Part shown: positions 1 through 64,000 of the stretch, piece by piece
Numbering within the stretch: the stretch's first letter is position 1
How the letters are laid out: each line of letters opens with the position of its first letter
Assembly: GCF_016887565.1 (NCBI RefSeq)
Contig: NZ_CP069396.1
Span: 9,034,001-9,098,000, forward strand
Reading direction: 5' to 3'
Origin: Archangium violaceum
GTDB taxonomy: Bacteria > Myxococcota > Myxococcia > Myxococcales > Myxococcaceae
DNA: 64,000 nt
Position numbers and translations under genes: made by a program
Notes under the pieces: model-generated
The model's input: only the letters and a program-made list of their open reading frames with translations
Databases searched by the model: none
Told to the model about the DNA's origin: nothing

Positions 1-1
1 C

Positions 2-586
2 CGCAGTCCGCGGCCGGACTCGTGGACGCTCGCCGAGTTCGCCGACGATCTCGTCGAGACCTTCCCGCGTGAGCTCGACGTCGTCGTGGGACACTCGCTC
101 GGAGGCGCGGTGCTCGCGGCGGCGGTGGAGCGGTTGTGGCCCGGCCACGCGGTGTATCTGGATCCAGGCTTCCAGCTGGGCCTGCCGACCTCCGGGCTCT
201 GGGGTCGGTTGTTCTGGGCGGCTCCGGCCCTGACACTCGGTGTCGCCGCCCTCTTCACCGCGCGCTCGAACGCGGCGGCGCGCAAGGGCTACCCGGAGCG
301 CACGCAGCGCCTCATCTCGGACGCGACGGCGCGCTTCGACAAGCGCATGGCCACGAGCGTCTTCCGGGACATCGCTTTCCACCCGGTGGTCGCCGCCAGG
401 CCCGTCGTGCCCTCCACCGCCGTACTCTCCGCGGACAGCAAGGCCGTGTTGCCAGAGGCGCTTGCCACGGCACTGACGGGGTTCGGGTGGGATGTGCGCA
501 GGCTGCCCCACCTGCGCCACGACATGCAGCTGCAGGATCCGTCGGCGACGTTCGCGCTCCTGCGGGACGTGCTGCTCGGCGAGTGA
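2..586 (+). CDS. alpha/beta hydrolase, 5' end outside window
   Basis: The frame is open from base 2, so the true start lies upstream; 194 residues are visible. The nucleophile elbow G-H-S-L-G-G is about 30 residues in. The late His needed for a Ser-Asp-His triad is probably the one in LRHDMQLQDP near the C-terminus. This is the layout of small alpha/beta-fold esterases and lipases. Substrate cannot be told. A GTG at 86 would start inside the catalytic elbow, so it is not a credible start. Confidence 0.8.
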   Translation, partial: RSPRPDSWTLAEFADDLVETFPRELDVVVGHSLGGAVLAAAVERLWPGHAVYLDPGFQLGLPTSGLWGRLFWAAPALTLGVAALFTARSNAAARKGYPERTQRLISDATARFDKRMATSVFRDIAFHPVVAARPVVPSTAVLSADSKAVLPEALATALTGFGWDVRRLPHLRHDMQLQDPSATFALLRDVLLGE

Positions 587-1040
587 GCTCTGAGCTGTCC
601 CTTCATGGTGGCGGCTTCGATTCCCGCTGCCCCCATGGCGCGGCCCTCGAGCACGGCGATGGGTGTAGCCGATGGGCGATCGAGCTCTTTTACCAGCTCG
701 ACGCAGGCCTTCGCCGCTAACGAGACATCCGCGCCACTGCGGAGCGCGCTGCGCTCGGAGGACCATTACGCCCGTGAATGGGCGTTCCCCGCCTGCCCAT
801 ATTAGCGCACGAAGCGGGCGTTGGGCTCGACGCTGATCTCGAGCTCGGAGGCGAACGTGGGGTCTCCAAGGTGGAGCGTATTGCAAAAGTGGGACGACTC
901 CCCGGCGTGCGCTCCGTGTATGAGCCCTGGCACGAGCGTGTGCACTCCTCCGCACAGAAGTGGGCAACACAGGCCTTCCGCCCCGCGGGGTGTGGTGGTG
1001 CCACGATTGCATCAGGAGCACGCTTCTCCCTGGGGGATGG
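587..1040. other. 454-base gap without a convincing gene
   Basis: No reading frame here looks coding. Around 640-720 the minus strand reads a short stretch (TPIAVLEGRAMG) that resembles the last residues of the RtcB-like protein encoded at 39542, which ends [10 protein letters not shown]. The match is too short to call a remnant. The bases just before 1041 probably carry the promoter of the lipoprotein gene. Confidence 0.4.
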
Positions 1041-1817
1041 ATGCGTACGAAGATCCAAGGTGTGGGCTCGCTGTTGCTGCTGTTGCTGTGGGGATGTGGC
1101 CCGGTCACGCTCGAAGACATGAAGGCTCCCATCCTCTGGGTGGCGACGCCGCCTGCCACGGGCCCGGGGTCCAAGGAGTTGCTCATCACCTTGAAGGAAG
1201 GCGGGGAGGACTGCCCGAACCTGTCGAACCAGATGCGGGCGTACTTCAACGACGTCGAAGTGCCCATGAGCCACGCGGGCCAGTGGAGCAATGGGAGCAT
1301 CATCATGGGGCCCGGTCCCCGTTGTTTCTCGACGCTCTTCCGCGCCGAGGGGAACGGCCTCCCCTCCACGCTCGGGGATGACGTCACCCGCATACACATC
1401 ACGGAGGGAGGCAAGACACTCCATGCGGAAATCCAGGGCCTCTGTGCTCCACGGCGCGTCACGGTGCGCTCGCCAGCGAGCGGCGTGCTACGTCCGGGCG
1501 ACGAGGTGGAGCTCGAGTGGCAGCCCGCGACGGACGAGGTGCTCGTCCAGGGCGTCACTCTAGCAACCAGCACAAGCGCCCATGATGTTGCACGGCTCAG
1601 CGACGGAACGCTCCAGGTGGAAGGCAACCGCCTACGCTTCCGGCTGCCGCAGCTCACCGGGGCCAGGGAAGGAACAGCCGAGCTCCGGTTGACCAGCGGC
1701 TCGGAAGGCGACTACCGCCACAGGGTGACTCGCTGCGAGGGCTTCGTGCAGTGTCACTTCGAGTGCAGGTACCCGCAAGTGCAACGGACCGTCCAGGTGA
1801 CGCTCCAGCTCGGTTGA
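1041..1817 (+). CDS. secreted lipoprotein of unknown function
   Basis: The 258-residue product starts MRTKIQG, has a Leu-rich hydrophobic stretch and then a lipobox L-L-W-G-C, so a lipoprotein exported by Sec and lipidated on Cys is expected. The rest is beta-rich with scattered Cys and no domain I recognise. A longer in-frame start exists at 960, but it would place about 27 non-signal residues before the signal peptide. Length and Cys content fit the many lineage-specific envelope lipoproteins of myxobacteria. Function unknown. Confidence 0.75.
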   Translation: MRTKIQGVGSLLLLLLWGCGPVTLEDMKAPILWVATPPATGPGSKELLITLKEGGEDCPNLSNQMRAYFNDVEVPMSHAGQWSNGSIIMGPGPRCFSTLFRAEGNGLPSTLGDDVTRIHITEGGKTLHAEIQGLCAPRRVTVRSPASGVLRPGDEVELEWQPATDEVLVQGVTLATSTSAHDVARLSDGTLQVEGNRLRFRLPQLTGAREGTAELRLTSGSEGDYRHRVTRCEGFVQCHFECRYPQVQRTVQVTLQLG

Positions 1818-1873
1818 GCGTCCGTAGAGAACAAGAGACCGTCAGTCCCCCGTCGCAGCGCGCCGTGAAGATG

Positions 1874-2212
1874 TCAGGACAAGAGCTCGATGATGGAGAA
1901 GAAGGAGGGCACCGCCATCACCGTGACGATGAGCGTGGCGAGGGTGGTGCGCATCTCGCTCTGGCGGACCCAGCGGTAGCCAAACCCGAGGACCGCGAGG
2001 AAGACGAGGAACAAGCGCACGGCATCCAGCAGGTCACCGCCAGCGAATGACGCCACCGTTGCGGCCGTGAAGGGGCTGCACAGGAAGTAGAGGACGGTGA
2101 CGGGCGTCGAGGGCCTGTAGGGGTCGGGCATGGCCGGTTGGGATGGCGGGGCCAGAGTGACGGGAGACAGGTTCAGCCCTGTCTCCCAGCCATCAGCGCT
2201 CGGGGAAGCCAA
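1874..2212 (-). CDS. small membrane protein
   Basis: Up to 112 residues with two hydrophobic segments (around VTVLYFLCSPFTAATVASF and AVRLFLVFLAVLGF) and possibly a third near the C-terminus (LIVTVMAVPSFFSI). An internal Met at 2131 (MPDPYRP) may be the true start, because the first 27 residues are low-complexity. No family recognised. The gene is convergent with the lipoprotein gene that ends at 1817. Confidence 0.55.
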   Translation of the reverse strand: MASPSADGWETGLNLSPVTLAPPSQPAMPDPYRPSTPVTVLYFLCSPFTAATVASFAGGDLLDAVRLFLVFLAVLGFGYRWVRQSEMRTTLATLIVTVMAVPSFFSIIELLS

Positions 2213-2236
2213 CCATCCCCAAGAGCGAGTGGGGCC

Positions 2237-2515
2237 TCAGTAACACGCTCCACAGCGCACACTGCCGGTTCCCACCTCGTAGTAGTCCGAACCGTTGGTG
2301 CAGTAGTAGCGCAGGAAGTTGCCCCACCCGGTGCCGCAGACCTGGGCGCAGTCCCAGTAGGAGCCCAACGTGTAGCCAGAGGGGCAGCTCGGGGCGAGCT
2401 CCTGCTCGGTCTGATTGACGCTCTGCTCCGGCTGCTGCTCGGGCATCGTGCCGCCACAGCCCACGGACAACAGCCCTGCCGCCAACAGCCCGCCCAACAT
2501 GCTCTTCATGTGCAT
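2237..2515 (-). CDS. small Cys-rich lipoprotein
   Basis: 92 residues: a signal peptide, lipobox L-S-V-G-C, a Gln/Glu-rich spacer, then a compact Cys-rich domain with six Cys (CPSG..CAQVC..YYC..CGAC). It is probably an exported, disulfide-stabilised outer-membrane lipoprotein. Met3 at 2509 is an alternative start. Such short Cys-rich lipoproteins are frequent in myxobacteria and mostly uncharacterised. Confidence 0.7.
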   Translation of the reverse strand: MHMKSMLGGLLAAGLLSVGCGGTMPEQQPEQSVNQTEQELAPSCPSGYTLGSYWDCAQVCGTGWGNFLRYYCTNGSDYYEVGTGSVRCGACY

Positions 2516-2652
2516 GGAATCCTCGCCAAGCCTTGATTACGGGTTGAAGCGTCGACGGTAGTGAGAAGGAGGAATCACTGTCAACCCACGCGGCGTGGGC
2601 CCGGGGTCCATTGATACGAGGAAAGAGGAAGCTCCAGGGTGGTCACGGCGCC

Positions 2653-2818
2653 CCGCGCATAGGCGAAATGGGGGCCGTGTTGAGGGGGCGGACTGGTGCA
2701 AAGGGGTCGAGGAGGGCCACTGCCGGAGCGAGCAAGGGCGTGCGCCGCGCCGGTGCAGGGGGCAGTGCCATGGGCTTGGGGCTCACTGCTGCCCTGGCCG
2801 CCCTGCCTCGAGGAGAGA
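2653..2818 (+). repeat. dispersed repeat, copy A
   Basis: One of four similar stretches in the window (others at 29251, 31552 and 34628). The copies share a start like GCATAGGCGGAATGGGGG, an inner block with AAGGGGTCGAGGAGGGCC, and, in the full-length copies, an end like CCCTGCCTTGAGCAGAG. Copies A and D are closest by eye. The right end of copy A runs straight into a truncated rtcB fragment. The sequence is open in several frames but has no convincing coding signal. A small non-autonomous mobile element or the terminus of a larger one is inferred. Confidence 0.7.
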
Positions 2819-2821
2819 AGC

Positions 2822-3076
2822 AGGGATGGCACCTCCCACTCCCCGCGAGCCCGAGTGGATGAGCAGCCACAGGTCTCCCCCCGCATCCCGGTCCAGCTCG
2901 AGGAAGTGGTTGCCTCCACCGAGCGTGCCGAGGTGCCTCGACGCCAGGCGCTCCCACTCCCGCTGGAGCCGGTGCGTGGAGAGGCTCGCGGCCTGGAGCC
3001 CGGGAGGCAGGGGCAGGCCCGCGCCCCGGTGCACCGCGTCCCCCACCGGCACCCGGCGCGCCAGTACCGCCAGCTC
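2822..3076 (-). pseudogene. internal fragment of a duplicated rtcB gene
   Basis: On the minus strand this encodes about 80 residues nearly identical to the middle of the RtcB-like protein at 39542-40699: [12 protein letters not shown]..., the metal-binding block LGGGNHFLE, and HSGSRGVGG. By eye I count about a dozen base differences in roughly 240. The fragment has neither the N-terminus nor the C-terminal catalytic His. It is bounded on the left by repeat copy A and on the right by the stop codon of the gene at 3079. It is therefore a gene scrap rather than a gene. Confidence 0.85.
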
Positions 3077-3078
3077 GC

Positions 3079-4650
3079 TCAAAGCGCCTCGTACCCCTCG
3101 TCGTTTCTCCCCACCAGCCCGCAGTCCACCGCAAGCGAGAGCGCCGTCGCGAGCCGGTCCGCTGTCAGGCGGGGTCTCCATTCGTCCTTGGCCAGGAGCG
3201 TGAGCCCGTCTTCTTCGATGGTGACGCGCAACCGTTGTGTATTGCCATCGAACCGGTTCGCCGCGACCGCGAAGTGCTGGCTCAAGACCATCGCCTCGAA
3301 CAAGAACAACAGGAACTCACGTGTTGTCATCGCCTCACAGCGAGTCACCAGCTCGCGCCAGTATTTCAAGGAGATGCGCTCGCTGCCACCGCTGCCCATC
3401 GAGGATTCGGCTTCCGGATCAGCCCCGAGCAGCTCGGCGCTCCGCGCGCACAGGAACAAGCCCTGGAGGGCCTGCACGACCAGCGTGTCCCTCCTCTGCC
3501 GGAGTGCCTCCTCCACGCGCTCGATCGACTTGAAGGCACACGCCGCGTCATCGGTGAGTGCCCGCTCATGGAGTTCTTCGAGGGTGGAAACCGTGGGGAC
3601 GAGACGCCTCGCCAACTCCGCCACCGTGAGACTGCGGACCTCCTCGGAGAGCTCGGTCTTCAAAGCCTCGAGTGCCGAGCTCACCAGCGAATCGGTCTCC
3701 CGGGCACCTGCCTCGAGCCTCTGCTCGAGCCACACGAGCAGGCTCTCGTGGGCAAGGCGCTGCGCCTGACGGACCTGCATCACGGCCCACCGTGTCCGAG
3801 CCTGGACGAGTTGCGTGGGGACAGCGAGAGGAGTGAGACCAGGCAGCCGCGCGTAGACCATCGCCTTGCGCAACTCGTCTTGTGTGAGAGGCTTCTTCGC
3901 CCACGACAAGACCCACCGCGCGAGTGCGAGGGTCGCGCTGCGGCGCCCCTTGGCGCTGTGGTCTCCTACCGTCCTCTCGTCGAAGAAGGCCCTGCGGAAC
4001 GCGGCGCGCTCTTCCTCGGTCGGCTCGAACACGTTCCACCCCGGGAGCAGGCCGCGGGCGTCCTCCTCGGTACCTACCGCCGCGCCGAGTCCCAGAAGGT
4101 GTGCTCCTGGACGAGAGGCGAGGTTCTGCTCGAGCACCTCCGCCAGACGCACCCCTTCGCCGCACGTGCGCAGGAATCCGCCCTCCAACTGCTCCAGGAA
4201 GCCCAATCCGCCAAGCACCTTCGAGGCGGGGCCATACTGCACCGGTGCCATGAGACGGGTCTCCGGGGTTCGCTTCCAGGCCGTGAACGTGAGTGGCACG
4301 GTGTCCTCGGGGCGCTCGGCGGGAGACCTCGCGTTGCTTCCCGGAAGCCTTGCAGGAGCCATGAGGACATGCCCCCACGTGAACAGGATCTCGGCGCGCT
4401 CACAGAACTCACGCAGCAACTGGCTGGAGGCCTGCTTCTGCCCACTCGCCGAGACGAGCTTGTAGAACTTCCAGTGAATCCAACTCAGAACGGAGAAGGC
4501 GCGGATGTATCTCGTCACGTTGTTGATGCCGGGCAGGCAAGCCCCCATCAGCTCGAGGTTGGCTTGCCGAAGTCCCAGGAAGTCCACGCCACCATTCAGC
4601 AGCTTGTACGGCGGGACGAAGAAAGGGCCGTTTGGGATCTGCACGTTCAT
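3079..4650 (-). CDS. uncharacterised protein, partner of PLD-family protein
   Basis: 523 residues starting MNVQIPNG. The start overlaps the stop of the upstream PLD gene in an ATGA, so the two are translationally coupled. The protein looks soluble and mainly helical. The N-terminal part (GINNVTRYIRAFSVLSWIHWKFY) resembles, from memory only, the N-termini of uncharacterised proteins that travel with PLD nucleases in defence loci. No enzymatic motif is visible. Residues 300-450 are rich in charged helices and could mediate oligomerisation. The role is inferred only from its neighbour. Confidence 0.7.
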   Translation of the reverse strand: MNVQIPNGPFFVPPYKLLNGGVDFLGLRQANLELMGACLPGINNVTRYIRAFSVLSWIHWKFYKLVSASGQKQASSQLLREFCERAEILFTWGHVLMAPARLPGSNARSPAERPEDTVPLTFTAWKRTPETRLMAPVQYGPASKVLGGLGFLEQLEGGFLRTCGEGVRLAEVLEQNLASRPGAHLLGLGAAVGTEEDARGLLPGWNVFEPTEEERAAFRRAFFDERTVGDHSAKGRRSATLALARWVLSWAKKPLTQDELRKAMVYARLPGLTPLAVPTQLVQARTRWAVMQVRQAQRLAHESLLVWLEQRLEAGARETDSLVSSALEALKTELSEEVRSLTVAELARRLVPTVSTLEELHERALTDDAACAFKSIERVEEALRQRRDTLVVQALQGLFLCARSAELLGADPEAESSMGSGGSERISLKYWRELVTRCEAMTTREFLLFLFEAMVLSQHFAVAANRFDGNTQRLRVTIEEDGLTLLAKDEWRPRLTADRLATALSLAVDCGLVGRNDEGYEAL

Positions 4651-7169
4651 GGTTTCAGTTGGACGGTCAGTCGCTGGCACTGGAGGCATTGAGTGACGCG
4701 GTAGGTGAGGAGCTCGAGCTGCGCGCTGGGGGATAGCGTGACGAAACAGTGCGCGCACGCGTCCTGGGTGCGCTGTTCTCGGAGGTTCGGGCGCGGGCCC
4801 CACCTCGAGAGACAGGCGAGGAGTTGAGGCCCGCACGGTTCACCCTTGGAAAAGATGGGCAATGTCCGGTCTGGCGGCCGGCGCGCGTCGTAGGCGGCCA
4901 GGACGTCCTGCAACTGCCTGCGACGTGTCCGTGTCGCGAGAATGAGTTCCAGACTGCTCTTCAATTCGGCGGTGGGGGTGTCGAGCATGCGGCCGGCGAA
5001 ACCGACACGCCGATTCACGAGCAGGGAGGACCGTGCTCGCTCCAGTTTCACATCGCCACCGGCGAAGCGCTCCAGGAGGCCGTGCAGACGTGAGCGCAGC
5101 GCGGGGAGATCCACGTCCTGCGCCGACAGTAGCGGAACGAGCGCCGCGGAGGTGAAGACATGCTGCTCGAGAGCATCCACCTGGGGTCTCGAGCGTGGCT
5201 CCGCACAGGCCGCGTGTAGCCATGTCCTGAGAAACTCCGCCGCCAGGTCCCGGTCCTTCAACCTGCTCAGCCGCATGTCCATGCCCACCTCGAACCAGAC
5301 CACGAGCGTTGCGCTCCGGTCCGTGGGGCTGTCCGCCGTGCTCGACACGAGTCGCATCTGCTCATCGAACAACTCCAGGCTCTTCAGGCGTTGCTGGATC
5401 GTGGCGCCGCTGTCTCCCTCTCCCTCGTCCTCCCCTTCCTCCGACACGAGGGCACTGATAGGTCGTTCCACCGCCAGTCCACCTCGAGACAAGGGCTGGC
5501 TGATCAACCGTCGGCGCAACTGCGCCATCACGCGCTCGAGGACGGCTCCCTCCCCGCCCACCGGGCTCTCCGCGGAGTCGTTCTCGGACCTGTCCGGCAG
5601 CTCGGGAGTTGGGGCCAGGGCCTCCAACTCGATGAGCACCTGAGGCTCCTCATCGCTCTCGGCTTCGCTCGAGCCCTGCGGCGTCACCTTGATGGGCCGA
5701 GTGAAGGTCGACAGGTGACGCGCTGAGCTCATCGCGAAATACTCGAGGAGTGCAATGGCATCGTCCTCTGTCTCTTCGCGGTTGATGAGGCGCAGCAGGG
5801 AGGTCACCCCGAGCCCCTGGAGTCGCGGCATGCGGAGGAGCTCATCCATGTGGATCCAACCGCGCGCAACGCGGTCGCCTTTCATGAGCTCGATCTGCAA
5901 TGAGCTCTTGAAGGCCAGCCTCTCGGCGTTTGCAAGCGTCGTCCGAAAGTCTCCCGTCGAGCTCACGGTCACATGGACCTCGGAATGTGATCCACTGGGG
6001 AGCACGATTCTTCCCGTCCAGTCACCGGAGGGATCCAACAGGGAAAGCAACTTGCCGACGAGCGCGCCGTCCCCCAGGATCGAGGCATGGACGAGGCAGG
6101 TGTGTCCCATGCCACTGGGACGGCGCTTGGGCGCGACGAAGTCCGTGGGCATGGTGACGGACTTCCACCGCACATGGCTGGAGCGCAGTGGCTCCATGCG
6201 GAGGACGCCCACCTCCACGTTCTTCGTCGAGCAGAGCGCTGGCGACGTGGCGTTGATGCTTCCCGTCACTGTCAACCTGGCCTCGGGGAGCTCCACTTCG
6301 ATCCACTTGGCGTGCAGGCTGCGTCCCTCGTCCGCAAGTTCCGGGCGGACGGCTCGCAGCGTCTTGTTCCAGCCTTTCGCTCTCATGAAGGGGAAGGGAG
6401 AGGGATCTCCCTCACGGCAAGAAAGCCCCACCGAGATGTCCTTGCATCCTGTCTTCTCGGCCAGGAGGCGAGTGGCGGCACCGTCCAGGTCATGAAAGGG
6501 TGATAGGACGAAGAGCTGCTTCCCTCCACCATTCGCGGCGCACACCTCACCGAGCTGCTCGACCGCGGGCCTGTTGACCGTGTGAATGAGCCTGGGTTGT
6601 TCCAGCACGGGAGTCGGTGGGAACGCAGCCGCCGTGGCCCTGGCGCGTGCGGCGAACGTCGTGGCCCAGGCGCGCTCCGGAATGAGGAGATCCTCTCGGG
6701 ATTGAAGTGCTTCCAGGAAGCCAGCGAAGTCCTCGAAGGTCCGGGCGGCCGATGCTGGCTCGAGAACCTCGAGGACCTCGAGGTTCCTACCATGGCCTCC
6801 GAAGGTCAGGTTGCCACTGCCCACGAGCAGCAGGTCCCCATCTGGGCCCGCCAGGTAGCAGCACTTGGGGTGGAACACACCGTGTGGCAGGCCCGCTGGC
6901 AACAGCCGGTACTCTTGCCCTATCCGGCTGGAGCGGCGCTCCATGAGCGAGGAGCGGTACCCCTCCACGTCAGCGATGATCCAGATGTCGCGGCAGCCGC
7001 TCTCTCGAAGACGACGCAGGAGGGTGGACTCGAAGAACGTCAGGCTCAGGGTGTATGTCGTGAAGAGCGCCTGCTCCCAACGCCGTGACGCGATCACCTC
7101 CTCGGGCTCTATACCTGTCATCTCGAGAGTCGCCATCCTCCAAGCATAGACGAATCGATTCCCCTCCAC
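4647..7169 (-). CDS. phospholipase D-like (HKD) nuclease-type protein with zinc ribbon
   Basis: 840 residues from a GTG start; an in-frame ATG at 7136 (MATLEMTG) is an alternative. Two PLD half-sites are visible: His100-x-Lys102 with GSGNLT (Asn120), and His286-x-Lys288 with GSINAT (Asn306). This fits the HKD nuclease branch rather than phospholipases. The middle is beta-rich and of unknown fold. The C-terminus has CxxC pairs (CAHC, then CLQC) like a zinc ribbon. PLD-fold enzymes of this branch, such as BfiI-type restriction enzymes and DISARM DrmC, act on nucleic acids. A defence role with the downstream partner is inference. Confidence 0.8.
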   Translation of the reverse strand: MEGNRFVYAWRMATLEMTGIEPEEVIASRRWEQALFTTYTLSLTFFESTLLRRLRESGCRDIWIIADVEGYRSSLMERRSSRIGQEYRLLPAGLPHGVFHPKCCYLAGPDGDLLLVGSGNLTFGGHGRNLEVLEVLEPASAARTFEDFAGFLEALQSREDLLIPERAWATTFAARARATAAAFPPTPVLEQPRLIHTVNRPAVEQLGEVCAANGGGKQLFVLSPFHDLDGAATRLLAEKTGCKDISVGLSCREGDPSPFPFMRAKGWNKTLRAVRPELADEGRSLHAKWIEVELPEARLTVTGSINATSPALCSTKNVEVGVLRMEPLRSSHVRWKSVTMPTDFVAPKRRPSGMGHTCLVHASILGDGALVGKLLSLLDPSGDWTGRIVLPSGSHSEVHVTVSSTGDFRTTLANAERLAFKSSLQIELMKGDRVARGWIHMDELLRMPRLQGLGVTSLLRLINREETEDDAIALLEYFAMSSARHLSTFTRPIKVTPQGSSEAESDEEPQVLIELEALAPTPELPDRSENDSAESPVGGEGAVLERVMAQLRRRLISQPLSRGGLAVERPISALVSEEGEDEGEGDSGATIQQRLKSLELFDEQMRLVSSTADSPTDRSATLVVWFEVGMDMRLSRLKDRDLAAEFLRTWLHAACAEPRSRPQVDALEQHVFTSAALVPLLSAQDVDLPALRSRLHGLLERFAGGDVKLERARSSLLVNRRVGFAGRMLDTPTAELKSSLELILATRTRRRQLQDVLAAYDARRPPDRTLPIFSKGEPCGPQLLACLSRWGPRPNLREQRTQDACAHCFVTLSPSAQLELLTYRVTQCLQCQRLTVQLKP

Positions 7170-7384
7170 CCGCCCGGCGCACGCTCCTGGGCTCCCGTCA
7201 GCCCCCCTCCTCTACCGCTCCATGCATGCAACAGGGCCCCTGTCCCTCCTCTGCGTGACAGGACCATGACGAAGAAATGACCGTCCCTCGGCCATGGCGC
7301 GTCCGCGACTCCTTAAGGTGAACGGCATGTGGACGGGCATCACGGAGCCCGCCATCACACGCTCGAGGAGGGGCGCCTCACAGC

Positions 7385-8053
7385 ATGCAATTCACGATCG
7401 CTGAAATCTGGGAGCACACGGGCCTGTTCGCCCGGATGATCATCTTCGCGCTGGGTGCGATGTCGATTGCCTCACTGGTTGTCATGGCCGAGCGCATGTT
7501 GGTGTACCGGAAGAGCCGCTCCGAGTCGCGCGACTTCGCCGCCAGGATGGGGGCCATCCTGGCGAAGGACGACCTCGACGCGGCGGCCAACACCAGACCA
7601 GACAAGAACGTGGGGCACCTGGGTCGGGTCATCAACTCTGGCCTGACGGCCTACCGGGTGTCGTCCTCCAGCAAGGACGTGGCGGTGGAGTCCGTGGCGC
7701 GCGCCCTCGAGCGCCAGGCGCAGCGTGAGGTGCAGAGCCTCAAGCGTGGCCTGGGCGTGCTGGCCACGGTGGGCTCCACGGCCCCCTTCGTGGGTCTGCT
7801 GGGCACCACGATGGGTATCGTGAACGCCTTCAACCTCATGGCGGCCGCGGGCTCCGGTGGTCTGGGCACCATCTCGTCCGGTATCGCCGAGGCACTCATC
7901 ACCACCGCGTTCGGCCTGCTGGTGGCCATCCCCGCGGTGATGGCCTACAACTTCCTGCAGGGTTGGGTGGACGCGCGCTCGGTGGACATCTCCGAGTCCT
8001 CCAACGAATTCCTGGACATGGTGGCCCGGCACTTCGGCGGCTCCCACTCCTGA
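7385..8053 (+). CDS. TolQ/ExbB/MotA-family proton-channel protein
   Basis: 222 residues with an N-terminal membrane helix (residues about 17-36), a cytoplasmic loop, and two C-terminal helices in the diagnostic region (STAPFVGLLGTTMGIVNAF and ITTAFGLLVAIPAVMAYNF). TolQ/ExbB proteins form the stator pore that uses proton motive force to drive an envelope machine. It is followed by two TolR/ExbD genes. One TolQ plus two TolR is the gene content of the Myxococcus gliding motor AglR-AglQ-AglS. Myxobacteria also have other TolQR/ExbBD sets, so no symbol is assigned. A purine-rich GAGGAGGGG stretch precedes the start. Confidence 0.9.
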   Translation: MQFTIAEIWEHTGLFARMIIFALGAMSIASLVVMAERMLVYRKSRSESRDFAARMGAILAKDDLDAAANTRPDKNVGHLGRVINSGLTAYRVSSSSKDVAVESVARALERQAQREVQSLKRGLGVLATVGSTAPFVGLLGTTMGIVNAFNLMAAAGSGGLGTISSGIAEALITTAFGLLVAIPAVMAYNFLQGWVDARSVDISESSNEFLDMVARHFGGSHS

Positions 8054-8084
8054 TCCACCCCTTCCAGAAAACCCAGGTGCACTC

Positions 8085-8510
8085 ATGGGAATGTCAGTCG
8101 GGGGCCCCTCCGGAGGCCCCAAGGCCGAAATCAACGTCACGCCGCTGGTGGACGTGGTGCTCGTGCTGCTCATCATCTTCATGGTCATCACCCCCATGCT
8201 CCAGCGTGGCAAGAACGTGGAGCTGCCCAAGGCCAGGGAGATCGAAAAGAAGAGGGACCCCCAGGACAACGCGCTCATCCTCTCGGTGACACCCGACAAG
8301 AAGCTCTATCTGGACAATGACTCACTGGACGAGAAGGCGCTGGAGGAGCGGCTGCGCGAGGAGCTCGCCAAGGACCCCGTCCGAAAGATTCTGCTCAAGG
8401 CGGACAACTCGCTTCGGGTAGGTGATGTGCGCAAGGTGATGAACGTGGCGCGCAAGGCCAAGGCCAGGCGCGTGTCCCTGGGGGTCGAGGAACTGAAGGA
8501 ATCGCCATGA
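8085..8510 (+). CDS. TolR/ExbD-family protein, first copy
   Basis: 141 residues with a short cytoplasmic N-terminus and one membrane helix. The helix carries the motif EINVTPLVDVVLVLLIIF, in which Asp23 is the expected proton-carrying residue. A periplasmic domain of about 90 residues follows. Start ATG 8085 has AGGTG upstream; ATG 8091 is also possible. It overlaps the next gene by ATGA. It works in complex with the TolQ-like protein encoded just upstream. Confidence 0.9.
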   Translation: MGMSVGGPSGGPKAEINVTPLVDVVLVLLIIFMVITPMLQRGKNVELPKAREIEKKRDPQDNALILSVTPDKKLYLDNDSLDEKALEERLREELAKDPVRKILLKADNSLRVGDVRKVMNVARKAKARRVSLGVEELKESP

Positions 8511-8962
8511 CCCAGAGCAAGATTCGCAGGTCCTGGGTCAAACCCGCCTCGGCGCCCAACTCGGAAATCAATGTCACACCGCTGGTGGACGTGGTGCTGG
8601 TGCTGCTCATCATCTTCATGGTGGTGACGCCGCTGATGGAGAAGGACATCGAGGTGCGCGTGCCGGAGACCGTGGTGGAGGAGAGCCCGCCACCCGACCC
8701 GAACGACACGCAGATCGTGGTGCAGGTCGCCGAGTCGGGGGACTACTCCATCAACACGGAGAAGATCGCGCCGGCCGACTACGTCACGCGACTCGCCAAG
8801 ATGCTCAACGGCAAGAAGAAGGACGAGCGCGTCGTCTTCTTCGTGGCGGATGACGAGGCGAGCTACGGCAAGCTGGTGGCCGCGCTGGATGGGGCCAAGG
8901 CGGCCGGCGCGGTGGCGCTCGGCTTCGCGCCGGAGGAGGCCGAGCCCACCCCACCGCGGTAG
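8507..8962 (+). CDS. TolR/ExbD-family protein, second copy
   Basis: 151 residues with the same helix motif as its neighbour (EINVTPLVDVVLVLLIIF) and the conserved Asp at residue 28. The periplasmic domain differs from the first copy, suggesting two different TolR subunits in one stator. The C-terminus is Pro/Glu-rich. No TonB or TolA-like gene lies nearby, which argues against a simple iron-uptake ExbBD set and is consistent with a motility-type motor. Confidence 0.9.
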   Translation: MTQSKIRRSWVKPASAPNSEINVTPLVDVVLVLLIIFMVVTPLMEKDIEVRVPETVVEESPPPDPNDTQIVVQVAESGDYSINTEKIAPADYVTRLAKMLNGKKKDERVVFFVADDEASYGKLVAALDGAKAAGAVALGFAPEEAEPTPPR

Positions 8963-8988
8963 GCGCGGGGAGGATGACGCCCAAGCCG

Positions 8989-10533
8989 TTACTGGAAGCC
9001 CGACTCGAACAGCAGCTTCGGCTCTCCGGGGGTGGCCTCGTCCTCGCCAAAGAGCTTGAAGTTGAGCCGTACGCGGTCACCATCGAGCTCCACCTCGATG
9101 GTGCCCACATTGAGGCCCCCCACCGGCTGCTCGAGCACGCGTGCCATGCTGCCGCCCAGCAGGTGGATGCGTGCCCACTTCCCCTCGAGGTCCGCCATCG
9201 CGAAGTGCGTGCGAGGCATGTGGCGCGCCAGGTGCCAGTCGAGCGAGGACAGCTTGTGGGTGATGGAGCTCGACACGAACTGGTAGAGCGATGTCGGAGG
9301 GTTCGTCCGCCAGTCGCACCGGGCCGCATAGCCCACGTGGACGTCTCCACTCACCATCACCACCCGCTGCCGGGGGTGGCGCTGCTGGTGGTTTCTGATG
9401 AGCTCCAGCATGCGGCAGCGGTCGGCGCGGTACTGCGGGTGCGTCCAGCGGTCGTGCGCGTCCTCGCGGAAGCTGCCCGGCACGTAGCGGGCAAGGCGGG
9501 AGAGCCAGCCGGGCATGAAGAACGGAGGCACGCTCACGACGATGAAGAGCACCGGGGCGGAGTCGTTCACGTTCAGCCAGGTCGCGAAGCGCTCCAGCTG
9601 GTGCGGAGAGAAGACGCGTGCATGGTTCCCGTCGGCGGAGCGCCGCTCCGAGCGCACGTCGAGCACGTAGCCCGCCGCGGCGCCGTACTCGAAGGTGTAG
9701 TCATAGGGGCCCTCGAAGCCAGGGCGTAGAAGCTCCACCCGCGAGTGCTGGTAATGGCGGTAGGCCTCCTCGGCCGCGTCGCGCAGATGGCGCCACTTCT
9801 GGTGATGGTGCTTGGGCAGGGTGCCGTAGTTGTCCGCCACCTCGTGGTCATCGAGGATGGGGTAGCCAGGAAAGCGCGCCTGGAGCTCCAGCCAGTCCGG
9901 GTGACCCCAGTTGCGCCGGTAGCGCCCATGGTACAGCGCGAGGACCTCGTCGTGGGTGCACTCCAGCAGGCTCTCGCGGCCCGGGGGGGCGACCGTCTTG
10001 AAGTACTCCGGGTCGAACAGCGACTGACTCTCGGGAAAGTCCGCGTAGAGCTGGTCTCCCACCCACAGCACGAACTTGACGTCGCAGCGCTCCCACGCCA
10101 CACGCGCGACGCGCAGCATCCGCAGCCCCATCTCGTGCATCTCGCCCTTGTCGTCGAAGGGCTGGTGGCAGCTCGCCACGCCGAGGCAGAAGCGCCGGGG
10201 CATCTGCGAGGGCCTGGAGGGGAGCGTCTCGAAGCAACCCTCACCCACGAGCACGCCATCCGCCCGGCTGATGCGGTAGCCGTAGCGCGTGACCGGCTCG
10301 AGGGGCCGGGCCCCGGCGATGTCGTCCGGGTAGGCGAAGGCATGGGTGTGGTCGCTGTGTGCGCGGTCGCCCATGTCGAAGGCGTAGGTGACGCGCTCGG
10401 AGCGCACTGCGTCCAGCCAGAGCTCGAGCCGGTGCGCTCCCCCTCCAGGCGAGCGCATCCAGAGTCGCACACCACGCGGGCTCACGCGGCCCACCGCCAC
10501 GGCGCGCTCCATCACGGGGAGTTCGGTCCGCAT
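8989..10533 (-). CDS. PhoD-like metallophosphatase
   Basis: 514 residues. Metallophosphoesterase motifs run in order: LGVASC, WVGDQLYAD, ILDDHEVADNYG, and MVSGDVHVG. These match the alkaline phosphatase D (PhoD-like) family, which hydrolyses phosphodiesters or monoesters with metal ions. There is an N-terminal beta-sandwich-like region of about 100 residues. No signal peptide or twin-Arg motif is seen, unlike secreted PhoD, so a cytoplasmic paralogue is likely. It converges with the TolR gene with only about 26 bases between stops. Confidence 0.88.
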   Translation of the reverse strand: MRTELPVMERAVAVGRVSPRGVRLWMRSPGGGAHRLELWLDAVRSERVTYAFDMGDRAHSDHTHAFAYPDDIAGARPLEPVTRYGYRISRADGVLVGEGCFETLPSRPSQMPRRFCLGVASCHQPFDDKGEMHEMGLRMLRVARVAWERCDVKFVLWVGDQLYADFPESQSLFDPEYFKTVAPPGRESLLECTHDEVLALYHGRYRRNWGHPDWLELQARFPGYPILDDHEVADNYGTLPKHHHQKWRHLRDAAEEAYRHYQHSRVELLRPGFEGPYDYTFEYGAAAGYVLDVRSERRSADGNHARVFSPHQLERFATWLNVNDSAPVLFIVVSVPPFFMPGWLSRLARYVPGSFREDAHDRWTHPQYRADRCRMLELIRNHQQRHPRQRVVMVSGDVHVGYAARCDWRTNPPTSLYQFVSSSITHKLSSLDWHLARHMPRTHFAMADLEGKWARIHLLGGSMARVLEQPVGGLNVGTIEVELDGDRVRLNFKLFGEDEATPGEPKLLFESGFQ

Positions 10534-10710
10534 GGATCCAGAGTGGGGATGCCCGAGGCTGCCGGCCAGCAGCCCCTTGCCCTACTCCAAGCTACGTCCC
10601 GGCGGCACCGGCGACCCTGGAGCAGGCCACCTGGCAAGGGCTGGGCTCCTCCCTCGCCTCCTGAGCCAGGCCCAGGTTGCTTCACCGAAGGCGGCTCCCA
10701 GCGGCGCGGC

Positions 10711-11013
10711 TCAGCAGAACTGGATGAAAGGTGTGTCAACGACTTCCAACGCAATGGAGCCGCTTCCCTGGGGCCAAGGCCTGGCCTGGGAGATTTCCCC
10801 TACCGAGGCCTCTTCAGGAACTCCAGGATCGTTCCATTCACGCGCTCCGCCCAGGGCGACGTAGGATTCCTCGACCCACTCGTCGACCATCCGTTGGCTG
10901 GCCTCATCCCCGCGCACGAGGTCCTCTGAACAGCTCATCCAGCCAACGCGCATGGTCCTCCGGACTCTCGATGCAGCGTCCATGTCGGGGAGGGGAAGCG
11001 AGGCGCCAGACAC
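10711..11013 (-). CDS. hypothetical protein, 100 residues
   Basis: A short frame ending FIQFC, rich in acidic residues and Trp (VGWMSCSEDLVRGDEASQ). It has no signal peptide, no recognised motif and weaker third-position GC than its neighbours. It could be a real small gene or a degraded one. Met25 or Met28 may be the real start. The stretch between it and 10533 shows nothing. Confidence 0.35.
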   Translation of the reverse strand: MSGASLPLPDMDAASRVRRTMRVGWMSCSEDLVRGDEASQRMVDEWVEESYVALGGAREWNDPGVPEEASVGEISQARPWPQGSGSIALEVVDTPFIQFC

Positions 11014-11052
11014 GCGGTCCGGCGCCCTGCCTCCTCCCTCGATACCTCGCCG

Positions 11053-11703
11053 CTACTGGCAGGCGATGCCGGGCAGGCCCCGGTACGCGCCCTGCGAGGT
11101 CCACCGCGTGTAGGGCGTACCGCACGAGCCCGCGTACGGGTCATCGATGCCGTAGTTCGGCACCCAGTACTCGAAGTGCAGGTGCGGCCCCGTGGAGGCC
11201 CCGGACGAGCCCGCCCGCGCAATCCAATACGCGCAGGCAAGGGACGTGTTCCGGGCGAACTGCTGCGTGTACTTCATCAGGTGCCAGTACTTGGTCTTCG
11301 TGCCATCCGCGTGCCGCATGATGATGTAGTTGGCCGTGTAGAGGCCGCAGGCGGCGTACGGGTTGGCCTGGTCCCAGTAGTTGCACCGGTCGAAGTACCC
11401 ATCCACCGAGGACTCGATGACGCCCGCGGCGGCGTTCATCACCCACACGCCGTAGTCCATCTTGCTGAACCCGCCCACCAGGGCGTAGTCCGTGCCCGTG
11501 TGGCCGGAGTAGCGCACGCCTCCACACGCGTAGTCCCGGCCACCGTAATCCTTGTACGCGCTCACCGTGCAGCCACCGTTGCCACACTGGTCCCCGAGCT
11601 GCGACATGGGGAAGCGGAACATCGTCTGCGCCGAGGAGACCCCCGGCAGCGCCACCAGCGCGAAGAGCAGCGTCGCGGCGAGCTTCTTCATCGTGTTCAT
11701 CAC
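11053..11703 (-). CDS. M23-type (LasA-like) secreted metallopeptidase
   Basis: 216 residues with a Sec signal peptide (cleavage probably after VSSAQ). Zinc-site motifs are HTGTDYA (His-x3-Asp) and GPHLHFEY (His-x-His), the signature of M23 peptidases that cut peptidoglycan cross-bridges or Gly-rich peptides. Several Cys pairs suggest disulfides. The GTG start overlaps the stop of the upstream propeller gene (GTGA), so the two are co-translated. A role in lysing prey or remodelling the cell wall is likely. Confidence 0.85.
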   Translation of the reverse strand: MMNTMKKLAATLLFALVALPGVSSAQTMFRFPMSQLGDQCGNGGCTVSAYKDYGGRDYACGGVRYSGHTGTDYALVGGFSKMDYGVWVMNAAAGVIESSVDGYFDRCNYWDQANPYAACGLYTANYIIMRHADGTKTKYWHLMKYTQQFARNTSLACAYWIARAGSSGASTGPHLHFEYWVPNYGIDDPYAGSCGTPYTRWTSQGAYRGLPGIACQ

Positions 11704-12563
11704 TTCTCACCTCCCACATCCGGAGCCGCCTGGCCCGTGCGCACGTTGATCTTCCAGAACTCGCCGCCGCCCGCGTTGTAGCGGAGCACGTCGTCGCTCA
11801 CCCACTCCATGTGGTGGCTCGAGACGGGCGGAGGGACGAAGCCCTCCGGAGCGCCCCCGAACAGCATGTGGCTCTCCAGCCCGATGTTGGTGAGCTGCTT
11901 GGGCTCGGCGCCATCCACCGTCGTGACGAAGAACGACGCCACGCTGGTGCGGCCGGACACGAAGACCACCGTCTTGCCATCCGGCGAGATGCTGGGCGTC
12001 GCGTCGATTCCGGGCCCATCCGCCAGCACCTTCACGCGGCCTTTCAGATCGATGATGCCCACGGACGTCTCGTGTCCCTCGCCGTCACCCACCAGCGTGG
12101 CCACCAGGGCGTCACCCTTCGCCGTCGGGAACAGATCTCCGCCCACCTTCTGGGCCAGCAGCCGCTCGCGGCCGTTGGACTCGCGCAGGCGCAGGTTGCC
12201 CTGCCCATCCAGCAGCGCCACGTTCTGCCCCACCGCACGCGCCTCACGGTACTTGAACTCGCGATCCACCACGCGCACCGCGCCGGTCGACTCGTCATAC
12301 TGGGCGATGGCCAGCAGCGGCACGTCGTCCGTCGCCAGTGGCTGCTCCGGAATCTCGGCGATGATACCCACCATCATGTTTCGGCCTTGACCGAAGAGGT
12401 GGACGAACCGGGCCTTGGGTCCGAACTCCTTCTCGACGGCGGGGACGATGCGCTCACGCGCCTTCTCGACACGGCGAAGGTCCGACGGGTTCATGCGACC
12501 CGCCGCCGACGCGCTGGTCGCGGCCAGTGTCAATGCCGCAATGGAGAAAAATAGCTTTTTCAT
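11700..12563 (-). CDS. periplasmic TolB/PD40-type beta-propeller protein
   Basis: 287 residues with a clear signal peptide (MKKLFFSIAALTLAATSASA). The repeats include the PD40 signature (ATPSISPDGKTVVFVSGR). These are short beta-propeller blades of the TolB/WD40-like type. It is the first gene of a two-gene operon with the M23 peptidase and may act as a regulator or chaperone of that enzyme; this is inference from the overlap. The 12564-12848 gap upstream is AT-rich around 12655-12690 and is the likely promoter region. Confidence 0.75.
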   Translation of the reverse strand: MKKLFFSIAALTLAATSASAAGRMNPSDLRRVEKARERIVPAVEKEFGPKARFVHLFGQGRNMMVGIIAEIPEQPLATDDVPLLAIAQYDESTGAVRVVDREFKYREARAVGQNVALLDGQGNLRLRESNGRERLLAQKVGGDLFPTAKGDALVATLVGDGEGHETSVGIIDLKGRVKVLADGPGIDATPSISPDGKTVVFVSGRTSVASFFVTTVDGAEPKQLTNIGLESHMLFGGAPEGFVPPPVSSHHMEWVSDDVLRYNAGGGEFWKINVRTGQAAPDVGGEK

Positions 12564-12848
12564 CGGACTCCCGGGGAAGGGGGGGTTACCAGGACTGGCA
12601 CAACGGGCACTTCCTCCTAAAGACGGAGAAAATTGGCGCGCGTCTCACGCGGGCCGAAAAAATCATGCTGGCAAATTTTTCGCGTGAAGGTGCGTGTCGG
12701 CATGCTCCCGGCCCACGCGCCGATGCATGCGCTCATGAGCCCCCTCGGGAGAGCCAGAGCGGATGAGCAGTGGCTGCGCCAGACTCAGCACCACGCCTGC
12801 TGGGGTGCTCCCCGTGCCGGGGCCACCTTCGGTCAGGCGCTCGAAGGG

Positions 12849-14753
12849 TCACTCCACCGGCCGGGTCGACTTCAACACGCGCTGGCCATCCACGAAGTAG
12901 ACGAAGTCCTCGGCGTCGACGTGGATGAAGGGCTGCCCCACGAAGAGGTTGGGGACCGTCGCCCCGTCCATTCGCGGCGCCCCGAAGGGCTTCCACTCCT
13001 CGTGCGAGCGCTCCCAGAACAGGATGGCTTCGTCCGCCGAGTCGTCCTTGATGGTCAGCAGGTTGCCACGGCTCGTCGCGGCCAGCGGCACGCGGTCCTT
13101 GACGCCCTGCCAGGTGCGGCCCTGGTCCTCCGAGCTCGCGGCGAAGGAGTCCACGGCCCGGCAGCCGGACAGATCCGATACGAAGCCCCACAGCCGACCG
13201 CTCGGGTCCGCGGTGGTCACCTCCGGCTGGTATCGGGGGCTCACCGGCGACTGCTCGGGGTTCTGGATGATCTGCGCGGTGACCGGCTGCCAGCTCGCGC
13301 CCTCGTCGCGGCTCTCCAGCAGCGCGCGCCGGTCGCAGCCGGCGTTGTCCGAGCCGCTCACGAACAACCGCCCCGGCGTCTCCACCAGCGCCTTGACGGT
13401 GACCGAGTTGGTGCTCGTGTTCGACATCCGGACCGGCTCGCTCCACGTGGCGCCCTCGTCTCGCGAGAAGCGCAGGCCCAGGTGGTGCGCGAGCGCCAGC
13501 CGCCCATCCCGCAGCCGCTGCAAGAAGTACGTGTTGTCGAAGAAGTGCTCCACCCTCCACTCGACGTCGCCCGGGGTGTAGGTGATGACGCCCTGGTTCC
13601 AGAGCCCCGTGTAGCGCCCACCGCCCTGGGGGAAGGCCCGCCGCAGGTTCGTCGGCGCCACCGAGGCTCCCTGGTGGGGATTCAGGATGTGGAGCGCCGT
13701 GTCCGGCGCGGCCCCGACGAAGTTGCTGAGCAGATCCATGTGGAAGTAGTACTCGCCGCCCCGGAAGAAGAGCGTCCCCAGGGATTGCCGGAACCCGTAG
13801 CGCTCGAGCGTGAAGTCCTGCTGGTAGCTGCGCCCCTCGTCGGTGGAGCGGTAGGCCAGGTCCCGGAAGTGCAGCTCGCCGGGGACGGGCTCCTCCATCT
13901 TGATCATCGAGGACCGGTTCGCCAGGCCGCCCGGCATCGGTGCGCCCACCCAGCTCGCCCCTCCGTCGCGCGAGACGAAGGCCGTGTTCTGCGTGCGCGC
14001 GAAGAGGGTGCCCGCCCGCGTCACGAACAGGTCCACGCCGCTCCAGTCGATCGAGCCCTGCTCGCTCTGCAGCACCGGCACCTGCTGCCAGGACTGGCCG
14101 TCGTCCCGGGACACCTGGAGCCCGAAGTACGAGGCCACGTAGATCGCTCCGTCCGCGCCAAAGTGCACCGAGGGCCGGTACGTGCGGTAGCTGAACGGCA
14201 GGCTCGGCAGCTCCACCTCGGGCCAGGGCGCGTCCTGGGTGAAGTCCCGGCGGCGCCCCAGCCACACCCGGGCCTTCTCGTCTCCCGTCTGGCCCGTGCC
14301 GGCGTCCACCTCCTGCCGCACGGTGAACACGGTGCCATCCTCGCGATACCCCCACGCGCTCCAGGCCGGCTCGCCGTTGAGGTAGTAGATGATGTCCTTG
14401 TCCAGCTCGATATAGGCCAGGCCGTGCTTGCCGGTGAGGGCGAGGCCCGCCGTCGGCGTGACGAAGACCCACTTCTGGATGGACCCGAGCGCCGCGGCGT
14501 TGATCTCCTTCCAGGTGCGGCGCTTGTCGAACGAGACGAACACGTTGACGGTGTCCAGGTAGACGCTGTCGCCCATCGCCTCCACCTGCTGGAGCACCCG
14601 CGGATCGCCTCCCTCGACCGGAGGCGTGGCGAACTCGAGCGGAAACCCCTCGCCATCCGCGACGACCACCTCATCGGGATCCCTCTGGGTGGGACAGGCG
14701 GACAGGAGGACGAGCGCCCCCAGCAGGGCGGCGAGACGACGGCAGACGGGCAT
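12849..14753 (-). CDS. lipoprotein with BNR/Asp-box repeats
   Basis: 634 residues. GGAGG lies about nine bases before ATG 14753, which decides the start over the longer frame from 14822. Signal peptide and lipobox L-L-S-A-C are present. Several Asp-box/BNR blades of the S-x-D-x-G-x-x-W type are seen (SRDGGASW, SRDDGQSW, SRDEGATW, SRDEGASW), giving a sialidase-like beta-propeller. The sialidase Arg triad and the RIP motif are not obvious, so catalysis is doubtful. It is probably a surface-anchored binding protein. Confidence 0.8.
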   Translation of the reverse strand: MPVCRRLAALLGALVLLSACPTQRDPDEVVVADGEGFPLEFATPPVEGGDPRVLQQVEAMGDSVYLDTVNVFVSFDKRRTWKEINAAALGSIQKWVFVTPTAGLALTGKHGLAYIELDKDIIYYLNGEPAWSAWGYREDGTVFTVRQEVDAGTGQTGDEKARVWLGRRRDFTQDAPWPEVELPSLPFSYRTYRPSVHFGADGAIYVASYFGLQVSRDDGQSWQQVPVLQSEQGSIDWSGVDLFVTRAGTLFARTQNTAFVSRDGGASWVGAPMPGGLANRSSMIKMEEPVPGELHFRDLAYRSTDEGRSYQQDFTLERYGFRQSLGTLFFRGGEYYFHMDLLSNFVGAAPDTALHILNPHQGASVAPTNLRRAFPQGGGRYTGLWNQGVITYTPGDVEWRVEHFFDNTYFLQRLRDGRLALAHHLGLRFSRDEGATWSEPVRMSNTSTNSVTVKALVETPGRLFVSGSDNAGCDRRALLESRDEGASWQPVTAQIIQNPEQSPVSPRYQPEVTTADPSGRLWGFVSDLSGCRAVDSFAASSEDQGRTWQGVKDRVPLAATSRGNLLTIKDDSADEAILFWERSHEEWKPFGAPRMDGATVPNLFVGQPFIHVDAEDFVYFVDGQRVLKSTRPVE

Positions 14754-14920
14754 CGGGGGACCTCCGGGGAGCACGACCCCTGGAGTATAGGCGCGGGATA
14801 GGAGCCCAGTTGCCTGCGCCACCTGAACGAACCGGCCGTTCGATTCCCGCCCCCCCCACCATTTGGTCCGTGGCCGCCCCGGTGGGATGATGGGCCTCCC
14901 GCCGATCGCGCGGTGTCCTC

Positions 14921-15526
14921 ATGAAACACAAGCTCGTCGACTACTTCCGCCACATCGCGCATCTGTCGGACGAGGAAGCGCAGGCCATCCTGGACAGCAT
15001 GGTGGTGAAGACCTATCCGAAGGGGACGCACCTGCTCATGGCGGGCCAGGTCTGCACCGAGGCCTACTTCGTCCTCCAGGGCTGCGTCCGCCAGTACTCC
15101 GTCGTCGACGGTGAAGAGCGGAGCCACGGGTTCTTCACCGAGGACGAATGGGTCCTCTCGGTTCACAGTATGGTGACCCAGACTCCGGCGGATCACTTCC
15201 TGGTCTGCGCGGAGGACACCACGGTGGTGGTGGGCACCGAGCAACGCGAGCAGGACTTGTATCGACGCTTCCCGCGCTTCGAGACCATCTCCCGGATGGC
15301 GATGCAGAAGGTCCTGGCGGAACAGCAGGAGCGGTTCGCCTCCTACCTCACCGATGGTCCGGAGCAGAGGTACCTCAAGCTCTCGAAGACGCGGCCGGAC
15401 ATCTTCCAGCGGATTCCGCAGTACCAGCTGGCCAGCTACATCGGCGTGAAGCCCGAGTCGCTGAGCCGGATCCGAAAGCGCATCGCCACGCGCGGCAAGC
15501 CGGCTACGCCGCGACGGAAGGCGTGA
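14921..15526 (+). CDS. Crp/Fnr-family transcriptional regulator
   Basis: 201 residues. The N-terminal cyclic-nucleotide-binding-type jelly roll (residues about 1-120) includes the roll GTHLLMAGQVCTEAYFVLQG. A C-terminal helix-turn-helix follows (QYQLASYIGVKPESLSRIRKR). No Fnr-type Cys cluster is present. The gene is convergent with and overlaps by 23 bases the DUF4386 membrane gene. Crp/Fnr regulators and DUF4386 proteins are often neighbours, so it probably controls that gene. Confidence 0.85.
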   Translation: MKHKLVDYFRHIAHLSDEEAQAILDSMVVKTYPKGTHLLMAGQVCTEAYFVLQGCVRQYSVVDGEERSHGFFTEDEWVLSVHSMVTQTPADHFLVCAEDTTVVVGTEQREQDLYRRFPRFETISRMAMQKVLAEQQERFASYLTDGPEQRYLKLSKTRPDIFQRIPQYQLASYIGVKPESLSRIRKRIATRGKPATPRRKA

Positions 15527-16169
15527 CCGTCCGGAACCCCTTGGCGATGAGCCAGCCGCCGAGGAACACCTCGAACAGGCCCCCGGGCGCGGAGAAGAGG
15601 ATGCCCCACGGCAGCCCGAAGAGCTCGAGCACGGACCCCAGCGCCAGAAACCCGTAGCCCACCGCGCCCACCAGCGGGAGCAACGAGGGCAGAAGCCGGG
15701 ACCGGTACAGCGACAAGCAGAACGCCACGCTGCCGGCCCCCAGGATGATCATCGCGAGCTGGTATGCCCAGAAGTTTCCCTTCGAGAGAAGATTGAACAG
15801 GGTCACCCGCTCCGGCGTCGTCTGCCCTTGCGCGGATTCTCCGAGCTGCAGGATGGACAGAAGGAACACCACCCCGACGATGAGGAGCAGCGCCTCCATC
15901 ACCCGCGTGCAGACGTACGCGACGGCGATGCCCGAGCTCCGCTCGCGGAGGATCGGAAAGAACAGCACGCCAATCCCGACGACGGTGATGGAGTTCAACA
16001 GGAGCAGCAGCGCGCCCCAGACGAACGGCGTCCTCTGACCGGCCACCGCGGCCAGGTGTTCCGGATCCTTCAGGACGGAGGTGATGAGCGCGGTGCCGAT
16101 GCCGTAGGCGAAGAACGGCAGGAGAAAGAGAATCCCCAGGACGCGGGAGTGAAGGCGGGTGGTGTTCAT
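15504..16169 (-). CDS. DUF4386 family membrane protein
   Basis: 221 residues from MNTTRLHSR, with about six membrane helices covering most of the sequence. It matches the uncharacterised DUF4386 family from memory: a short N-terminal helix beginning RVLGILFL, and a central loop with NLLSKGNFWAYQ. The longer frame to 16238 adds a non-hydrophobic leader and is unlikely. Its 3' end overlaps the 3' end of the Crp-type regulator, so transcripts would be antisense to each other there. Confidence 0.8.
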   Translation of the reverse strand: MNTTRLHSRVLGILFLLPFFAYGIGTALITSVLKDPEHLAAVAGQRTPFVWGALLLLLNSITVVGIGVLFFPILRERSSGIAVAYVCTRVMEALLLIVGVVFLLSILQLGESAQGQTTPERVTLFNLLSKGNFWAYQLAMIILGAGSVAFCLSLYRSRLLPSLLPLVGAVGYGFLALGSVLELFGLPWGILFSAPGGLFEVFLGGWLIAKGFRTVTPSVAA

Positions 16170-16331
16170 CTCGAGGGTTCCAGAGCGTTCAGCGACGTTG
16201 TGGCCTCGAAAGTAGGAGAGGGGCGCCCTCGCCCGCATTGATGAGGGTTAATAAATGCGAGCCGCGCTCCGCTCGCCGCCGAAGCGCCGGGACCCCCCAA
16301 TCCGCTTTCGGCGCGCATCACGCGATCCGAT

Positions 16332-17363
16332 ATGATCCCTCCCTCCATGGACCAGACACCTCCGCCGAATCTCTCGCAGCAGCTCCTGGAGCACATCTCC
16401 AGCTACTGGATCTCCCAGGTCATCGGTGTGGTCGCGCGACTTCGCCTCGCGGACCTGCTCGCAAGCGGTCCTCTCTCGAGCGAGGCGCTGGCGCCGCGGG
16501 TCGGAGCCCACCCGGAGGGGCTGTATCGCCTGATGCGCGCGGGGGTGGTCGCGGGCCTCTTCACGCAGGTGCCTCCCCGCACATTCACGCTCACCCCGCT
16601 GGGGGCCTGCCTCCGTTCGGAGGTGCCCGGGTCGATGCGCGACATGGCCATCATGCAGACCGCCCCCGGCCATTGGCTGCCCTGGGGAGACCTCGTCACC
16701 GCCGTGCGGACGGGTCACTCCCCGGTCCGCCAGGTGCTGGGGACCGACCTCTGGGAGCACTACCAGAAGAACCCGGAGGAGGCCGCGCACTTCGACCGTG
16801 CGATGGGCAGCTTCTCCAGCTTCGTCGCCGCGGAAGTGGCACGCCTCCACGACTTCTCACCCTATGCCCGCGTGGCCGATGTGGGGGGGAGCCAGGGCGT
16901 GTTGCTCGCCACCGTGCTCCGTGCCCACCCCTCCTGCCGAGGCATCCTCTTCGATCTACCGCACGTCATCGACGGAGCCCGGGCCCATGTGGAGGCGGAG
17001 GGGTTGGGCCAGAGGATGGACCTGGTGGCGGGGAGCTTCTTCGAGCCCGTCATCCCCACCGCGGAGGCCTACCTCCTCAAGCACATCCTTCATGACTGGG
17101 ACGACGCCTCGTCCACCTCCATCCTCCGGCAGATTCATCGCGCCGCACCGCCGGGAGCCCGGCTGCTCGTGGTGGAGATGGTGATGCCGGACGGGGAGCC
17201 TTCGCGCACGGCCCTCATCGACCTCAACATGTTCGTGGTCTCGGATGGACGCGAGCGCACGGCCCGCGAGTACGAGGTGCTGCTCGCCAGCACCGGCTGG
17301 GCGCTGGAGGGCATCACTCCCTCCCCGAGCGGCGTGAGCCTCATCGAGGCGCGCAAGCGCTGA
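16332..17363 (+). CDS. SAM-dependent O-methyltransferase (Methyltransf_2 type)
   Basis: 343 residues; MDQTPPPN at 16347 is an alternative start and neither has a strong ribosome site. The N-terminal dimerisation winged-helix part (residues 20-100) precedes a Rossmann methyltransferase domain: VADVGGSQGVLLATVL binds SAM, then LFDLPHVI and LKHILHDWDD follow as in polyketide and hydroxyindole O-methyltransferases. The catalytic-base region LKHILHDW is intact. No biosynthetic cluster is adjacent, so substrate is unknown. Confidence 0.85.
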   Translation: MIPPSMDQTPPPNLSQQLLEHISSYWISQVIGVVARLRLADLLASGPLSSEALAPRVGAHPEGLYRLMRAGVVAGLFTQVPPRTFTLTPLGACLRSEVPGSMRDMAIMQTAPGHWLPWGDLVTAVRTGHSPVRQVLGTDLWEHYQKNPEEAAHFDRAMGSFSSFVAAEVARLHDFSPYARVADVGGSQGVLLATVLRAHPSCRGILFDLPHVIDGARAHVEAEGLGQRMDLVAGSFFEPVIPTAEAYLLKHILHDWDDASSTSILRQIHRAAPPGARLLVVEMVMPDGEPSRTALIDLNMFVVSDGRERTAREYEVLLASTGWALEGITPSPSGVSLIEARKR

Positions 17364-17405
17364 CCGGGCCCTGGCAGCCGTCGCGCGATTCGTGGCGAAA
17401 CCGCC

Positions 17406-17520
17406 TCAGATGGTCGGCACGGGGGTGTTCACCACGGAGGGGAACGGGTTGGAGTTGAGAATCCGCCGGATGTCATCGGCGCTATTGGCCGCGGGGAGAC
17501 TGTTGAGGATGGTCCCCATA
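17406..17520 (-). pseudogene. C-terminal scrap of an unknown gene
   Basis: On the minus strand the last 37 codons of a protein are readable (MGTILNSLPAANSADDI..., ending VVNTPVPTI then stop). Upstream the sense disappears at about 17521, exactly where a decarboxylase scrap begins on the other strand. Two tails facing each other at one junction point to a deletion or rearrangement. The family is not recognised. Confidence 0.5.
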
Positions 17521-17524
17521 TTGT

Positions 17525-17947
17525 AGTGAGTACGGCGTCCAGCTCTCCCGAGGCTTCCGGGCCCTCAAGGTGTGGATGAGCCTCAAGGCATACGGGGCCG
17601 CGAAGTACGGCCGTCTCATCGAGCAGAACGTGGAGCAGGCCCACCTGCTCGGGCGCCGGGTGGACGCGGAGCCGGAGCTCCAACGTCTGGCGCCGGTGTC
17701 CCTCAACATCACGTGCTTCCGGTATGTCGGCCGGGGCGCTCCCGAGGCCCGGCTCGACGCGTGGAACCGCGAGCTGCTCTGCCGTCTGCACGAGTCCGGC
17801 GTGGCCGTGCCCTCCTATACGACGCTGGAGGGGCGCTACTGCCTGCGCGTCTGTTTCAACAACCATCGCACCCGCCGGGAGGACCTCGAGCTGTTCGTCC
17901 AGGAAGTGCTACGGCTCGGCCGGGAGATCGCCGGGGCGGAGGCGTGA
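17525..17947 (+). pseudogene. C-terminal fragment of a PLP-dependent decarboxylase
   Basis: About 140 residues beginning YGVQLSRGFRALKVWMSLKAYG, a signature of group II aromatic-amino-acid decarboxylases after the PLP Lys. It ends FVQEVLRLGREIAG. The PLP-binding Lys and the catalytic core are missing, and the frame has no start of its own before the break at 17521. Read as a dead gene tail. Confidence 0.8.
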
Positions 17948-18068
17948 GAGCGCCAGGTGGCTCGCCTCCCCAGCGACGACCCGCCAGCCGGTGCGGACGA
18001 CAGTCCGTCGTGGCGGCGTCGGAGCTGAAATTCTCCGCGCTGCTCAGGCGTCTCCCTGCGTGCTCTCC

Positions 18069-19637
18069 ATGGAAGATTCGTCCTCCAATTACCTGTCTCT
18101 CCTTTGTGCGGGCAGCGGTAACGACCAGCCCTCTCGCCAAGCCACGCATCCCCGCTCGCAGGAGGCCCTGGCGGACTTCGTCGACTCGGCGGCCCTGGGC
18201 CTGCATTGGGTCGCGCCCAATGGAACCATCCTGTGGGCGAACCAGGCGGACTACGAGCCGCTCGGCTACACGGCCGACGAGTACATCGGCCACAACATCA
18301 CCGCCTTCCACGCGGACGCCGAGGTCATCTCGGACATCCTCCAACGGCTCACGCGGGGGGAGCGGCTCCTGGAGTACCCGGCGAGGCTGCGGTGCAAGGA
18401 CGGCTCGGTGCGCGAGGTCTCCATCTCCTCGAGCGTCCGCTTCGACGAGACGGGGAAGTTCCTCCACACCCGGTGCTTCACGCGGGACGTGACCGAGCAC
18501 GCCCGGGTCGCACGCGCGCTGCGTGCGAGCGAGGAGCGCTTCCGGATGCTGCTGGCGGGGGTGAAGGACTTCGCCATCTTCATGCTCGATGCGGGTGGCC
18601 GCGTGGAGACGTGGAACCAGGGCGCCGAGCGGCTCTACGGCCATACGATGGAGGAGCTCGTCGGGCAGCACGTCTCGACGCTCTACACGCCCGAGGACCT
18701 TCGGGCGGGCCGAGTGGACGAAGAGCTCGCGGCGACCAGCCATCACGGCCGGTACGAGTCCGAGTGCGAGCGCGTGCGCAAGGATGGGAGCCGCTTCTGG
18801 GCGCATGTCGTCACCACAGCGCTCCGGGACGAGGAGGGACGGCTGCGGGGCTTCGCCAAGGTGACGCGGGACGTGACGGAAAAGCGGAAGGCGGAGGAGG
18901 AGAAGGAGCGGCTGCTGCGCGAGCTCAAGGCGGCCGTCGCGGCCCGCGACGAGTTCCTGTCCATTGCCTCGCACGAGCTCAAGACCCCGCTCACCTCGGT
19001 GAAGCTGAACCTGCACGCCCTGGAGCACCGCGCGGAAAAGACGGTCGAGCAGACAGAGGGCGCGGGGAGCCGCAGGCTCGTGCGCATCCACGGGCAGATC
19101 GACCGGCTGGCGAAGCTCGTCAACAGCCTGCTGGATGTGTCCCGAATCACCGCCAACCGGCTCGACTTCCATCTGGAGGAAGTGGAACTCGGAGAAGTGC
19201 TCCAGGATGTGCTGGGGCAGTTCAAGGAGGAGCTGGACCGGGCGGGATGCGCGCTGCACCTGAGAACCGACGCGGGCGTCGTCGGCCGGTGGGACCGGCT
19301 CCGGGTGGATCAGATCATCAGCAACCTGCTCTCCAATGCCATCAAGTACGGGCCGGGCAAGCCCGTCGAGGTGGATCTGCAGCGGTTGGGCAAGAGCGCG
19401 CGCCTCGTCGTTCGGGACCATGGCATCGGCATCTCGGAGCGGGACCAGGAGCGCATCTTCGATCGATTCGAGCGGGCGGTGTCGATCCAGCACTATGGAG
19501 GCTTTGGCCTCGGGCTGTGGATCAGTCGGCAGATCGCCGAGGGCCTGGGAGGCAGCATCACCGTTCACAGCCAACCGGGGCTGGGCTCGACCTTCGTCGT
19601 CGAGCTCCCCTTGAGTGGGCTACCGGGCGGAGATTGA
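18069..19637 (+). CDS. PAS-PAS sensor histidine kinase
   Basis: 522 residues, starting MEDSSSN. PAS domain 1 is about residues 35-145 and PAS domain 2 about 155-275, each ending in the typical FTRDVTE/VTRDVTE motif. A short coiled coil leads to HisKA with the phospho-acceptor motif SHELKTPL, then HATPase with N box (LLSNAIKYG), G1 (DHGIGIS) and G2 (GFGLGLWIS). No membrane helix, so a cytoplasmic sensor. No response regulator is adjacent: an orphan kinase, as is common in myxobacteria. Confidence 0.92.
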   Translation: MEDSSSNYLSLLCAGSGNDQPSRQATHPRSQEALADFVDSAALGLHWVAPNGTILWANQADYEPLGYTADEYIGHNITAFHADAEVISDILQRLTRGERLLEYPARLRCKDGSVREVSISSSVRFDETGKFLHTRCFTRDVTEHARVARALRASEERFRMLLAGVKDFAIFMLDAGGRVETWNQGAERLYGHTMEELVGQHVSTLYTPEDLRAGRVDEELAATSHHGRYESECERVRKDGSRFWAHVVTTALRDEEGRLRGFAKVTRDVTEKRKAEEEKERLLRELKAAVAARDEFLSIASHELKTPLTSVKLNLHALEHRAEKTVEQTEGAGSRRLVRIHGQIDRLAKLVNSLLDVSRITANRLDFHLEEVELGEVLQDVLGQFKEELDRAGCALHLRTDAGVVGRWDRLRVDQIISNLLSNAIKYGPGKPVEVDLQRLGKSARLVVRDHGIGISERDQERIFDRFERAVSIQHYGGFGLGLWISRQIAEGLGGSITVHSQPGLGSTFVVELPLSGLPGGD

Positions 19638-19651
19638 TCTCGTCCGCGGTC

Positions 19652-20101
19652 TCAAGCGCGAGGAGGAGGCCAACCCTCGGCGGCTTTTATCTCCGCATGG
19701 GCGATGTTGAACTCTTTCAGGACCTCCAGCGCCCGACTGGAAACCTCCAATCGAAAATCCGGAGTGAGACAGAAATCGGCATTGCGGTCCTTACCAGTCA
19801 TCTTGAGCCATCGGAACTCCGGCAGGGTGCGCCCAGGGTATAGCTCTTGGAACTCTGGCGATGTGCTCACTTCAACCTCGTCCAGGCTGAAACCCACCAG
19901 TCTTGCCTCTTCGAGTGCCTTCGCGAGAGCGGAAGAGACGAGAAAGCAGGGGAAGACTTTTAGCAGATCATCACCCAGCCATCCCTCGAAGCGATGATGG
20001 AAGTGAAACACCTCTGGAGGATGAACCGACGTATTCATGACCGTGTTGTCGCCTAGTTCTCCAGCGACTTCAGGATACAATACCCACCGCTCCGTGCTCA
20101 T
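19652..20101 (-). CDS. probable immunity protein of an eroded toxin locus
   Basis: 149 residues, no signal peptide or membrane segment. Lower GC than its neighbours. The C-terminal pattern DFCLTPDFRLEVSSRALEVL resembles the ends of Imm11-like/DUF1629 immunity proteins; this is recall, not a search. GAGGT lies before the start. Immediately upstream on the same strand is a 38-residue tail of another protein, which fits a toxin-then-immunity order with the toxin mostly deleted. Confidence 0.6.
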   Translation of the reverse strand: MSTERWVLYPEVAGELGDNTVMNTSVHPPEVFHFHHRFEGWLGDDLLKVFPCFLVSSALAKALEEARLVGFSLDEVEVSTSPEFQELYPGRTLPEFRWLKMTGKDRNADFCLTPDFRLEVSSRALEVLKEFNIAHAEIKAAEGWPPPRA

Positions 20102-20118
20102 GGCGACCTCTGTTCAAT

Positions 20119-20235
20119 CTAGAGTGGGGGCTCGAAAAGCGCACCAAACCGCCCATCCAGTTGCCGTGCAAAATCAAGCACATCCTGCTTCGTCGGAGTG
20201 GATGACTGAAGGAGGGGGTTGCTCGTTCGTTCGGG
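20119..20235 (-). pseudogene. C-terminal scrap of a possible toxin gene
   Basis: The minus strand reads TPTKQDVLDFARQLDGRFG...FEPPL then TAG, preceded by an in-frame TGA. The helix pattern VLDFARQLDGRFG resembles the ends of myxobacterial nuclease-toxin-like proteins from memory. It stops 18 bases before the start of the immunity-like gene at 20101. No start codon or upstream domain survives because a hydrolase gene occupies the other side. Confidence 0.45.
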
Positions 20236-20298
20236 TCAACGCCATTCAGCTCCTCTTGTGCGCTTCTGTCCTGCGTGACCTGGTGGTACGCGAGGCGC

Positions 20299-21102
20299 AT
20301 GCGTGATGGGTTCTTGAACACGACCTCCCTCCACATCACCCGGTGGGGCGACTCCGGCCCTCGGGTGGTCATGATCCATGGGAGCGCGCAGGGCAGCGCG
20401 GTGGGCGGCGACCGCCACTTCTCCGCTCAAGCGCGGCTGGCGGAGCGAGGCTGGCGGGTGATTGTCCCGGATCGGCCCGGACACGGCCGCAGTCCGGCGC
20501 CTGGCCGCCCCGATGACGCCGAGGCGGATGGTGCGTGGGTCGCCGAGCTGCTCGAGGACGGCGCGCACCTGGTGGGCCATTCCTTCGGCGGCTGTGTCGC
20601 CGTGGCGGCCGCCGCGAAGCGTCCCTCGGCGGTTCGCTCCCTGACGCTCATCGAGCCCGGCATGCAGATGATCGCCATGCGGGATTCGCGCGTGAGGCGA
20701 CAGGTCCTGAGCCTCCTGCTGGCCAAGGTCCTCCCGGGTTCCGCCGCCACGCGCGCGGCTCGGTTCGGCAAGCTGATGCGGATCCCCCCCGACATCCGAG
20801 GCGGTACCTCGCCCGAGGAGCTGGAGCGGATGGGTCGGGGCCTCGCCCAGCTCCGGCTCCCCGCCAAGGAGATGCTCCAGCGGCAACTCGGCGACATCCA
20901 ACGTGAGCGCATTCCCCTGTGGGTCGTGACGGGCGGTTGGAACCCCGGCATCGAGGCCACGGCGGACGCCGTCGCGGCGCTCGGCGGCGGTCGACGGCAC
21001 GTCATCGCCTCGCCCCACCACTTCCCTCAGCTGGTCTCCGACGAGTTCAATGAGCTCCTCGTGACCTTCATGAAAGAGAGCGACGCGCGCCACACCTATT
21101 AG
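20299..21102 (+). CDS. alpha/beta hydrolase
   Basis: 267 residues from MRDGFLN; a start at 20275 would add eight residues. Oxyanion-hole region VVMIHGSAQG, nucleophile elbow GHSFGG, and a late acid/His region (VVTGGWNPGIEA, then SPHHFPQL) are all present, giving a full triad. There is no signal peptide, so it should be cytoplasmic. Substrate is unknown. A strong hairpin terminator lies about 200 bases downstream. Confidence 0.85.
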   Translation: MRDGFLNTTSLHITRWGDSGPRVVMIHGSAQGSAVGGDRHFSAQARLAERGWRVIVPDRPGHGRSPAPGRPDDAEADGAWVAELLEDGAHLVGHSFGGCVAVAAAAKRPSAVRSLTLIEPGMQMIAMRDSRVRRQVLSLLLAKVLPGSAATRAARFGKLMRIPPDIRGGTSPEELERMGRGLAQLRLPAKEMLQRQLGDIQRERIPLWVVTGGWNPGIEATADAVAALGGGRRHVIASPHHFPQLVSDEFNELLVTFMKESDARHTY

Positions 21103-21304
21103 CCTGGCCCGCCCTCTTTCAGCGCACCGTGGCCGACAACCGGTGCTCAACCTCCAGCGGGACGCCGCGAGCTTCTGCTCGCGCTTCCTCTTCTTCTTCG
21201 CCCACGTGGCCCCGGACGCCCCTGAGGTCCACCGAAGCACCCGAGGCCGCGTTGTCCTCCCCCCTCGTCGGGGTTCCACCGCCTGAACGCACTGCCGACG
21301 ACAG

Positions 21305-21340
21305 CCCCGGCTCCGAGATCCCCTCGGGCCGGGGTTTTTT
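21305..21340 (+). terminator. rho-independent terminator
   Basis: CCCCGGC, a one-base bulge, CCGAG, a short loop, CTCGG, then GCCGGGG followed by TTTTTT. A 12-bp GC-rich hairpin with a run of six T is textbook intrinsic termination, unusual in such GC-rich DNA. It would stop transcripts from the hydrolase gene at 20299-21102. The 21103-21304 stretch between them encodes nothing convincing. Confidence 0.8.
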
Positions 21341-21454
21341 CTTTCGAGCCTGTACCGGCTGCAGCCGCGCCCCGCATGAAGAGCCCCGGCGCCGCCTCCT
21401 GCGCCGCGCGCAGCTCCTTCGCGGGCTCCCGCGAGGGAGGGATATGCTTTCGAC

Positions 21455-22096
21455 ATGGGCCTGAGCTTCTTCTGGCTATCCCTCTGCATCCCCCACGAGC
21501 ACTCCTCCGCAGTTGCCGCCAGCTTCGACGCAGCTGTGGCCACCTCGCCAGTGAGTCCGACCGCGCGCCAGGTACTCGACCGCTGGCGCGAGGCCCCAGG
21601 GTCCCTTTCTCCCGAGGCAATTCCCGATCCTGCCCATCCTGGCTCTTGGACGTACCCCGAAGGGACCAAGGAGTTCGAGGAGCTCTTCCGCCCGGAGGCG
21701 CTGAGTGCATTCGGGCAGCGATTCATCAAAACGGGCGCGGAGGCGAACGGCTGGGGCATCCAGCTCGGCGCGGACAATGGCAGCCTGCTCATTACCGACC
21801 GCATCCCAGCCGCCGCCGCCCTGTACTTCGGCTTGGGGGCAGAGCAGGCGGCACGCCTACCCGGCCACTTCGGCGCCCTCTTCGTGGCTCCGAGCGATGT
21901 TGGCGGACTTCTACCAGCCCTGGATGCCGTGCTCGAGCACCCCTCACCGGAGATGCTCGCGCGGGCCCGAAGGTGGCTGAATGGCGGGAACAATACCCGC
22001 GTCCGCCCCGAGGCCCTGTTCTCCTTCATCCCCAGCGCCCTCCGGAAAGCCCTGGCGCGGAAAGAAGGAGTGTTGCTGCTCACGGCCAAGGGCTGA
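21455..22096 (+). CDS. hypothetical protein, 213 residues
   Basis: A soluble-looking protein with an N-terminal hydrophobic stretch (MGLSFFWLSLCI) that is weak for a signal peptide. The middle has a GWGIQLGADNGSLLITDRIP segment and the C-terminus is helical and basic. No family recognised. Codon use agrees with the genome, so it is probably a real gene. It starts just after the terminator at 21340. Confidence 0.55.
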   Translation: MGLSFFWLSLCIPHEHSSAVAASFDAAVATSPVSPTARQVLDRWREAPGSLSPEAIPDPAHPGSWTYPEGTKEFEELFRPEALSAFGQRFIKTGAEANGWGIQLGADNGSLLITDRIPAAAALYFGLGAEQAARLPGHFGALFVAPSDVGGLLPALDAVLEHPSPEMLARARRWLNGGNNTRVRPEALFSFIPSALRKALARKEGVLLLTAKG

Positions 22097-22250
22097 CGAG
22101 AAGGCCGCGTTCGTCCCGGAGACCATGCCCATCGGCGCGCAGGCAACCCGGCGTCAGCGTTTACACCCCGTCACCACGACCTTGATCTGCAGGCCCGCCT
22201 CTTCCAGTGCTGGCATCAGCGCGGCCTTGTGAACCTCAGTGCCAACCCCG

Positions 22251-22475
22251 ACCCACCTCCGTCCAGCGCAGTCGCTGCTGCAGGGAATGCGCCTGGTACG
22301 CCTGCAGCGCGTCCTCGGGCCCTTGCGCGGGCAGGGCCCCTCTTTTCTCCAACAGCCGCAGCACCCGGTGCCGCACCACCTTCAGCAACTTCTCCACCTC
22401 TGCTTGCGTGGGCGGCGGCAACGCCTCGATGCGCACGCCGCCCTCCCACCGCACGAAGACGCCGTCCGGTACCAG
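22251..22475 (-). pseudogene. IS91-type transposase fragment
   Basis: The minus strand reads LVPDGVFVRWEGG, then EALPPPTQAEVEKLLKVV and ending QAYQAHSLQQRLRWTEV, an internal piece of the Y2 transposase of IS91/IS801-like elements common in myxobacteria (recognised from memory). The frame breaks at both ends, so neither the catalytic Tyr pair region nor the N-terminal zinc finger is complete. It marks past rolling-circle transposition here. Confidence 0.7.
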
Positions 22476-22827
22476 CGAGCGCGAGGGTCACCCCAGGCCG
22501 CGTGGTGTTGAGGCTCAAGACAGCCAAGAGGCCCAAGCCCCTGCCACGCACCTGATGGGAGCGCGGCCTGGGCAGGCGTGTACCCCAAGGGGCTGCGCGG
22601 CCTGTCCTCCGGCTGGGAGCATCACTCGGGTGGCCCCGTCAGCGGCCCTCCTCGGCCCCCGCGCTCCAGCCCTCGCCCTCAATCCGCCTTCCCTCTTTCT
22701 CATGCTTCGGCCATCCCTCCGCGGGATTCCACCGGACGGACGGTTTCGCACTGCCATGTGTTGGAACACAAGGGCCTTGAGCTGGCCCCTGGGGCCACCC
22801 TTAGCATGCATTCAGGAGAAATTCGGT
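22476..22827. other. 352-base gap between transposase scrap and MerR gene
   Basis: No coding frame is convincing. The end near 22814 holds AGGAG, the ribosome site of the MerR-type gene. The MerR promoter should lie in the last 150 bases. MerR-type operators are inverted repeats between -35 and -10, but I could not fix one by eye. Confidence 0.35.
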
Positions 22828-23646
22828 ATGCGCGACCTGATTCGCAGTGGGCATTTCGCCCAGATAGCCCGCCTGACCCGCAAGGCACTGCGGGTGTACG
22901 CCGAGCAGGGGTTGCTCCGTCCGGTGCACACCGATCCCCTTTCGGGCTACCACTACTACAGCTTCAGCCAACTGGAAGACGCCCGCAGAATTACCCGTCT
23001 GAGGGACTTCAACATGTCTCTGGAGGACATCCGGGAATCCCTGAGAGCATGGCATGCACCCGAACTCTCCAGCCTGCTCCAACAGCAGCAGCGAAAGCTG
23101 CAGGCCCAGCAGGAGGACATCCAGCGGGTCCTGAACGACCTGCGGGCCTTCATGCAGACCGAGCGGTCCCTGTATCAGGTGAACACCAAAAAAGTACTGC
23201 CCCAGCGCTGCATCACCCGGCGTGCCCGCTGCGCCCCCGAGCATTCCTGTGCCTTCATTGATGCCACACAGCCAGCGCTGCTCACGGCTCTCAGAGAGGC
23301 AGGAGCCCACCCGGCCGGGTCTGGAATCGTGCGGTACTTCGAGAGCGAGGGGGAGGACACCTGGGATGTGGAGGTCTGCCAGCCCTTTGCGATCGATGGA
23401 CCCCTGCTGCTTCCAGAAGGGTTCGATGTGCTGACCCTCCCGGGAGGAACAGCGGCCTACACGGTGCATGGGGGGGAATGCGGCGGGGACTTCGGGCTGC
23501 AGGGTGCCTATGAAGCGGTCTGGAACTGGATCCGGGAACACGGCCACGAAACCCAGGGCCCCCCCTATGAGGTGTACCTGTTCGAACAGGGCAACACCGA
23601 CGACACCGCCGATTACCGCACCGAGGTGGCCTGGCTGATCCGCTGA
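22828..23646 (+). CDS. MerR-family regulator with GyrI-like effector domain
   Basis: 272 residues starting MRDLIRSGHFAQIARLTRKALRVY, with AGGAG nine bases upstream. The N-terminal MerR helix-turn-helix (residues 1-70, ...GLLRPVHTDPLSGYHYY) is followed by a coiled-coil linker and a C-terminal GyrI-like ligand domain (DVEVCQPF..., ending PPYEVYLFEQGN...DYRTEVAWLI). Proteins of this build sense hydrophobic cationic compounds. It lies 78 bases upstream of an aldo/keto reductase on the same strand, its likely target. Confidence 0.88.
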   Translation: MRDLIRSGHFAQIARLTRKALRVYAEQGLLRPVHTDPLSGYHYYSFSQLEDARRITRLRDFNMSLEDIRESLRAWHAPELSSLLQQQQRKLQAQQEDIQRVLNDLRAFMQTERSLYQVNTKKVLPQRCITRRARCAPEHSCAFIDATQPALLTALREAGAHPAGSGIVRYFESEGEDTWDVEVCQPFAIDGPLLLPEGFDVLTLPGGTAAYTVHGGECGGDFGLQGAYEAVWNWIREHGHETQGPPYEVYLFEQGNTDDTADYRTEVAWLIR

Positions 23647-23724
23647 GCCGGGAAACACCACTCCCGCACAACAACAGAAAACCCACGCAAGAGGTTTCGC
23701 CAGAAGCGAAGCCAAGGAGGAGTC

Positions 23725-24765
23725 ATGTCTACACGCAGGCTGGGAAACACAGGCATTCAGGTCAGCGCCCTCGGACTGGGCGGATGGACCATCGGAGGCC
23801 CCTTCCGGGGCGGCACCGACGAATGGGGTTACGGACCGGTGGACGACCGGGAATCCATCCAGGCGATCCAGAGGGCGGTCGACCTGGGCGTGACCTTCTT
23901 TGACACCGCTGCCAATTATGGGGCTGGGCACAGTGAGAGGATTCTGGGAAAGGCCCTCGGCAGTCACAGGTCCAGCGTGGTGATCGCCACGAAGTTCGGC
24001 TACCGGGTGCTGGACGACCAGAAGCTGGTAGACGGTCCGGAGGTCTATCAGGAAGCCATCCGCCGCTCCTGCGAGGCCAGCCTGCGCAGGTTGGGTACGG
24101 AATACATCGACCTGTTCCAGTTCCATGTGGGCGATCATCCAGCGGATCAGGTGGATGATGTGCTGGACACCCTGGAATCCCTGGTGGCGGAGGGCCACAT
24201 CCGCGCCTATGGATGGAGCACCGATGATCCGGTGCGGGCCAGGGCTTTCACCGCCGGAAAGCACTGTGCGGCCATCCAGCACCAGCTCAACATCTTCGAG
24301 GACAATCCTGAAATGCTCAGGCTCTGCGAGAAGATTGGCATTGCCAGCATCAACCGGGGTCCTCTGGCAATGGGCCTGCTGACCGGAAAATACGCCAGAG
24401 GTGCACGCTTCGACTCCACCGACATTCGCGGTGCCAACGTACCATGGATGAAGTACTTCCAGAACGGTCAGCCCAATCCTGAATGGCTTGCCCGCCTGGA
24501 GCAGGTGAAGGACATCCTCACCTCTCAGGGCCGGACCCTTGCCCAGGGTGCACTGGCCTGGCTGTGGGCACACAGCCCGGTGACCCTGCCGATTCCGGGA
24601 TTCCGAACGGTGGCGCAGGCGGAGGAAAATGCCCGCGCCCTGAAATTCGGACCACTGACCCCGCGGCAGATGCAGGAGATCGACCGGATCCTCGGACGGG
24701 AGGACTTCAGGGCTCCCTCGAGCGGGAACGAAGCCGAATCCGCAAGAGGCGGGTCCGCCGCCTGA
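23725..24765 (+). CDS. aldo/keto reductase
   Basis: 346 residues with GGAGGA right before ATG. A TIM-barrel NADPH oxidoreductase. The catalytic tetrad is visible: Asp60 and Tyr65 in FFDTAANYG, Lys in VIATKFG, and His in FQFHVGD. The cofactor loop is near LPIPGFRTVAQAEEN. The last 20 residues are low-complexity and could be read-on after a truncated tail. Codon use appears a little less GC-biased than neighbours, and the pair with the MerR gene sits between an IS91 scrap and a P450 scrap, which suggests transfer. Confidence 0.9.
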   Translation: MSTRRLGNTGIQVSALGLGGWTIGGPFRGGTDEWGYGPVDDRESIQAIQRAVDLGVTFFDTAANYGAGHSERILGKALGSHRSSVVIATKFGYRVLDDQKLVDGPEVYQEAIRRSCEASLRRLGTEYIDLFQFHVGDHPADQVDDVLDTLESLVAEGHIRAYGWSTDDPVRARAFTAGKHCAAIQHQLNIFEDNPEMLRLCEKIGIASINRGPLAMGLLTGKYARGARFDSTDIRGANVPWMKYFQNGQPNPEWLARLEQVKDILTSQGRTLAQGALAWLWAHSPVTLPIPGFRTVAQAEENARALKFGPLTPRQMQEIDRILGREDFRAPSSGNEAESARGGSAA

Positions 24766-24829
24766 GGCGGCGAGCGTCGGATGGGCTTGCCCCGGTTACG
24801 TGGACAGTAGGATCAAGGTGCCAGGGCGA

Positions 24830-25140
24830 TGGGCTGGGTGTGGCGTGAGTCCGTCGTCTGTCCGTGCCAGGGGGGCGCCGATGCAGATGTGAATGCCCTC
24901 GCCGAACGCGACGTGCTTGTCGGCGTCCGGGCGGGTGATGTCGAAGACGTCGGGATGGGAGAAGCGCTCCGGGTCCCGGTTGGCCGTGGCCAGGCCGACC
25001 ATCATCGGCACCCCCTTGGGGATGTGGGTCCCGCCCAGCTCCAGGTCCTCCTTGGCGATCCGCCGCGAGATGAAATCCACCGGGCCCCAGTACCGCAGCG
25101 TCTCCTCGACCAGGCCCTTCACCAGGCTGGGGTTCGCCTT
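24830..25140 (-). pseudogene. cytochrome P450 C-terminal fragment
   Basis: The minus strand encodes about 100 residues with the K-helix motif EETLRYWGPV (ExxR), PERFSHPDVFDITRPD, and the haem-ligand loop FGEGIHICIGAPLAR with its Cys. Sense is lost before ANPSLVKG and straight after APLAR, so the oxygen-binding I helix and the last helix are missing. It cannot be a working P450. Confidence 0.85.
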
Positions 25141-25221
25141 CGTTTTCCTGGAATATCGGGTTCTCGCCTGGTGGACACATCCACTCGACCAGCTCGTCCG
25201 ACACGGGGGAGCTCCCCACTC

Positions 25222-25674
25222 TCACTGGCCGAGCGACTGGGGCGGCGGTTTGGCGCTGAAGGCGGGCAAGTAGCACTTGCCCTGGTACTCGTAGAGAACG
25301 TCCGGGCACGGGGCCTTGAGTTCATGCGGCAACCAGCAGGCACCGACCAACTCGACCTCGGCGTAGCGGGTGCAGGGAGGGCGCTTCTGCCCTTTGAAGG
25401 GCTCGCGCGGCAGCGGACGGGCGAGCACGGACTCCCCAGCATCCGCGGTGTCCACGAGACCTCCGCTGAGTTGCACCCGCCAGTCCGTCACCGGGGCCGC
25501 GCCCTGCTCGGCGGCGGGTTTGAGCACCAGGGCCGTCGCCCCGCTCGTCTCGTGTGTGGCCCGGTAGAGCTCCCCCTGGTTGCCAGCGGACTGCGGCACC
25601 TGCTCGTGAAGCTGGTACGGCCCCAACCGCTCCGCTTCCTCCCACTTCTCCTCTGCCTTCTTCTTCTCGTCCAT
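25222..25674 (-). CDS. kinase-like N-lobe/Cys-rich protein, short form
   Basis: 150 residues from MDEKKKAEEKW, with GGAG before the start. The N-terminal part (RLGPYQLHEQV...GELYRATHETSGATALVLK) imitates the first strands of a bacterial Ser/Thr kinase N-lobe but lacks a P-loop Gly-rich turn, and no kinase C-lobe follows. The C-terminal part is a Cys-rich module (KGQKRPPCTR..., GACWLPHE, ...YQGKCYLP). It is related to the longer protein at 37354-38136 but lacks that protein's membrane segment. Function unknown; probably a family of decoy or regulatory proteins. Confidence 0.65.
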   Translation of the reverse strand: MDEKKKAEEKWEEAERLGPYQLHEQVPQSAGNQGELYRATHETSGATALVLKPAAEQGAAPVTDWRVQLSGGLVDTADAGESVLARPLPREPFKGQKRPPCTRYAEVELVGACWLPHELKAPCPDVLYEYQGKCYLPAFSAKPPPQSLGQ

Positions 25675-26057
25675 GCGTGCTCCTCGCGGGCCTCCCCGCC
25701 CACCGGAAGCCCGAGGCTCTTGTTCGCATGGAGTCGAGCCCTTGCGCCAGGAGGTGCTCGGGTGCATCAGGGACGTCCTACCTTGGAGAGGGTCCCGGAA
25801 GCACGGCAGTACCACCCGTGAGGCCAGTACGAAGTGTCAGTACGAAGTAAATGGCGAAAGTCGAGTCTGACACCTCCTGCTGGGGTGTTCCTCTTCGGTT
25901 CGGCGTTGCAAGTGACGCTGCACTTCCACTCAGGAGCGCCACGGAATCTGGGCAAGCCCCACCCGGGAAGGAGCGGGGCAAAGCCTCCCTCCGCCCCTGC
26001 CCTATGCGTCCTCAGCAGGAGGCGGATGTCGCGCCGTGACAGCAACTGCGTGTCTCC

Positions 26058-26630
26058 TCAATCAGGCAAGCACAGCTGTCGCGGGCCGCTGTCTTCATCT
26101 CCCGCCTGAATTCCCAACACCTCTGTGCCGCCATAGGCGCCCTTGAGAGTGAATTCAGTGTCGGCGTAGCAGTAGAAACGATCATCAATCCCCACCCTCA
26201 CCCACCAGACGCCTGCAGCGGGATTCTCAACAACATAATCACACTGATTGGTGTATACATTGCAGTAGTCGTAACTGGTTCCTGCCGGAATCGAATCAAA
26301 TCCAACATCCATGGCCAGAAAGCACTTACCGCTCGTGCAGTTCACACGGCGCGCCGCGGAGAACTTCAAGTATTGGGTACCTGCCGGCACTTCCAGGAAG
26401 TACACACTGTCGGTAGACTCCCCGTAAGGATACAAGAAGCCGTACTCGACCACATTATTCTGGAGCTGGTATCCCAGTTCCGTCTCGGTAGTCGAGGCAG
26501 CAGAGGTCGACGCCAGCGCGCTCTCGGACGTCGTTGGCTCAGATGCCCCACAGGCCATCAAGAAAAGCAACATGCCAATCGCGGAAAGGCGCGCGCACGT
26601 GGATCCAGATACATCACTCAGACAGCTCAT
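26058..26630 (-). CDS. lipoprotein with PPC-like domain
   Basis: 190 residues from MSCLSDVSG, with GAGGAAC before the start and a lipobox ending L-F-L-M-A-C. After a Ser/Thr-rich linker comes a beta-sandwich like bacterial pre-peptidase C-terminal domains (VYFLEVPAGTQYLKFS..., then AAGVWWVRVGIDDRFYCYADTEFTL), with Cys pairs. Likely an outer-membrane-anchored binding protein. The frame runs open into the pseudogene upstream, so an automatic caller may fuse the two into a false 343-residue protein. Confidence 0.75.
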   Translation of the reverse strand: MSCLSDVSGSTCARLSAIGMLLFLMACGASEPTTSESALASTSAASTTETELGYQLQNNVVEYGFLYPYGESTDSVYFLEVPAGTQYLKFSAARRVNCTSGKCFLAMDVGFDSIPAGTSYDYCNVYTNQCDYVVENPAAGVWWVRVGIDDRFYCYADTEFTLKGAYGGTEVLGIQAGDEDSGPRQLCLPD

Positions 26631-26734
26631 TCGAGTTCCTCGGTGGATATGTGAATACTTCGATCGCAGGATCATGCATCCAAGAGCCCCACACAACATT
26701 TTCGACGTGTTGGCAAGGGCGGACAGAGGGCGCG

Positions 26735-27255
26735 GCATCGCGACGGGCAAAAGGCATTGGTCCTGGTAGGCCCGGGTCTGCGGTGGGCAGGGGCGTTTCT
26801 CAATTGGCAGCCAGCATGCGCCAGATACCTCCACCTCGAGGCCTTCCGTGCATGGTGCCCGCTTCTGGTTCTTCACCGGGCGTGGAGCATCGCCGGACCG
26901 GCCCGGCACGGGATCCACGTAGACGTCCGTGGCCCAGACTTCCTCCTGGGCTTCCACCTCTTGCACCCACCTCTCGGCAGTGGGGGCCAACATCGCCGGA
27001 AGCAGCCTCACCACGAGCGCGGCAGCACCCGACAGTACCAGTCGCCGCCACGGGCGCGACTCGTTGGAAGCATGGAGGGCTTGGTCCATGCACCTATTCC
27101 CTCAGAGGGACGTAGTTGAAAACGGCCGAGGAAATGAAACGTACCCGCCAGTCGTTCAGCCCTACCGAGGTCTTCTCGTCCTCGGCGGCGGGCTTGAGCA
27201 CCAGGGCCAACACCCCGCTCGTCTCGAGCTTGGCCCGGTAGAGTTCCACATGCCC
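26735..27255 (-). pseudogene. degraded copy of the kinase-like membrane protein
   Basis: 27115-27255 matches the N-lobe-like part of the intact gene at 37354-38136 (bases around GGCTTGAGCACCAGGGCC). 26735-27089 matches its membrane and Cys-rich part (WATDVYVDPVPGR, then CTEGLEVEVSGACWL). The stretch that should join them is missing, the frames do not connect, and the C-terminal tail is lost after VAMPRP. The 5' end runs into the start of the lipoprotein gene on the other strand. Confidence 0.75.
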
Positions 27256-28392
27256 TCGTTCAATACCTCTTCACGCTGTGCCTGGCTGGTGCTACCCGTG
27301 GCCCTGTCCTTCGCCTGTGGTGGAACCTTCATTTCCGATGATTCCCCTGACGAGCCCATCCTGGAACAGGTGCCCCTCACGATGTTGGCCGATCCCACGG
27401 CGTGTAGCGCCAACAATGGAGCCGGTCCCTTCCGCGTCTACATGTCTACCAGTGGGAATGATGCCAATTCCGGGCGCGCGTCGAGCAGCCCCGTCCGCAC
27501 GCTGAACCGGGTGCAAGACATCATCAGGGCTGCAGCCCCCACCTGCCCCACGGAGGTGCGTATCGGTCTGGGCACCTATCATGGGCAGCGGGTGGACTGG
27601 ACCTATGTATCAGGCCATGAAATCAAGTTCATGCCAGCCGATGGGACCAACGCCGCGCGTCCCGTTTTCGACGGATGCTCATCGGCGACCGGCTCCTGCA
27701 CACAGGGCACGTGGTTCAAGCTCAGCGACGCCTACGGCGTCCAATCGAAGCTGCACTTCTGGTACATCCGCGTCCAGCGCTACAACACCGCCATCAGCTT
27801 CAACGGCATGCGCGATACCGTGTCGGGCTACAACGGCGGCAACCGCATCTACGGCTGCTACTTCGATCGGATCGGCAACGGCTGGGCGGGTGCAGAGGGC
27901 CATACGCCCAGCACGGCGGCCGTGCGGCTGGTGAACTCGGACGACAACATCATCGAGAACAACCACTTCTACAACATTACCAACTCCACTAGCCCCGGCC
28001 TGCTCCACGCCATCTACGTCGCGCACAAGTCGGAGCGTAATTCCATCCAGCGCAACGCCTTCAGGCGCGTGTCCGGTGATGCCATCCGCATCCGAGACTA
28101 CTCCAACTACAACATCATCAACCAGAATCGCATCAGCCAGGCCGGAAGCTATGGGTACTCGGAATGGTTCTGCGACTCCGCCCAGAACACCGACTGCACA
28201 CTGGCCACCGAGTGTCGCTCGTACCAGAACGAGTTCCGCGACAACACGCTGGATGGAACCTACTCCTGCCAACCCATGTCCACCTGGGTGTACTACCAGA
28301 CGGATTATCCGGCGAACTGTGCGCGTGCGCAACTCGACCCGCGCCTGCGTACCAGCGGCAATGAAAAAACCGCTACGCCCTGCTCACAGTGA
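27250..28392 (+). CDS. lipoprotein with parallel beta-helix fold
   Basis: 380 residues from MPSFNTSSRCAW. Signal peptide and lipobox L-S-F-A-C. The mature part has the opening typical of surface beta-helix proteins (FRVYMSTSGNDANSGRASSS) and repeated Asn-rich turns (DDNIIENNHFYNIT, SNYNIINQNRIS), as in polysaccharide lyase/pectate-lyase-like right-handed beta-helices. No clear catalytic residues could be assigned. The first bases overlap the end of a pseudogene on the other strand, so the promoter must lie in that debris. Confidence 0.75.
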   Translation: MPSFNTSSRCAWLVLPVALSFACGGTFISDDSPDEPILEQVPLTMLADPTACSANNGAGPFRVYMSTSGNDANSGRASSSPVRTLNRVQDIIRAAAPTCPTEVRIGLGTYHGQRVDWTYVSGHEIKFMPADGTNAARPVFDGCSSATGSCTQGTWFKLSDAYGVQSKLHFWYIRVQRYNTAISFNGMRDTVSGYNGGNRIYGCYFDRIGNGWAGAEGHTPSTAAVRLVNSDDNIIENNHFYNITNSTSPGLLHAIYVAHKSERNSIQRNAFRRVSGDAIRIRDYSNYNIINQNRISQAGSYGYSEWFCDSAQNTDCTLATECRSYQNEFRDNTLDGTYSCQPMSTWVYYQTDYPANCARAQLDPRLRTSGNEKTATPCSQ

Positions 28393-28596
28393 GCATCCAC
28401 GGATCGACCCACCAGGCGTGAGTTCCCAGCCCCATACAAGCAGCAGCCGAAAGCCTCCACCGCTCCCGTGCCTCTACCATATGTAAAGGATTGCAGGGCA
28501 TTGTCGATGCGGGTACCGAGCCCGAACCGGTGACGGAGGCATCAAGCTCCTCGCTGGGCCGCTCCCTTCTGTGCCGCGTACACAAGAGGCGACGCC

Positions 28597-28662
28597 TCAG
28601 CGGGGTTCGGAGCCGCCACCGTCCAGACTGGTGACAGGAGAGCGCGGCACCGCGACGGGCAG
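28597..28662 (-). pseudogene. C-terminal tail of another kinase-like family copy
   Basis: The sequence matches the last 20 or so codons and stop of the gene at 37354-38136 (GAGCCGCCACCGTCCA and GACAGGAGAGCGCGGCACCG). Nothing of the rest of the gene is present. It is a third broken trace of this family within 3.5 kb. The 28393-28596 bases before it show no feature. Confidence 0.65.
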
Positions 28663-28680
28663 ACGGGTTCTCCTGACTCT

Positions 28681-28998
28681 CTACCCGATGAAGATGTCGG
28701 CGATCTCGTTGGGGTTCACCTCGCCAAGAATCTCAAGGATGAAATCGATGCGCGCCACGGTTGCGGCCTTCTTGGGGTTACCTACCAGGGCGGCGCGAAG
28801 TTGCCGGAACTCGTCAAGGACGACGGGCAGGTCGACGATGTCCACGGAAATGCCCGACTGGAAGAGCGGCACCCAGTGGAGACCGAGCTTCTCGGCTGTG
28901 GCGGCCCATTCGGTGCCATACGCTCCTTCCGTAGCCACCGGGATGTAGAGACGCTCCCGCTCCTGCTCCTTGAATTTGATGAGGATGGCCACAGACAT
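28681..28998 (-). CDS. small hypothetical protein, possible immunity protein
   Basis: 105 residues, acidic, no signal or membrane segment, starting MSVAILIKF and ending EIADIFIG. Its ATG overlaps the TGA of an upstream frame (TGATG), so it was the second gene of a coupled pair. The upstream partner survives only as a 42-residue tail. That order and its size fit an immunity protein left behind after toxin loss, but no family is recognised. Confidence 0.5.
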   Translation of the reverse strand: MSVAILIKFKEQERERLYIPVATEGAYGTEWAATAEKLGLHWVPLFQSGISVDIVDLPVVLDEFRQLRAALVGNPKKAATVARIDFILEILGEVNPNEIADIFIG

Positions 28999-29126
28999 CA
29001 GCGCCCTCCCAGCTCATCGGTCACGAAGTCAGGCACGGGTGGCAGGAAAAGGTTGACGCCCAAACGTACGTCGAATGTCCAGCCCGGATATTTGACGCGA
29101 AGGGCCTGCAGTTCTGAACCATCCAA
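28998..29126 (-). pseudogene. C-terminal tail of the lost upstream gene
   Basis: Minus-strand frame LQALRVKYPGWTFDVRLG..., ending VTDELGGR with a TGA that overlaps the next gene's ATG. An in-frame TGA cuts it on the 5' side, and repeat copy B begins about 125 bases further on. Family unknown; possibly the end of a polymorphic toxin. Confidence 0.45.
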
Positions 29127-29250
29127 TCAGGAAGGGCCATGCCAGGCAATCAGTTCCCCCAAGCAGGTGCGGAGGAGGCGAGCGCGGGATCGAGGCAGCG
29201 GCCAGGAAGGAGCGGATGAAGGAGAGGACGCCGCGAGTGGACCAGGCAGA

Positions 29251-29383
29251 ATTACGCGCATGGCGGAATGGGGGCCGTGTTGAGGGGGCGGGCTGGAGCA
29301 AAGGGGTCGAGGAGGGCCGCTGCCGGAGAGAGCAAGGGCGTGCGCCGCGCCGGTGCAGGGGGCACGCCGAAGGCGATGGGCTT
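29251..29383 (+). repeat. dispersed repeat, copy B (3' end shortened)
   Basis: Begins ACGCGCATGGCGGAATGGGG and follows the other copies closely through the AAGGGGTCGAGGAGGGCC block and GCCGCGCCGGTGCAGGGGG. It then loses the terminal part ending CTTGAGCAGAG that copies C and D carry. It lies between a toxin-like tail and the DUF3396 gene. Confidence 0.65.
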
Positions 29384-29451
29384 CTTCTAGAGAGACCAGG
29401 AAGGTCGCCGAGGGGGAGCTGCCGCCCGCGGCTCCTTCCGCCATGGGTGCG

Positions 29452-30393
29452 TCAAGGACAGAAGCGGTGGATCCACCGGCGCATGTCTTCCTGGTCGTTG
29501 TTGAGGAAGGAGAACCAGTTGGCGCGCTCCTCGTGGAGGAAGAGTTCGAGCAGGTGGCCGAGGGAGAGGAGTTGGGGAGAGGGGCGCTCCTGCTGCGCGG
29601 TGTCGATGGCTTCGGGCCACTCGCCGAGGGTGATCAGAACGCGCTCGCCTTCGAGGGGAGGCAGGGTCTGGAAGGAGACGTCTGGGAAGGGGAGGTGCCG
29701 CCGCAGGACCTCGAGTCCACCGAGCCGGCCGAGAAGGGGCAGGCCGAGGAAGGTGAGCCAGTAGGCGCCTCGGGCGTTGGTGCCGATGTGCTGGCTGGTC
29801 TCCCCGAGCTTGTAGATATCCAGACCCGGATAGCGGTCGCGCAGCTCGCGGACGGTGCGGTGGGCCGCGAACCAGCATCCGTCGGGGGCGACGAGGGCGA
29901 AGCTGGCGTAGCCGAAGCTGAAGGGCAGTTCGCGAGCGAGTTCGAGAGCGAGGGCGCGCACGTGGGCGGGGCCGTGTTCCACCAGGTACTCGGTGGGCAG
30001 TGTGAAGTTCACGGCGCAGGTGGGATCCTCATCGTGCATGAACCGCGTTTCGTCGAGCCAGCACCCCCAGTACTCAAAGGTGTAGCCGCTCGCCGCGTCA
30101 CAGTGCTCCACCAACTCGACCTGGCAGGCGATGGGCCAGTTCCGCTCGAGCATCTTCTCGCGGACGTGCTCCCAGCCTTTGTCATCGAGAGGCTGGAAGT
30201 CACCATTGTCGTCGGGGTACCAGCCCAATGCCTGGGGGTGAATGGCACGGCGGTACGTTTGCAGGGCCCGCCATACGGCATGAATCACTTCTCCGTGGGA
30301 GCGGCGCATGAAGAAGCAGATGACGATGCCATCACGAGCCACAGGGAAACCCCTGTCTGTCTGCACTCGGAGGATGGGAAGGTGCTTCTTCAT
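29452..30393 (-). CDS. DUF3396 (type VI immunity family) protein
   Basis: 313 residues from MKKHLPILRVQ. It matches the DUF3396 immunity family from memory, with ICFFMRRSHGEVIHAVWRAL near the start and DIYKLGETSQHIGTNARGAYWLTFLG in the middle. There is no signal peptide, so a cytoplasmic protector is expected. Its ATG shares one base with the stop of the upstream toxin gene (TGATG), so toxin and antidote are made together. Known DUF3396 proteins neutralise nuclease-type effectors. Confidence 0.8.
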   Translation of the reverse strand: MKKHLPILRVQTDRGFPVARDGIVICFFMRRSHGEVIHAVWRALQTYRRAIHPQALGWYPDDNGDFQPLDDKGWEHVREKMLERNWPIACQVELVEHCDAASGYTFEYWGCWLDETRFMHDEDPTCAVNFTLPTEYLVEHGPAHVRALALELARELPFSFGYASFALVAPDGCWFAAHRTVRELRDRYPGLDIYKLGETSQHIGTNARGAYWLTFLGLPLLGRLGGLEVLRRHLPFPDVSFQTLPPLEGERVLITLGEWPEAIDTAQQERPSPQLLSLGHLLELFLHEERANWFSFLNNDQEDMRRWIHRFCP

Positions 30394-31268
30394 CAATAAA
30401 TCCCCTGTGGCGTGAGGCGAAAGACTTCCGCACCCAGTGCCTCTTTGTAGATCTGGCCTTGATTCGCGCCGGGAAAGGCTCCCCTCGGGCCGTAATCCGT
30501 CCACCTTGAACGGTTGGATGGGGGACAAGGGAACTTGAAGTCGAGGACGAGCGCGGCCTGAAGGAGATTATTGTAGTCCGCGTGGAGGACGATATCGGGC
30601 TTGATGGTGCCCTTCAGCCTGTCGGTACAACCCTCTTTGATGAACTGCTGCTCCTGCTCGCGGCTGATGGTCTCGAGGATCTGGCTGGTCCGATAGAAGC
30701 GGTAGCGCTGCTCGATGCTGAAGGGGGCGGGCCAGAGCTGAGAGAGTACCTCGCGAGCGCAGGCGAGGGCGATGTCGTGCTTCTGCCTGCCCAGGAGCAT
30801 GGCGCGGGTGATGGGCTCACCGCAGCCGTCCACGTCCATTTCCTCGCCGCATTCCTCCCGGGTGGGAGGGCGATTGCCGAAGTGCGAGGAGTTGACCCGA
30901 TGCTCGGCCAGCCGGGCGCACTCCGTGAGGCGCTCCTGCAACTCCCTGGCCTTCTCCGCGTCGTGGTGGAGCACGGACATGACCAGTGGAGTGGCCACGA
31001 CGAGCGCGGCGCCCACGGCCAAGGGGGCCGCGGAGGTGCCCGAGGTGCCCAGCATGCTGGCGTGGCGCACGCGAGCGGCGGACTCCGTGTCGAGGCGGAG
31101 GTCTCGGCGTGGAGGAGCACCGAAGCGCCCGGGGCCGGTGGCGCAAGCACCGAGCAGGGTACTGGCCAGGAGCAGGCGCGCGAGCCGCCCGCGGAAGGAG
31201 AGGAGCTTGTCGGTATTCAAGGGCATGGGAAGTGGCACTTCAATCACCGAACCGTTCCGGCACTTCAT
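30393..31268 (-). CDS. lipoprotein nuclease toxin, SitA-like
   Basis: 291 residues with a signal peptide and lipobox L-L-G-A-C (Cys42; Met15 at 31226 may be the real start). A second hydrophobic stretch lies at residues 80-99. The C-terminal 75 residues look like a PD-(D/E)xK nuclease: KPDIVLH (Asp225), then VLDFKF (Asp243, Lys245), then a Gln-x-x-Tyr helix (GQIYKEAL). Lipid-anchored polymorphic toxins with a downstream antidote are the design of SitA-SitI of Myxococcus, delivered by TraA/B outer-membrane exchange. Assignment to that class is inference. Confidence 0.7.
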   Translation of the reverse strand: MKCRNGSVIEVPLPMPLNTDKLLSFRGRLARLLLASTLLGACATGPGRFGAPPRRDLRLDTESAARVRHASMLGTSGTSAAPLAVGAALVVATPLVMSVLHHDAEKARELQERLTECARLAEHRVNSSHFGNRPPTREECGEEMDVDGCGEPITRAMLLGRQKHDIALACAREVLSQLWPAPFSIEQRYRFYRTSQILETISREQEQQFIKEGCTDRLKGTIKPDIVLHADYNNLLQAALVLDFKFPCPPSNRSRWTDYGPRGAFPGANQGQIYKEALGAEVFRLTPQGIY

Positions 31269-31305
31269 CCAGACACAACCGCGAGGGTCACGGTACCCTC
31301 TTCAC

Positions 31306-31553
31306 ATGGACGCGTCCCGCATCGAATCGGGTGAATTCGTCGTGGACTTCGTTCCTGGCGGCGTGCCGTCTCCGTGCTGCTCCCTCCCGGCTATGACTCA
31401 GGAGGCCCGTTCCCGCTCGTGCTCTTCCTGTACGGCGGTGGTGGCTCCCGGCAGACGCTCGTCGATGCGAAGCCGGTGTTCGACCCGTGCTGGAGCGACG
31501 GCAGCGCTCCTCCGGTGGTGCTCGCGTGCGCGACGGTGGGGGAGATCAGCTAA
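31306..31553 (+). pseudogene. esterase gene, frameshifted and cut
   Basis: It starts MDASRIESGEFVVDFVPGG, then a frameshift near 31360 moves sense to the next frame: VLLPPGYDSGGPFPLVLFLY, then GGGGSRQTLVD. This is the N-terminal third of an alpha/beta esterase (PHB-depolymerase/EsterD-like). It stops dead where repeat copy C begins, before the catalytic Ser. A broken gene with two lesions. Confidence 0.7.
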
Positions 31554-31720
31554 TACCGCGCATAGGCGGAATGGGGGCCCTGTTGCTCGGCGGCGAGCTG
31601 GTGCAGGGAGGCGGAGGAGAAGACGGCTGAGGCCAGCAAGGCCGTGCGCGGCGCCGGTGTAGGGGTGCGAGCACCCCCATGGGGCACACTGCAGCCTTGG
31701 CCGCCCTTGCTTGAGCAGAG
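31552..31720 (+). repeat. dispersed repeat, copy C (diverged)
   Basis: Left end AATACCGCGCATAGGCGGAA and right end TTGCTTGAGCAGAG match the other copies; the middle is clearly diverged. Both sides cut genes: an esterase N-terminus on the left and an unknown minus-strand gene on the right. Being flanked by broken genes on both sides suggests insertion or rearrangement at this element. Confidence 0.65.
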
Positions 31721-32219
31721 CGGCGTCGTTACGTGCGTTGCCGTCCCGGCGGAGGTGATGCCCGCCGTCAACCCGTGCGCCCCCTCCACGTAGCCCGTCC
31801 AGGCCTGAAAAGATGAAGCCGCCCTCCGCGAAGCGGCTCTTGCTCCGCCCGAAGAAGCGCGCGAAGGCCTCCCGCGTGGGCTCAAAGCCGAGTTGCAGCG
31901 ACTCCTCGGCCGAGCGGCCCTCCTCGTAACGCTGTAGGGCGAACACCGCCTCGGGGAGAGAGGACAGGGCTGGGAGAAATCCAGTCTACTCAAATCTCGG
32001 CTGTATTCCATGGAGTTCCGGCTGTGCCGCCGCATCGTGCGACGGAGAGTTGGACGCCCTCCCCATGCGGAGGTCGAGGGGCGCGGTGCCCGCCACGTCG
32101 CCGAAGAGACGCTCATCCACTCCGGCGAAGTGGGCCCTCTGCTCGTACGTCCGGGCCTCCTCGTAGAGGACCCGGACGAGCGCATTTCGATAAGGCTCCA
32201 ACCCCACCGACTCCGTCAA
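31720..32219 (-). pseudogene. unknown gene with internal stop, cut by repeat
   Basis: One minus-strand frame reads LEPYRNALVRVLYEEART..., a TAG at 31988-31986, then continues in frame with LSSLPEAVFALQRYEEGRS and EAFARFFGRSKSRFAEGG. Sense fades at the right edge of repeat copy C. No family recognised. Its upstream limit is the stop codon of the lectin gene, so its own start is also missing. Confidence 0.55.
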
Positions 32220-34328
32220 TCAACGCAAGGTGAGAACAGCGAAACCTGAGGGTGTATCAAAACGGCCACTCAGTTCTCCGGATTTGGTTCGATAGGTAAT
32301 ACCCCAATCCTCTCGTCTTACCTTCAGCTCCCTTCTCTTCTTGAAGCCAGAGGCGGGGTTGGCTTTGCCCATGGCGGTGGGGCTGGTGCATCCCGCGGCA
32401 TACAGGGTGCCCCCAATCGAAATGGCAAGTTGATCTCGCGAGCGCTTACGCCCGCCACCGCTCTTCTGCTTGTAGGCAACAACCTTGGCCTTCACCGAGG
32501 TGCGAATCAAAATGGAATGAATGGCCACCTTCAGCTTGTAGGTCCTGCCATCAATGGGGCCAAAAGGCGCATCTACTTTTTTGTTAGTGATGCAGCCATC
32601 GCTGAAGGCCACAACCTGCGCTCGCGGCAGTTCTGCCGCTGCGGTTCCGTGGCCAGCCACGGGAGGGACGGCTTGCGCTGTCTTGGGCTTTTCGCTGCTG
32701 TTGGGATTGGCTGGACAGGAGTCGGAGAGAGCCGCAGCCGCGGTCTGGGTCTGCGCCCCTCCCACCTCTGTCAGTCCATACTCGGTCATCCGATAGACGG
32801 TCTGACCTATCTTGAGTTCGTAGTTGCTGTTGAACAGGGTGTTCTCTGCATCGTCGAACGTGATGTCCAAGGAGTCAGGATCGGTGCCTGTCATGTCGTT
32901 AGCCAACCAGGTCCGCTCGACTACTTCAATCCGTGAACGCTTTGACGTGAATCCGGAAAGTTGTCGCTCCAGGTTCTTGTATGGAACGAATTCATCAAAG
33001 TTGTTCTGCTCATCCACGACATCCATCTGCTCGGCGGTCAGGTTGGGATACTGATTCTCGTAGTTGGTGTTGTAGGTCTCGTAGTCAGCCTCCAGTTGGT
33101 TGATGACCGCATAGAGATCGTCGGCGGAGTTGAACCGCAGGACACCATTGCTGGTTTCGTAGGTGACCGGGACGTTTGCATAGGTGATGGTGACTGAGTT
33201 GCTATCAGCAATGCACTCGAACTCATCATTGCCGTCCCAGTCATCCACGACGGGAGCGCACCCGGCGTTGGCCCAGACGTTGTTTGGCTTCGAAGAGACG
33301 GAAACTTGGCGAATCCCCGTTGAGCCAGGCCAGAACTTCTTGCAGTACGAGATGCCGCCAATGTTGCACCCGGACGAGCAGTCCGGGTCCGGCGCCCAGA
33401 TTCCACCGGGAGACTGGCGGTTGTTGACCTTACCGCAATACCGCGCAAAGCGCCCGAGCACGGTGATGGCGGTATAGCCGACCCTTCCGCTACAGCTTCC
33501 GGAGCTATAGCAACCTGCATTGATGACGTACGTGCCGCCACCGCCAGTGGGCACCGTGTAGCTGAAATTGGAGCTGACGCCACCACAGGCATCATCATTG
33601 TAGGCGACCTGTTGACCGTTGGGGCCATAAAGCCGCAGATAGGTATCGCCCGAACCGGAAGCCCCCGAGATGCCGCACGTTCCAGCGGTGAGGGTCTGCC
33701 CGGCCTGAAGAGTCACCGCCACGTTCACCGTGTTCTGAGTGGCGGAAGCCGTATTCGAGGCAGAGTAGTTGAAGTAATTCACGGTGACGCTGCTGTCGAT
33801 GCTTTCGCAAACGTAGGCGAACTGCTTGTTGCAGTCCTCGTCATTCCAGAGTCCCACGTAGGTGCCAGAGGATGCCTTGACAGCGCAGTCCTCGTTGCCG
33901 GCTGCATTGTTTGGCTCGCCTGGGCTCCAGTTCGCATAGAACGAGGTTCCAGTGGACCATCGCCACGAGCCTTCGACGCTGCGATCGTTGTACCCAATCC
34001 ACCAGATTTCTGTTGAGCTCAGATTGCTCTTCAGCCACTCGTCTTCCGCGCTGTTGTTGATGGTCACCAAGCCATAACCCAGAAGCGCGCAGCTCTCGGC
34101 GGCCTGCGCCCAGGTCTTGCGGGTGGTGGCAAAGATGTAGTCATGGCCATTGTAGGCGATTTTCTGCTGAACCTCGCCCAACGTTTCTTCGGAAAAGCCT
34201 GGGGTGCCATTGAGCTCGTCCGAGCTCATGCCGCAGCCCATCAGCATTGCGCATGAAAGGATTGTGGCCAGGCTCAATTGTATGGGGAGTGTGACTCTTG
34301 CTGCGTACTTCACGCCAAACATTCTCAT
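32220..34328 (-). CDS. lipoprotein with C-type lectin and PPC-like domains
   Basis: 702 residues with signal peptide and lipobox L-M-G-C (M3 at 34322 is an alternative start; AGGTG precedes). Residues about 60-170 form a C-type lectin domain: WIGYND, the mannose-type sugar motif E-P-N (SPGEPNN), and W-N-D (LWNDEDC) with paired Cys. A PPC-like beta domain (TLQAGQTLTAGTCG..., GDTYLRLYGPNG) and two further unknown domains follow. Codon use is less GC-biased than neighbours. Probably a surface adhesin. Confidence 0.8.
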   Translation of the reverse strand: MRMFGVKYAARVTLPIQLSLATILSCAMLMGCGMSSDELNGTPGFSEETLGEVQQKIAYNGHDYIFATTRKTWAQAAESCALLGYGLVTINNSAEDEWLKSNLSSTEIWWIGYNDRSVEGSWRWSTGTSFYANWSPGEPNNAAGNEDCAVKASSGTYVGLWNDEDCNKQFAYVCESIDSSVTVNYFNYSASNTASATQNTVNVAVTLQAGQTLTAGTCGISGASGSGDTYLRLYGPNGQQVAYNDDACGGVSSNFSYTVPTGGGGTYVINAGCYSSGSCSGRVGYTAITVLGRFARYCGKVNNRQSPGGIWAPDPDCSSGCNIGGISYCKKFWPGSTGIRQVSVSSKPNNVWANAGCAPVVDDWDGNDEFECIADSNSVTITYANVPVTYETSNGVLRFNSADDLYAVINQLEADYETYNTNYENQYPNLTAEQMDVVDEQNNFDEFVPYKNLERQLSGFTSKRSRIEVVERTWLANDMTGTDPDSLDITFDDAENTLFNSNYELKIGQTVYRMTEYGLTEVGGAQTQTAAAALSDSCPANPNSSEKPKTAQAVPPVAGHGTAAAELPRAQVVAFSDGCITNKKVDAPFGPIDGRTYKLKVAIHSILIRTSVKAKVVAYKQKSGGGRKRSRDQLAISIGGTLYAAGCTSPTAMGKANPASGFKKRRELKVRREDWGITYRTKSGELSGRFDTPSGFAVLTLR

Positions 34329-34402
34329 TCACCTTGGTGCGGCTGGAGGTCAGCCGCTTGCGTACGACAAGCCGCTCTCGTCTCGGCGGCGCTGTAGCTT
34401 TA

Positions 34403-34620
34403 TCATGACAGTTGGAAATCGCTGAGCTGGGGGCAATAGGCGCAAGACGCGTCGTCGCCCCAGCAGCCAAGCAAGCCCATGACATTGGGATGCAGAGATC
34501 GCGGCTAGGCGACTCCGTGAGCCGTTTCAACGATGGCCAAGAGTCTGTTTGAGCTCCTGGGAAATGGGAGGCTTGGGGCTGCGCAGGGGCATGAAGCCGC
34601 AACCGAGGTGGGGAAGTGCT
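34403..34620 (-). pseudogene. decayed gene tail next to repeat D
   Basis: One minus-strand frame reads SSNRLLAIVETAHGVA, then TAG, then continues SLHPNVMGLLGCWGDDASC and ends SDFQLS with TGA. The Cys-containing end looks like a genuine protein C-terminus, interrupted by a stop. Upstream it runs into repeat copy D. Family not recognised. Confidence 0.4.
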
Positions 34621-34627
34621 CGAAAAA

Positions 34628-34786
34628 GTATAGGCGGATGGGGCCTTGTTGAGGGGGCGGGCTGGTGCAAAGGGGTCGAGGAGGGCCGCTGCCGGAGCGA
34701 GCCAGGGCGTGCGCCGCGCCGGTGCAGGGGGCTGTGCAATGGGCTTGGGGCACACTGCTGCCCTGGCCGCCCTGCCTTGAGCAGAG
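34628..34786 (+). repeat. dispersed repeat, copy D
   Basis: Nearly the same as copy A over its length, from GTATAGGCGGATGGGGCC to CCTGCCTTGAGCAGAG. Its right end is about 20 bases from the first recognisable codons of a peptidase gene that lacks its N-terminus. Its left side touches a decayed minus-strand gene tail. Confidence 0.7.
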
Positions 34787-34809
34787 AGCCAGGGCGTGAT
34801 TAGCACCTG

Positions 34810-35829
34810 GTGGCCGAGCACCCCGGCAAGGCAGGAGGGCTGCGTGTCCTGCTCATCGGTCACCTCGACACCGTTCAGGAGGGCGCAGGGCTGGAGTTCG
34901 TGCGCGACGGGCCGGTGGCACGTGGCGCCGGCACGCAGGACATCAAGGGCGGCGACGTCATCCTCCTCACCGCGCTCCGGGCGCTGAAGGAGGCGGGAGC
35001 ACTGGGCGACCTCCACGTCACCGTCATCCTCACGGGGGATGAAGAGAGCGTGGGTGAGCCCATCGCGGTGTCGCGGCGCGAGCTCATCGAGGCGGGTCGG
35101 CGCAGCGATGTCGCGCTCGCCTTCGAGGGCGGAGAGCGTGACACCGCCGTCGTCGCACGCCGGGGCGCGAGCACCTGGTCGCTCGAGGTCACGGGGAAGC
35201 AGGCGCACTCCTCGGGAGTGTTCAGCCAAAGCGCTGGCTACGGGGCCATCTTCGAGGCCGCCCGCATCCTCGACGAGCTCCGGCGCACGCTGGCCGGTGA
35301 GCAGTACCTCACCTTCAACCCGGGAGCCATCGTGGGTGGCACCGAGGGCGGCTTCGACCCGCGCACCGCCACCGGTAGGGCCGCGGGCAAGGACAACATC
35401 ATCGCCAGCCACGCGACCGTGCGGGGTGACCTGCGCTTCCTGTCCGAGGAGCAGAAGGAGCGGGCTCGCACGCGCACGCGGCAGCTCGCTGCGCGCAACC
35501 TGCCGGGCACCTCGGCGGAGATTTCCTTCCAGGACGAGTACCCGGCCATGTCCCCCACGCCCGGCAATCTGCGCCTGCTGGCGGTGTACGACGCGGCGAG
35601 CCAAGCGCTCGGGTACGGCAAGGTCGAGGCGTTCGACCCGGGCAAGCGCGGAGCCGGGGACATCTCGTTCGTCGCGCCCTTCGTCGATGGGCTCGACGGG
35701 CTGGGCGCTCTGGGCAGCGGGTCGCACTCGCCGCGCGAGGAGGTCCGGCTCGACTCGCTCGCGATGCAGGCCGAGCGCACGGCGTTGCTCCTCTACCGGC
35801 TGTCGCGCCAGCCCCACCCGGCCCCGTGA
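34810..35829 (+). pseudogene. M20-family metallopeptidase, N-terminus missing
   Basis: 339 residues from a possible GTG, with a stop (TAG) at 34801. It opens straight into the metal-site strand LLIGHLDTV. It keeps GAGTQDIKGG, the catalytic acid pair in LTGDEES, and the dimerisation domain with KQAHSSGVF, and ends ALGSGSHSPREE. Related M20 peptidases have some 80-100 residues before the HLDT motif. Truncation coincides with repeat copy D, so this is probably dead, though an active short form cannot be excluded. Confidence 0.75.
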
Positions 35830-35953
35830 GAAGGCGCCGCGGGTGGGAATACGACCCACCGAGCGACCGGGTAGGACGCCACGACAGCCGACCTGTACCG
35901 GGGGATGACGGCCCCGGGCCGCATGGCTACCTCCTGGCCTCGGGAGGCGGGAC

Positions 35954-37174
35954 ATGGGGCGGGGACGAAGGTGGGCGATGGTGGTAGCGGCAGCCACCGT
36001 GATGACGTCGGCGTGCGCCGTGTTCACCACGAAGGAGTCATCCAAACCCTTCCAGCTGCGCTCGGAGGTGGACTCGCGGGGGGCGGGGTTCGCCACCGCG
36101 CTCTACCAGACGGTAGGCGTGCGCATGGTGCCGGGCAATCGCCTGCGCTGGGCCAACAACGGCGCCGTCTTCGACGTGATGGTGGAGGAGCTGTCGCGCG
36201 CTCGCTCCTCCATGAACATCGTCCTCTTCATCTGGCGCCCGGGACAGGCCTCCGAGCGGCTGCTCTCCGTCATCACCGAGCGGGCCCGGGCGGGAGTGGC
36301 CTGCCGGGTGCTCGTGGATCCGCTGGGCAGCGCCCCCTTCGAGAAGGAGGTGAAGCCGAGGCTGGAAGCGGCCGGGTGCAAGGCGCACCTGTTCCGCCCG
36401 CTGCCGGCGGACGAGAACCTCGCGCGCAACCACCGCAAGGTGATTGTCGTGGACGGCCGGGTGGGCATCACCGGTGGAGTGGCCATCCAGGACGAGTGGC
36501 TGGGGGAGGCGCGCAACGAGAAGGAGTGGCGCGACACGAACGCGCGAGTGGAGGGCCCGGTGGTGGCGCAGCTCCAGCAGGCCTTCGCGGAGAACTGGCA
36601 GGAGACGACGGGCGAGCTGCTACCCGCGAGCGACTTCCCGGGGCTCGACAGGCCGGAGCCCGGACTGGACGGGGCGGGCGAGGGTTGGGCGGCCTTCATC
36701 GGCAGCACGGCCAACCCCGAGCTCACGCGGGCCGAGCGCCTCACGCAGTTGATGGTGCGCGCGGCGCGCAAGCGGCTGTGGATCGCCCAGGCGTACTTCA
36801 CGCCGAACGAGGCCCTCACGGAGCTGCTGGTGGAGCGGGCCCGGGCGGGAGTGGACGTGCGGGTGCTCGCGCCCGGGGACAAGAACGACCACGCGGCCAT
36901 CACCGTGGCCCAGCGCGCGACCTACGACAAGTTGAGGGCCGCGGGCGTGCGCATCTGGGAGTACCAGCCGTCGATGATGCACGCGAAGACGATGCTGGTG
37001 GATGACCAGCTGGTGCTGGTGGGCTCCATCAACTACGACCCGCTGTCCTTCAACATGCTCGAGGAAGGCTCGCTGGTGCTCCAGGACGACGAGGCCGCAC
37101 GGCGGATGGAGGCCTTCTTCCTGGAAGACCTGAAGCACGCGCGCGAGGTGAAGGCCGCACAGGCTTCGCGCTGA
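35954..37174 (+). CDS. cardiolipin-synthase-like PLD lipoprotein
   Basis: 406 residues, GGAGG before ATG. Signal peptide with lipobox T-S-A-C. Two full HKD motifs: NHRKVIVVDGRVGITGG and MHAKTMLVDDQLVLVGSIN, in the spacing of ClsA/ClsC-type phosphatidyltransferases. A role in cardiolipin synthesis or in attacking phospholipids is possible. A lipid anchor is unusual for Cls enzymes, which normally use membrane helices. It is unrelated in layout to the PLD-type protein at 4647. Confidence 0.85.
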   Translation: MGRGRRWAMVVAAATVMTSACAVFTTKESSKPFQLRSEVDSRGAGFATALYQTVGVRMVPGNRLRWANNGAVFDVMVEELSRARSSMNIVLFIWRPGQASERLLSVITERARAGVACRVLVDPLGSAPFEKEVKPRLEAAGCKAHLFRPLPADENLARNHRKVIVVDGRVGITGGVAIQDEWLGEARNEKEWRDTNARVEGPVVAQLQQAFAENWQETTGELLPASDFPGLDRPEPGLDGAGEGWAAFIGSTANPELTRAERLTQLMVRAARKRLWIAQAYFTPNEALTELLVERARAGVDVRVLAPGDKNDHAAITVAQRATYDKLRAAGVRIWEYQPSMMHAKTMLVDDQLVLVGSINYDPLSFNMLEEGSLVLQDDEAARRMEAFFLEDLKHAREVKAAQASR

Positions 37175-37234
37175 GGCCCGGCGCGGCCGGAGGCGCGACC
37201 TGCTCCCTCCAGGGCAGTTGACTGACGTCGGTGA

Positions 37235-37348
37235 GAAGCGCCTGATACAGGCGCGTGGTTCACAGAAGGGCTCATCGCCCGGCTCGAAGCGGGCGAGTAC
37301 ACAATGACAGGCAAGCAGAGATACCGCCTCGTGACGCCCACGGCATGA
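37235..37348 (+). pseudogene. short C-terminal scrap of an unknown gene
   Basis: The frame reads GAWFTEGLIARLEAGEYTM then GKQRYRLV and stops with TGA. An in-frame TGA precedes it, so no start is available. The amphipathic pattern looks like real protein, but the family is unknown. Confidence 0.35.
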
Positions 37349-37353
37349 ACGAG

Positions 37354-38136
37354 TCAGCGAGGCTCGGAGCCGCCGCCACCGTCCAGGCTGGTGACAGGAG
37401 GGCGCGGCACCGCGACGGGCAGAAGACATTGACCCTGGTAGGCCCGGGTCTGCGGTGGGCAGGGGCGCTGGGCGACGGAGAGCCAACATGCGCCGGACAC
37501 CTCCACCTCGAGGCCTTCCGTACAGGGCGCCCGCTTCTGATTCTTCACCGGGCGCGGAGCATCGCCGGCCCGGCCCGGTATGGGGTCCACGTAGACGTCC
37601 GTGGCCCAGACATCCTCCGCGGCCTCCTCTTGCACCCGCCCCTCTGAAACCGGGGCCAACGTCGCCGGCAGCAGCACCACCACGAGTGCGGTAGCACCCG
37701 ACAACGCCAAGCGCCACCACGGGCGAGATTCGCTGGAAGCGTGGAGGGCTTGGTCCATGCGCCCTACCCCTTCGCGCACATCCTCCAAGGTGCACACCAG
37801 CGACTCAACCGAGTGTCTGTCGGGGGCCACGGACATGGTGGTGTGCTCCACCTCCAGGGCGAAGTAGTTGGGATCGGCCGAGGAGATGAAACGGACCCGA
37901 CAGTCGTTCAGCCCCACAGGGGGCTTCTCGTCCCCAGCGGGGGGCTTGAGCACCAGGGCCGTCGCCCCGCTCGTCTCGTGCGTGGCCCGGTAGAGCTCAC
38001 CCCGGCTGTACTCCTCCTGCGCCACCTGCTCCTGGAGCTGATATGGCCCCACCTGCTCCATCTCCTCCCAGTCCGCCTCGGGCTTCTTCTGCTCAGCCAC
38101 CGCTTCTGGCTCCTTGAAGGCTCCCGTGCACTCCAT
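37354..38136 (-). CDS. kinase-like N-lobe membrane protein with Cys-rich end
   Basis: 260 residues, GGAGGG before ATG. Residues 25-70 imitate the opening of a Ser/Thr kinase (VGPYQLQEQVAQ..., GELYRATHETSGATALVLK), but no catalytic loop (HRD) or DFG follows. One membrane helix lies about residues 148-168 (LALSGATALVVVLLPATL). Then comes a Cys module (CTEGLEVEVSGACWL, CPPQTRAYQGQC). It may be a pseudokinase-derived membrane regulator. It is the only full-length member in the window; others at 25222, 26735 and 28597 are shorter or broken. Confidence 0.7.
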   Translation of the reverse strand: MECTGAFKEPEAVAEQKKPEADWEEMEQVGPYQLQEQVAQEEYSRGELYRATHETSGATALVLKPPAGDEKPPVGLNDCRVRFISSADPNYFALEVEHTTMSVAPDRHSVESLVCTLEDVREGVGRMDQALHASSESRPWWRLALSGATALVVVLLPATLAPVSEGRVQEEAAEDVWATDVYVDPIPGRAGDAPRPVKNQKRAPCTEGLEVEVSGACWLSVAQRPCPPQTRAYQGQCLLPVAVPRPPVTSLDGGGGSEPR

Positions 38137-38270
38137 GGCGGCCCTCCCCTACGTGTCTTGGGAAGTGGTTATCCTGGAGCCGACTTCAAGCGTCAACTTC
38201 CCTGACACAGAGGGGCTCGACCCCTTACACCAGTCCGCCCTCTCAACAGGGGTCCTATTCACCCTACAAG

Positions 38271-39212
38271 TCACGGTTTTTCGTCCAGAATGCTGTTCGA
38301 GAGAGCGCCACAGCTAGGAGGGCACCGCTGCCCGTCCTCGATGACCTCCCCGTCTCCTTCCGATTCGGTGCCAGTGGACGGAGACTCAGACAGCCGTCCG
38401 ATGATGCTCCTTCCCTGGGCATCGTGCGGCGTCAGCACCAGATGGATCTGTCCCTCGAAGTCCAGGCCGAAGTGGATGCGAATGCCCGTCGCGAGGTTTC
38501 CGTCACCATCTCGTTGGTTGAGCAGCACTGCGATGGCATCGCGGTTGAAGCTTTCCGAGCGAATGAAATTCAACCGGGTGCTCAGCCCGGGTATCTGTCT
38601 GGGGATCTCATTCCAGGTGCTTCGGAAGCGTGCGGTATAGGCCGCCGCTTCCTTGGCGGAAATGATGTGGTTCCTGGCGGCATCCAAAGCACTGGCCTCC
38701 TGGTTTCCACCCAAGCTGTTTTCCTCATCAGGACAGGCAGGAGGGCACCGCAAGCCATCCTCGATGACCTCTCCGCCTCCTTCCGGCGAAAGGCCTTCAC
38801 CTTTTTCGGAGGAGAGCGGCTGGATGATGTTGATTCCGCGCGAGTCGTATGACACCAGAATCAGTCTGACCTGTCCTCCCGCATCCAGGCCGAAGTAGAT
38901 GCGAATGCCCGCAGCGGGATTGCCGAGGGAGTCTCTTTGATTGAGCAGGGAGGCAATAGCACTGCGGCTGAAGCTTTCGGAGGAGGGGATGTCCAATCGC
39001 GCCTTCAGCTCAGGAGCCTGACGGTAGAGTGCATCCCGGGTGTCTTTGAATCGGGAGATGTACATCATCCCTCTTTCCAGGGGAATGATGTGGACCTTGG
39101 CGGCTTCCGGCCTGCTGGAAACTTCTTTCGGAGACGCCGACGTGTGGCCTGATCCTGTCGTCAGGAGCAGGGTGGCAACCGAAACGGCGCAGTTGGTCAA
39201 TCTGGATGGCAT
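38271..39212 (-). CDS. secreted protein with two tandem repeat domains
   Basis: 313 residues with a weak signal peptide. Two copies of a domain of about 125 residues follow one another. Each has SESFxRxAIAxLLNQRD, GIRIxFGLDxxGQxxL, a turn, and GGEVIEDGxRCPPxC or its variant. The copies are clearly homologous but diverged, so the duplication is old. The pattern recalls uncharacterised Bacteroidetes-type proteins. Function unknown; two terminal Cys pairs suggest export. Confidence 0.65.
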   Translation of the reverse strand: MPSRLTNCAVSVATLLLTTGSGHTSASPKEVSSRPEAAKVHIIPLERGMMYISRFKDTRDALYRQAPELKARLDIPSSESFSRSAIASLLNQRDSLGNPAAGIRIYFGLDAGGQVRLILVSYDSRGINIIQPLSSEKGEGLSPEGGGEVIEDGLRCPPACPDEENSLGGNQEASALDAARNHIISAKEAAAYTARFRSTWNEIPRQIPGLSTRLNFIRSESFNRDAIAVLLNQRDGDGNLATGIRIHFGLDFEGQIHLVLTPHDAQGRSIIGRLSESPSTGTESEGDGEVIEDGQRCPPSCGALSNSILDEKP

Positions 39213-39541
39213 GGGGAGTCTCCAGGTCGGTGGGGAGTACCGTAAGCAATGAGCCTAAACGACGAGCCCAAGCTTATTTTCTCCAGGCACATACTTTCCA
39301 GGAGGTGGATGCCCGCTTGAGTCAGATGATCTCGCTCAAGTGGGGGCGGAGCCGGGGCCAGAAGATGAGAGCCCATCCTGGGCCGCGACGGTGGAGGAGC
39401 CGAAGCTTCCGTGGAGCCCCTGGCTGCGCGTGTGGTTCGAAGCCTACGCGAGCAGGAGGGTCGCAGCCCGCGTGCAGGATTGCCCCCTTCCAGAACCTTC
39501 AGCGCCGCTGCGGCGGGGTCAATTCCCACCACCCCCATGGC
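39213..39541. other. 329-base gap upstream of the tandem-domain gene
   Basis: No gene is convincing. A plus-strand frame at about 39395-39500 (LPWSPWLRVWFEAYAS...) has protein-like character but no start or stop in a sensible place. The part next to 39212 should hold the promoter of the tandem-domain gene. The rtcB gene ends at the other side. Confidence 0.3.
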
Positions 39542-40699
39542 TCAGCCCTTGAGCACGGCGATGGGCGTGAGCCGTAAAACGGGCATCACCAACTCCGCCT
39601 CGTCCTCCAGCACCTCCGCGATGTCCCGGTAGGCCTCCGGCGCCTCCTCCACCAGGTCATCTACCCTGCCCCGGTCGAACACCACCCGGCGCAGCGCGTG
39701 CTCCAGCGCCGCCGGGCGGATGCGCGCCCTCGCCTCTCCTCGCGTGAGCACCCTCCCCGCCCCGTGCGAGCAGGAGCCGAACGCCCTCGGCTCTCCCCTC
39801 CCCTCCACCACGTACGAGGCCGTGCCCATCGAGCCCGGAATGAGGCCGCGCTGCCCCGTCTCCAGCCCCACCGCCCCCTTGCGGTGCACGAGCAGCGCCC
39901 GGCCCAGGTGCCGCTCCTCCGCCACGTGGTTGTGGTGCACGTCCACGCTCGCGCCCGGCTCAGGCTCACACCCGAGTGCCTCCGCCAACACCTCCACCGC
40001 ACGGGCGGCGAGCATGTCCCGGTTGGCCCAGGCGAAGCGGCACGCCAGCTCGATGTCCGCCAGGCACGCGGCCCCCTCGGGGGTGTCGGTCCGCAGGCCC
40101 GGCAGCGAGCCCTCTCCCCGCGCGGCGGCCACCCTCAGGTGGTGCGCGGCGATGGCCCCTCCCACTCCCCGCGAGCCCGAGTGGATGAGCAACCACAGGT
40201 CTCCCCCCGCATCCCGGTCCAGCTCCAGGAAGTGGTTGCCTCCCCCGAGCGTGCCGAGGTGCCTCGGCGCCAGGCGCTCCCACTCCCGCTGGAGCCGGTG
40301 CGTGGAGAGGCTCGCGGCCTGGAGCCTGGGAGGCAGCGGCAATCCCGCCCCCCGGTGCACCGCGTCCCCTACCGGCACCCGGCGCGCCAGTGCCGACAGC
40401 AGCCGTTCCAGCTCCGCCCTCCCGAGCGACGCGGCCGGGAAGGCGAAGCGGTGCGCACTGACGCCGCACCCCAGATCGCCTCCCAGCGCCCCAGGCACGA
40501 CGGTGCGCTCGGTGGCGAAGACGGTGCCCACCGCCACCCCCTGCGCCACGTGGACGTCCGGCATCGCCGCCACGTGCTCCACCACGTACGGCTGGCTGGC
40601 GATGTGCTGAAGCTGCTTCACCGCTCCCGGTGGCACCTCTCGCGCCCAGGCGAGGATGGGCACCGCCCCGGGCGGGCTCTCGAGGACTCGAGGCATCAT
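39542..40699 (-). CDS. rtcB: RtcB-family RNA ligase
   Basis: 385 residues. Motifs of the GTP- and manganese-dependent 3'-phosphate RNA ligase: [35 protein letters not shown] and GSCSHGAGR, whose His is the expected guanylylation site. It joins 2',3'-cyclic-phosphate and 5'-OH RNA ends, as in RNA repair. Shorter than the E. coli enzyme (about 408). Its start overlaps the stop of the RbfA-like gene (ATGA), so the two are coupled. A piece of a second copy lies at 2822-3076. Confidence 0.9.
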
Positions 40700-41112
40700 G
40701 ACTCGCCTCCTTCCTCGTCGGGCGCCAGGCGCGGCGCCACTCCCACGCAGACGAAGCGCAGGTTCGGCACCCGCTTCAGGTTCAGCCCGAGCGCCAGCTG
40801 CGAGCGGATGAAGCCACTCGCCCGCACCAGCGCCTCCTCCACCGGCGCCGGGCCGGACTCCTGGCGCTCGGGGGGAAGGGTGAATCCGATACGGGCGTGG
40901 CGGCCGTCCGGCGACAGCTCGAGCATCGTCACCACGACGCCCTCGAGCAGCGGGTCGGACAGCTCACCTCGGAACAGGAGGGACACCTCCTCGAACAGGG
41001 TGGACTGCAGGCGCAGGTGCCGCGCCGGAATGGAAGATTCTTCGAACGAAAAGGATTCTGCGTCCGCGCGCCGGTGCGACGCGCGGGAACGACGATGCTT
41101 CTTCGAGCTCAT
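40696..41112 (-). CDS. RbfA-like ribosome-binding factor protein
   Basis: 138 residues from [10 protein letters not shown], a basic N-terminal tail followed by an RbfA-like KH-type fold: [37 protein letters not shown] and a basic [14 protein letters not shown] helix-strand. RbfA helps 30S maturation near helix 1 of 16S rRNA. Coupling to rtcB suggests a role in ribosomal RNA repair or in presenting damaged RNA to the ligase. That is inference. The housekeeping rbfA would be expected beside infB, which is not seen here. Confidence 0.7.
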
Positions 41113-41440
41113 GGAGCGAACGGTTCCCTGGACGCCACACCCGCTCAGGGGCACGGCGCCTCGATTCAGGAAAAGACGAGGCTCCACGCCGGCGCTCGTG
41201 CGCCGGAGTCAGCGGATCCGTTCACCGAGGAGACGGTACGCGCCGGTCACCCGTGCGAGGGCGTGGAGAGACCCGAGACACCGTTTTGCACACGTCCCAT
41301 GGCACACCTCCCGCCGCGCAAGGTTCCACCGCGCGAGCCGCGAACGCCCAAAATGGGCACACGCACTCCATGTGTCAATCCCCGGTCGCCGCCCCCCAGG
41401 AACGATTGCCCCCGGACCCGGCGGACAGCAGGATGCCGAC
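41113..41440. other. 328-base gap between divergent rbfA-like and msrB genes
   Basis: No coding frame. It should hold two divergent promoters. A GG-N10-GC pattern around 41302-41316 (GGCACACCTCCCGC) weakly recalls a sigma-54 site but lacks the usual TTGC at -12. No tRNA, riboswitch or terminator seen. Confidence 0.3.
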
Positions 41441-41863
41441 ATGGTCGAAAAACTGGTCCTCAGTGACGAGGAATGGCGGAAGCGTCTGACACCCGAGGAG
41501 TACCAGGTGCTGCGCGGTCATGGCACCGAGCGCGCCTGGACCGGCTGCTTCGTCGCAACCAAGGAGGCCGGCACCTACGTGTGCGCCGGCTGCGGCAACC
41601 CCCTCTTCAAGTCCGGCGAGAAGTTCGAGTCCGGCACCGGCTGGCCCTCCTTCACCCGGCCCGTCCAGCCGGACGCGGTGACGGAGTACCAGGATCGCTC
41701 GCACGGGATGCTCCGCACCGAGGTGCGCTGCGGCCGCTGCGATGGCCACCTGGGACACGTCTTCCCCGATGGCCCTCCCCCCACGGGGCTGCGCTACTGC
41801 ATGAACTCCGTGGCGATGAAGCACGTCCTGGAAGGTCAGCCCTTCCAGCTCGTCACCAAGTGA
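41441..41863 (+). CDS. msrB: peptide-methionine (R)-S-oxide reductase
   Basis: 140 residues, AGGATG before the start. Zinc site from two CxxC pairs (Cys48/51 and Cys97/100), substrate region GTGWPSF, and catalytic Cys120 in RYCMNSVAM. It reduces methionine-R-sulfoxide in proteins with thioredoxin. It lies convergent with the DNA methyltransferase gene; a short inverted repeat (GAGCCC/GGGCTC) between them may act as a shared terminator. Confidence 0.95.
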
Positions 41864-41882
41864 GCCCCGGCGCGCGGCGGGC

Positions 41883-42767
41883 TCAGCGCGCCGCGCGCTC
41901 GGCCTCGACGAGCCGCTTCTGCGACAGGCTCAGGTACTTCTCGTCCAGGTCGATTCCCACGTAGCGCCGGCCCAGCTTCAGCGCCGCCACGCCCGTGGTG
42001 CCACTGCCGTTGAACGGGTCCAACACCAGCGCGTCCTCGGGGGTGCTCGCCTCGATGACGCGCTCCAGCAGCGACACCGGCTTCTGCGTGGGGTGGCTGC
42101 CGTGCGCCTTCTCCTCGCGCCGCGGCGCCGTCATCGTCCACACCCGGCCCGACTCGTCCGCCGTCAGCTCCTCGTCGCCCGTGCGCGGCAGCGCCCACAC
42201 GTCGCGCATCTGCTTGCCGCCGTTCTCCGCCTTCATCTTCGCGTAGTTGAACGTGTGCTGCAGCTTCGCGGCCGGCTTCGGCGAGGCCCAGATGAGCAGC
42301 TCGGAGGAGTGCGTGAAGTAGCGGCACGCCAGGTTCGGGCTGGCGTTCGGCTTGTACCAGGTCACCGTGTTCAGCAGCTTGTAGCCCAGCTTCTGCATCG
42401 CGAAGCCGACCGAGAAGATGACGTGCTGCGTGCCGCTCACCCAGATGGTGCCCGTGGGCTTGAGCACCCGCTGGCACGCCTTCAGCCACGCCGAGGTGAA
42501 CGCGTGGTCCTCCTCCACTCCGCGCGACACGTCCCAGCCGCCCTTGTTCACCGCGGCGCGCTTGCCGTTCTTGCAGGTGAAGCCGCCGTTGGACAGGAAG
42601 TAGGGCGGGTCGGCGAACACCATGTCGAAGGTACCGGGCTCGAACTGCTCGAGCAGCGCCAGGCTGTCGCCCTGGTACAGCCGGAACGCATCGCTCTTGG
42701 CGAAAAGGCTCTCGCGCAGCGAGGGCTGAACAAGCTTCAGGGCAGGAGCTGCGGCTTCCGCGGACAT
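41883..42767 (-). CDS. DNA methyltransferase, beta class, orphan
   Basis: 294 residues. The catalytic motif DPPY (residues 53-56, FADPPYFLSNGG) comes before the SAM motif DPFNGSGTTG near residue 255, the beta-class order of N6-adenine/N4-cytosine methyltransferases. The target-recognition region is between them (WYKPNASPNL..., then HPTQKP). No restriction enzyme or specificity gene is near, so a regulatory or housekeeping orphan like CcrM is likely. It sits just downstream of rpmE on the same strand. Confidence 0.9.
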   Translation of the reverse strand: MSAEAAAPALKLVQPSLRESLFAKSDAFRLYQGDSLALLEQFEPGTFDMVFADPPYFLSNGGFTCKNGKRAAVNKGGWDVSRGVEEDHAFTSAWLKACQRVLKPTGTIWVSGTQHVIFSVGFAMQKLGYKLLNTVTWYKPNASPNLACRYFTHSSELLIWASPKPAAKLQHTFNYAKMKAENGGKQMRDVWALPRTGDEELTADESGRVWTMTAPRREEKAHGSHPTQKPVSLLERVIEASTPEDALVLDPFNGSGTTGVAALKLGRRYVGIDLDEKYLSLSQKRLVEAERAAR

Positions 42768-42964
42768 CTCGCCTCCGTCAGGGGTCGTCGTGACGGGGCG
42801 GACTGTGCGGTCAACACGCTGCTACGTCCAATTTCTGGTCTGTAGCACCCTGAAACTTGACGTGAATCGCGAGCGCCAGAAACGCCGCGAGCACGGTGGG
42901 AGTGTCTCTCGGGGAGACCTCCGGCACCGTGCTCGGCGGGTGCTACGAAGCGTGACGGAAGAGA

Positions 42965-43264
42965 CTAGGCCTTGGCCTTCTTGGCGGTCTTCTTCGCGGC
43001 GGGGGCAGTGCCCTCGGCGGGAGCGGCGGCGGGACCACCCTCGGCGGCGGCGGCACCCTCGGCGGGCTTGGCCGCGTACTTCTTGCGGAACTTCTCCACG
43101 CGACCGGCGGTGTCGAGCAGCTTGTACTTGCCCGTGAAGAAGGGGTGGCAGTTCGAGCAGACTTCCACCGTGAACGAGCCACGGGTGGACTTGGTCTCGA
43201 CGACGTTGCCGCACGCGCAGGTGATACGAGCCGGCGGATAGACCGGATGCATTTCAGGCTTCAT
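42965..43264 (-). CDS. rpmE: 50S ribosomal protein L31, zinc type
   Basis: 99 residues from [11 protein letters not shown]. Zinc ligands Cys16, Cys18, Cys36 and Cys39 (CACGN, CSNCHPF) and the HPFFTGK motif identify the C+ form of L31. It is longer than the usual 66-75 residues because of an Ala/Pro/Lys-rich tail (residues 68-99) ending KKTAKKAKA, probably disordered and contacting rRNA. A longer frame to 43360 is out of keeping with the family. Confidence 0.95.
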
Positions 43265-43388
43265 GGTCAACGACTCCCGCGCCTTGCCCCCACCCCAAGG
43301 TGGGAGGTCTGGCGTTCTAGAGGTAGGCCGGCGCTTATAACGGCGGACCGGCCCCGGCACAAGGCCCGCCTCCGGGCCCCGTCCAGGA

Positions 43389-44510
43389 CTAATGAGATGC
43401 GGAACCGGGCGGTTCGATTCGCTCCACCCGCTTCTTCAGCTCGGCATCATCCGTGACATCGCTCCCCAGCTGGATGTACGTGAGGCGGTGGGTGCGCTTG
43501 ACCCCTTGTGTGCCCCCCCCCGCCTGCGCCGCCAGCGCCTTGCGCCGGGACTCGAAGTTGGTCACGGCCTCCTGGAGCGCGTTCCGGGCCGCCTCGTCCT
43601 TCATGGACGCCAGGCGCTTCTTCGCCTGCTGGATGTTGTCGTCGAGGATCTTCAGGTTTTCCCGGGCGCGATCCGCCTCGGTGAGGTCCACGAAGGGCCC
43701 CTTCCCCCCATCCAGCGAGAGCTCCAGGCGGGCGAGCTGCCGGCCCCGCTCCCCCGGAGCCACCAGGGTGGCGTAGTCGTTGCGCTGCGCCACGCCCTGG
43801 CTCCGCCCCTCGTGCGACTGCACGATGAAGTCCATGGCATCGCCCCCCTGGGTGGAGAGCGTCACGGCATCCATGTAGGGCACCGCGGCGAGCACCACCA
43901 CCACGTCCACCTTCTCCTTCTCCCGGAGACGGCGCGACTCGGCGATGGCCGCCGGCACCGGGGGCCTGCCCACCACGCCCTTCTGCGTGGCCACCGGGCC
44001 CTCGGGGGAGATGCCCACCAGGCCCACCTTCACGCCGTTCACCGTCTGCACGGTGGACGCCGGGAAGAGCGGCTTGCCGTTCGCGTCCACCAGGTTGGCG
44101 GACAGCAGCTTCATCTTCGCGTCCGGTCCCTGGGTGGCCTTCACGAGGAAGTCCGTCCCGAGCGTCAGGTCGCGCAGGCCCACGGCCATGGCCGCGGTGC
44201 CCAATGCGTTCATCTGCTCGAGCAGGAGCTGTGCACGTGCCTTCTCCGTCGGATCTCCGCCGGGGTTCGAGGACTTGAAGAGCGCATTGCCCGCATCCAG
44301 CAACAGCACCGGCCCCTTCGCGCGCTCCCGCGTGAGGGCCGTCTTTCGTCTGGCCAGACCGCCAGACGGGTTGTGGCGTCAACCACAGGGGGCGATCTCG
44401 CCCCCGTTGTCTCCGGTGAACAGGAGCACCACCTGCTTGGGCGCCGCGCCCGCCACCAGGGGCGTCAGCAGCAGCGCGAGCAGGGAGAGCAGCGTCAGAC
44501 GCAGTCTCAT
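43389..44510 (-). CDS. predicted selenoprotein, phosphoesterase/5'-nucleotidase-like
   Basis: 373 residues if UGA at 44381-44379 is read as selenocysteine (residue 44). The first 22 residues are a signal peptide, then [30 protein letters not shown]. After the UGA the same frame stays open to 43389 with the family pattern ([36 protein letters not shown]). Related exported phosphoesterase-like proteins have CGC...GGLARR here, so Sec replaces Cys. A hairpin just downstream fits a bacterial SECIS. A coiled-coil region follows about residue 270. It overlaps the upstream CpoB-like gene by ATGA. Ordinary callers would give a secreted 43-residue peptide plus a headless protein. Confidence 0.8.
44347..44368 (-). 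promoter_or_regulatory. SECIS-like hairpin
   Basis: Read on the minus strand: CGTCTGGC, loop GGTCTG, GCCAGACG. Eight perfect pairs closing a six-base loop. The hairpin starts ten bases after the UGA, which puts the loop G/U about 18 bases downstream. Bacterial SECIS elements bind SelB through a loop with GGUCU in E. coli fdhF, at a similar distance. The hairpin lies inside the coding frame (residues PSGGLARR). Confidence 0.8.
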
Positions 44511-45358
44511 TTCTTGGTTCCCTTCTTCTTCGCCTTGTCCAGCTCCGCCAGCCGGCTCTTCGCCGTCTTCGCCGCTTCCGACTTCGGATAGGCCTTCACC
44601 AGCTCCTCCAACGCCAGCCGCGACTCCTCCTGCATCTTCAGCTTCTTGAAGCAGTCCGAGGAGCGCAGGTACGCGTCCGGCGTGGGCTCCGCCTTCGGGT
44701 ACTCCTGCAGCAGCTTGCCGTACTCGGGCAGGGCCTCGCGGCACTTGTCCTCGGCGAAGTACGTCTCGCCCAGCCCGTAGTGGGCCTCGGCCGCCAGCGC
44801 GTCCTTCGGCCACTTCTTGAGGAACTCCGTGTACAGCTGCCGGGCCACCGCCGTGTCCCCCGCCTTGGCCTTCTCCTGCGCCAGCGCGAGGAACTCCTTC
44901 TTGTCCGCGGGCCGCTTCAGCTCCTCGGCCTTCTTCCGGGCCTCGGCCTCCTTGAGGGCCGCCTCGCCCTTGAGGGCCAGCAGCTTGCTCTCCGTCTCCT
45001 CGTTCGTCTTCGCGAGCGCCGCCTCCAGCTCGCCAATCTTGTAGAGGTACGTCTCCACCTGGCCGCGCAGCTGCGCCAGATCCTCCACCGTCTTCTGCAG
45101 CTGGACGCTGATGTCCGCGCCCGTGCGGCGCGACGCCGTGTCCAGGCTCTGCAGGGCCTTGGTGACCTCGGCGACCTTCTCGTCGATGCGCGGCAGCGTG
45201 GCATCGAGCTGCGCGCGCGTCTGCTTCAGCTCCGCCTGGAGCTGGGCCTGGGTGGCATCGATCTTCTCGAGACGGGCCTCCAGCGCGCGCCCACGGTCCG
45301 CGGGGTAGAAACAGCCGGAGATCGCGAGCGGGAGGGCGATCAGTGCAAGCCTTCGCAT
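44507..45358 (-). CDS. CpoB/YbgF-like lipoprotein with coiled coil and TPRs
   Basis: 283 residues. Signal peptide and lipobox ending I-S-G-C. Residues 25-125 form a long coiled coil (ALEARLEKIDATQAQLQAEL). Residues about 160-270 hold TPR repeats (AVARQLYTEFLKKWPKD, AEAHYGLGETYF), the layout of CpoB, which coordinates Tol-Pal with wall synthesis. The family member in E. coli is periplasmic rather than lipidated. First gene of a coupled pair with the predicted selenoprotein. No tol genes are adjacent. Confidence 0.85.
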   Translation of the reverse strand: MRRLALIALPLAISGCFYPADRGRALEARLEKIDATQAQLQAELKQTRAQLDATLPRIDEKVAEVTKALQSLDTASRRTGADISVQLQKTVEDLAQLRGQVETYLYKIGELEAALAKTNEETESKLLALKGEAALKEAEARKKAEELKRPADKKEFLALAQEKAKAGDTAVARQLYTEFLKKWPKDALAAEAHYGLGETYFAEDKCREALPEYGKLLQEYPKAEPTPDAYLRSSDCFKKLKMQEESRLALEELVKAYPKSEAAKTAKSRLAELDKAKKKGTKK

Positions 45359-45434
45359 AGGGGGCGCATCTTACGGGCAAACCCTCCGGCCCGCGTGGGC
45401 TTCTTCACGCTCCCGGAGCCAGCCCGCCTGCCCG

Positions 45435-46838
45435 TCAACGCGGCGGGGTGGAGGCGGCGCGCTCCAGCCGCTCGATGGCCCGCGCGCAGGCCACCTGGAG
45501 CCGGGCGTTGTTGAGGTAGAAGGGCGTGGCGCGAGCCCTCCCCTCCTCCAGCGAGCGCAGGGCCTTGCGGTACTCCGCGGCGGCCTCGGCCAGCGCGCCC
45601 CGCTGCTCCAGCACCATCCCCAGCAGGTAGCGCGCCGAGGCCAGGTCCGGATCCAACGTGAGGCAGCGCCGCAGCGTGTCCGCCGTCTGCGGGCTCACGT
45701 CGCTCGCCTCCGCGGCCCACTCCAGCACCTGGGCGAAGAGGGCCTCCGCCTCCGAGTGCGCACTGTCCGCCACGGGCGCCCCCAGCGCCGGGGGCCGCTC
45801 GGCGCCAATGGCCGGGAAGCGTCCCGAGTTGCGTGCCTCCGGGGCCCTGTCCACGGTGGCGGCCGGAGGCGTGCCCGCATCCGGGAACGGCCGCGTCCCC
45901 ACCGCCGGAAAGCCACTGCCGCTCGGCGTCCTCGGCGCCACGGGTGGCCGTGACCCCACCGCCGGAAAGCCACTGCCGCTCGGCGTCCTCGGCGCCACGG
46001 GCGGCACCGGGCTCGCGGCGGGCGCGGGCTCCAGCGCGCGGGCATAGAAGAAGGCCTGGTCACAGCGCACGATGCGCAGGCCCGGCGGGGTGCGCAGCAG
46101 CGGCTCGGTGGCGGAGAGCATCAACAGCCCCTCGGGCGCGAGCCGCTCGGACAGCAACCCCACCACCCGGTCGAAGGACTGCGTGGTGAAATAGATGAGG
46201 ACGTTGCGGCAGGCGATGAGATCGAACCCCTGCCCCTCCGCCGCCGTCGGGTACGGCGAGTCCATCAGGTTGTGACAGGCGAAGCTGGCCCGATCCTTCA
46301 GGTGGGCCACCAGCGTGAAGCGGCCCCCGCCCACCGGGACGAACCACCGGTCCCGCACCATGGGGTGCACCCGCTGGAGCTGCTCCGAGGTGAAGCACAG
46401 CTCCCGCGCCCGGGCGATCGCCGTCTCCGAGATGTCCGTGCCCAGCACCGTGCTGCCCGTGTCCGCCCCCATCTCGGCGAGCATCACCAGCAGCGTGGCC
46501 ACCTCCTCGCCCGTGGCGCAGCCGGCGCTCCAGAGGCGCAGGGGCCGGCGCCTGCGCGCCACCAGCGGCTCCAGCACGTGCGTGCGCAGCGCCGAGAGCT
46601 GGGACTCGTCCCGGAACAGGTCCGTCTTCTGGACCGTGATGGCGTCGATGAGCTCGGCCAGGTCCCCGGCGCCCGCGGGCGACTGCAGGAACAGCAGGTA
46701 CTGCGCGCTCTGTCCCCCCGGCCGCGCCGCCAGCTTCTCGTCGAGCCGGCGGCACTGCAGATCACTCAAGGCCATGCCCGTCCGCCGCGCCACCAGGGCG
46801 TGGACGGGACCGTAGCCAGGAGGAAACAGAGGGGGCAC
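45435..46838 (-). CDS. cheR: CheR-type methyltransferase with TPR tail
   Basis: 467 residues. CheR N-terminal helices, then a SAM domain: LWSAGCATGEE, LGTDISETAIARAR, DLIACRNVLIYF. It methylates glutamates on the MCPs encoded upstream. A Pro-rich linker contains a 19-residue unit twice (PPVAPRTPSGSGFPAVG...), followed by TPR-like helices at the C-terminus, as in TPR-CheR proteins that sort between receptor arrays. Last gene of the chemosensory operon. Confidence 0.9.
   Translation of the reverse strand: MPPLFPPGYGPVHALVARRTGMALSDLQCRRLDEKLAARPGGQSAQYLLFLQSPAGAGDLAELIDAITVQKTDLFRDESQLSALRTHVLEPLVARRRRPLRLWSAGCATGEEVATLLVMLAEMGADTGSTVLGTDISETAIARARELCFTSEQLQRVHPMVRDRWFVPVGGGRFTLVAHLKDRASFACHNLMDSPYPTAAEGQGFDLIACRNVLIYFTTQSFDRVVGLLSERLAPEGLLMLSATEPLLRTPPGLRIVRCDQAFFYARALEPAPAASPVPPVAPRTPSGSGFPAVGSRPPVAPRTPSGSGFPAVGTRPFPDAGTPPAATVDRAPEARNSGRFPAIGAERPPALGAPVADSAHSEAEALFAQVLEWAAEASDVSPQTADTLRRCLTLDPDLASARYLLGMVLEQRGALAEAAAEYRKALRSLEEGRARATPFYLNNARLQVACARAIERLERAASTPPR
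45901..46005 (-). repeat. 57-base tandem duplication inside cheR
   Basis: Two copies with a 57-base period and only one mismatch in the first 48 bases (unit core GCCGGAAAGCCACTGCCG). In protein this is a 19-residue Pro/Gly/Ser unit in the linker between methyltransferase and TPR domains. Near-identity at the DNA level indicates a recent slip or selection for linker length. Confidence 0.85.
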
Positions 46839-46844
46839 CGGGTG

Positions 46845-47906
46845 TCAGCGCCCGACGGCGAGGGACTCACCCCGGGCCAGCCGCACCAGCGCGCCCGCGA
46901 TGTCGTCGCCGTGGATGATGTGGTCCACCGCCTTGCGCGCCACCGCCGTCCCCGGCATTCCGAACACCACGCAGGACTCCTCGTTCTGGGCCACCGTCAC
47001 GCCTCCGGCCTGCTTGATGGCCACCATGCCGTCCGCGCCGTCCTCACCCATGCCGGTGAGGATGAGCCCCATCGTGCGCCGCCCGTACGCCTTGGCCGCG
47101 CTCTCCAGCAGCACCGTCCCCGACGGCATGTGCCCGTCGCGCTCCACGCCCGGCTTGAGCGCCACCCGTCCCCGGAAGGGAATCACCAGGTGCTGCCCCG
47201 GCGGGGCGATCAGCACGTTGCCCGGCAGCAGCTGCTCGCCGTCCTGCGCCAGCCGCACCTTCAGCTTCGACGAGTTGGCCAGCCAGCCCGCCAGCGACTC
47301 GGAGAAGGCCGCGTTGATGTGCTGCACGATGACGATGGGCGTGGGGAAGTCCGCCGGCAGCTCCGACAGCATCCGGAAGAGCACCTGCGGGCCTCCCGTG
47401 GAGCTGGCCACCGCCAGCACCCCGTATGGCATCCCCATCACCGGGGCCGGTGTCGGCCCGGCGGTGCCCGGCAGCGGCGGCCGCCGCTTGCTGTGGATGT
47501 GCCGGATGACCCGCACCGAGGACAGCAGCTTCACCTCGCGCGACAGGTTCCACGCATCCGTCCCCGCATCGATGGCGGGCTTTATCTGCAGCGCCAGCGC
47601 GCCCAGCTCCAGCGCCCGGCACGTCAGCTCCGGCGCCTGATGCCGCGGATCCGCCGTCAGCATGAGGATGGGCGTGGGCACCTCCGCCATGATGTGCTCC
47701 ACGGCCGTGAGCCCGTCCATCACCGGCATCTCCACGTCCATGGTGATGACCTGCGGGCGCAGCTCGCGGGCGGCGTCGAGGGCCTCCTTCCCGTTGTTCG
47801 CGGTCCCGACGACCTCCAGATCTGAATCCCTGCTCAGTGCTTCACAGATCAGCTGTCGGCAGATGTGCGAGTCGTCGACGACCAGCACCGACACTTTCTT
47901 GCCCAT
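46845..47906 (-). CDS. cheB: CheB protein-glutamate methylesterase
   Basis: 353 residues from [13 protein letters not shown]. Receiver domain (Asp-Asp in VVDDS, phospho-Asp in [13 protein letters not shown]), linker, then the catalytic domain with Ser in VASSTGGPQ, His in QHINAAF and Asp in [10 protein letters not shown]. It removes methyl groups from MCPs when phosphorylated by CheA. It lies six bases before cheR and 69 bases after cheA. Confidence 0.95.
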
Positions 47907-47975
47907 GTGGCTTCCATACCCCGTGCGCGTCCCCCGGAGTATACCCAATGTGGCCACGTGTCCTTCAGCCGCCCG

Positions 47976-50429
47976 TCAGCCCAGGAGCCGGCCCACCACG
48001 TCCACCAGATCCTGACGCACCAGGTCACCCTTGGTGATGTAGCCGTCCGCACCGGCGGACAACCCACGCTGCCGGTCCTCCTCTCCTCCACGGGTGGTGA
48101 GGATGACCACCGGGAGGACCTTGTGCGTCGGATGCTCCTTGAGCCGGCGGGTCAGCTCCAACCCGTCCACCCGGGGCATCTCCAGGTCGGTGCAGACCAG
48201 ATCGACCTTCGTGTTCCCCAGCATGTCCAGGGCCTCCATGCCATCGGTGGCCATGACGACGTCGTACCCCACGGCCTCCAGCAGCGAGGCGATGAGCTCC
48301 CGGGTGAGGGGGGAGTCGTCCACCACGAGGATGCGGCGGCGGGGAGGAGGCGGAGGGCGGGGCGTGGCGGCGCGCGGGACCCGGAGGCTCGCGGCCCCCT
48401 GGGCGCTGACGATCAGGTGGGCGGCCGACAGCACCATGGCGAGCCGGCCGTCCGCCAGGGTGGTGGCGCCGGTGAGGTGCGGAAAGCGCGCCAGCAACCC
48501 CTTCAGCGGCAGGATGGCCTGGAGGCTCTCCTCCAACACCCGGTCCACCGCCAGCGCGGCCACGGCTCCCTGGCTGCGCACCACCAGCACCAGCGCCCCT
48601 TCGCCCGGCACCTGCTCCGGACACAGCCCGAGCAGGGCCCCCAGGGACGCGAAGGGCATGGGCTGCCCATCCACCTCCAGCACCGCCCGCCCGGCCACCT
48701 CGCGGATCTGCGAGGCCTCCACCTTCATGGCCCGCGAGACGTGCACGGCACTCAGGCAGAGCGTCTCCTCGGCCACCTTCACGAAGAGCAGCGGGGCCAC
48801 CGTGAGGGACACCGGCACCCGCAGCTCGAAGCGCGTGCCCCGGCCCGGCGTGGACTCCACCAGCACGTCCCCGCCCAGGGCCCTCAGGGAGCTGCGCACC
48901 GCGTCCAGCCCCACGCCGCGCCCGGAGATGTCCGTGGCCACCTCGCGCGAGGTGAAGCCGGAGAGGAAGATGAGCTCGCGCGCGCCCTGGTCCGACAGCG
49001 CCGCCGCAGAGGACTCGTCCAGGAAGCCCTTGCGCACCGCGGCCCGGCGCAGCAGCGCGGGCTCCAGCCCCACCCCGTCGTCCTCCACCCGGAGCACCAG
49101 CCGGTTGCCGTCGCGCGCGGCGCTCAGCGTCAGCCGCCCGCGCGGGTGCTTGCCCGAGGCCACCCGGTCCACGCGCGACTCCAGCCCATGGTCCAGCGCG
49201 TTGCGCACCAGGTGCAGCAACGGATCCCTCAGCGCCTCCACCACCGCCCGGTCGGCGCGGGTGTCCTCGCCGTCCACCACCAGCTCCACTTCCTTGCCCA
49301 GCTCGCGCGCCAGGTCCCGCACCATGCGCGGATAGGGCTCGAAGAGGACGGAGAGCGGCAGCATGCGCAGGCGCTGCACCTCGTCGGACACGTAGCCCAG
49401 GTCGCGCAGCTCCTCGTTGGCCAGCAGCTTCGCCTCGCGGTGCAGGGTGGCGGCCAGCTCCTTCGCCTTGCCGAGCCGCTCCGCCAGTGCACCCGCCGCC
49501 GGTCCCAGGTCCTCCGCGGCGCGCGCCAGCAGGCTCAGCTCCCGGGCCAGCTCCAGGCGCCGGGCCGTGGCCAGCTCGCGCCGGCGCGACACCTGCGTGA
49601 GGTTGGTCACCGCGCTCGTCAGCAGGTCCAGGCTCGCCACGCCGATGCGCACCGAGCCGTCCGCGCGATCTCCCGAGCGCAGCCCCGGGACGGACGCCGT
49701 CCGGGGCGGCGACTCGGGCGAGGCCGGGGGCATCCGTCCGATGGTGGCCGCGACCGTCGCCGAGGACTGCGCGCGCGGAGGCTCCACCGCCACCGTCCGG
49801 CCCACCATGGGCGAGCGGGGCGCGGCGACGGGTGACGGCAGGGGCGGCGGCGTCGGCTGCCGGGACACCAACGAGGGAGCCAGCACGCTCAGCGGCGCCG
49901 AGCCCCACGCGGGGGTGACCTCCTCCCGGTCATCCCGCTGGGGCTCCCTGGCGTCCCGGGAGGTGTCCCGGGTCTCCTTGCGCGCGGGCGGGGTGGCCTG
50001 CGCCGGGCCCTGCGTGTCCGGCTCTCCGCCCGTGCCGACCCCCTCCGCCCGGATGCACTCGCGCAGCCAGCGCACCAGCTTGTCCACCGCGGGGGGTTCC
50101 TGCTGCGGCTCGGGCGCCGCTCCGGCCAGCGCCAGCGCCAGCACCGCATCCGCGGCATGGAGGAGCGCGTCGATGGAGCCGGCCGACAGCGCATGCTCGG
50201 CGCGCTCCGTGGAGCGCACCAGCTCCTCCATCTCGTGGACGACGGCGTTGATGTCGTCGAAGCCCATCATCCGGGCCTCGCCCTTGAGGCCGTGCAGCTC
50301 GCGCAGCACGGTGCGGCCAGCCTCCAGGTTGGCGCCGGACTCCAGCTCCATGACGCGGCGGTTGATGCGCTCCAGACGCACCCCCACCAGCTCGCGGAAC
50401 TGCTTGAGCAGCTTCTCCCGCGCGCTCAC
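47976..50429 (-). CDS. cheA: hybrid CheA histidine kinase with C-terminal receiver
   Basis: 817 residues. Hpt with His46 (LRELHGLKGEA), a Pro-rich linker of about 150 residues with no clear P2, dimerisation helices, and HATPase (HLVRNALDHG, VEDDGVGL, GRGVGLDAVR). Then a CheW-like domain and a receiver (VVDDSPLTRELI, phospho-Asp in LVCTDLEMP). The fused receiver resembles FrzE. No separate CheY is in the window, so the fused receiver may be the output or a phosphate sink. ATGA coupling to the upstream MCP. Confidence 0.93.
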   Translation of the reverse strand: MSAREKLLKQFRELVGVRLERINRRVMELESGANLEAGRTVLRELHGLKGEARMMGFDDINAVVHEMEELVRSTERAEHALSAGSIDALLHAADAVLALALAGAAPEPQQEPPAVDKLVRWLRECIRAEGVGTGGEPDTQGPAQATPPARKETRDTSRDAREPQRDDREEVTPAWGSAPLSVLAPSLVSRQPTPPPLPSPVAAPRSPMVGRTVAVEPPRAQSSATVAATIGRMPPASPESPPRTASVPGLRSGDRADGSVRIGVASLDLLTSAVTNLTQVSRRRELATARRLELARELSLLARAAEDLGPAAGALAERLGKAKELAATLHREAKLLANEELRDLGYVSDEVQRLRMLPLSVLFEPYPRMVRDLARELGKEVELVVDGEDTRADRAVVEALRDPLLHLVRNALDHGLESRVDRVASGKHPRGRLTLSAARDGNRLVLRVEDDGVGLEPALLRRAAVRKGFLDESSAAALSDQGARELIFLSGFTSREVATDISGRGVGLDAVRSSLRALGGDVLVESTPGRGTRFELRVPVSLTVAPLLFVKVAEETLCLSAVHVSRAMKVEASQIREVAGRAVLEVDGQPMPFASLGALLGLCPEQVPGEGALVLVVRSQGAVAALAVDRVLEESLQAILPLKGLLARFPHLTGATTLADGRLAMVLSAAHLIVSAQGAASLRVPRAATPRPPPPPRRRILVVDDSPLTRELIASLLEAVGYDVVMATDGMEALDMLGNTKVDLVCTDLEMPRVDGLELTRRLKEHPTHKVLPVVILTTRGGEEDRQRGLSAGADGYITKGDLVRQDLVDVVGRLLG

Positions 50430-52252
50430 ACCTTGCCCCCTGGCGTGGCACCCGGGTCGATCTGGAAGCGCTCCACCACGCCCCTCAAGTCACGCGCCAG
50501 CGAGGAGAGGTCTCCATTGGCGCTGATGACCTGCTTGGTGGCGTTGTGGCTCTGCTGGGTGATGCGGAGGATGTCCGCCATGGCCTCGGCCAGCAGATCC
50601 GTCCCGCCCTGCTGCTGCTGGGTGGCCAACGAGATGGCCCGCACCGCGTCCGAGGTGCGCCCGGCCAGCTCCACGATCTGACGCAGCGACTCGGAGACCT
50701 GCTGCGCCAGCGTGGTGCCCGTCTCGGTGGCGCGCACGCCGCCCTCGGTGGCCAGCACCGCCCCGCCCGAGGCGTCGCGCACCTCCTCGATGAGTCCCTC
50801 GATCTCCTTGGTGGACTCGATGACGTTCTCCGCCAGCCGGCGCATCTCCGCGGCCACCAGCGAGAAGCCCTGCCCCACCTCGCCCGCCTTGGTGCCCTCC
50901 AGCTCCGCGTTGAGCGCCAGCAGGTCCGACTTGTCGGCCACCCCGTTGATGAACTCGACGATCTTCCCGATCTGCTGCACCCGCTTGTTCAACCGGGCCA
51001 CCGCCGCGGCGATGGCCTGGTTGTCGTGGCGCATGCGGTTCATCGTCTCGAGGAAGGCCTCGGCGCTGGCCTGGCCTCCCTTGGCCGCCGCGAGCGTCTT
51101 GTGGGCGATCTCCGCCACCGAGCCGGCGTTCTCGGCGATCTGCCGCGCCGAGCGCGCCAGCTCCTCGGTGGTGGCGCTCGTCTCGTCCAGCGAGCTGGCC
51201 TGCTCGGCGGCGCCGGCCTCATAGCGGGCGGAGGTGGAGAGGATCTCCTCCGTGGTGGAGCCGATGCGGGAGCCGGCGCGCCGCAGTTGCGCCAGCACGT
51301 CGCCCAGGTGGGCCCTCATGGTGGAGAAGGCGGCGGAGACGGACCACACCTCGTCCTCGGCGGGGATGAGGCGCTGGCGGCTGAGGTCTCCCTCGGCGAT
51401 GCGGTGGGCCTCCTCGCCCAGCTGGCGCATGGGGCGGCCGAGCAACGTGCCCCCGAGGTAGGCGGCGGCCAGCGCCACCCCGAAGATGAGCACGCAGAGC
51501 AACCCACCGGACAGCAGGGCCTTGGTGCGCAGATCATCCACCAGCGCCACCTGCCGCTCCGGGTGGACCTGCGCCAGCACCTGCTCGAACGCCCGGTCGG
51601 CCAGCGCCGAGGACACGTCCCAGATGAGCAGCGCCGGCGTCACCACGACGATGGCGGTGAAGACGACGAGCCTCAGGCGGATCTGCGAGCGCCGGGGCGC
51701 CACGGAGATGGCCAGCTCGGGCGTCAGCCCCAGGGGTCCCAGGTCCAACGCCACCTGCCGGACCCGCAGGGTGAGGATGCAGTAGGTCAGCAGCGCGGAG
51801 AGAGGACCGAAGAGCAGCCCTGGCCGACCGATGCGCATCACCATGGAGGAGTCCATGGGCGTGCCAGCCGCCCACATCCCCAGGTTGATGAAGACGGAGG
51901 AGAGCAGCCACACCACGAGCGTGGCCCCGAAGGCGAAGTCCGCGAGCCGGTGGAGCTCCAGCAGCGCCTGTTCGAGCCGCGCCGGCTCACACGGGCCCCG
52001 GGCCAGCTCCACGCTCCGCAGCACGCGCAACCGGCGGAGGCAGAGGACCACCGCCACCCCCATGGCGAAGAGGGAGAACACCCCCGCCAGCCGGAGGAAC
52101 AGCGAGAAGCTGTCGTCCCGCTCCTCGCCGAAGATGAGCTGCGCGTAGCGTCCACTGAGGGCGGCGGTGGTGAAGTTGGCGTAGAGCACCGCCATCAACA
52201 GCTGGCGGCTGAAGGGGCGCCGGGCCCGGAGCAAGCGAGGGCCGACCATCAC
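50426..52252 (-). CDS. methyl-accepting chemotaxis protein, multi-helix
   Basis: 608 residues. About six membrane helices in the first 330 residues with short loops, then a HAMP-like region (AYLGGTLLGRPMRQLGEEA...AEGDLS), then the MCP signalling coiled coil with the conserved tip (INGVADKSDLLALNAELEGTKAGE). A large periplasmic sensor is absent, so the signal may be sensed in the membrane. Paralogue of the next gene upstream; both overlap neighbours by ATGA. Confidence 0.9.
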   Translation of the reverse strand: MMVGPRLLRARRPFSRQLLMAVLYANFTTAALSGRYAQLIFGEERDDSFSLFLRLAGVFSLFAMGVAVVLCLRRLRVLRSVELARGPCEPARLEQALLELHRLADFAFGATLVVWLLSSVFINLGMWAAGTPMDSSMVMRIGRPGLLFGPLSALLTYCILTLRVRQVALDLGPLGLTPELAISVAPRRSQIRLRLVVFTAIVVVTPALLIWDVSSALADRAFEQVLAQVHPERQVALVDDLRTKALLSGGLLCVLIFGVALAAAYLGGTLLGRPMRQLGEEAHRIAEGDLSRQRLIPAEDEVWSVSAAFSTMRAHLGDVLAQLRRAGSRIGSTTEEILSTSARYEAGAAEQASSLDETSATTEELARSARQIAENAGSVAEIAHKTLAAAKGGQASAEAFLETMNRMRHDNQAIAAAVARLNKRVQQIGKIVEFINGVADKSDLLALNAELEGTKAGEVGQGFSLVAAEMRRLAENVIESTKEIEGLIEEVRDASGGAVLATEGGVRATETGTTLAQQVSESLRQIVELAGRTSDAVRAISLATQQQQGGTDLLAEAMADILRITQQSHNATKQVISANGDLSSLARDLRGVVERFQIDPGATPGGKV

Positions 52253-54045
52253 CCCTCCCTCTCCGCCACGCGGAAGCGCTGCACCGTGGACTTCAAGTCC
52301 CTGGCCAGCGAGGCCAGGTCCGTGTTGGCGGCCACCATCTGCTGGGTGGCCTCGGCGTTCTCCTCGGTGACGCGCAGGATGTCGCCCATGGCCGCGGCCA
52401 GCTGGTCCGTGCCCGTCTGCTGCTGCTGCGTGGCCAGGGAGATGGAGCGCACCGCGTGCGACGTCTGCCGCGCCAGCTCGAGGATGAGGCCCAGGCTCTG
52501 ATCCACCTGCGCCGCCAGTGCCGCGCCGCGATCCGTCGTCTTCAGGCCCGCCTCCGTCGCCATCACCGCCGCCTGGGTGGCGTCACGGATTTCATCGATG
52601 AGCCGCTCGATGGCCAGCGTGGAGGACAGCACGTTCTCCGCCAGCCGGCGCATCTCCGCGGCCACCAGCGAGAAGCCCCGGCCCGGCTCGCCCGCCTTGG
52701 TGCCCTCCAGCTCGGCGTTGAGCGCCAACAGGTCCGACTTGTCGGCGATCTCGTTGATGAACTCCACCACCTTGCCGATCTGCTGCACGCGCTTGTTGAG
52801 CCGCACCACCGCGTCGGCGATGGCCTGGTTGTCCCCCTTCATGCGGTGCATGGCCGCGAGGAACGCCGCCGCGCTGCGCTGCCCGCTCTGGGCCGCCCCG
52901 AAGGTCGTCTCCGCCATGGCCGACACCGACTCGGCGTTGACGGCGATCTGCTGGGCCGAGCGCGCCAGCTCCTCGGTGGTGGCGCGCGTCTCGTTGAGCG
53001 AGATGGCCTGCTCACCCGCCCCGGACTCCTGGTCCGCGGACGTGGCCACCAGCTGCTCCGTGGTGGAGGAGATCTGCAGGCCCGCGCGCTGCAGCTGCAC
53101 CAGCGCCTGGGCCAGCTGCGCCTGCATGCGGGTGAAGGCACCGGACACGGCCCACACCTCGTCCTCGGCGGGGATGAAGCGCGGGGTGCGCACCTCGCCC
53201 TGGGCGATGCGGGTGGCGTCCTCGGAGAGGGCGCGCAGGGGCTCGGCCAGCGCGGTACCGGCCACGTACGCCGTGCCCACCACCAGCGCCACCACCAGGC
53301 CCGCGAGCAACGCCAGGGGCAGACGGGTGTCCTGGCGCGCGCGCCTCACCACCTCCTGCTGCACCACCAGCTCCTTCGTCTCGAGGATCTGATCGAAGGT
53401 GTGCACCGTGCGCGTCACGGACACGTCGAGGATGAAGACGGACGGGCTGAGCACCGCCATGGCGGTGAAGAGCACCAGCCGCCGCCGCAACCGCAGCTTC
53501 TCGGGCGGGAGGGCGGCGATGATCTCCTGCGGGGACAGGCCCTGCTCGGCGATGCGCTCGGCGGCGCGGCGGCTGCGGCGCACCACCATGAGATACACGA
53601 GCATGCCGGACAGCGGGCCGAGCGACAGCCCCACCATCCCGATGCGCAGGCCCATGGTCCAGTGCGCGTTCGCCAGGGGAGTGAACGTCACCGCCAGCAG
53701 CAGCGCGCCGCCCAGCCAACCCTGAAGGGTGAACCAGAAGCAGCGCCCGGGGATGCGACGCACCTCCTGCAGCGCCCGGCGCAGGTTCTCCGGGATGGGC
53801 GTCAGGCGCCCCTGCTCCACCGCCCGCAGCACGCGCAGCGCGTGCCGCTCCTGGGCGATGGCCAGGGCGGTGTTCAGCGCCAGCACCGACACCATCAGCC
53901 CGAGGAAGAGCCAGCCACTGTCCCGAGGCAGCGAGTCGGTCAGCTGCCCATACACCAGGGCCAGCACCAGCCCCACCGTGCTGCCGAACAAGGACGGCTG
54001 CGTGGTCCAGACCGCCAGACCCTCCAGCCCTCGCGGTGCGCTCAC
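52249..54045 (-). CDS. methyl-accepting chemotaxis protein, second paralogue
   Basis: 598 residues from a GTG that overlaps the stop of the upstream CheW-like gene (GTGA). The frame stays open upstream to 54777 by chance, but that part overlaps two cheW genes and is spurious. It has six membrane helices, a HAMP-like segment and the signalling domain with tip INEIADKSDLLALNAELEGTKAGE, very like its neighbour. The two MCPs probably form mixed arrays with the same CheA. Confidence 0.9.
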   Translation of the reverse strand: MSAPRGLEGLAVWTTQPSLFGSTVGLVLALVYGQLTDSLPRDSGWLFLGLMVSVLALNTALAIAQERHALRVLRAVEQGRLTPIPENLRRALQEVRRIPGRCFWFTLQGWLGGALLLAVTFTPLANAHWTMGLRIGMVGLSLGPLSGMLVYLMVVRRSRRAAERIAEQGLSPQEIIAALPPEKLRLRRRLVLFTAMAVLSPSVFILDVSVTRTVHTFDQILETKELVVQQEVVRRARQDTRLPLALLAGLVVALVVGTAYVAGTALAEPLRALSEDATRIAQGEVRTPRFIPAEDEVWAVSGAFTRMQAQLAQALVQLQRAGLQISSTTEQLVATSADQESGAGEQAISLNETRATTEELARSAQQIAVNAESVSAMAETTFGAAQSGQRSAAAFLAAMHRMKGDNQAIADAVVRLNKRVQQIGKVVEFINEIADKSDLLALNAELEGTKAGEPGRGFSLVAAEMRRLAENVLSSTLAIERLIDEIRDATQAAVMATEAGLKTTDRGAALAAQVDQSLGLILELARQTSHAVRSISLATQQQQTGTDQLAAAMGDILRVTEENAEATQQMVAANTDLASLARDLKSTVQRFRVAEREG

Positions 54046-54419
54046 GCCGCCTCCCGGGTAGAGGGCGCGAGGAAACGCCCGAACTCCGCCAGTGACATCA
54101 GCGGCCACAGCATGCCGTGCGCCTGGACGAAGCCACGCAGGCTGCCACCCGCCACCCGGCCCAGCACCGCCGGGGCCGGCAGCAGGACGAGTGGCTCGGC
54201 GTCGATCTCCAGCGCATCCACACCCACCGACTCCCCCGTGGCGGCCACGAGGATGCGCTCGGCGCCGGCGCACTGGCCGAAGCCCTGGCACGCCGAACCG
54301 GTGGTCCCTCCAAAGGTGCTGGGAGACTCGATGGTGGCCACCTCGTGCGCGCGGAAGGCCACCCGATCGGCGCCCGCCCGGCACAGGAGCATGCCCGTGA
54401 TACGGCTGCCCGCGACCAT
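54042..54419 (-). CDS. CheW-like protein, short
   Basis: 125 residues with features of a CheW beta-barrel (LLCRAGADRVAFRAHEVATIE..., AEPLVLLPAPAVLGRV). It is shorter than CheW and lacks some coupling motifs; Cys is enriched. Likely a second adaptor with modified CheA or MCP binding. Three bases after cheW, overlapping the MCP start. Confidence 0.75.
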   Translation of the reverse strand: MVAGSRITGMLLCRAGADRVAFRAHEVATIESPSTFGGTTGSACQGFGQCAGAERILVAATGESVGVDALEIDAEPLVLLPAPAVLGRVAGGSLRGFVQAHGMLWPLMSLAEFGRFLAPSTREAA

Positions 54420-54422
54420 CGC

Positions 54423-54860
54423 TCAGCCTCCCTGGCTGAGGTGATCGAAGAGGCCCTCGGGGTCGATGACCGCCACGTCGCGCTGGGCGCTGCGAGCGGG
54501 CCCGCGCAGGTGCAGGTGCACCCCGTTGGCGCCCAGGGGCTCCAGGCGGCCGTCCACCTGGGACACCCCGGCCACCCGGCTGGCGGTGAGGGCCAGCGTG
54601 CCGCGCCCCAACCGCACCAGCACGGCGCGGCGGGTGGGCTCGCTCTCCCCGGACACCAGCATCCCCATGTCCACCACGGGGATGACCTCCCCGCGGTGGG
54701 CGAAGACTCCCAGCAGGTGCCCGGGAGCTCCGGGCACCCGCGTCAGCTCGGGGAAGCTGACGACTTCCGCCGCGCACTCAGCGGGCACGGCGTACCAGCT
54801 GCTGCCACAGGCAAACACGAGGTAGGACTGCCGCGTCGTCTCGGTCTCGGTCGAGGCCAT
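54423..54860 (-). CDS. cheW: CheW coupling protein
   Basis: 145 residues: YLVFACGSSWYAVPAECAAEVV, then the loop VPGAPGHLLGVFAHRGEVIPVVDMG, the standard CheW pattern. It bridges MCPs to CheA. First gene of the seven-gene chemosensory operon, so its upstream gap to 54888 must carry the operon promoter unless transcription comes through from the Pal-like gene. Confidence 0.92.
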   Translation of the reverse strand: MASTETETTRQSYLVFACGSSWYAVPAECAAEVVSFPELTRVPGAPGHLLGVFAHRGEVIPVVDMGMLVSGESEPTRRAVLVRLGRGTLALTASRVAGVSQVDGRLEPLGANGVHLHLRGPARSAQRDVAVIDPEGLFDHLSQGG

Positions 54861-54887
54861 TTCGCGCGCAGCCTACCTCATACCCGG

Positions 54888-55649
54888 CTAGCGCACGAAC
54901 TCGACGCGACGGTTGGTTGCCCAGGACTCCTCGTCGGCGCCCTGCGCGGCCGGCCGGTTCTCGCCGTAGCCCACCGTCTTCAGCGAGCCGGCGGGCAGGC
55001 CCAGGTCCACCAGGTACTTCTTCACCGAGGCGGCGCGCTTCTGGGACAGCTGGAGGTTGTACTCCTCGGTGCCACGCTCGTCCGCATGCCCGGCGAGCTG
55101 GATGGTGCCCTTGACGCCAGTGCTCTTGATGCACTGGGCCAGCTCGCTCAGCCGCGTCTGGTCCTCGGAGGTGAGGGAGGCCTCGTTGAAGCCGAAGCGC
55201 AGCGGCTCCCAGTTGCACTCACCGGCCTGGGCGGCGGCGGCCACGCACTTGTTGCCCTGGCACTCCTGGCCCTCGCCGCAGTCCGTGTTGGACACGCAGG
55301 CGCCGGGAGGCAGCGCGCAGCGGCCCTTCTGGCACTCCTGGGGCGCCTGGCACGGCGTGGTGGCGCTGCACTGCGGCGCCGAGCACTTGCCGGCCTCGCA
55401 GATCTGCCCACCCTGGCACTGCTCGTCACGCGAGCACTCGGGGCCCTTCGGCACGCACTTGTTGCCCTGGCACGCGAAGCCCTCCTTGCAGTTGGCGTCG
55501 GTGGAGCACTCCTGGCAGGTGCCATTGACACAGACCTCGCCCTTCTCCTGGCAGGTCTCGTCGCTCTTGCAGTTGGGGTACGTCGGCGGACAACCAGCCA
55601 GCACCGCCACGGCGAGGGCCAGCCCCGCGACCATTGAAATCCGACGCAT
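54888..55649 (-). CDS. Pal-like OmpA-domain lipoprotein with Cys-rich repeats
   Basis: 253 residues, GGAGGA before ATG. Lipobox V-L-A-G-C. Residues 25-145 are Cys-rich repeats (CxxDxxC...GxxCxxxKC, such as CSRDEQCQGGQICEAGKC). The OmpA domain (residues about 150-253) has GHADERGTEEYNLQLSQKRA and NRRVEFV, so it binds peptidoglycan. Pal-type tether with a surface module; such Cys repeats are common in myxobacterial proteins. Confidence 0.9.
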   Translation of the reverse strand: MRRISMVAGLALAVAVLAGCPPTYPNCKSDETCQEKGEVCVNGTCQECSTDANCKEGFACQGNKCVPKGPECSRDEQCQGGQICEAGKCSAPQCSATTPCQAPQECQKGRCALPPGACVSNTDCGEGQECQGNKCVAAAAQAGECNWEPLRFGFNEASLTSEDQTRLSELAQCIKSTGVKGTIQLAGHADERGTEEYNLQLSQKRAASVKKYLVDLGLPAGSLKTVGYGENRPAAQGADEESWATNRRVEFVR

Positions 55650-55824
55650 TCTTCCTCCAAAAAAGATGTCGTCCAACGGACGAGTCAGCCGGCCCGCGTC
55701 TAGCCCGCACTGGAACGCTGAGTCAAAGCCTTTTGGCCCCGCCGGAAGGTTCCGATTCAGGGCCACCACCGACGTGCATCGGACCGAAGCGCCTAATCCG
55801 ACCCATCAGGCGGGCTTTACCCGT

Positions 55825-56055
55825 TCAGCGCTCGGCCTCCTTGGAGCCGACGACGGTCAGGTTCATGCCGATCTGCACCGACAGCGGCTTGCCGTCGACG
55901 GTGACGGTCGTCTTGCCGTTGATGTACCAGCCGAACGAGCCGGTCGAGAACGCCTTCACCTCGGCGATCATCTCCTGGCCGTTGATTGTCACCTTCAGCG
56001 GCTCGGCCTTCTCTTGGAACTGCGACAGCGAAACGGGACAGGGGGACTTGGCCAT
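55825..56055 (-). CDS. small conserved-looking protein
   Basis: 76 residues, starting MAKSPCPVSLSQF. Predicted small beta-barrel: EPLKVTINGQEMIAEVKAFS, then TGSFGWYINGKTTVTVDG and PLSVQIGMNLTVVGSKE. No signal or membrane segment. It resembles short uncharacterised myxobacterial proteins. Function unknown. Confidence 0.65.
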   Translation of the reverse strand: MAKSPCPVSLSQFQEKAEPLKVTINGQEMIAEVKAFSTGSFGWYINGKTTVTVDGKPLSVQIGMNLTVVGSKEAER

Positions 56056-56279
56056 GGGGCGCGGAAACTAGCACTGGGAGAGCGAGCCGGGCCACAGGCG
56101 CGTAAAGGCCCGCCCCGCCCAGCATCGGCCGGCCGGGCCCCGGGCGGCCGTCCTGGAGATGGCTCATCCCACCAGACCTCCTGGCATGTCGGACTCCCCC
56201 TGGCAGGTTTTCCCCCGGAACCACCATCCTCACACCACGGGATGGAGGATGAGGGGACTGCCCGGAAGGAAGGTGCCGA

Positions 56280-58667
56280 TTGCCCCAGAGTGTCCACGGT
56301 GTTCCTGGAGAATGGGAACCCAGGGGAGAGCGCCCGCTGGCGGAAGAAGAGGTGGAGCCAGGGCAACTGGCCCTGCTGATGCTGACGCAAGGCGAGGATG
56401 GGGCCATGTCGGGCCTGGATGCCCGGGGTCATGTCCAGCTGTGGAGCCGGAGCGCCCAGGAGCTCACCGGACATGTGGTGGCGGACGTGGTGGGCGAGCC
56501 CCTCTCGGTCCTCTACGTGCCCGACGCACGGGAGCAGGCGGAGCGGGCGCTGCGGCGCGCCGCACAGGAGGGACGCAGCGAGGAGGTGGGCTGGCGGGTG
56601 AGACGGGACGGCACCCGCTTCCGGGCCCGGCAGATCCTCACCGCCCTGCATGACCCGGATGGTCGGCTGGTCGGCTTCGCCTGTGCCCTGCGGCCCATGG
56701 AGTCCCGGGGCGAGCAGGAGGAGCGGCAGCTCAGCCACGAGCAGGCCGCGCGCGCGCGGGCCGAGGCCATCCTGGAACAGCTCGCAGATGCCTTCATCGT
56801 CGTGGACCCGGAGCAGCGGCTCACCTACGTCAACCGCCGCGCGACGGAGGTGCTGCGCTGCCCGCGAGAGCAGCTGCTCGGCCAGCGGCTGGACGAGCTG
56901 CTCCCCTCGGACGAGCCGGGCGGGCTGGTGCAGGCCACCCGTCAGCTCCTGGCCGGGCAGTCCGCCGTGGACTGCGAGCTGGACCTGGCGGGCACCTGGT
57001 TCGCCTGTCACCTCAGCACCTCGAGCGAGGGCGTCTCCATCTACCTGCGGGACGTGACGGAGCGGAAGAAGGCGGAGCAGGTGCAGAGCCGCCTCACGAC
57101 CATCATCGAGGCCACCCCGGACATGGTGGGGATCGCCGACGCGCAGGGCCGGGGCCTCTACCTCAACCGCGCGGGCCGGCGCATGGTGGGACTGAGCGAG
57201 ACGGACGACGCCAGCCTCTGGCGCCTGGCCTCATCGCACTCGCCCAAGGCCGCCTGGCGCCTGCTCACCGAGGGGGTGTCCACCGCGGTGCGCGAGGGCG
57301 CGTGGACGGGAGAGACGGTCCTGCGCACCCCGGATGGCCGGGAGATGCCCATCTCCCAGGTGCTGCTGGCACACCGGGACGCGAACGGCCGGCTGGAGAT
57401 GCTCTCCACCATCATGCGCGACATCTCGGACCGCAAGCGCGCCGAGGAGTCGCAGCAATTCCTCTCCGACGCCAGCCGGGTGCTGGTGGCCGCGCTGGAG
57501 TACGAGGCCACGCTCCAGAGCCTGGCCCGGCTCATCGTCCCCCGCCTGGCCGACTGCTGCCTGGTGGCGATGCTCGAGGGCGATGAATTGCGCCGCGTCG
57601 CCATGGCGCACAAGGATCCAGCCCAGGAGCCGCTGCTGGCCTACCTGGAACGGCTCCCGGTGCAGCCGAACGCGGCGGTGGGCGTGCAGGCCGTGGTGCG
57701 CACCGGCAAGCCGGAGCTCGTCCCCGAGGTCACCGACGCCTTCCTCTGGGCAACGACGGACAACGACGCGTACTACTCCATCCTGCAGCAGCTCGGCTGG
57801 CGCTCGACGCTGACCATCCCGCTCGTCGCGCGCGGACGCACGCTCGGGGCCTTCATCCTCGCCTACACGAACTCGGGCCGGCGCTACGGCCCCGCGGAGC
57901 TCGTGCTGGCCGAGGCGCTCGCGGCCCGCGCCGCCCTGGCCATCGACAACGCCCGGCTCTACCGGGCGTCCCAGCGAGCCACCGAGGCCCGCGACGAGGT
58001 GCTGGCCATCGTCTCGCACGATCTGCGCAACCCCCTCAACGTCATCTCCCTGGCGGCCAGCCGCCTCCAGCGGCCCCACTCCATCGAGGACACGGAGGTG
58101 TGGCGCAAACAGCTCGAGGTCATCCGCCGCTCGGCGGATCGGGCCGTCCACCTCATCCAGGATCTGCTCGACGCGACGAAGGTGGACGCGGGGCGGTTCA
58201 CGGTGGAGCGGCGCCTGGAAGAGGTCGGGGGCCTGCTGGACGAGGCCGTGGAGCTGCACCGGCCACTGGCCGAGGCCCGCTCGCTCCGGTTGGAGCGCCT
58301 GGTGGAGGACGGGCTCCCCCCGGTGATGGCGGATCGCGGCCGGGTGCTGCAGGTGTTCTCCAACCTCATCGGCAACGCCCTGCGCTTCACGCCCGCGGGA
58401 GGCAGCATCACCCTCGAGGCCAGGCGCGAGGAGCAGGCGGTGCGCATCTCGGTCGTCGACACGGGGCCGGGAATACCCTCCGAGTACCTGCCCCACCTCT
58501 TCGAGCGCTTCTGGCAGGCGAAGGAGGGAGCGCGGGAGGGAGCGGGGCTGGGACTGCCCATCGCCCGTGGAATCGTCGAGGCCCATGGCGGCCGCATCGA
58601 CGTGGCGAGCACTCCAGGACACGGCAGCACCTTCTCCTTCACCCTGCCGGTGGCGGAGCCGATTTGA
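56280..58667 (+). CDS. multi-PAS/GAF sensor histidine kinase
   Basis: 795 residues if begun at 56280; 56379 (MLTQGEDG) or 56406 (MSGLDARG, with AGGCGAGG upstream) are likelier starts. Three PAS domains (ending CALRPMESR, YLRDVTERK, IMRDISDRK), a GAF domain (about 400-570), HisKA with SHDLRNPL, and HATPase with LIGNALRFT, DTGPGIP and GLGLPIARGI. Cytoplasmic and orphan: no regulator is adjacent. A hairpin terminator follows. Confidence 0.92.
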   Translation: MPQSVHGVPGEWEPRGERPLAEEEVEPGQLALLMLTQGEDGAMSGLDARGHVQLWSRSAQELTGHVVADVVGEPLSVLYVPDAREQAERALRRAAQEGRSEEVGWRVRRDGTRFRARQILTALHDPDGRLVGFACALRPMESRGEQEERQLSHEQAARARAEAILEQLADAFIVVDPEQRLTYVNRRATEVLRCPREQLLGQRLDELLPSDEPGGLVQATRQLLAGQSAVDCELDLAGTWFACHLSTSSEGVSIYLRDVTERKKAEQVQSRLTTIIEATPDMVGIADAQGRGLYLNRAGRRMVGLSETDDASLWRLASSHSPKAAWRLLTEGVSTAVREGAWTGETVLRTPDGREMPISQVLLAHRDANGRLEMLSTIMRDISDRKRAEESQQFLSDASRVLVAALEYEATLQSLARLIVPRLADCCLVAMLEGDELRRVAMAHKDPAQEPLLAYLERLPVQPNAAVGVQAVVRTGKPELVPEVTDAFLWATTDNDAYYSILQQLGWRSTLTIPLVARGRTLGAFILAYTNSGRRYGPAELVLAEALAARAALAIDNARLYRASQRATEARDEVLAIVSHDLRNPLNVISLAASRLQRPHSIEDTEVWRKQLEVIRRSADRAVHLIQDLLDATKVDAGRFTVERRLEEVGGLLDEAVELHRPLAEARSLRLERLVEDGLPPVMADRGRVLQVFSNLIGNALRFTPAGGSITLEARREEQAVRISVVDTGPGIPSEYLPHLFERFWQAKEGAREGAGLGLPIARGIVEAHGGRIDVASTPGHGSTFSFTLPVAEPI

Positions 58668-58972
58668 AGGATCCGGGCACCGGCGTGGGATGAAATCACC
58701 GCGCCGGTGCCGCTTTCTTCAAAGAACGGGAAGTCCCCTTCAATCACAGGCGTCTATTACTAGCCGCGCCAATGCCAGGCATCCTGGCGGTGAGCGTGAC
58801 GGGCGGCGGTAGCAACGACTCCTCTCGCTCCCCCGTATGCCAGACGAAGCTCGGGACGAGCCTCTCATCGGGCCCAGGGACAGCCACGAGGCGGACCTTC
58901 ACGCTCCGTGATTCGCGATGCATACCTTAGAGGTTTTGCCCTTCAGCATGTAGAGACCCGGGAGAGACGGAC
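58668..58972. other. 305-base gap after the sensor kinase
   Basis: Apart from the hairpin at 58676-58720 nothing is recognised. The stretch next to 58973 carries AGAGACGGAC before the methyltransferase start and probably its promoter. Confidence 0.4.
58676..58720 (+). terminator. probable terminator of the sensor kinase gene
   Basis: GGCACCGGCG, 16-base loop, CGCCGGTGCC: a perfect 10-bp stem followed by CGCTTTCTTC. The T-tract is interrupted, so termination may be partial or rho-assisted. Confidence 0.5.
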
Positions 58973-59989
58973 ATGCAAGAGTTCATCCGAGTGGAAGGCG
59001 TGGAGCGGGGAGACCATGAGGTCGGACTGGTCGAGCAGCGGCCATTGGGCCTCCTGGGGGATGGGTGGGCCTTCCATCGGAATGGGCTGGACCAGGCCTG
59101 TGACGCGCTCGCGCGTGGCGAGGCCCGGAGGGGCATGCAGCTCCTGTTCTCCACGCTGGGACATGCGCGCTCCGTGCTGGATGGCGAGGACTGGAAACAG
59201 TTCTGCCGCGCCTGTCTCACGCACCCGCTCCGGGAGCTCGTGCACCAGGATCCCATCGCCCGCCGCAGCTTCGCGAGACCGCGAGGCTACGCGGGAGACG
59301 CGGTGCTCCTCGATCTCATGTACCAGACCGAGATGCCGGAGCGGGCCCGCGCCTCGAAGCTGGGACAGGAGCTCTGCCAGTTCATGTACGAGCAGCCGAG
59401 TGCCGTCAGCCTCCGCGGGAGGAGGGACCTGCTGGCCCGGCGGATCAACGAGCTCTCGGAGGATGTCTCGGACGCACGCGTCCTCTCGCTGGCCTGCGGA
59501 CACCTGCGGGAAGCCCACCTCTCCCAGGCCGTGCGAGAGCGGCGGCTCGGCCGGTTCCTGGCGGTCGATCAGGATCCGAAGAGCCTGGCGGTGGTCCAGC
59601 GCGAGCTGGTGCCGCTCGGTGTCGAGGCGATCCCCGGCTCCGTGAAGGCGGTGCTGAAGGGGCAGCTGGCCTTCTCCGACCTGGACTTCATCTACGCGGC
59701 GGGCCTCTACGACTACCTGCCCCAGTCCATCGCCATCCGGCTGACCCGGCTGCTCTTCTCGATGCTGCGCCCCGGCGGAAAGCTGCTGCTGGCCAACTAC
59801 GTCGACACCACCTTCGACGCCGGCTGCAAGGCCTACATGGAAGCCTTCATGGACTGGTGGCTCATCTACCGGGATGAGCACGAGGTGCGCGAGTGGCTCC
59901 AGGACATCCCCCGGAGCGAGCTGGCCACCCACCGGCTCTTCCGGGACGAGGTCGGCAACCTCATCTACCTCGAGGCCGTGCGCCGCTGA
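58973..59989 (+). CDS. SAM-dependent methyltransferase, PhcB-like
   Basis: 338 residues. An N-terminal helical region contains FARPRGYAGDAVLLDLMY, a pattern seen in PhcB-type methyltransferases that make hydroxy-fatty-acid methyl esters. A Rossmann domain follows (VLSLACGHLREAHLS, FLAVDQDPKSLAV, LDFIYAAGLYDYL, LRPGGKLLLANY). Substrate not certain; a signalling-lipid role is inference. Single gene. Confidence 0.7.
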   Translation: MQEFIRVEGVERGDHEVGLVEQRPLGLLGDGWAFHRNGLDQACDALARGEARRGMQLLFSTLGHARSVLDGEDWKQFCRACLTHPLRELVHQDPIARRSFARPRGYAGDAVLLDLMYQTEMPERARASKLGQELCQFMYEQPSAVSLRGRRDLLARRINELSEDVSDARVLSLACGHLREAHLSQAVRERRLGRFLAVDQDPKSLAVVQRELVPLGVEAIPGSVKAVLKGQLAFSDLDFIYAAGLYDYLPQSIAIRLTRLLFSMLRPGGKLLLANYVDTTFDAGCKAYMEAFMDWWLIYRDEHEVREWLQDIPRSELATHRLFRDEVGNLIYLEAVRR

Positions 59990-60114
59990 GACTGCGGGCC
60001 GTCACCCTCCTGGAGGAGGTGGATGTTCCGCCGCGAACCGGAGCGTCGTTCCCACGCGAGGGTTGTTTCATTCTCTGCACGTGCGGAGATTCGAGGCGGG
60101 GGGAGGGAACCGGC

Positions 60115-61668
60115 ATGCGGCCATGGAAGCGAGGTGGGTGGACGTTGCTGGTGAGCCTGGTGCTGGCGTTGCTGCCGGGCACCAGCCGGGCCGCGTTCGA
60201 CCTGGGCGATGCGTGCAGGCTGGTGGACTTCCCGAAGGGAAACAAGAAGCTCCGCAAACCTCCCCAGTGGTTCATGGCGCAGATCGCGGACAGGGATCGG
60301 CTCGAGCTGGTCACCGACCCGGGAAAGCGGCCCCCCGGCTATCCGTGCGCGTTCAAGTTCACCGTCAAACCGGGCGACAGGCCCGTGGGCGGAAGCGAGC
60401 GCGCGGAGCTGTCCCAAAGCGATGTGACCCCCCTGGGCGAAGGCACGGAGCTCTACTACCGCTGGAGCACGATGTTCGATCCGTCGACCCTGCCCGAGGG
60501 GCCCGAGAAGGAGAAGATCAAGAGTCTGGTCTTCACCCAGTGGCACCACACGGGGAAGAGGCCCTCGGAGATCTCGGGCGCGCCGCCCATGGCGCTCGAG
60601 GTTCGCAAGCGCAAACCGCGGGAGGGGGGTGGATACTTCCTGGCGCTCATCGTCCGCCAGCATGGCAACCATGACGCGCCCCCGCTCTGGACCCACCCGG
60701 TGGAGCCCGGGAAATGGTACGACTTCACGGTCCACGTCCGGCTCTCCACCGGGAAGAACGGGCTCGTCGAGCTGTGGTGCAACGGCGAGCACTTCCGGAA
60801 GGACAACATCCAGACGCTGTATCCGGGGACTCCCTACGTCTATGTGAAACAGGGGTTGTACCGGAACAACGGCATCGGAACGGTCAACGTCGTCTACCAC
60901 TCCCCGATGTTGACGGGCTCCACCCTGGAGCAGGTGCGGAGCGGCGCTCCCCTTCCACCCCCGCCACCACCCACCGAGGAAAAACCGGAGGCCCCCGCTC
61001 CAGGCACTCCTACCCCGGCCTGGAGCGGCGACTTCTCCACCGGAGACCTGTCCCAATGGACCAAGGTCCAGAGCCAGGATCAGCGCCCGGGCACGGAGCG
61101 GGTGAAGGTCGAGGGAATGCCGGCCCCGCTGGGCGGGCTGAAGCACGCGGCGAGGTTCACCGTCCTCCCCGGGGACAAGGTCGAGAACGGAAACCGGAGC
61201 CAGGTGCTCCGGTCGGATGTCCTCCAGAAGGAGGGCAGCGAGGCCTTCTACGGGTGGGCCACGTTCTTCCCCCAGGACTACCCCTCGACGCCCGAATGGC
61301 AGGTGCTGGTCTCCTGGACTCCCATCTCCGGAGCCACCGCGGCTCCGGTGGTGCTCGAGACCCGGGGCGACCGCATCCAACTCCGGCTCAGCTCCAGGAA
61401 CGAGCCGCTGTGGAGCGCGCCGCTCCAGCGTGGGAGCTGGCAGCGGTTCGTCATCCACCTCGGGTTCTCGGAGCAGCCCACCCAGGGCTTCGTCGAGCTG
61501 TGGCACAACGACCAGCAGGTGCTTGCCCGGACTCCCGCGCGGACCGGCACCGACGTGTACATCAAGCTCGGGTTGAACCGGGCGCCGAACATCACGGTGC
61601 CCAGCACCGTGTTTCACACGGGAATGAAGCGGGGCAACACCCGGGAGGAGGTTGCCCCACTGCCGTAG
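60115..61668 (+). CDS. secreted protein with two polysaccharide-lyase-like domains
   Basis: 517 residues from MRPWKRGGW, with GGGGGAGGG before ATG. Signal peptide ending SRAAF. Two jelly-roll domains (residues about 45-270 and 310-515) separated by a Pro-rich linker. Both have the heparin-lyase-I-like pattern: RAELSQSDV or RSQVLRSDV, ...YYRWSTMF or YGWATFF, then ELWCNGEHF or ELWHNDQQV. The domains are diverged copies. Probably degrades acidic polysaccharide. Confidence 0.8.
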   Translation: MRPWKRGGWTLLVSLVLALLPGTSRAAFDLGDACRLVDFPKGNKKLRKPPQWFMAQIADRDRLELVTDPGKRPPGYPCAFKFTVKPGDRPVGGSERAELSQSDVTPLGEGTELYYRWSTMFDPSTLPEGPEKEKIKSLVFTQWHHTGKRPSEISGAPPMALEVRKRKPREGGGYFLALIVRQHGNHDAPPLWTHPVEPGKWYDFTVHVRLSTGKNGLVELWCNGEHFRKDNIQTLYPGTPYVYVKQGLYRNNGIGTVNVVYHSPMLTGSTLEQVRSGAPLPPPPPPTEEKPEAPAPGTPTPAWSGDFSTGDLSQWTKVQSQDQRPGTERVKVEGMPAPLGGLKHAARFTVLPGDKVENGNRSQVLRSDVLQKEGSEAFYGWATFFPQDYPSTPEWQVLVSWTPISGATAAPVVLETRGDRIQLRLSSRNEPLWSAPLQRGSWQRFVIHLGFSEQPTQGFVELWHNDQQVLARTPARTGTDVYIKLGLNRAPNITVPSTVFHTGMKRGNTREEVAPLP

Positions 61669-61691
61669 CCCGGCGCAGGGGGAACCGTGCA

Positions 61692-62729
61692 TCAGGTCAG
61701 CACGCCGAGCGCGCGTTTGTAGTACGCCTCGCGGCTGGCGAGCCCGTTGTAACCGCCGTTGATGCGGCGGGTGACCTCACGGAAGTTGCCCGCATCCGCG
61801 TAGGTGTTGAGCTTGCGGCTGTTCCAGAACCAGGCCGCGGTACGGAAGCCCACGTCCGGGTCGGCGGCGCGGGTCGGGTTGTTCTCCAGGTCGATGCCCA
61901 GCGCCTTGCCCGCGGCACGGTAGTTGGAGCGGCCGGTGAGCTGGATGGGGCCACGGCCCTTGAAGCGCTTGCCGTCCCCCGGCCGTGTGTTGCCCAGGTC
62001 CTTGCGGCCCTCGTAGGCGGCACCGGAGGCGATCTCCTCCATGTAACGGAACTCGCCGCTCTCGTGGGCCAGCTGCGCGAGGAAGGCGGCCCGGCGCTTG
62101 GAGGTGTTGATGCTGGCCTCGGCCATGGCCTTGTTGAGGTGAGGCAGGTACTGCCCGGCCTTGGCTTGCGAGAGGTTGGGCATGATCTTGCGCAGTTGCG
62201 CGAGCGACACGCCGCCCTGGGTGCCGGGCACGGAGGGGCCGGGGCTGGTGGAGCCGCCGATCCTGGCACCGAGCTTCTTGAAGGCGGCGCGCGTCTTGGG
62301 CCCGTAATAGCCAGTGGCGGGCACACCATGAGCGGCCTGGAACGCCTTGAGCGCCACCTCGGTCCTGGGACCGAAGGTGCCCGGGCCCGTGTTCATCTCC
62401 GCTTGGGTGAGGTGGCCCGCCTTCACCAGGGCACGCTGGAGCAACTCGACGTCGTTGCCGCCAGCACCCTCCTTCAGGTCACCCGCGGGCAGGGTCAGTC
62501 CCGCCATGAGGCCACTGCTCGCCGAGGGTGTGCTCGGGCGGCTGGTGGGACGGCCACCCGGTGAGGGGCGAGGCTTCTCGATGCTGTCGGGGACGGTCAG
62601 CTTCTGCCCGACCGTGATGCGACTGGGGTCCTGGATGCCGTTGTCCCGGGCGAGCCTGGCAACGGTGGTGTGGAACTTCTTGGCGAGGGCCGACAAGGTG
62701 TCCCCGCTGCGAACGGAGTAGGTGCTCAC
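61692..62729 (-). CDS. LysM-PG-binding-GH19 hydrolase
   Basis: 345 residues, no signal peptide. LysM (residues 1-48, YSVRSGDTLSALAKKF), Pro/Ser linker, PG_binding_1 (about 85-155, NDVELLQRALVKAG), then a GH19 lysozyme/chitinase-type domain with catalytic Glu in AHESGEF and the substrate motif RGPIQLTGRSNY. Domain set is that of phage-like endolysins and secreted wall hydrolases. A lack of signal peptide suggests type VI, phage-tail-like or lysis-dependent release. Confidence 0.88.
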   Translation of the reverse strand: MSTYSVRSGDTLSALAKKFHTTVARLARDNGIQDPSRITVGQKLTVPDSIEKPRPSPGGRPTSRPSTPSASSGLMAGLTLPAGDLKEGAGGNDVELLQRALVKAGHLTQAEMNTGPGTFGPRTEVALKAFQAAHGVPATGYYGPKTRAAFKKLGARIGGSTSPGPSVPGTQGGVSLAQLRKIMPNLSQAKAGQYLPHLNKAMAEASINTSKRRAAFLAQLAHESGEFRYMEEIASGAAYEGRKDLGNTRPGDGKRFKGRGPIQLTGRSNYRAAGKALGIDLENNPTRAADPDVGFRTAAWFWNSRKLNTYADAGNFREVTRRINGGYNGLASREAYYKRALGVLT

Positions 62730-62929
62730 GGTGGGCCTCCTCTGAGTCCAAAGAGTCCATGGAGAAGGAGGGCCCCTGGAGCGGATGTGACGTGCGCTCG
62801 CCGTCCGTCTCCTCCCTCTCCGAGCGGATGTAGGACAAATCTGTACCCCCTTCGGAGTCGCCTCGGAGTGAACGGCCTGGGGCCCCGCGGCCCTTGAACG
62901 GCCAGCGGATTTCCGGAACGGTGCGCCCC

Positions 62930-64000
62930 ATGCCCGCCACCGTCCTCATCGTCGATGACGAGAAGAACATCCTCCTGACCCTCCAGACGTCGCTGCAGCT
63001 GGCGGGCTACCGCACGGAGCTGGCGGCCAGCGGCCAGGTGGCCCTGGACGTGGTGTCCGCGCGCCCGGTGGACGTGGTGTTGATGGACGTGAAGATGCCG
63101 GACATGGACGGACTGACGGTCCTGGGCCGGCTGATGGAGAGCAAGCCGGAGCTGCCCGTCATCATGATGTCCGGGCACGGCACCATCGACACGGCGGTGA
63201 AGGCCACGCAGCTGGGGGCGCGGGACTTCCTGGAGAAGCCCATCGCCCGCGACCGGCTGCTGGTGGCGCTGCGCAACGCGCTCAAGCACCAGGCGGTCAT
63301 GGAGGAGCTGCGCGCGCTGCGCGCGGAGGTGGGCCGCTACGACATGGTGGGCAATGGCCCGGCCATGCAGCGCATCTTCTCGCTCATCCAGCGCACGGCG
63401 CCCTCCGAGGGCCGCGTGCTCATCACCGGCGAGAACGGCACCGGCAAGGAGCTCATCGCCCGGGCGCTGCACCAGAACTCGAAGCGCAAGAGCGGGCCCT
63501 TCGTGAAGCTCAACTGCGCGGCGGTGCCGCACGAGCTCATCGAGAGCGAGCTGTTCGGCCACGAGAAGGGGGCCTTCACCGGCGCGGTGAGCGTGCGCCG
63601 GGGCAAGTTCGAGCTGGCCCACGAGGGCACGCTCTTCCTGGACGAGATTGGCGACATGCCCCAGGCCATGCAGGCCAAGCTGCTGCGCGTGCTGCAGGAG
63701 GGCGAGCTGGAGCGGGTGGGCGGCACGGAGACGCTCAAGGTGGACGTGCGCGTCATCGCCGCGACGAACAAGAACCTGGAGAAGGAGATCGAAGCGGGGC
63801 GGTTCCGCGAGGACCTCTACTACCGCATCAACGTGGTGCAGATTCACTCGCCGCCCCTGCGCGAGCGGCGGGAGGACCTGCCCGCGCTGATCGACGCCTT
63901 CCTGAAGGAGGCCTGTGCGCGCAACGGGCGCCGGCCGCTGTCGCTGTCTCCGGAGGCGCTGGCGGTGATGGCCGCCTATGACTACCCGGGCAACGTACGG
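62930..64000 (+). CDS. NtrC-family sigma-54 response regulator, 3' end outside
   Basis: Open from ATG 62930 (GTG 62921 also possible) to the window end, 357 residues visible. Receiver with Asp9/10 and phospho-Asp53 (VVLMDVKMPDMDG), then AAA+ with Walker A GENGTGKE, sigma-54 contact GAFTGA, Walker B GTLFLDEIGDM and the R-finger region ATNKNLEKEIEAGRFREDL. The DNA-binding domain lies beyond 64000. Activates sigma-54 promoters upon phosphorylation; its kinase is not obvious here. Confidence 0.95.
   Translation, partial: MPATVLIVDDEKNILLTLQTSLQLAGYRTELAASGQVALDVVSARPVDVVLMDVKMPDMDGLTVLGRLMESKPELPVIMMSGHGTIDTAVKATQLGARDFLEKPIARDRLLVALRNALKHQAVMEELRALRAEVGRYDMVGNGPAMQRIFSLIQRTAPSEGRVLITGENGTGKELIARALHQNSKRKSGPFVKLNCAAVPHELIESELFGHEKGAFTGAVSVRRGKFELAHEGTLFLDEIGDMPQAMQAKLLRVLQEGELERVGGTETLKVDVRVIAATNKNLEKEIEAGRFREDLYYRINVVQIHSPPLRERREDLPALIDAFLKEACARNGRRPLSLSPEALAVMAAYDYPGNVR

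Follow-up and report, generated by a model that had tools for sequence, protein, structure and literature searches.

An UshA-like gene with an in-frame UGA and a SECIS-type hairpin, a predicted selenoprotein of myxobacteria

The reading frame, the UGA codon and the hairpin

The locus examined here raises the question of whether a UGA codon near the beginning of an UshA-like gene ends translation or is read as selenocysteine (Sec), and, if the latter, what the resulting protein might do. The gene occupies positions 43389 to 44510 (minus strand) of the window, by which we mean the whole 64,000-nt stretch of Archangium violaceum DNA that was analysed. Translation of the minus-strand frame from 44510 to 43389 yields 373 residues. 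The frame contains a single TGA, at codon 44 (44379 to 44381, minus strand), and zero frameshifts, with full-length homology on both sides of this codon. An earlier sequence-only reading had described the same unshifted frame with Sec at residue 44, and our translation reproduces it. All six genomes of the genus that were examined carry the gene with exactly one TGA.

The UGA is the last codon of a Cys42-Gly43-Sec44 (CxU) motif (44379 to 44387, minus strand). Near the start of the frame is a hydrophobic segment, recognized by eye from the translation, that is a probable signal peptide (44445 to 44510, minus strand), and the gene product is probably exported. Beyond the UGA, a 306-codon ORF beginning with GTG (43389 to 44309, minus strand) corresponds to the form held in public databases for close relatives, wherein the UGA was missed. 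Two close public copies, P0001 (306 aa) and P0040 (303 aa), start after the UGA and are named bifunctional UDP-sugar hydrolase/5′-nucleotidases; database copies of this UshA-like gene thus lack the first ~67 residues and are labelled as 5′-nucleotidases.

Ten bases 3′ of the TGA begins a putative bacterial SECIS (bSECIS) hairpin (44347 to 44368, minus strand) with the sequence CGTCTGGC-GGTCTG-GCCAGACG, whose arms (44368 to 44361 and 44354 to 44347) form a perfect 8-bp stem closed by the loop GGUCUG (44360 to 44355). The spacing, stem and loop noted in the sequence-only reading are all correct, and RNAfold assigns −20.0 kcal/mol to the 48-nt stretch that contains the hairpin. We take its loop to match the E. 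coli SECIS type. The published bSECIS model, as given in the main text of a recent review (PMC13188914), calls for an apical loop of 3 to 9 nt with G at positions one and two, an upper stem of 4 to 16 bp, and 16 to 37 nt between the UGA and the loop; the window hairpin has a 6-nt loop that begins with GG, 8 bp, and a distance of 18 nt. When the codons of the segment were shuffled synonymously, an 8-bp stem around GGTCT at the same position arose in 0.062% of draws, and some stem of at least 8 bp in 3.9%. Given the latter frequency, the hairpin alone is not overwhelming, and a comparison among relatives was needed.

The site and the hairpin among relatives

Within the order, 93 of 145 genomes gave a match at E ≤ 1e-30, with up to 13 candidates scored per genome. 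A tblastn match covers residue 44 at 120 loci, and 107 of these were kept as scoring above 100 bits with TGA, TGC or TGT at the site; among these 107 the codon is TGA in 87 and Cys (TGC/TGT) in 20, with zero others. The 13 dropped loci are L142, which represents the gene already counted as L070, and 12 matches that are weak (below 100 bits); five of these show Cys, and the other seven, in distant proteins, have a gap or a different residue. The 87 UGA genes come from 87 genomes, of which 81 belong to the window's family (96 genomes), and the predicted selenoprotein is kept across most of this bacterial family. A second set of named genomes, which overlaps the first and is therefore not summed with it, covers the site at 55 of 56 loci and comprises 46 UGA and 9 Cys (TGC) genes; 45 of the 46 UGA loci have GGTCT in the same position, and the 46th ends before the hairpin. 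A Myxococcus xanthus strain (L212) has both the UGA and the hairpin. One record under the title Comamonas sp. KCTC 72670 (L207) also contains a myxobacterial form of the gene, and the name of this record is probably wrong.

Since UGA and Cys genes encode an identical GGLARR peptide, selection on the SECIS can be separated unusually clearly from coding constraint. GGTCT lies downstream of the site in 87/87 UGA genes versus 1/20 Cys genes. GGLARR has GGT as its second Gly codon in 87/87 versus 0/20, and the Arg codon that follows is AGA or AGG in 81/87 versus 0/20; seven CDS from the same region use AGA for only 2 of their 260 Arg codons. Where UGA genes encode the same residue as the window gene, they keep its synonymous codon in 579 of 649 cases (89.2%) at codons 48 to 55 and in 10502 of 16392 (64.1%) elsewhere in the gene. 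The corresponding counts for Cys genes are 45/135 and 2159/3533. Two further 8-codon stretches, near residues 222 and 288, are about equally codon-conserved on fewer cases.

Base pairing was counted in 50 distinct stretches from the 87 UGA genes and in 19 of the 20 Cys genes, L141 being excluded for a gap. In the UGA stretches 89.0% of cells are paired, versus 85.6% after shuffling and 19.8 to 41.0% when the frame of pairing is slid, and the stem covariation score is 0.089 versus 0.044 in shuffles; for both measures 0 of 500 shuffles reach the observed value. By this standard, which was set in this analysis and lies outside the published bSECIS model, pairing is conserved across relatives. Covariation in the stem is modest, wherein changes on both sides occur at 2 pairs, a number that 203 of 500 shuffles reach, and the outer stem pair 15-34 is unpaired in 22 of the 50 stretches. 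The Cys-gene stretches are 66.4% paired with no clear excess over shuffles, 72 of 500 being as high. With 107 relatives compared, the doubt that a single sequence leaves over the hairpin is removed, and to judge from these alignments UGA genes conserve the hairpin, most of which has disappeared from Cys genes. As the sequence-only reading had proposed that homologues be aligned at this column, it bears noting that all 107 kept loci read UGA or Cys there, with the hairpin conserved where the codon is UGA.

A tree of 69 of the 105 full ORFs, picked by hand, calls for at least 8 changes of the Sec/Cys label, 6 of them forced by starred branches. The deepest branches are mostly Sec when the tree is rooted at its midpoint, so that the direction of change is an estimate that depends on this root. 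Sec and Cys have apparently interchanged several times among the relatives.

The upstream neighbor (44507 to 45358, minus strand) is a CpoB/YbgF-like TPR protein gene that overlaps the start of the predicted selenoprotein gene by ATGA. Because its score of 86.4 bits against the YbgF model falls under the cut-off of 90.1, we name it only YbgF-like. Each of the 28 long UGA loci has it, as does the locus of the Cys orthologue in one genome considered below (G076), and the remaining 7 long Cys loci do not; where loci are short, the end of the TPR gene is visible at 52 of 57 UGA and 3 of 12 Cys loci. Genes of the CheR, CheB and CheA types lie directly upstream of this pair (45435 to 50429, minus strand). 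A frame with an MsrB-like translation (methionine-R-sulfoxide reductase, Cys form, recognized by eye) is found at about 41440 to 41863 on the opposite (plus) strand, ~1.5 kb from the predicted selenoprotein gene. Nothing in the window matches Rfam at gathering thresholds, and ARAGORN reports zero tRNAs there.

Selenocysteine machinery and the Cys form

The genome that contains the window (13.2 Mb, one contig), whose close protein matches bear the name Archangium, carries a tRNA-Sec with the anticodon UCA (73.2 bits), SelA (575 bits; cut-off 267.9), SelB (328 bits; cut-off 242), in which the winged-helix domains PF09106 and PF09107 are present, and SelD (379 bits; cut-off 125), all four above curated cut-offs. 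Thus, selA, selB, selC and selD, for which the sequence-only reading had advised a search, are all present.

Two matches to tRNA-Sec were obtained (L001:1501-1595, equivalent to G000:C1:5204985-5205079, and L002:1501-1593, equivalent to G000:C1:5182915-5183007). The 3′ part of the tRNA-Sec gene is duplicated ~22 kb away, where it adjoins a tyrosine-integrase ORF (PF00589), and this copy is still called tRNA-Sec; the second match (59.5 bits), considered as a second gene, was re-read as this 3′ copy. A tRNA-Sec 3′ repeat that adjoins an integrase ORF suggests an integrated element in selC. A plasmid search gave no match.

The UshA-like gene was also considered as the sole client of the Sec machinery, and this idea was dropped, as fdhA and selD also have an in-frame UGA. 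In selD (L152:1402-2451; G000:C1:9518168-9519094) the TGA lies within HCAG-U-AAK, and SelD is therefore probably itself a selenoprotein. The fdhA gene (L185; TGA at G000:C1:439538-439540) encodes a predicted formate-dehydrogenase-like selenoprotein with the sequence NQARI-Sec-HSSTVPGLG. At least three Sec proteins (SelD, FdhA and the UshA-like protein) are thus predicted in this genome. The window hairpin resembles formate dehydrogenase bSECIS elements in its GGUCU apical loop, with GG first and the loop 18 nt after the UGA, and it is equal in loop letters and spacing to the fdhA SECIS of the same genome, where GGTCT starts at index 21 downstream of the TGA. Its stem has a different sequence, because the stem also encodes PSGGLARR. 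A SECIS covariance model (R1), whose training set included the window gene, was run on the whole genome with 150 of 12752 first-look candidates scored, and only the window gene was a strong match (E 1.2e-18). The next match (E 0.05) lies between two ORFs, upstream of one resembling ClpX. Since the UGA genes selD and fdhA are absent among its 17 matches, R1 is specific to the UshA-like gene and unfit to count selenoproteins.

Co-occurrence was scored in 87 UGA-gene and 5 Cys-only genomes of the 93 matched, the remaining one (G089) having no copy that covers the site, with thresholds of E ≤ 1e-60 for SelA and E ≤ 1e-70 for SelB; every genome so matched exceeds the family cut-off. Both proteins are found in 82 of the 87 UGA-gene genomes, one only in 4 and none in 1, and among Cys-only genomes both are found in 1 of 5 and neither in 4 of 5 (Fisher p = 2.2e-4, uncorrected for kinship). 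The five exceptional UGA-gene assemblies comprise 50 to 1260 contigs at 80 to 100% completeness. SelB is missing at threshold from G048, G087 and G134, and SelA from G049; G087, rated 100% complete in about 200 contigs, has SelA and tRNA-Sec. The fifth, G124 (87% complete, about 900 contigs), has neither protein, and what scores best there as tRNA-Sec is a tRNA-Ser. On the Cys side, G129 has SelA and SelB yet carries the Cys form; here too the top tRNA-Sec match is a tRNA-Ser. In the Cys-only genomes G053, G091 and G144 the best tRNA-Sec matches are tRNA-Ser or tRNA-Leu by ARAGORN; those of G091 (47.6 bits) and G144 (51.6), just above the cut-off, were rejected as tRNA-Leu and tRNA-Ser, respectively.

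The relative G076 (100% complete, 2 contigs) gives neither a SelB match (E ≤ 1e-70) nor a SelA match (E ≤ 1e-60), and none of its tRNA-Sec matches exceeds the cut-off, the best (46.8 bits) being a tRNA-Ser by ARAGORN; its congeners G077, G078 and G079 have a tRNA-Sec at 71.6 to 71.7 bits. The G076 orthologue has Cys at the site and encodes the same peptide there as the Sec forms. Relative to its nearest neighbor in the tree, G078 (SH-aLRT 88), 5 of 8 hairpin codons differ and 72 of 303 elsewhere, and between the Sec species G077 and G078 the counts are 0 of 8 and 66 of 290. As far as genome content reveals, Sec is replaced by an ordinary Cys form in a relative that lost its selenium machinery.

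These comparisons bear on two other accounts of the UGA. Programmed readthrough that inserts an ordinary amino acid (Trp by a near-cognate tRNA, for instance) would likewise retain one UGA and could require a downstream stem, yet all 20 kept genes that have no UGA at the site encode Cys there, the loop equals that of fdhA in the same genome, and the presence of the UGA tracks SelA and SelB, which together make this account highly improbable. That the gene is a pseudogene or carries a simple nonsense mutation, such that translation is confined to the downstream ORF of 306 residues or to a 43-residue upstream piece, agrees with the downstream start codon at which the public entries of close relatives (303 to 306 aa) begin, but this account is scarcely tenable and is already contradicted by conservation, in that a TGA occurs in 87 genomes as the one inner stop with homology on both sides, the hairpin loop is conserved at synonymous sites, and the downstream ORF would miss the hydrophobic N-terminus, strand 1 and the invariant CxU motif.

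The Sec reading at residue 44 is supported, with the machinery present, only UGA or Cys in the column and the hairpin conserved; neither missing selB or selC in this genome, nor random residues at the site or an unconserved hairpin among the kept UGA and Cys loci, the findings that the sequence-only reading had held would count against it, was encountered. In the mechanism we propose, SelB and Sec-tRNA(UCA) would bind the GGUCU-loop hairpin right after the UGA, and would place Sec at position 44 of a protein that is probably exported, as comparative genomics and gene content indicate. On comparative grounds we regard this insertion as nearly certain, and what is recorded in close relatives as a shortened 5′-nucleotidase would really be a selenium-containing protein.

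Fold, proposed redox role and known families

Among the Foldseek-ranked entries covered by structural alignment, the 373-residue protein has a metallophosphoesterase fold and aligns to residues 28 to 355 only of 1ho5, and the C-terminal nucleotidase domain is absent. The dinuclear metal ligands of UshA/5′-nucleotidases we take to be Asp, His, Asp, Asn, His, His and His, with positions from the alignment. Conservation was assessed in an alignment (A4) of 64 of the 105 full ORFs, wherein UGA was treated as Cys; it derives from 67 sequences non-redundant at 86% identity, with four excluded and the G076 orthologue added. The dinuclear ligand set is not retained: only 1 to 2 of 8 ligand positions are kept in 59 of the 64 sequences, and 4 to 5 of 8 in five divergent relatives. 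Position 75 is Asn in 58 of 64, and C42, G43 and U/C44 are invariant in 64 of 64. Because the metal site is largely degenerate in this group, hydrolase activity is unlikely. Thus, the phosphoesterase-like label of the sequence-only reading holds for the fold and probably fails for the activity. Outside this group, some relatives, L020, L159, L169 and L181 among them, retain Asp75, His209 and His233, and so not all PCGC/PCGU proteins have lost the metal site.

The gene differs from UshA/CD73 5′-nucleotidases and the SoxB thiosulfohydrolase in that its product is without the C-terminal nucleotidase domain, has lost most metal-ligand positions and carries the Cys-Gly-Sec motif. These same differences bear on whether the Sec protein could still be a metal-dependent phosphoesterase or a thiosulfohydrolase-like hydrolase of the UshA/SoxB type, with Sec as ligand or nucleophile. 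SoxB and UshA, which share the fold, are hydrolases, and the five divergent relatives keep part of the ligand set, but with 6 to 7 of 8 positions lost in the other 59 sequences, Asn at position 75 and the nucleotidase domain missing, we consider a hydrolase unlikely, while allowing it some weight. Coordination of a metal, haem or cluster by Cys-Gly-Sec, for structure or delivery and with no redox turnover, would suit the close spacing of Cys and Sec near a vestigial metal site and the haem motifs in relatives; as Sec is rarely kept for purely structural use, this role is distinctly doubtful.

We favor, with somewhat better than even confidence, a periplasmic thiol/selenol redox role. The mature protein is the metallophosphoesterase domain of the UshA/CD73/SoxB superfamily in which the metal site is largely lost and Cys-Gly-Sec is invariant, and it may exchange electrons with a partner through a Cys42-Sec44 selenenylsulfide. 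Longer relatives carry this domain joined to a multihaem tail of the c554 type, and the window protein would be their haem-less equivalent. One such long UshA-like paralogue in the same genome (L020:376-1890) has PCGC and a c554 domain, with all four CxxCH in the C-terminal part, and scores 240 bits against NF041198, under the cut-off of 275; 3 to 4 CxxCH are found in 14 of 18 other relatives examined. Taken as a whole, the explanation in which this is a genuine selenoprotein, with insertion through SelB and the GGUCU hairpin and a presumed periplasmic redox role, appears very probable.

UshA-like CxU selenoproteins (COG0737) appear in the main text of the 2008 GOS survey (PMC2398784), the family is listed again in that of a 2022 paper (PMC9312934), and the main text of a 2026 review (PMC13188914) gives NF041198 (CxU) and NF049981 (CxxU) as UshA-like selenoproteins. 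The window protein scores 169.1 bits against NF041198 (UshA_like_PCGU), below the curated cut-off of 275, and 44.3 bits against NF049981 (UshA_like_Sel_2), below that of 140. It resembles NF041198 in having the same UshA-like domain with the PCG(U/C) motif, in which a PCGU/PCGC region is followed by GG, in aligning to profile positions 10 to 374, and in the alignment of Sec with Cys homologues. Unlike that family, it is without the C-terminal part of the 519-position model, and the proteins that match NF041198 above cut-off in 5 of 195 genomes of the phylum bear 3 to 4 CxxCH. NF049981 has a related UshA-like domain, but with CxxU where the window protein has CxU. The NF041198 search also brought up distant UshA-like genes in the phylum with one in-frame TGA each (L167, L181 and L182, from G149, G193 and G151). 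L181 and L182 show ECG-TGA and PCG-TGA motifs, and zero CxxCH occur in the frames read for all three, which are possible further haem-less UshA-like selenoproteins.

The sequence-only reading knew of no such case in myxobacteria. UshA-like CxU selenoproteins as such have been known since 2008, and the remark probably stands for the myxobacteria: the string “myxo” is absent from the main texts of PMC2398784, PMC13188914, PMC9312934, PMC5029168 and PMC12013277, and a full-text literature search on myxobacteria with selenocysteine or selenoprotein brought up, among the articles listed, nothing evidently relevant. With the mechanism and the broad family known, the gene is best described as an unannotated short, haem-less variant present across many myxobacteria. 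Our broadest proposal, to which we give even chances, is of a third, haem-less UshA-like selenoprotein subfamily characteristic of myxobacteria, including Myxococcus xanthus. Its members would be periplasmic selenol oxidoreductases on a demetallated nucleotidase scaffold, with the gene overlapping a CpoB/YbgF-like gene and with Sec and Cys interchanged several times; in at least one lineage, that of G076, the Cys form would coincide with decay of the SECIS and with the disappearance of the entire Sec-decoding system.

Myxobacteria are aerobic predators. The gene predicts that these soil bacteria, a large group to which the genetic model Myxococcus xanthus belongs, use selenocysteine, and the uncharacterised UshA-like selenoproteins would gain a tractable host, in which a Sec/Cys switch between close relatives may provide a clean test of what selenium contributes.
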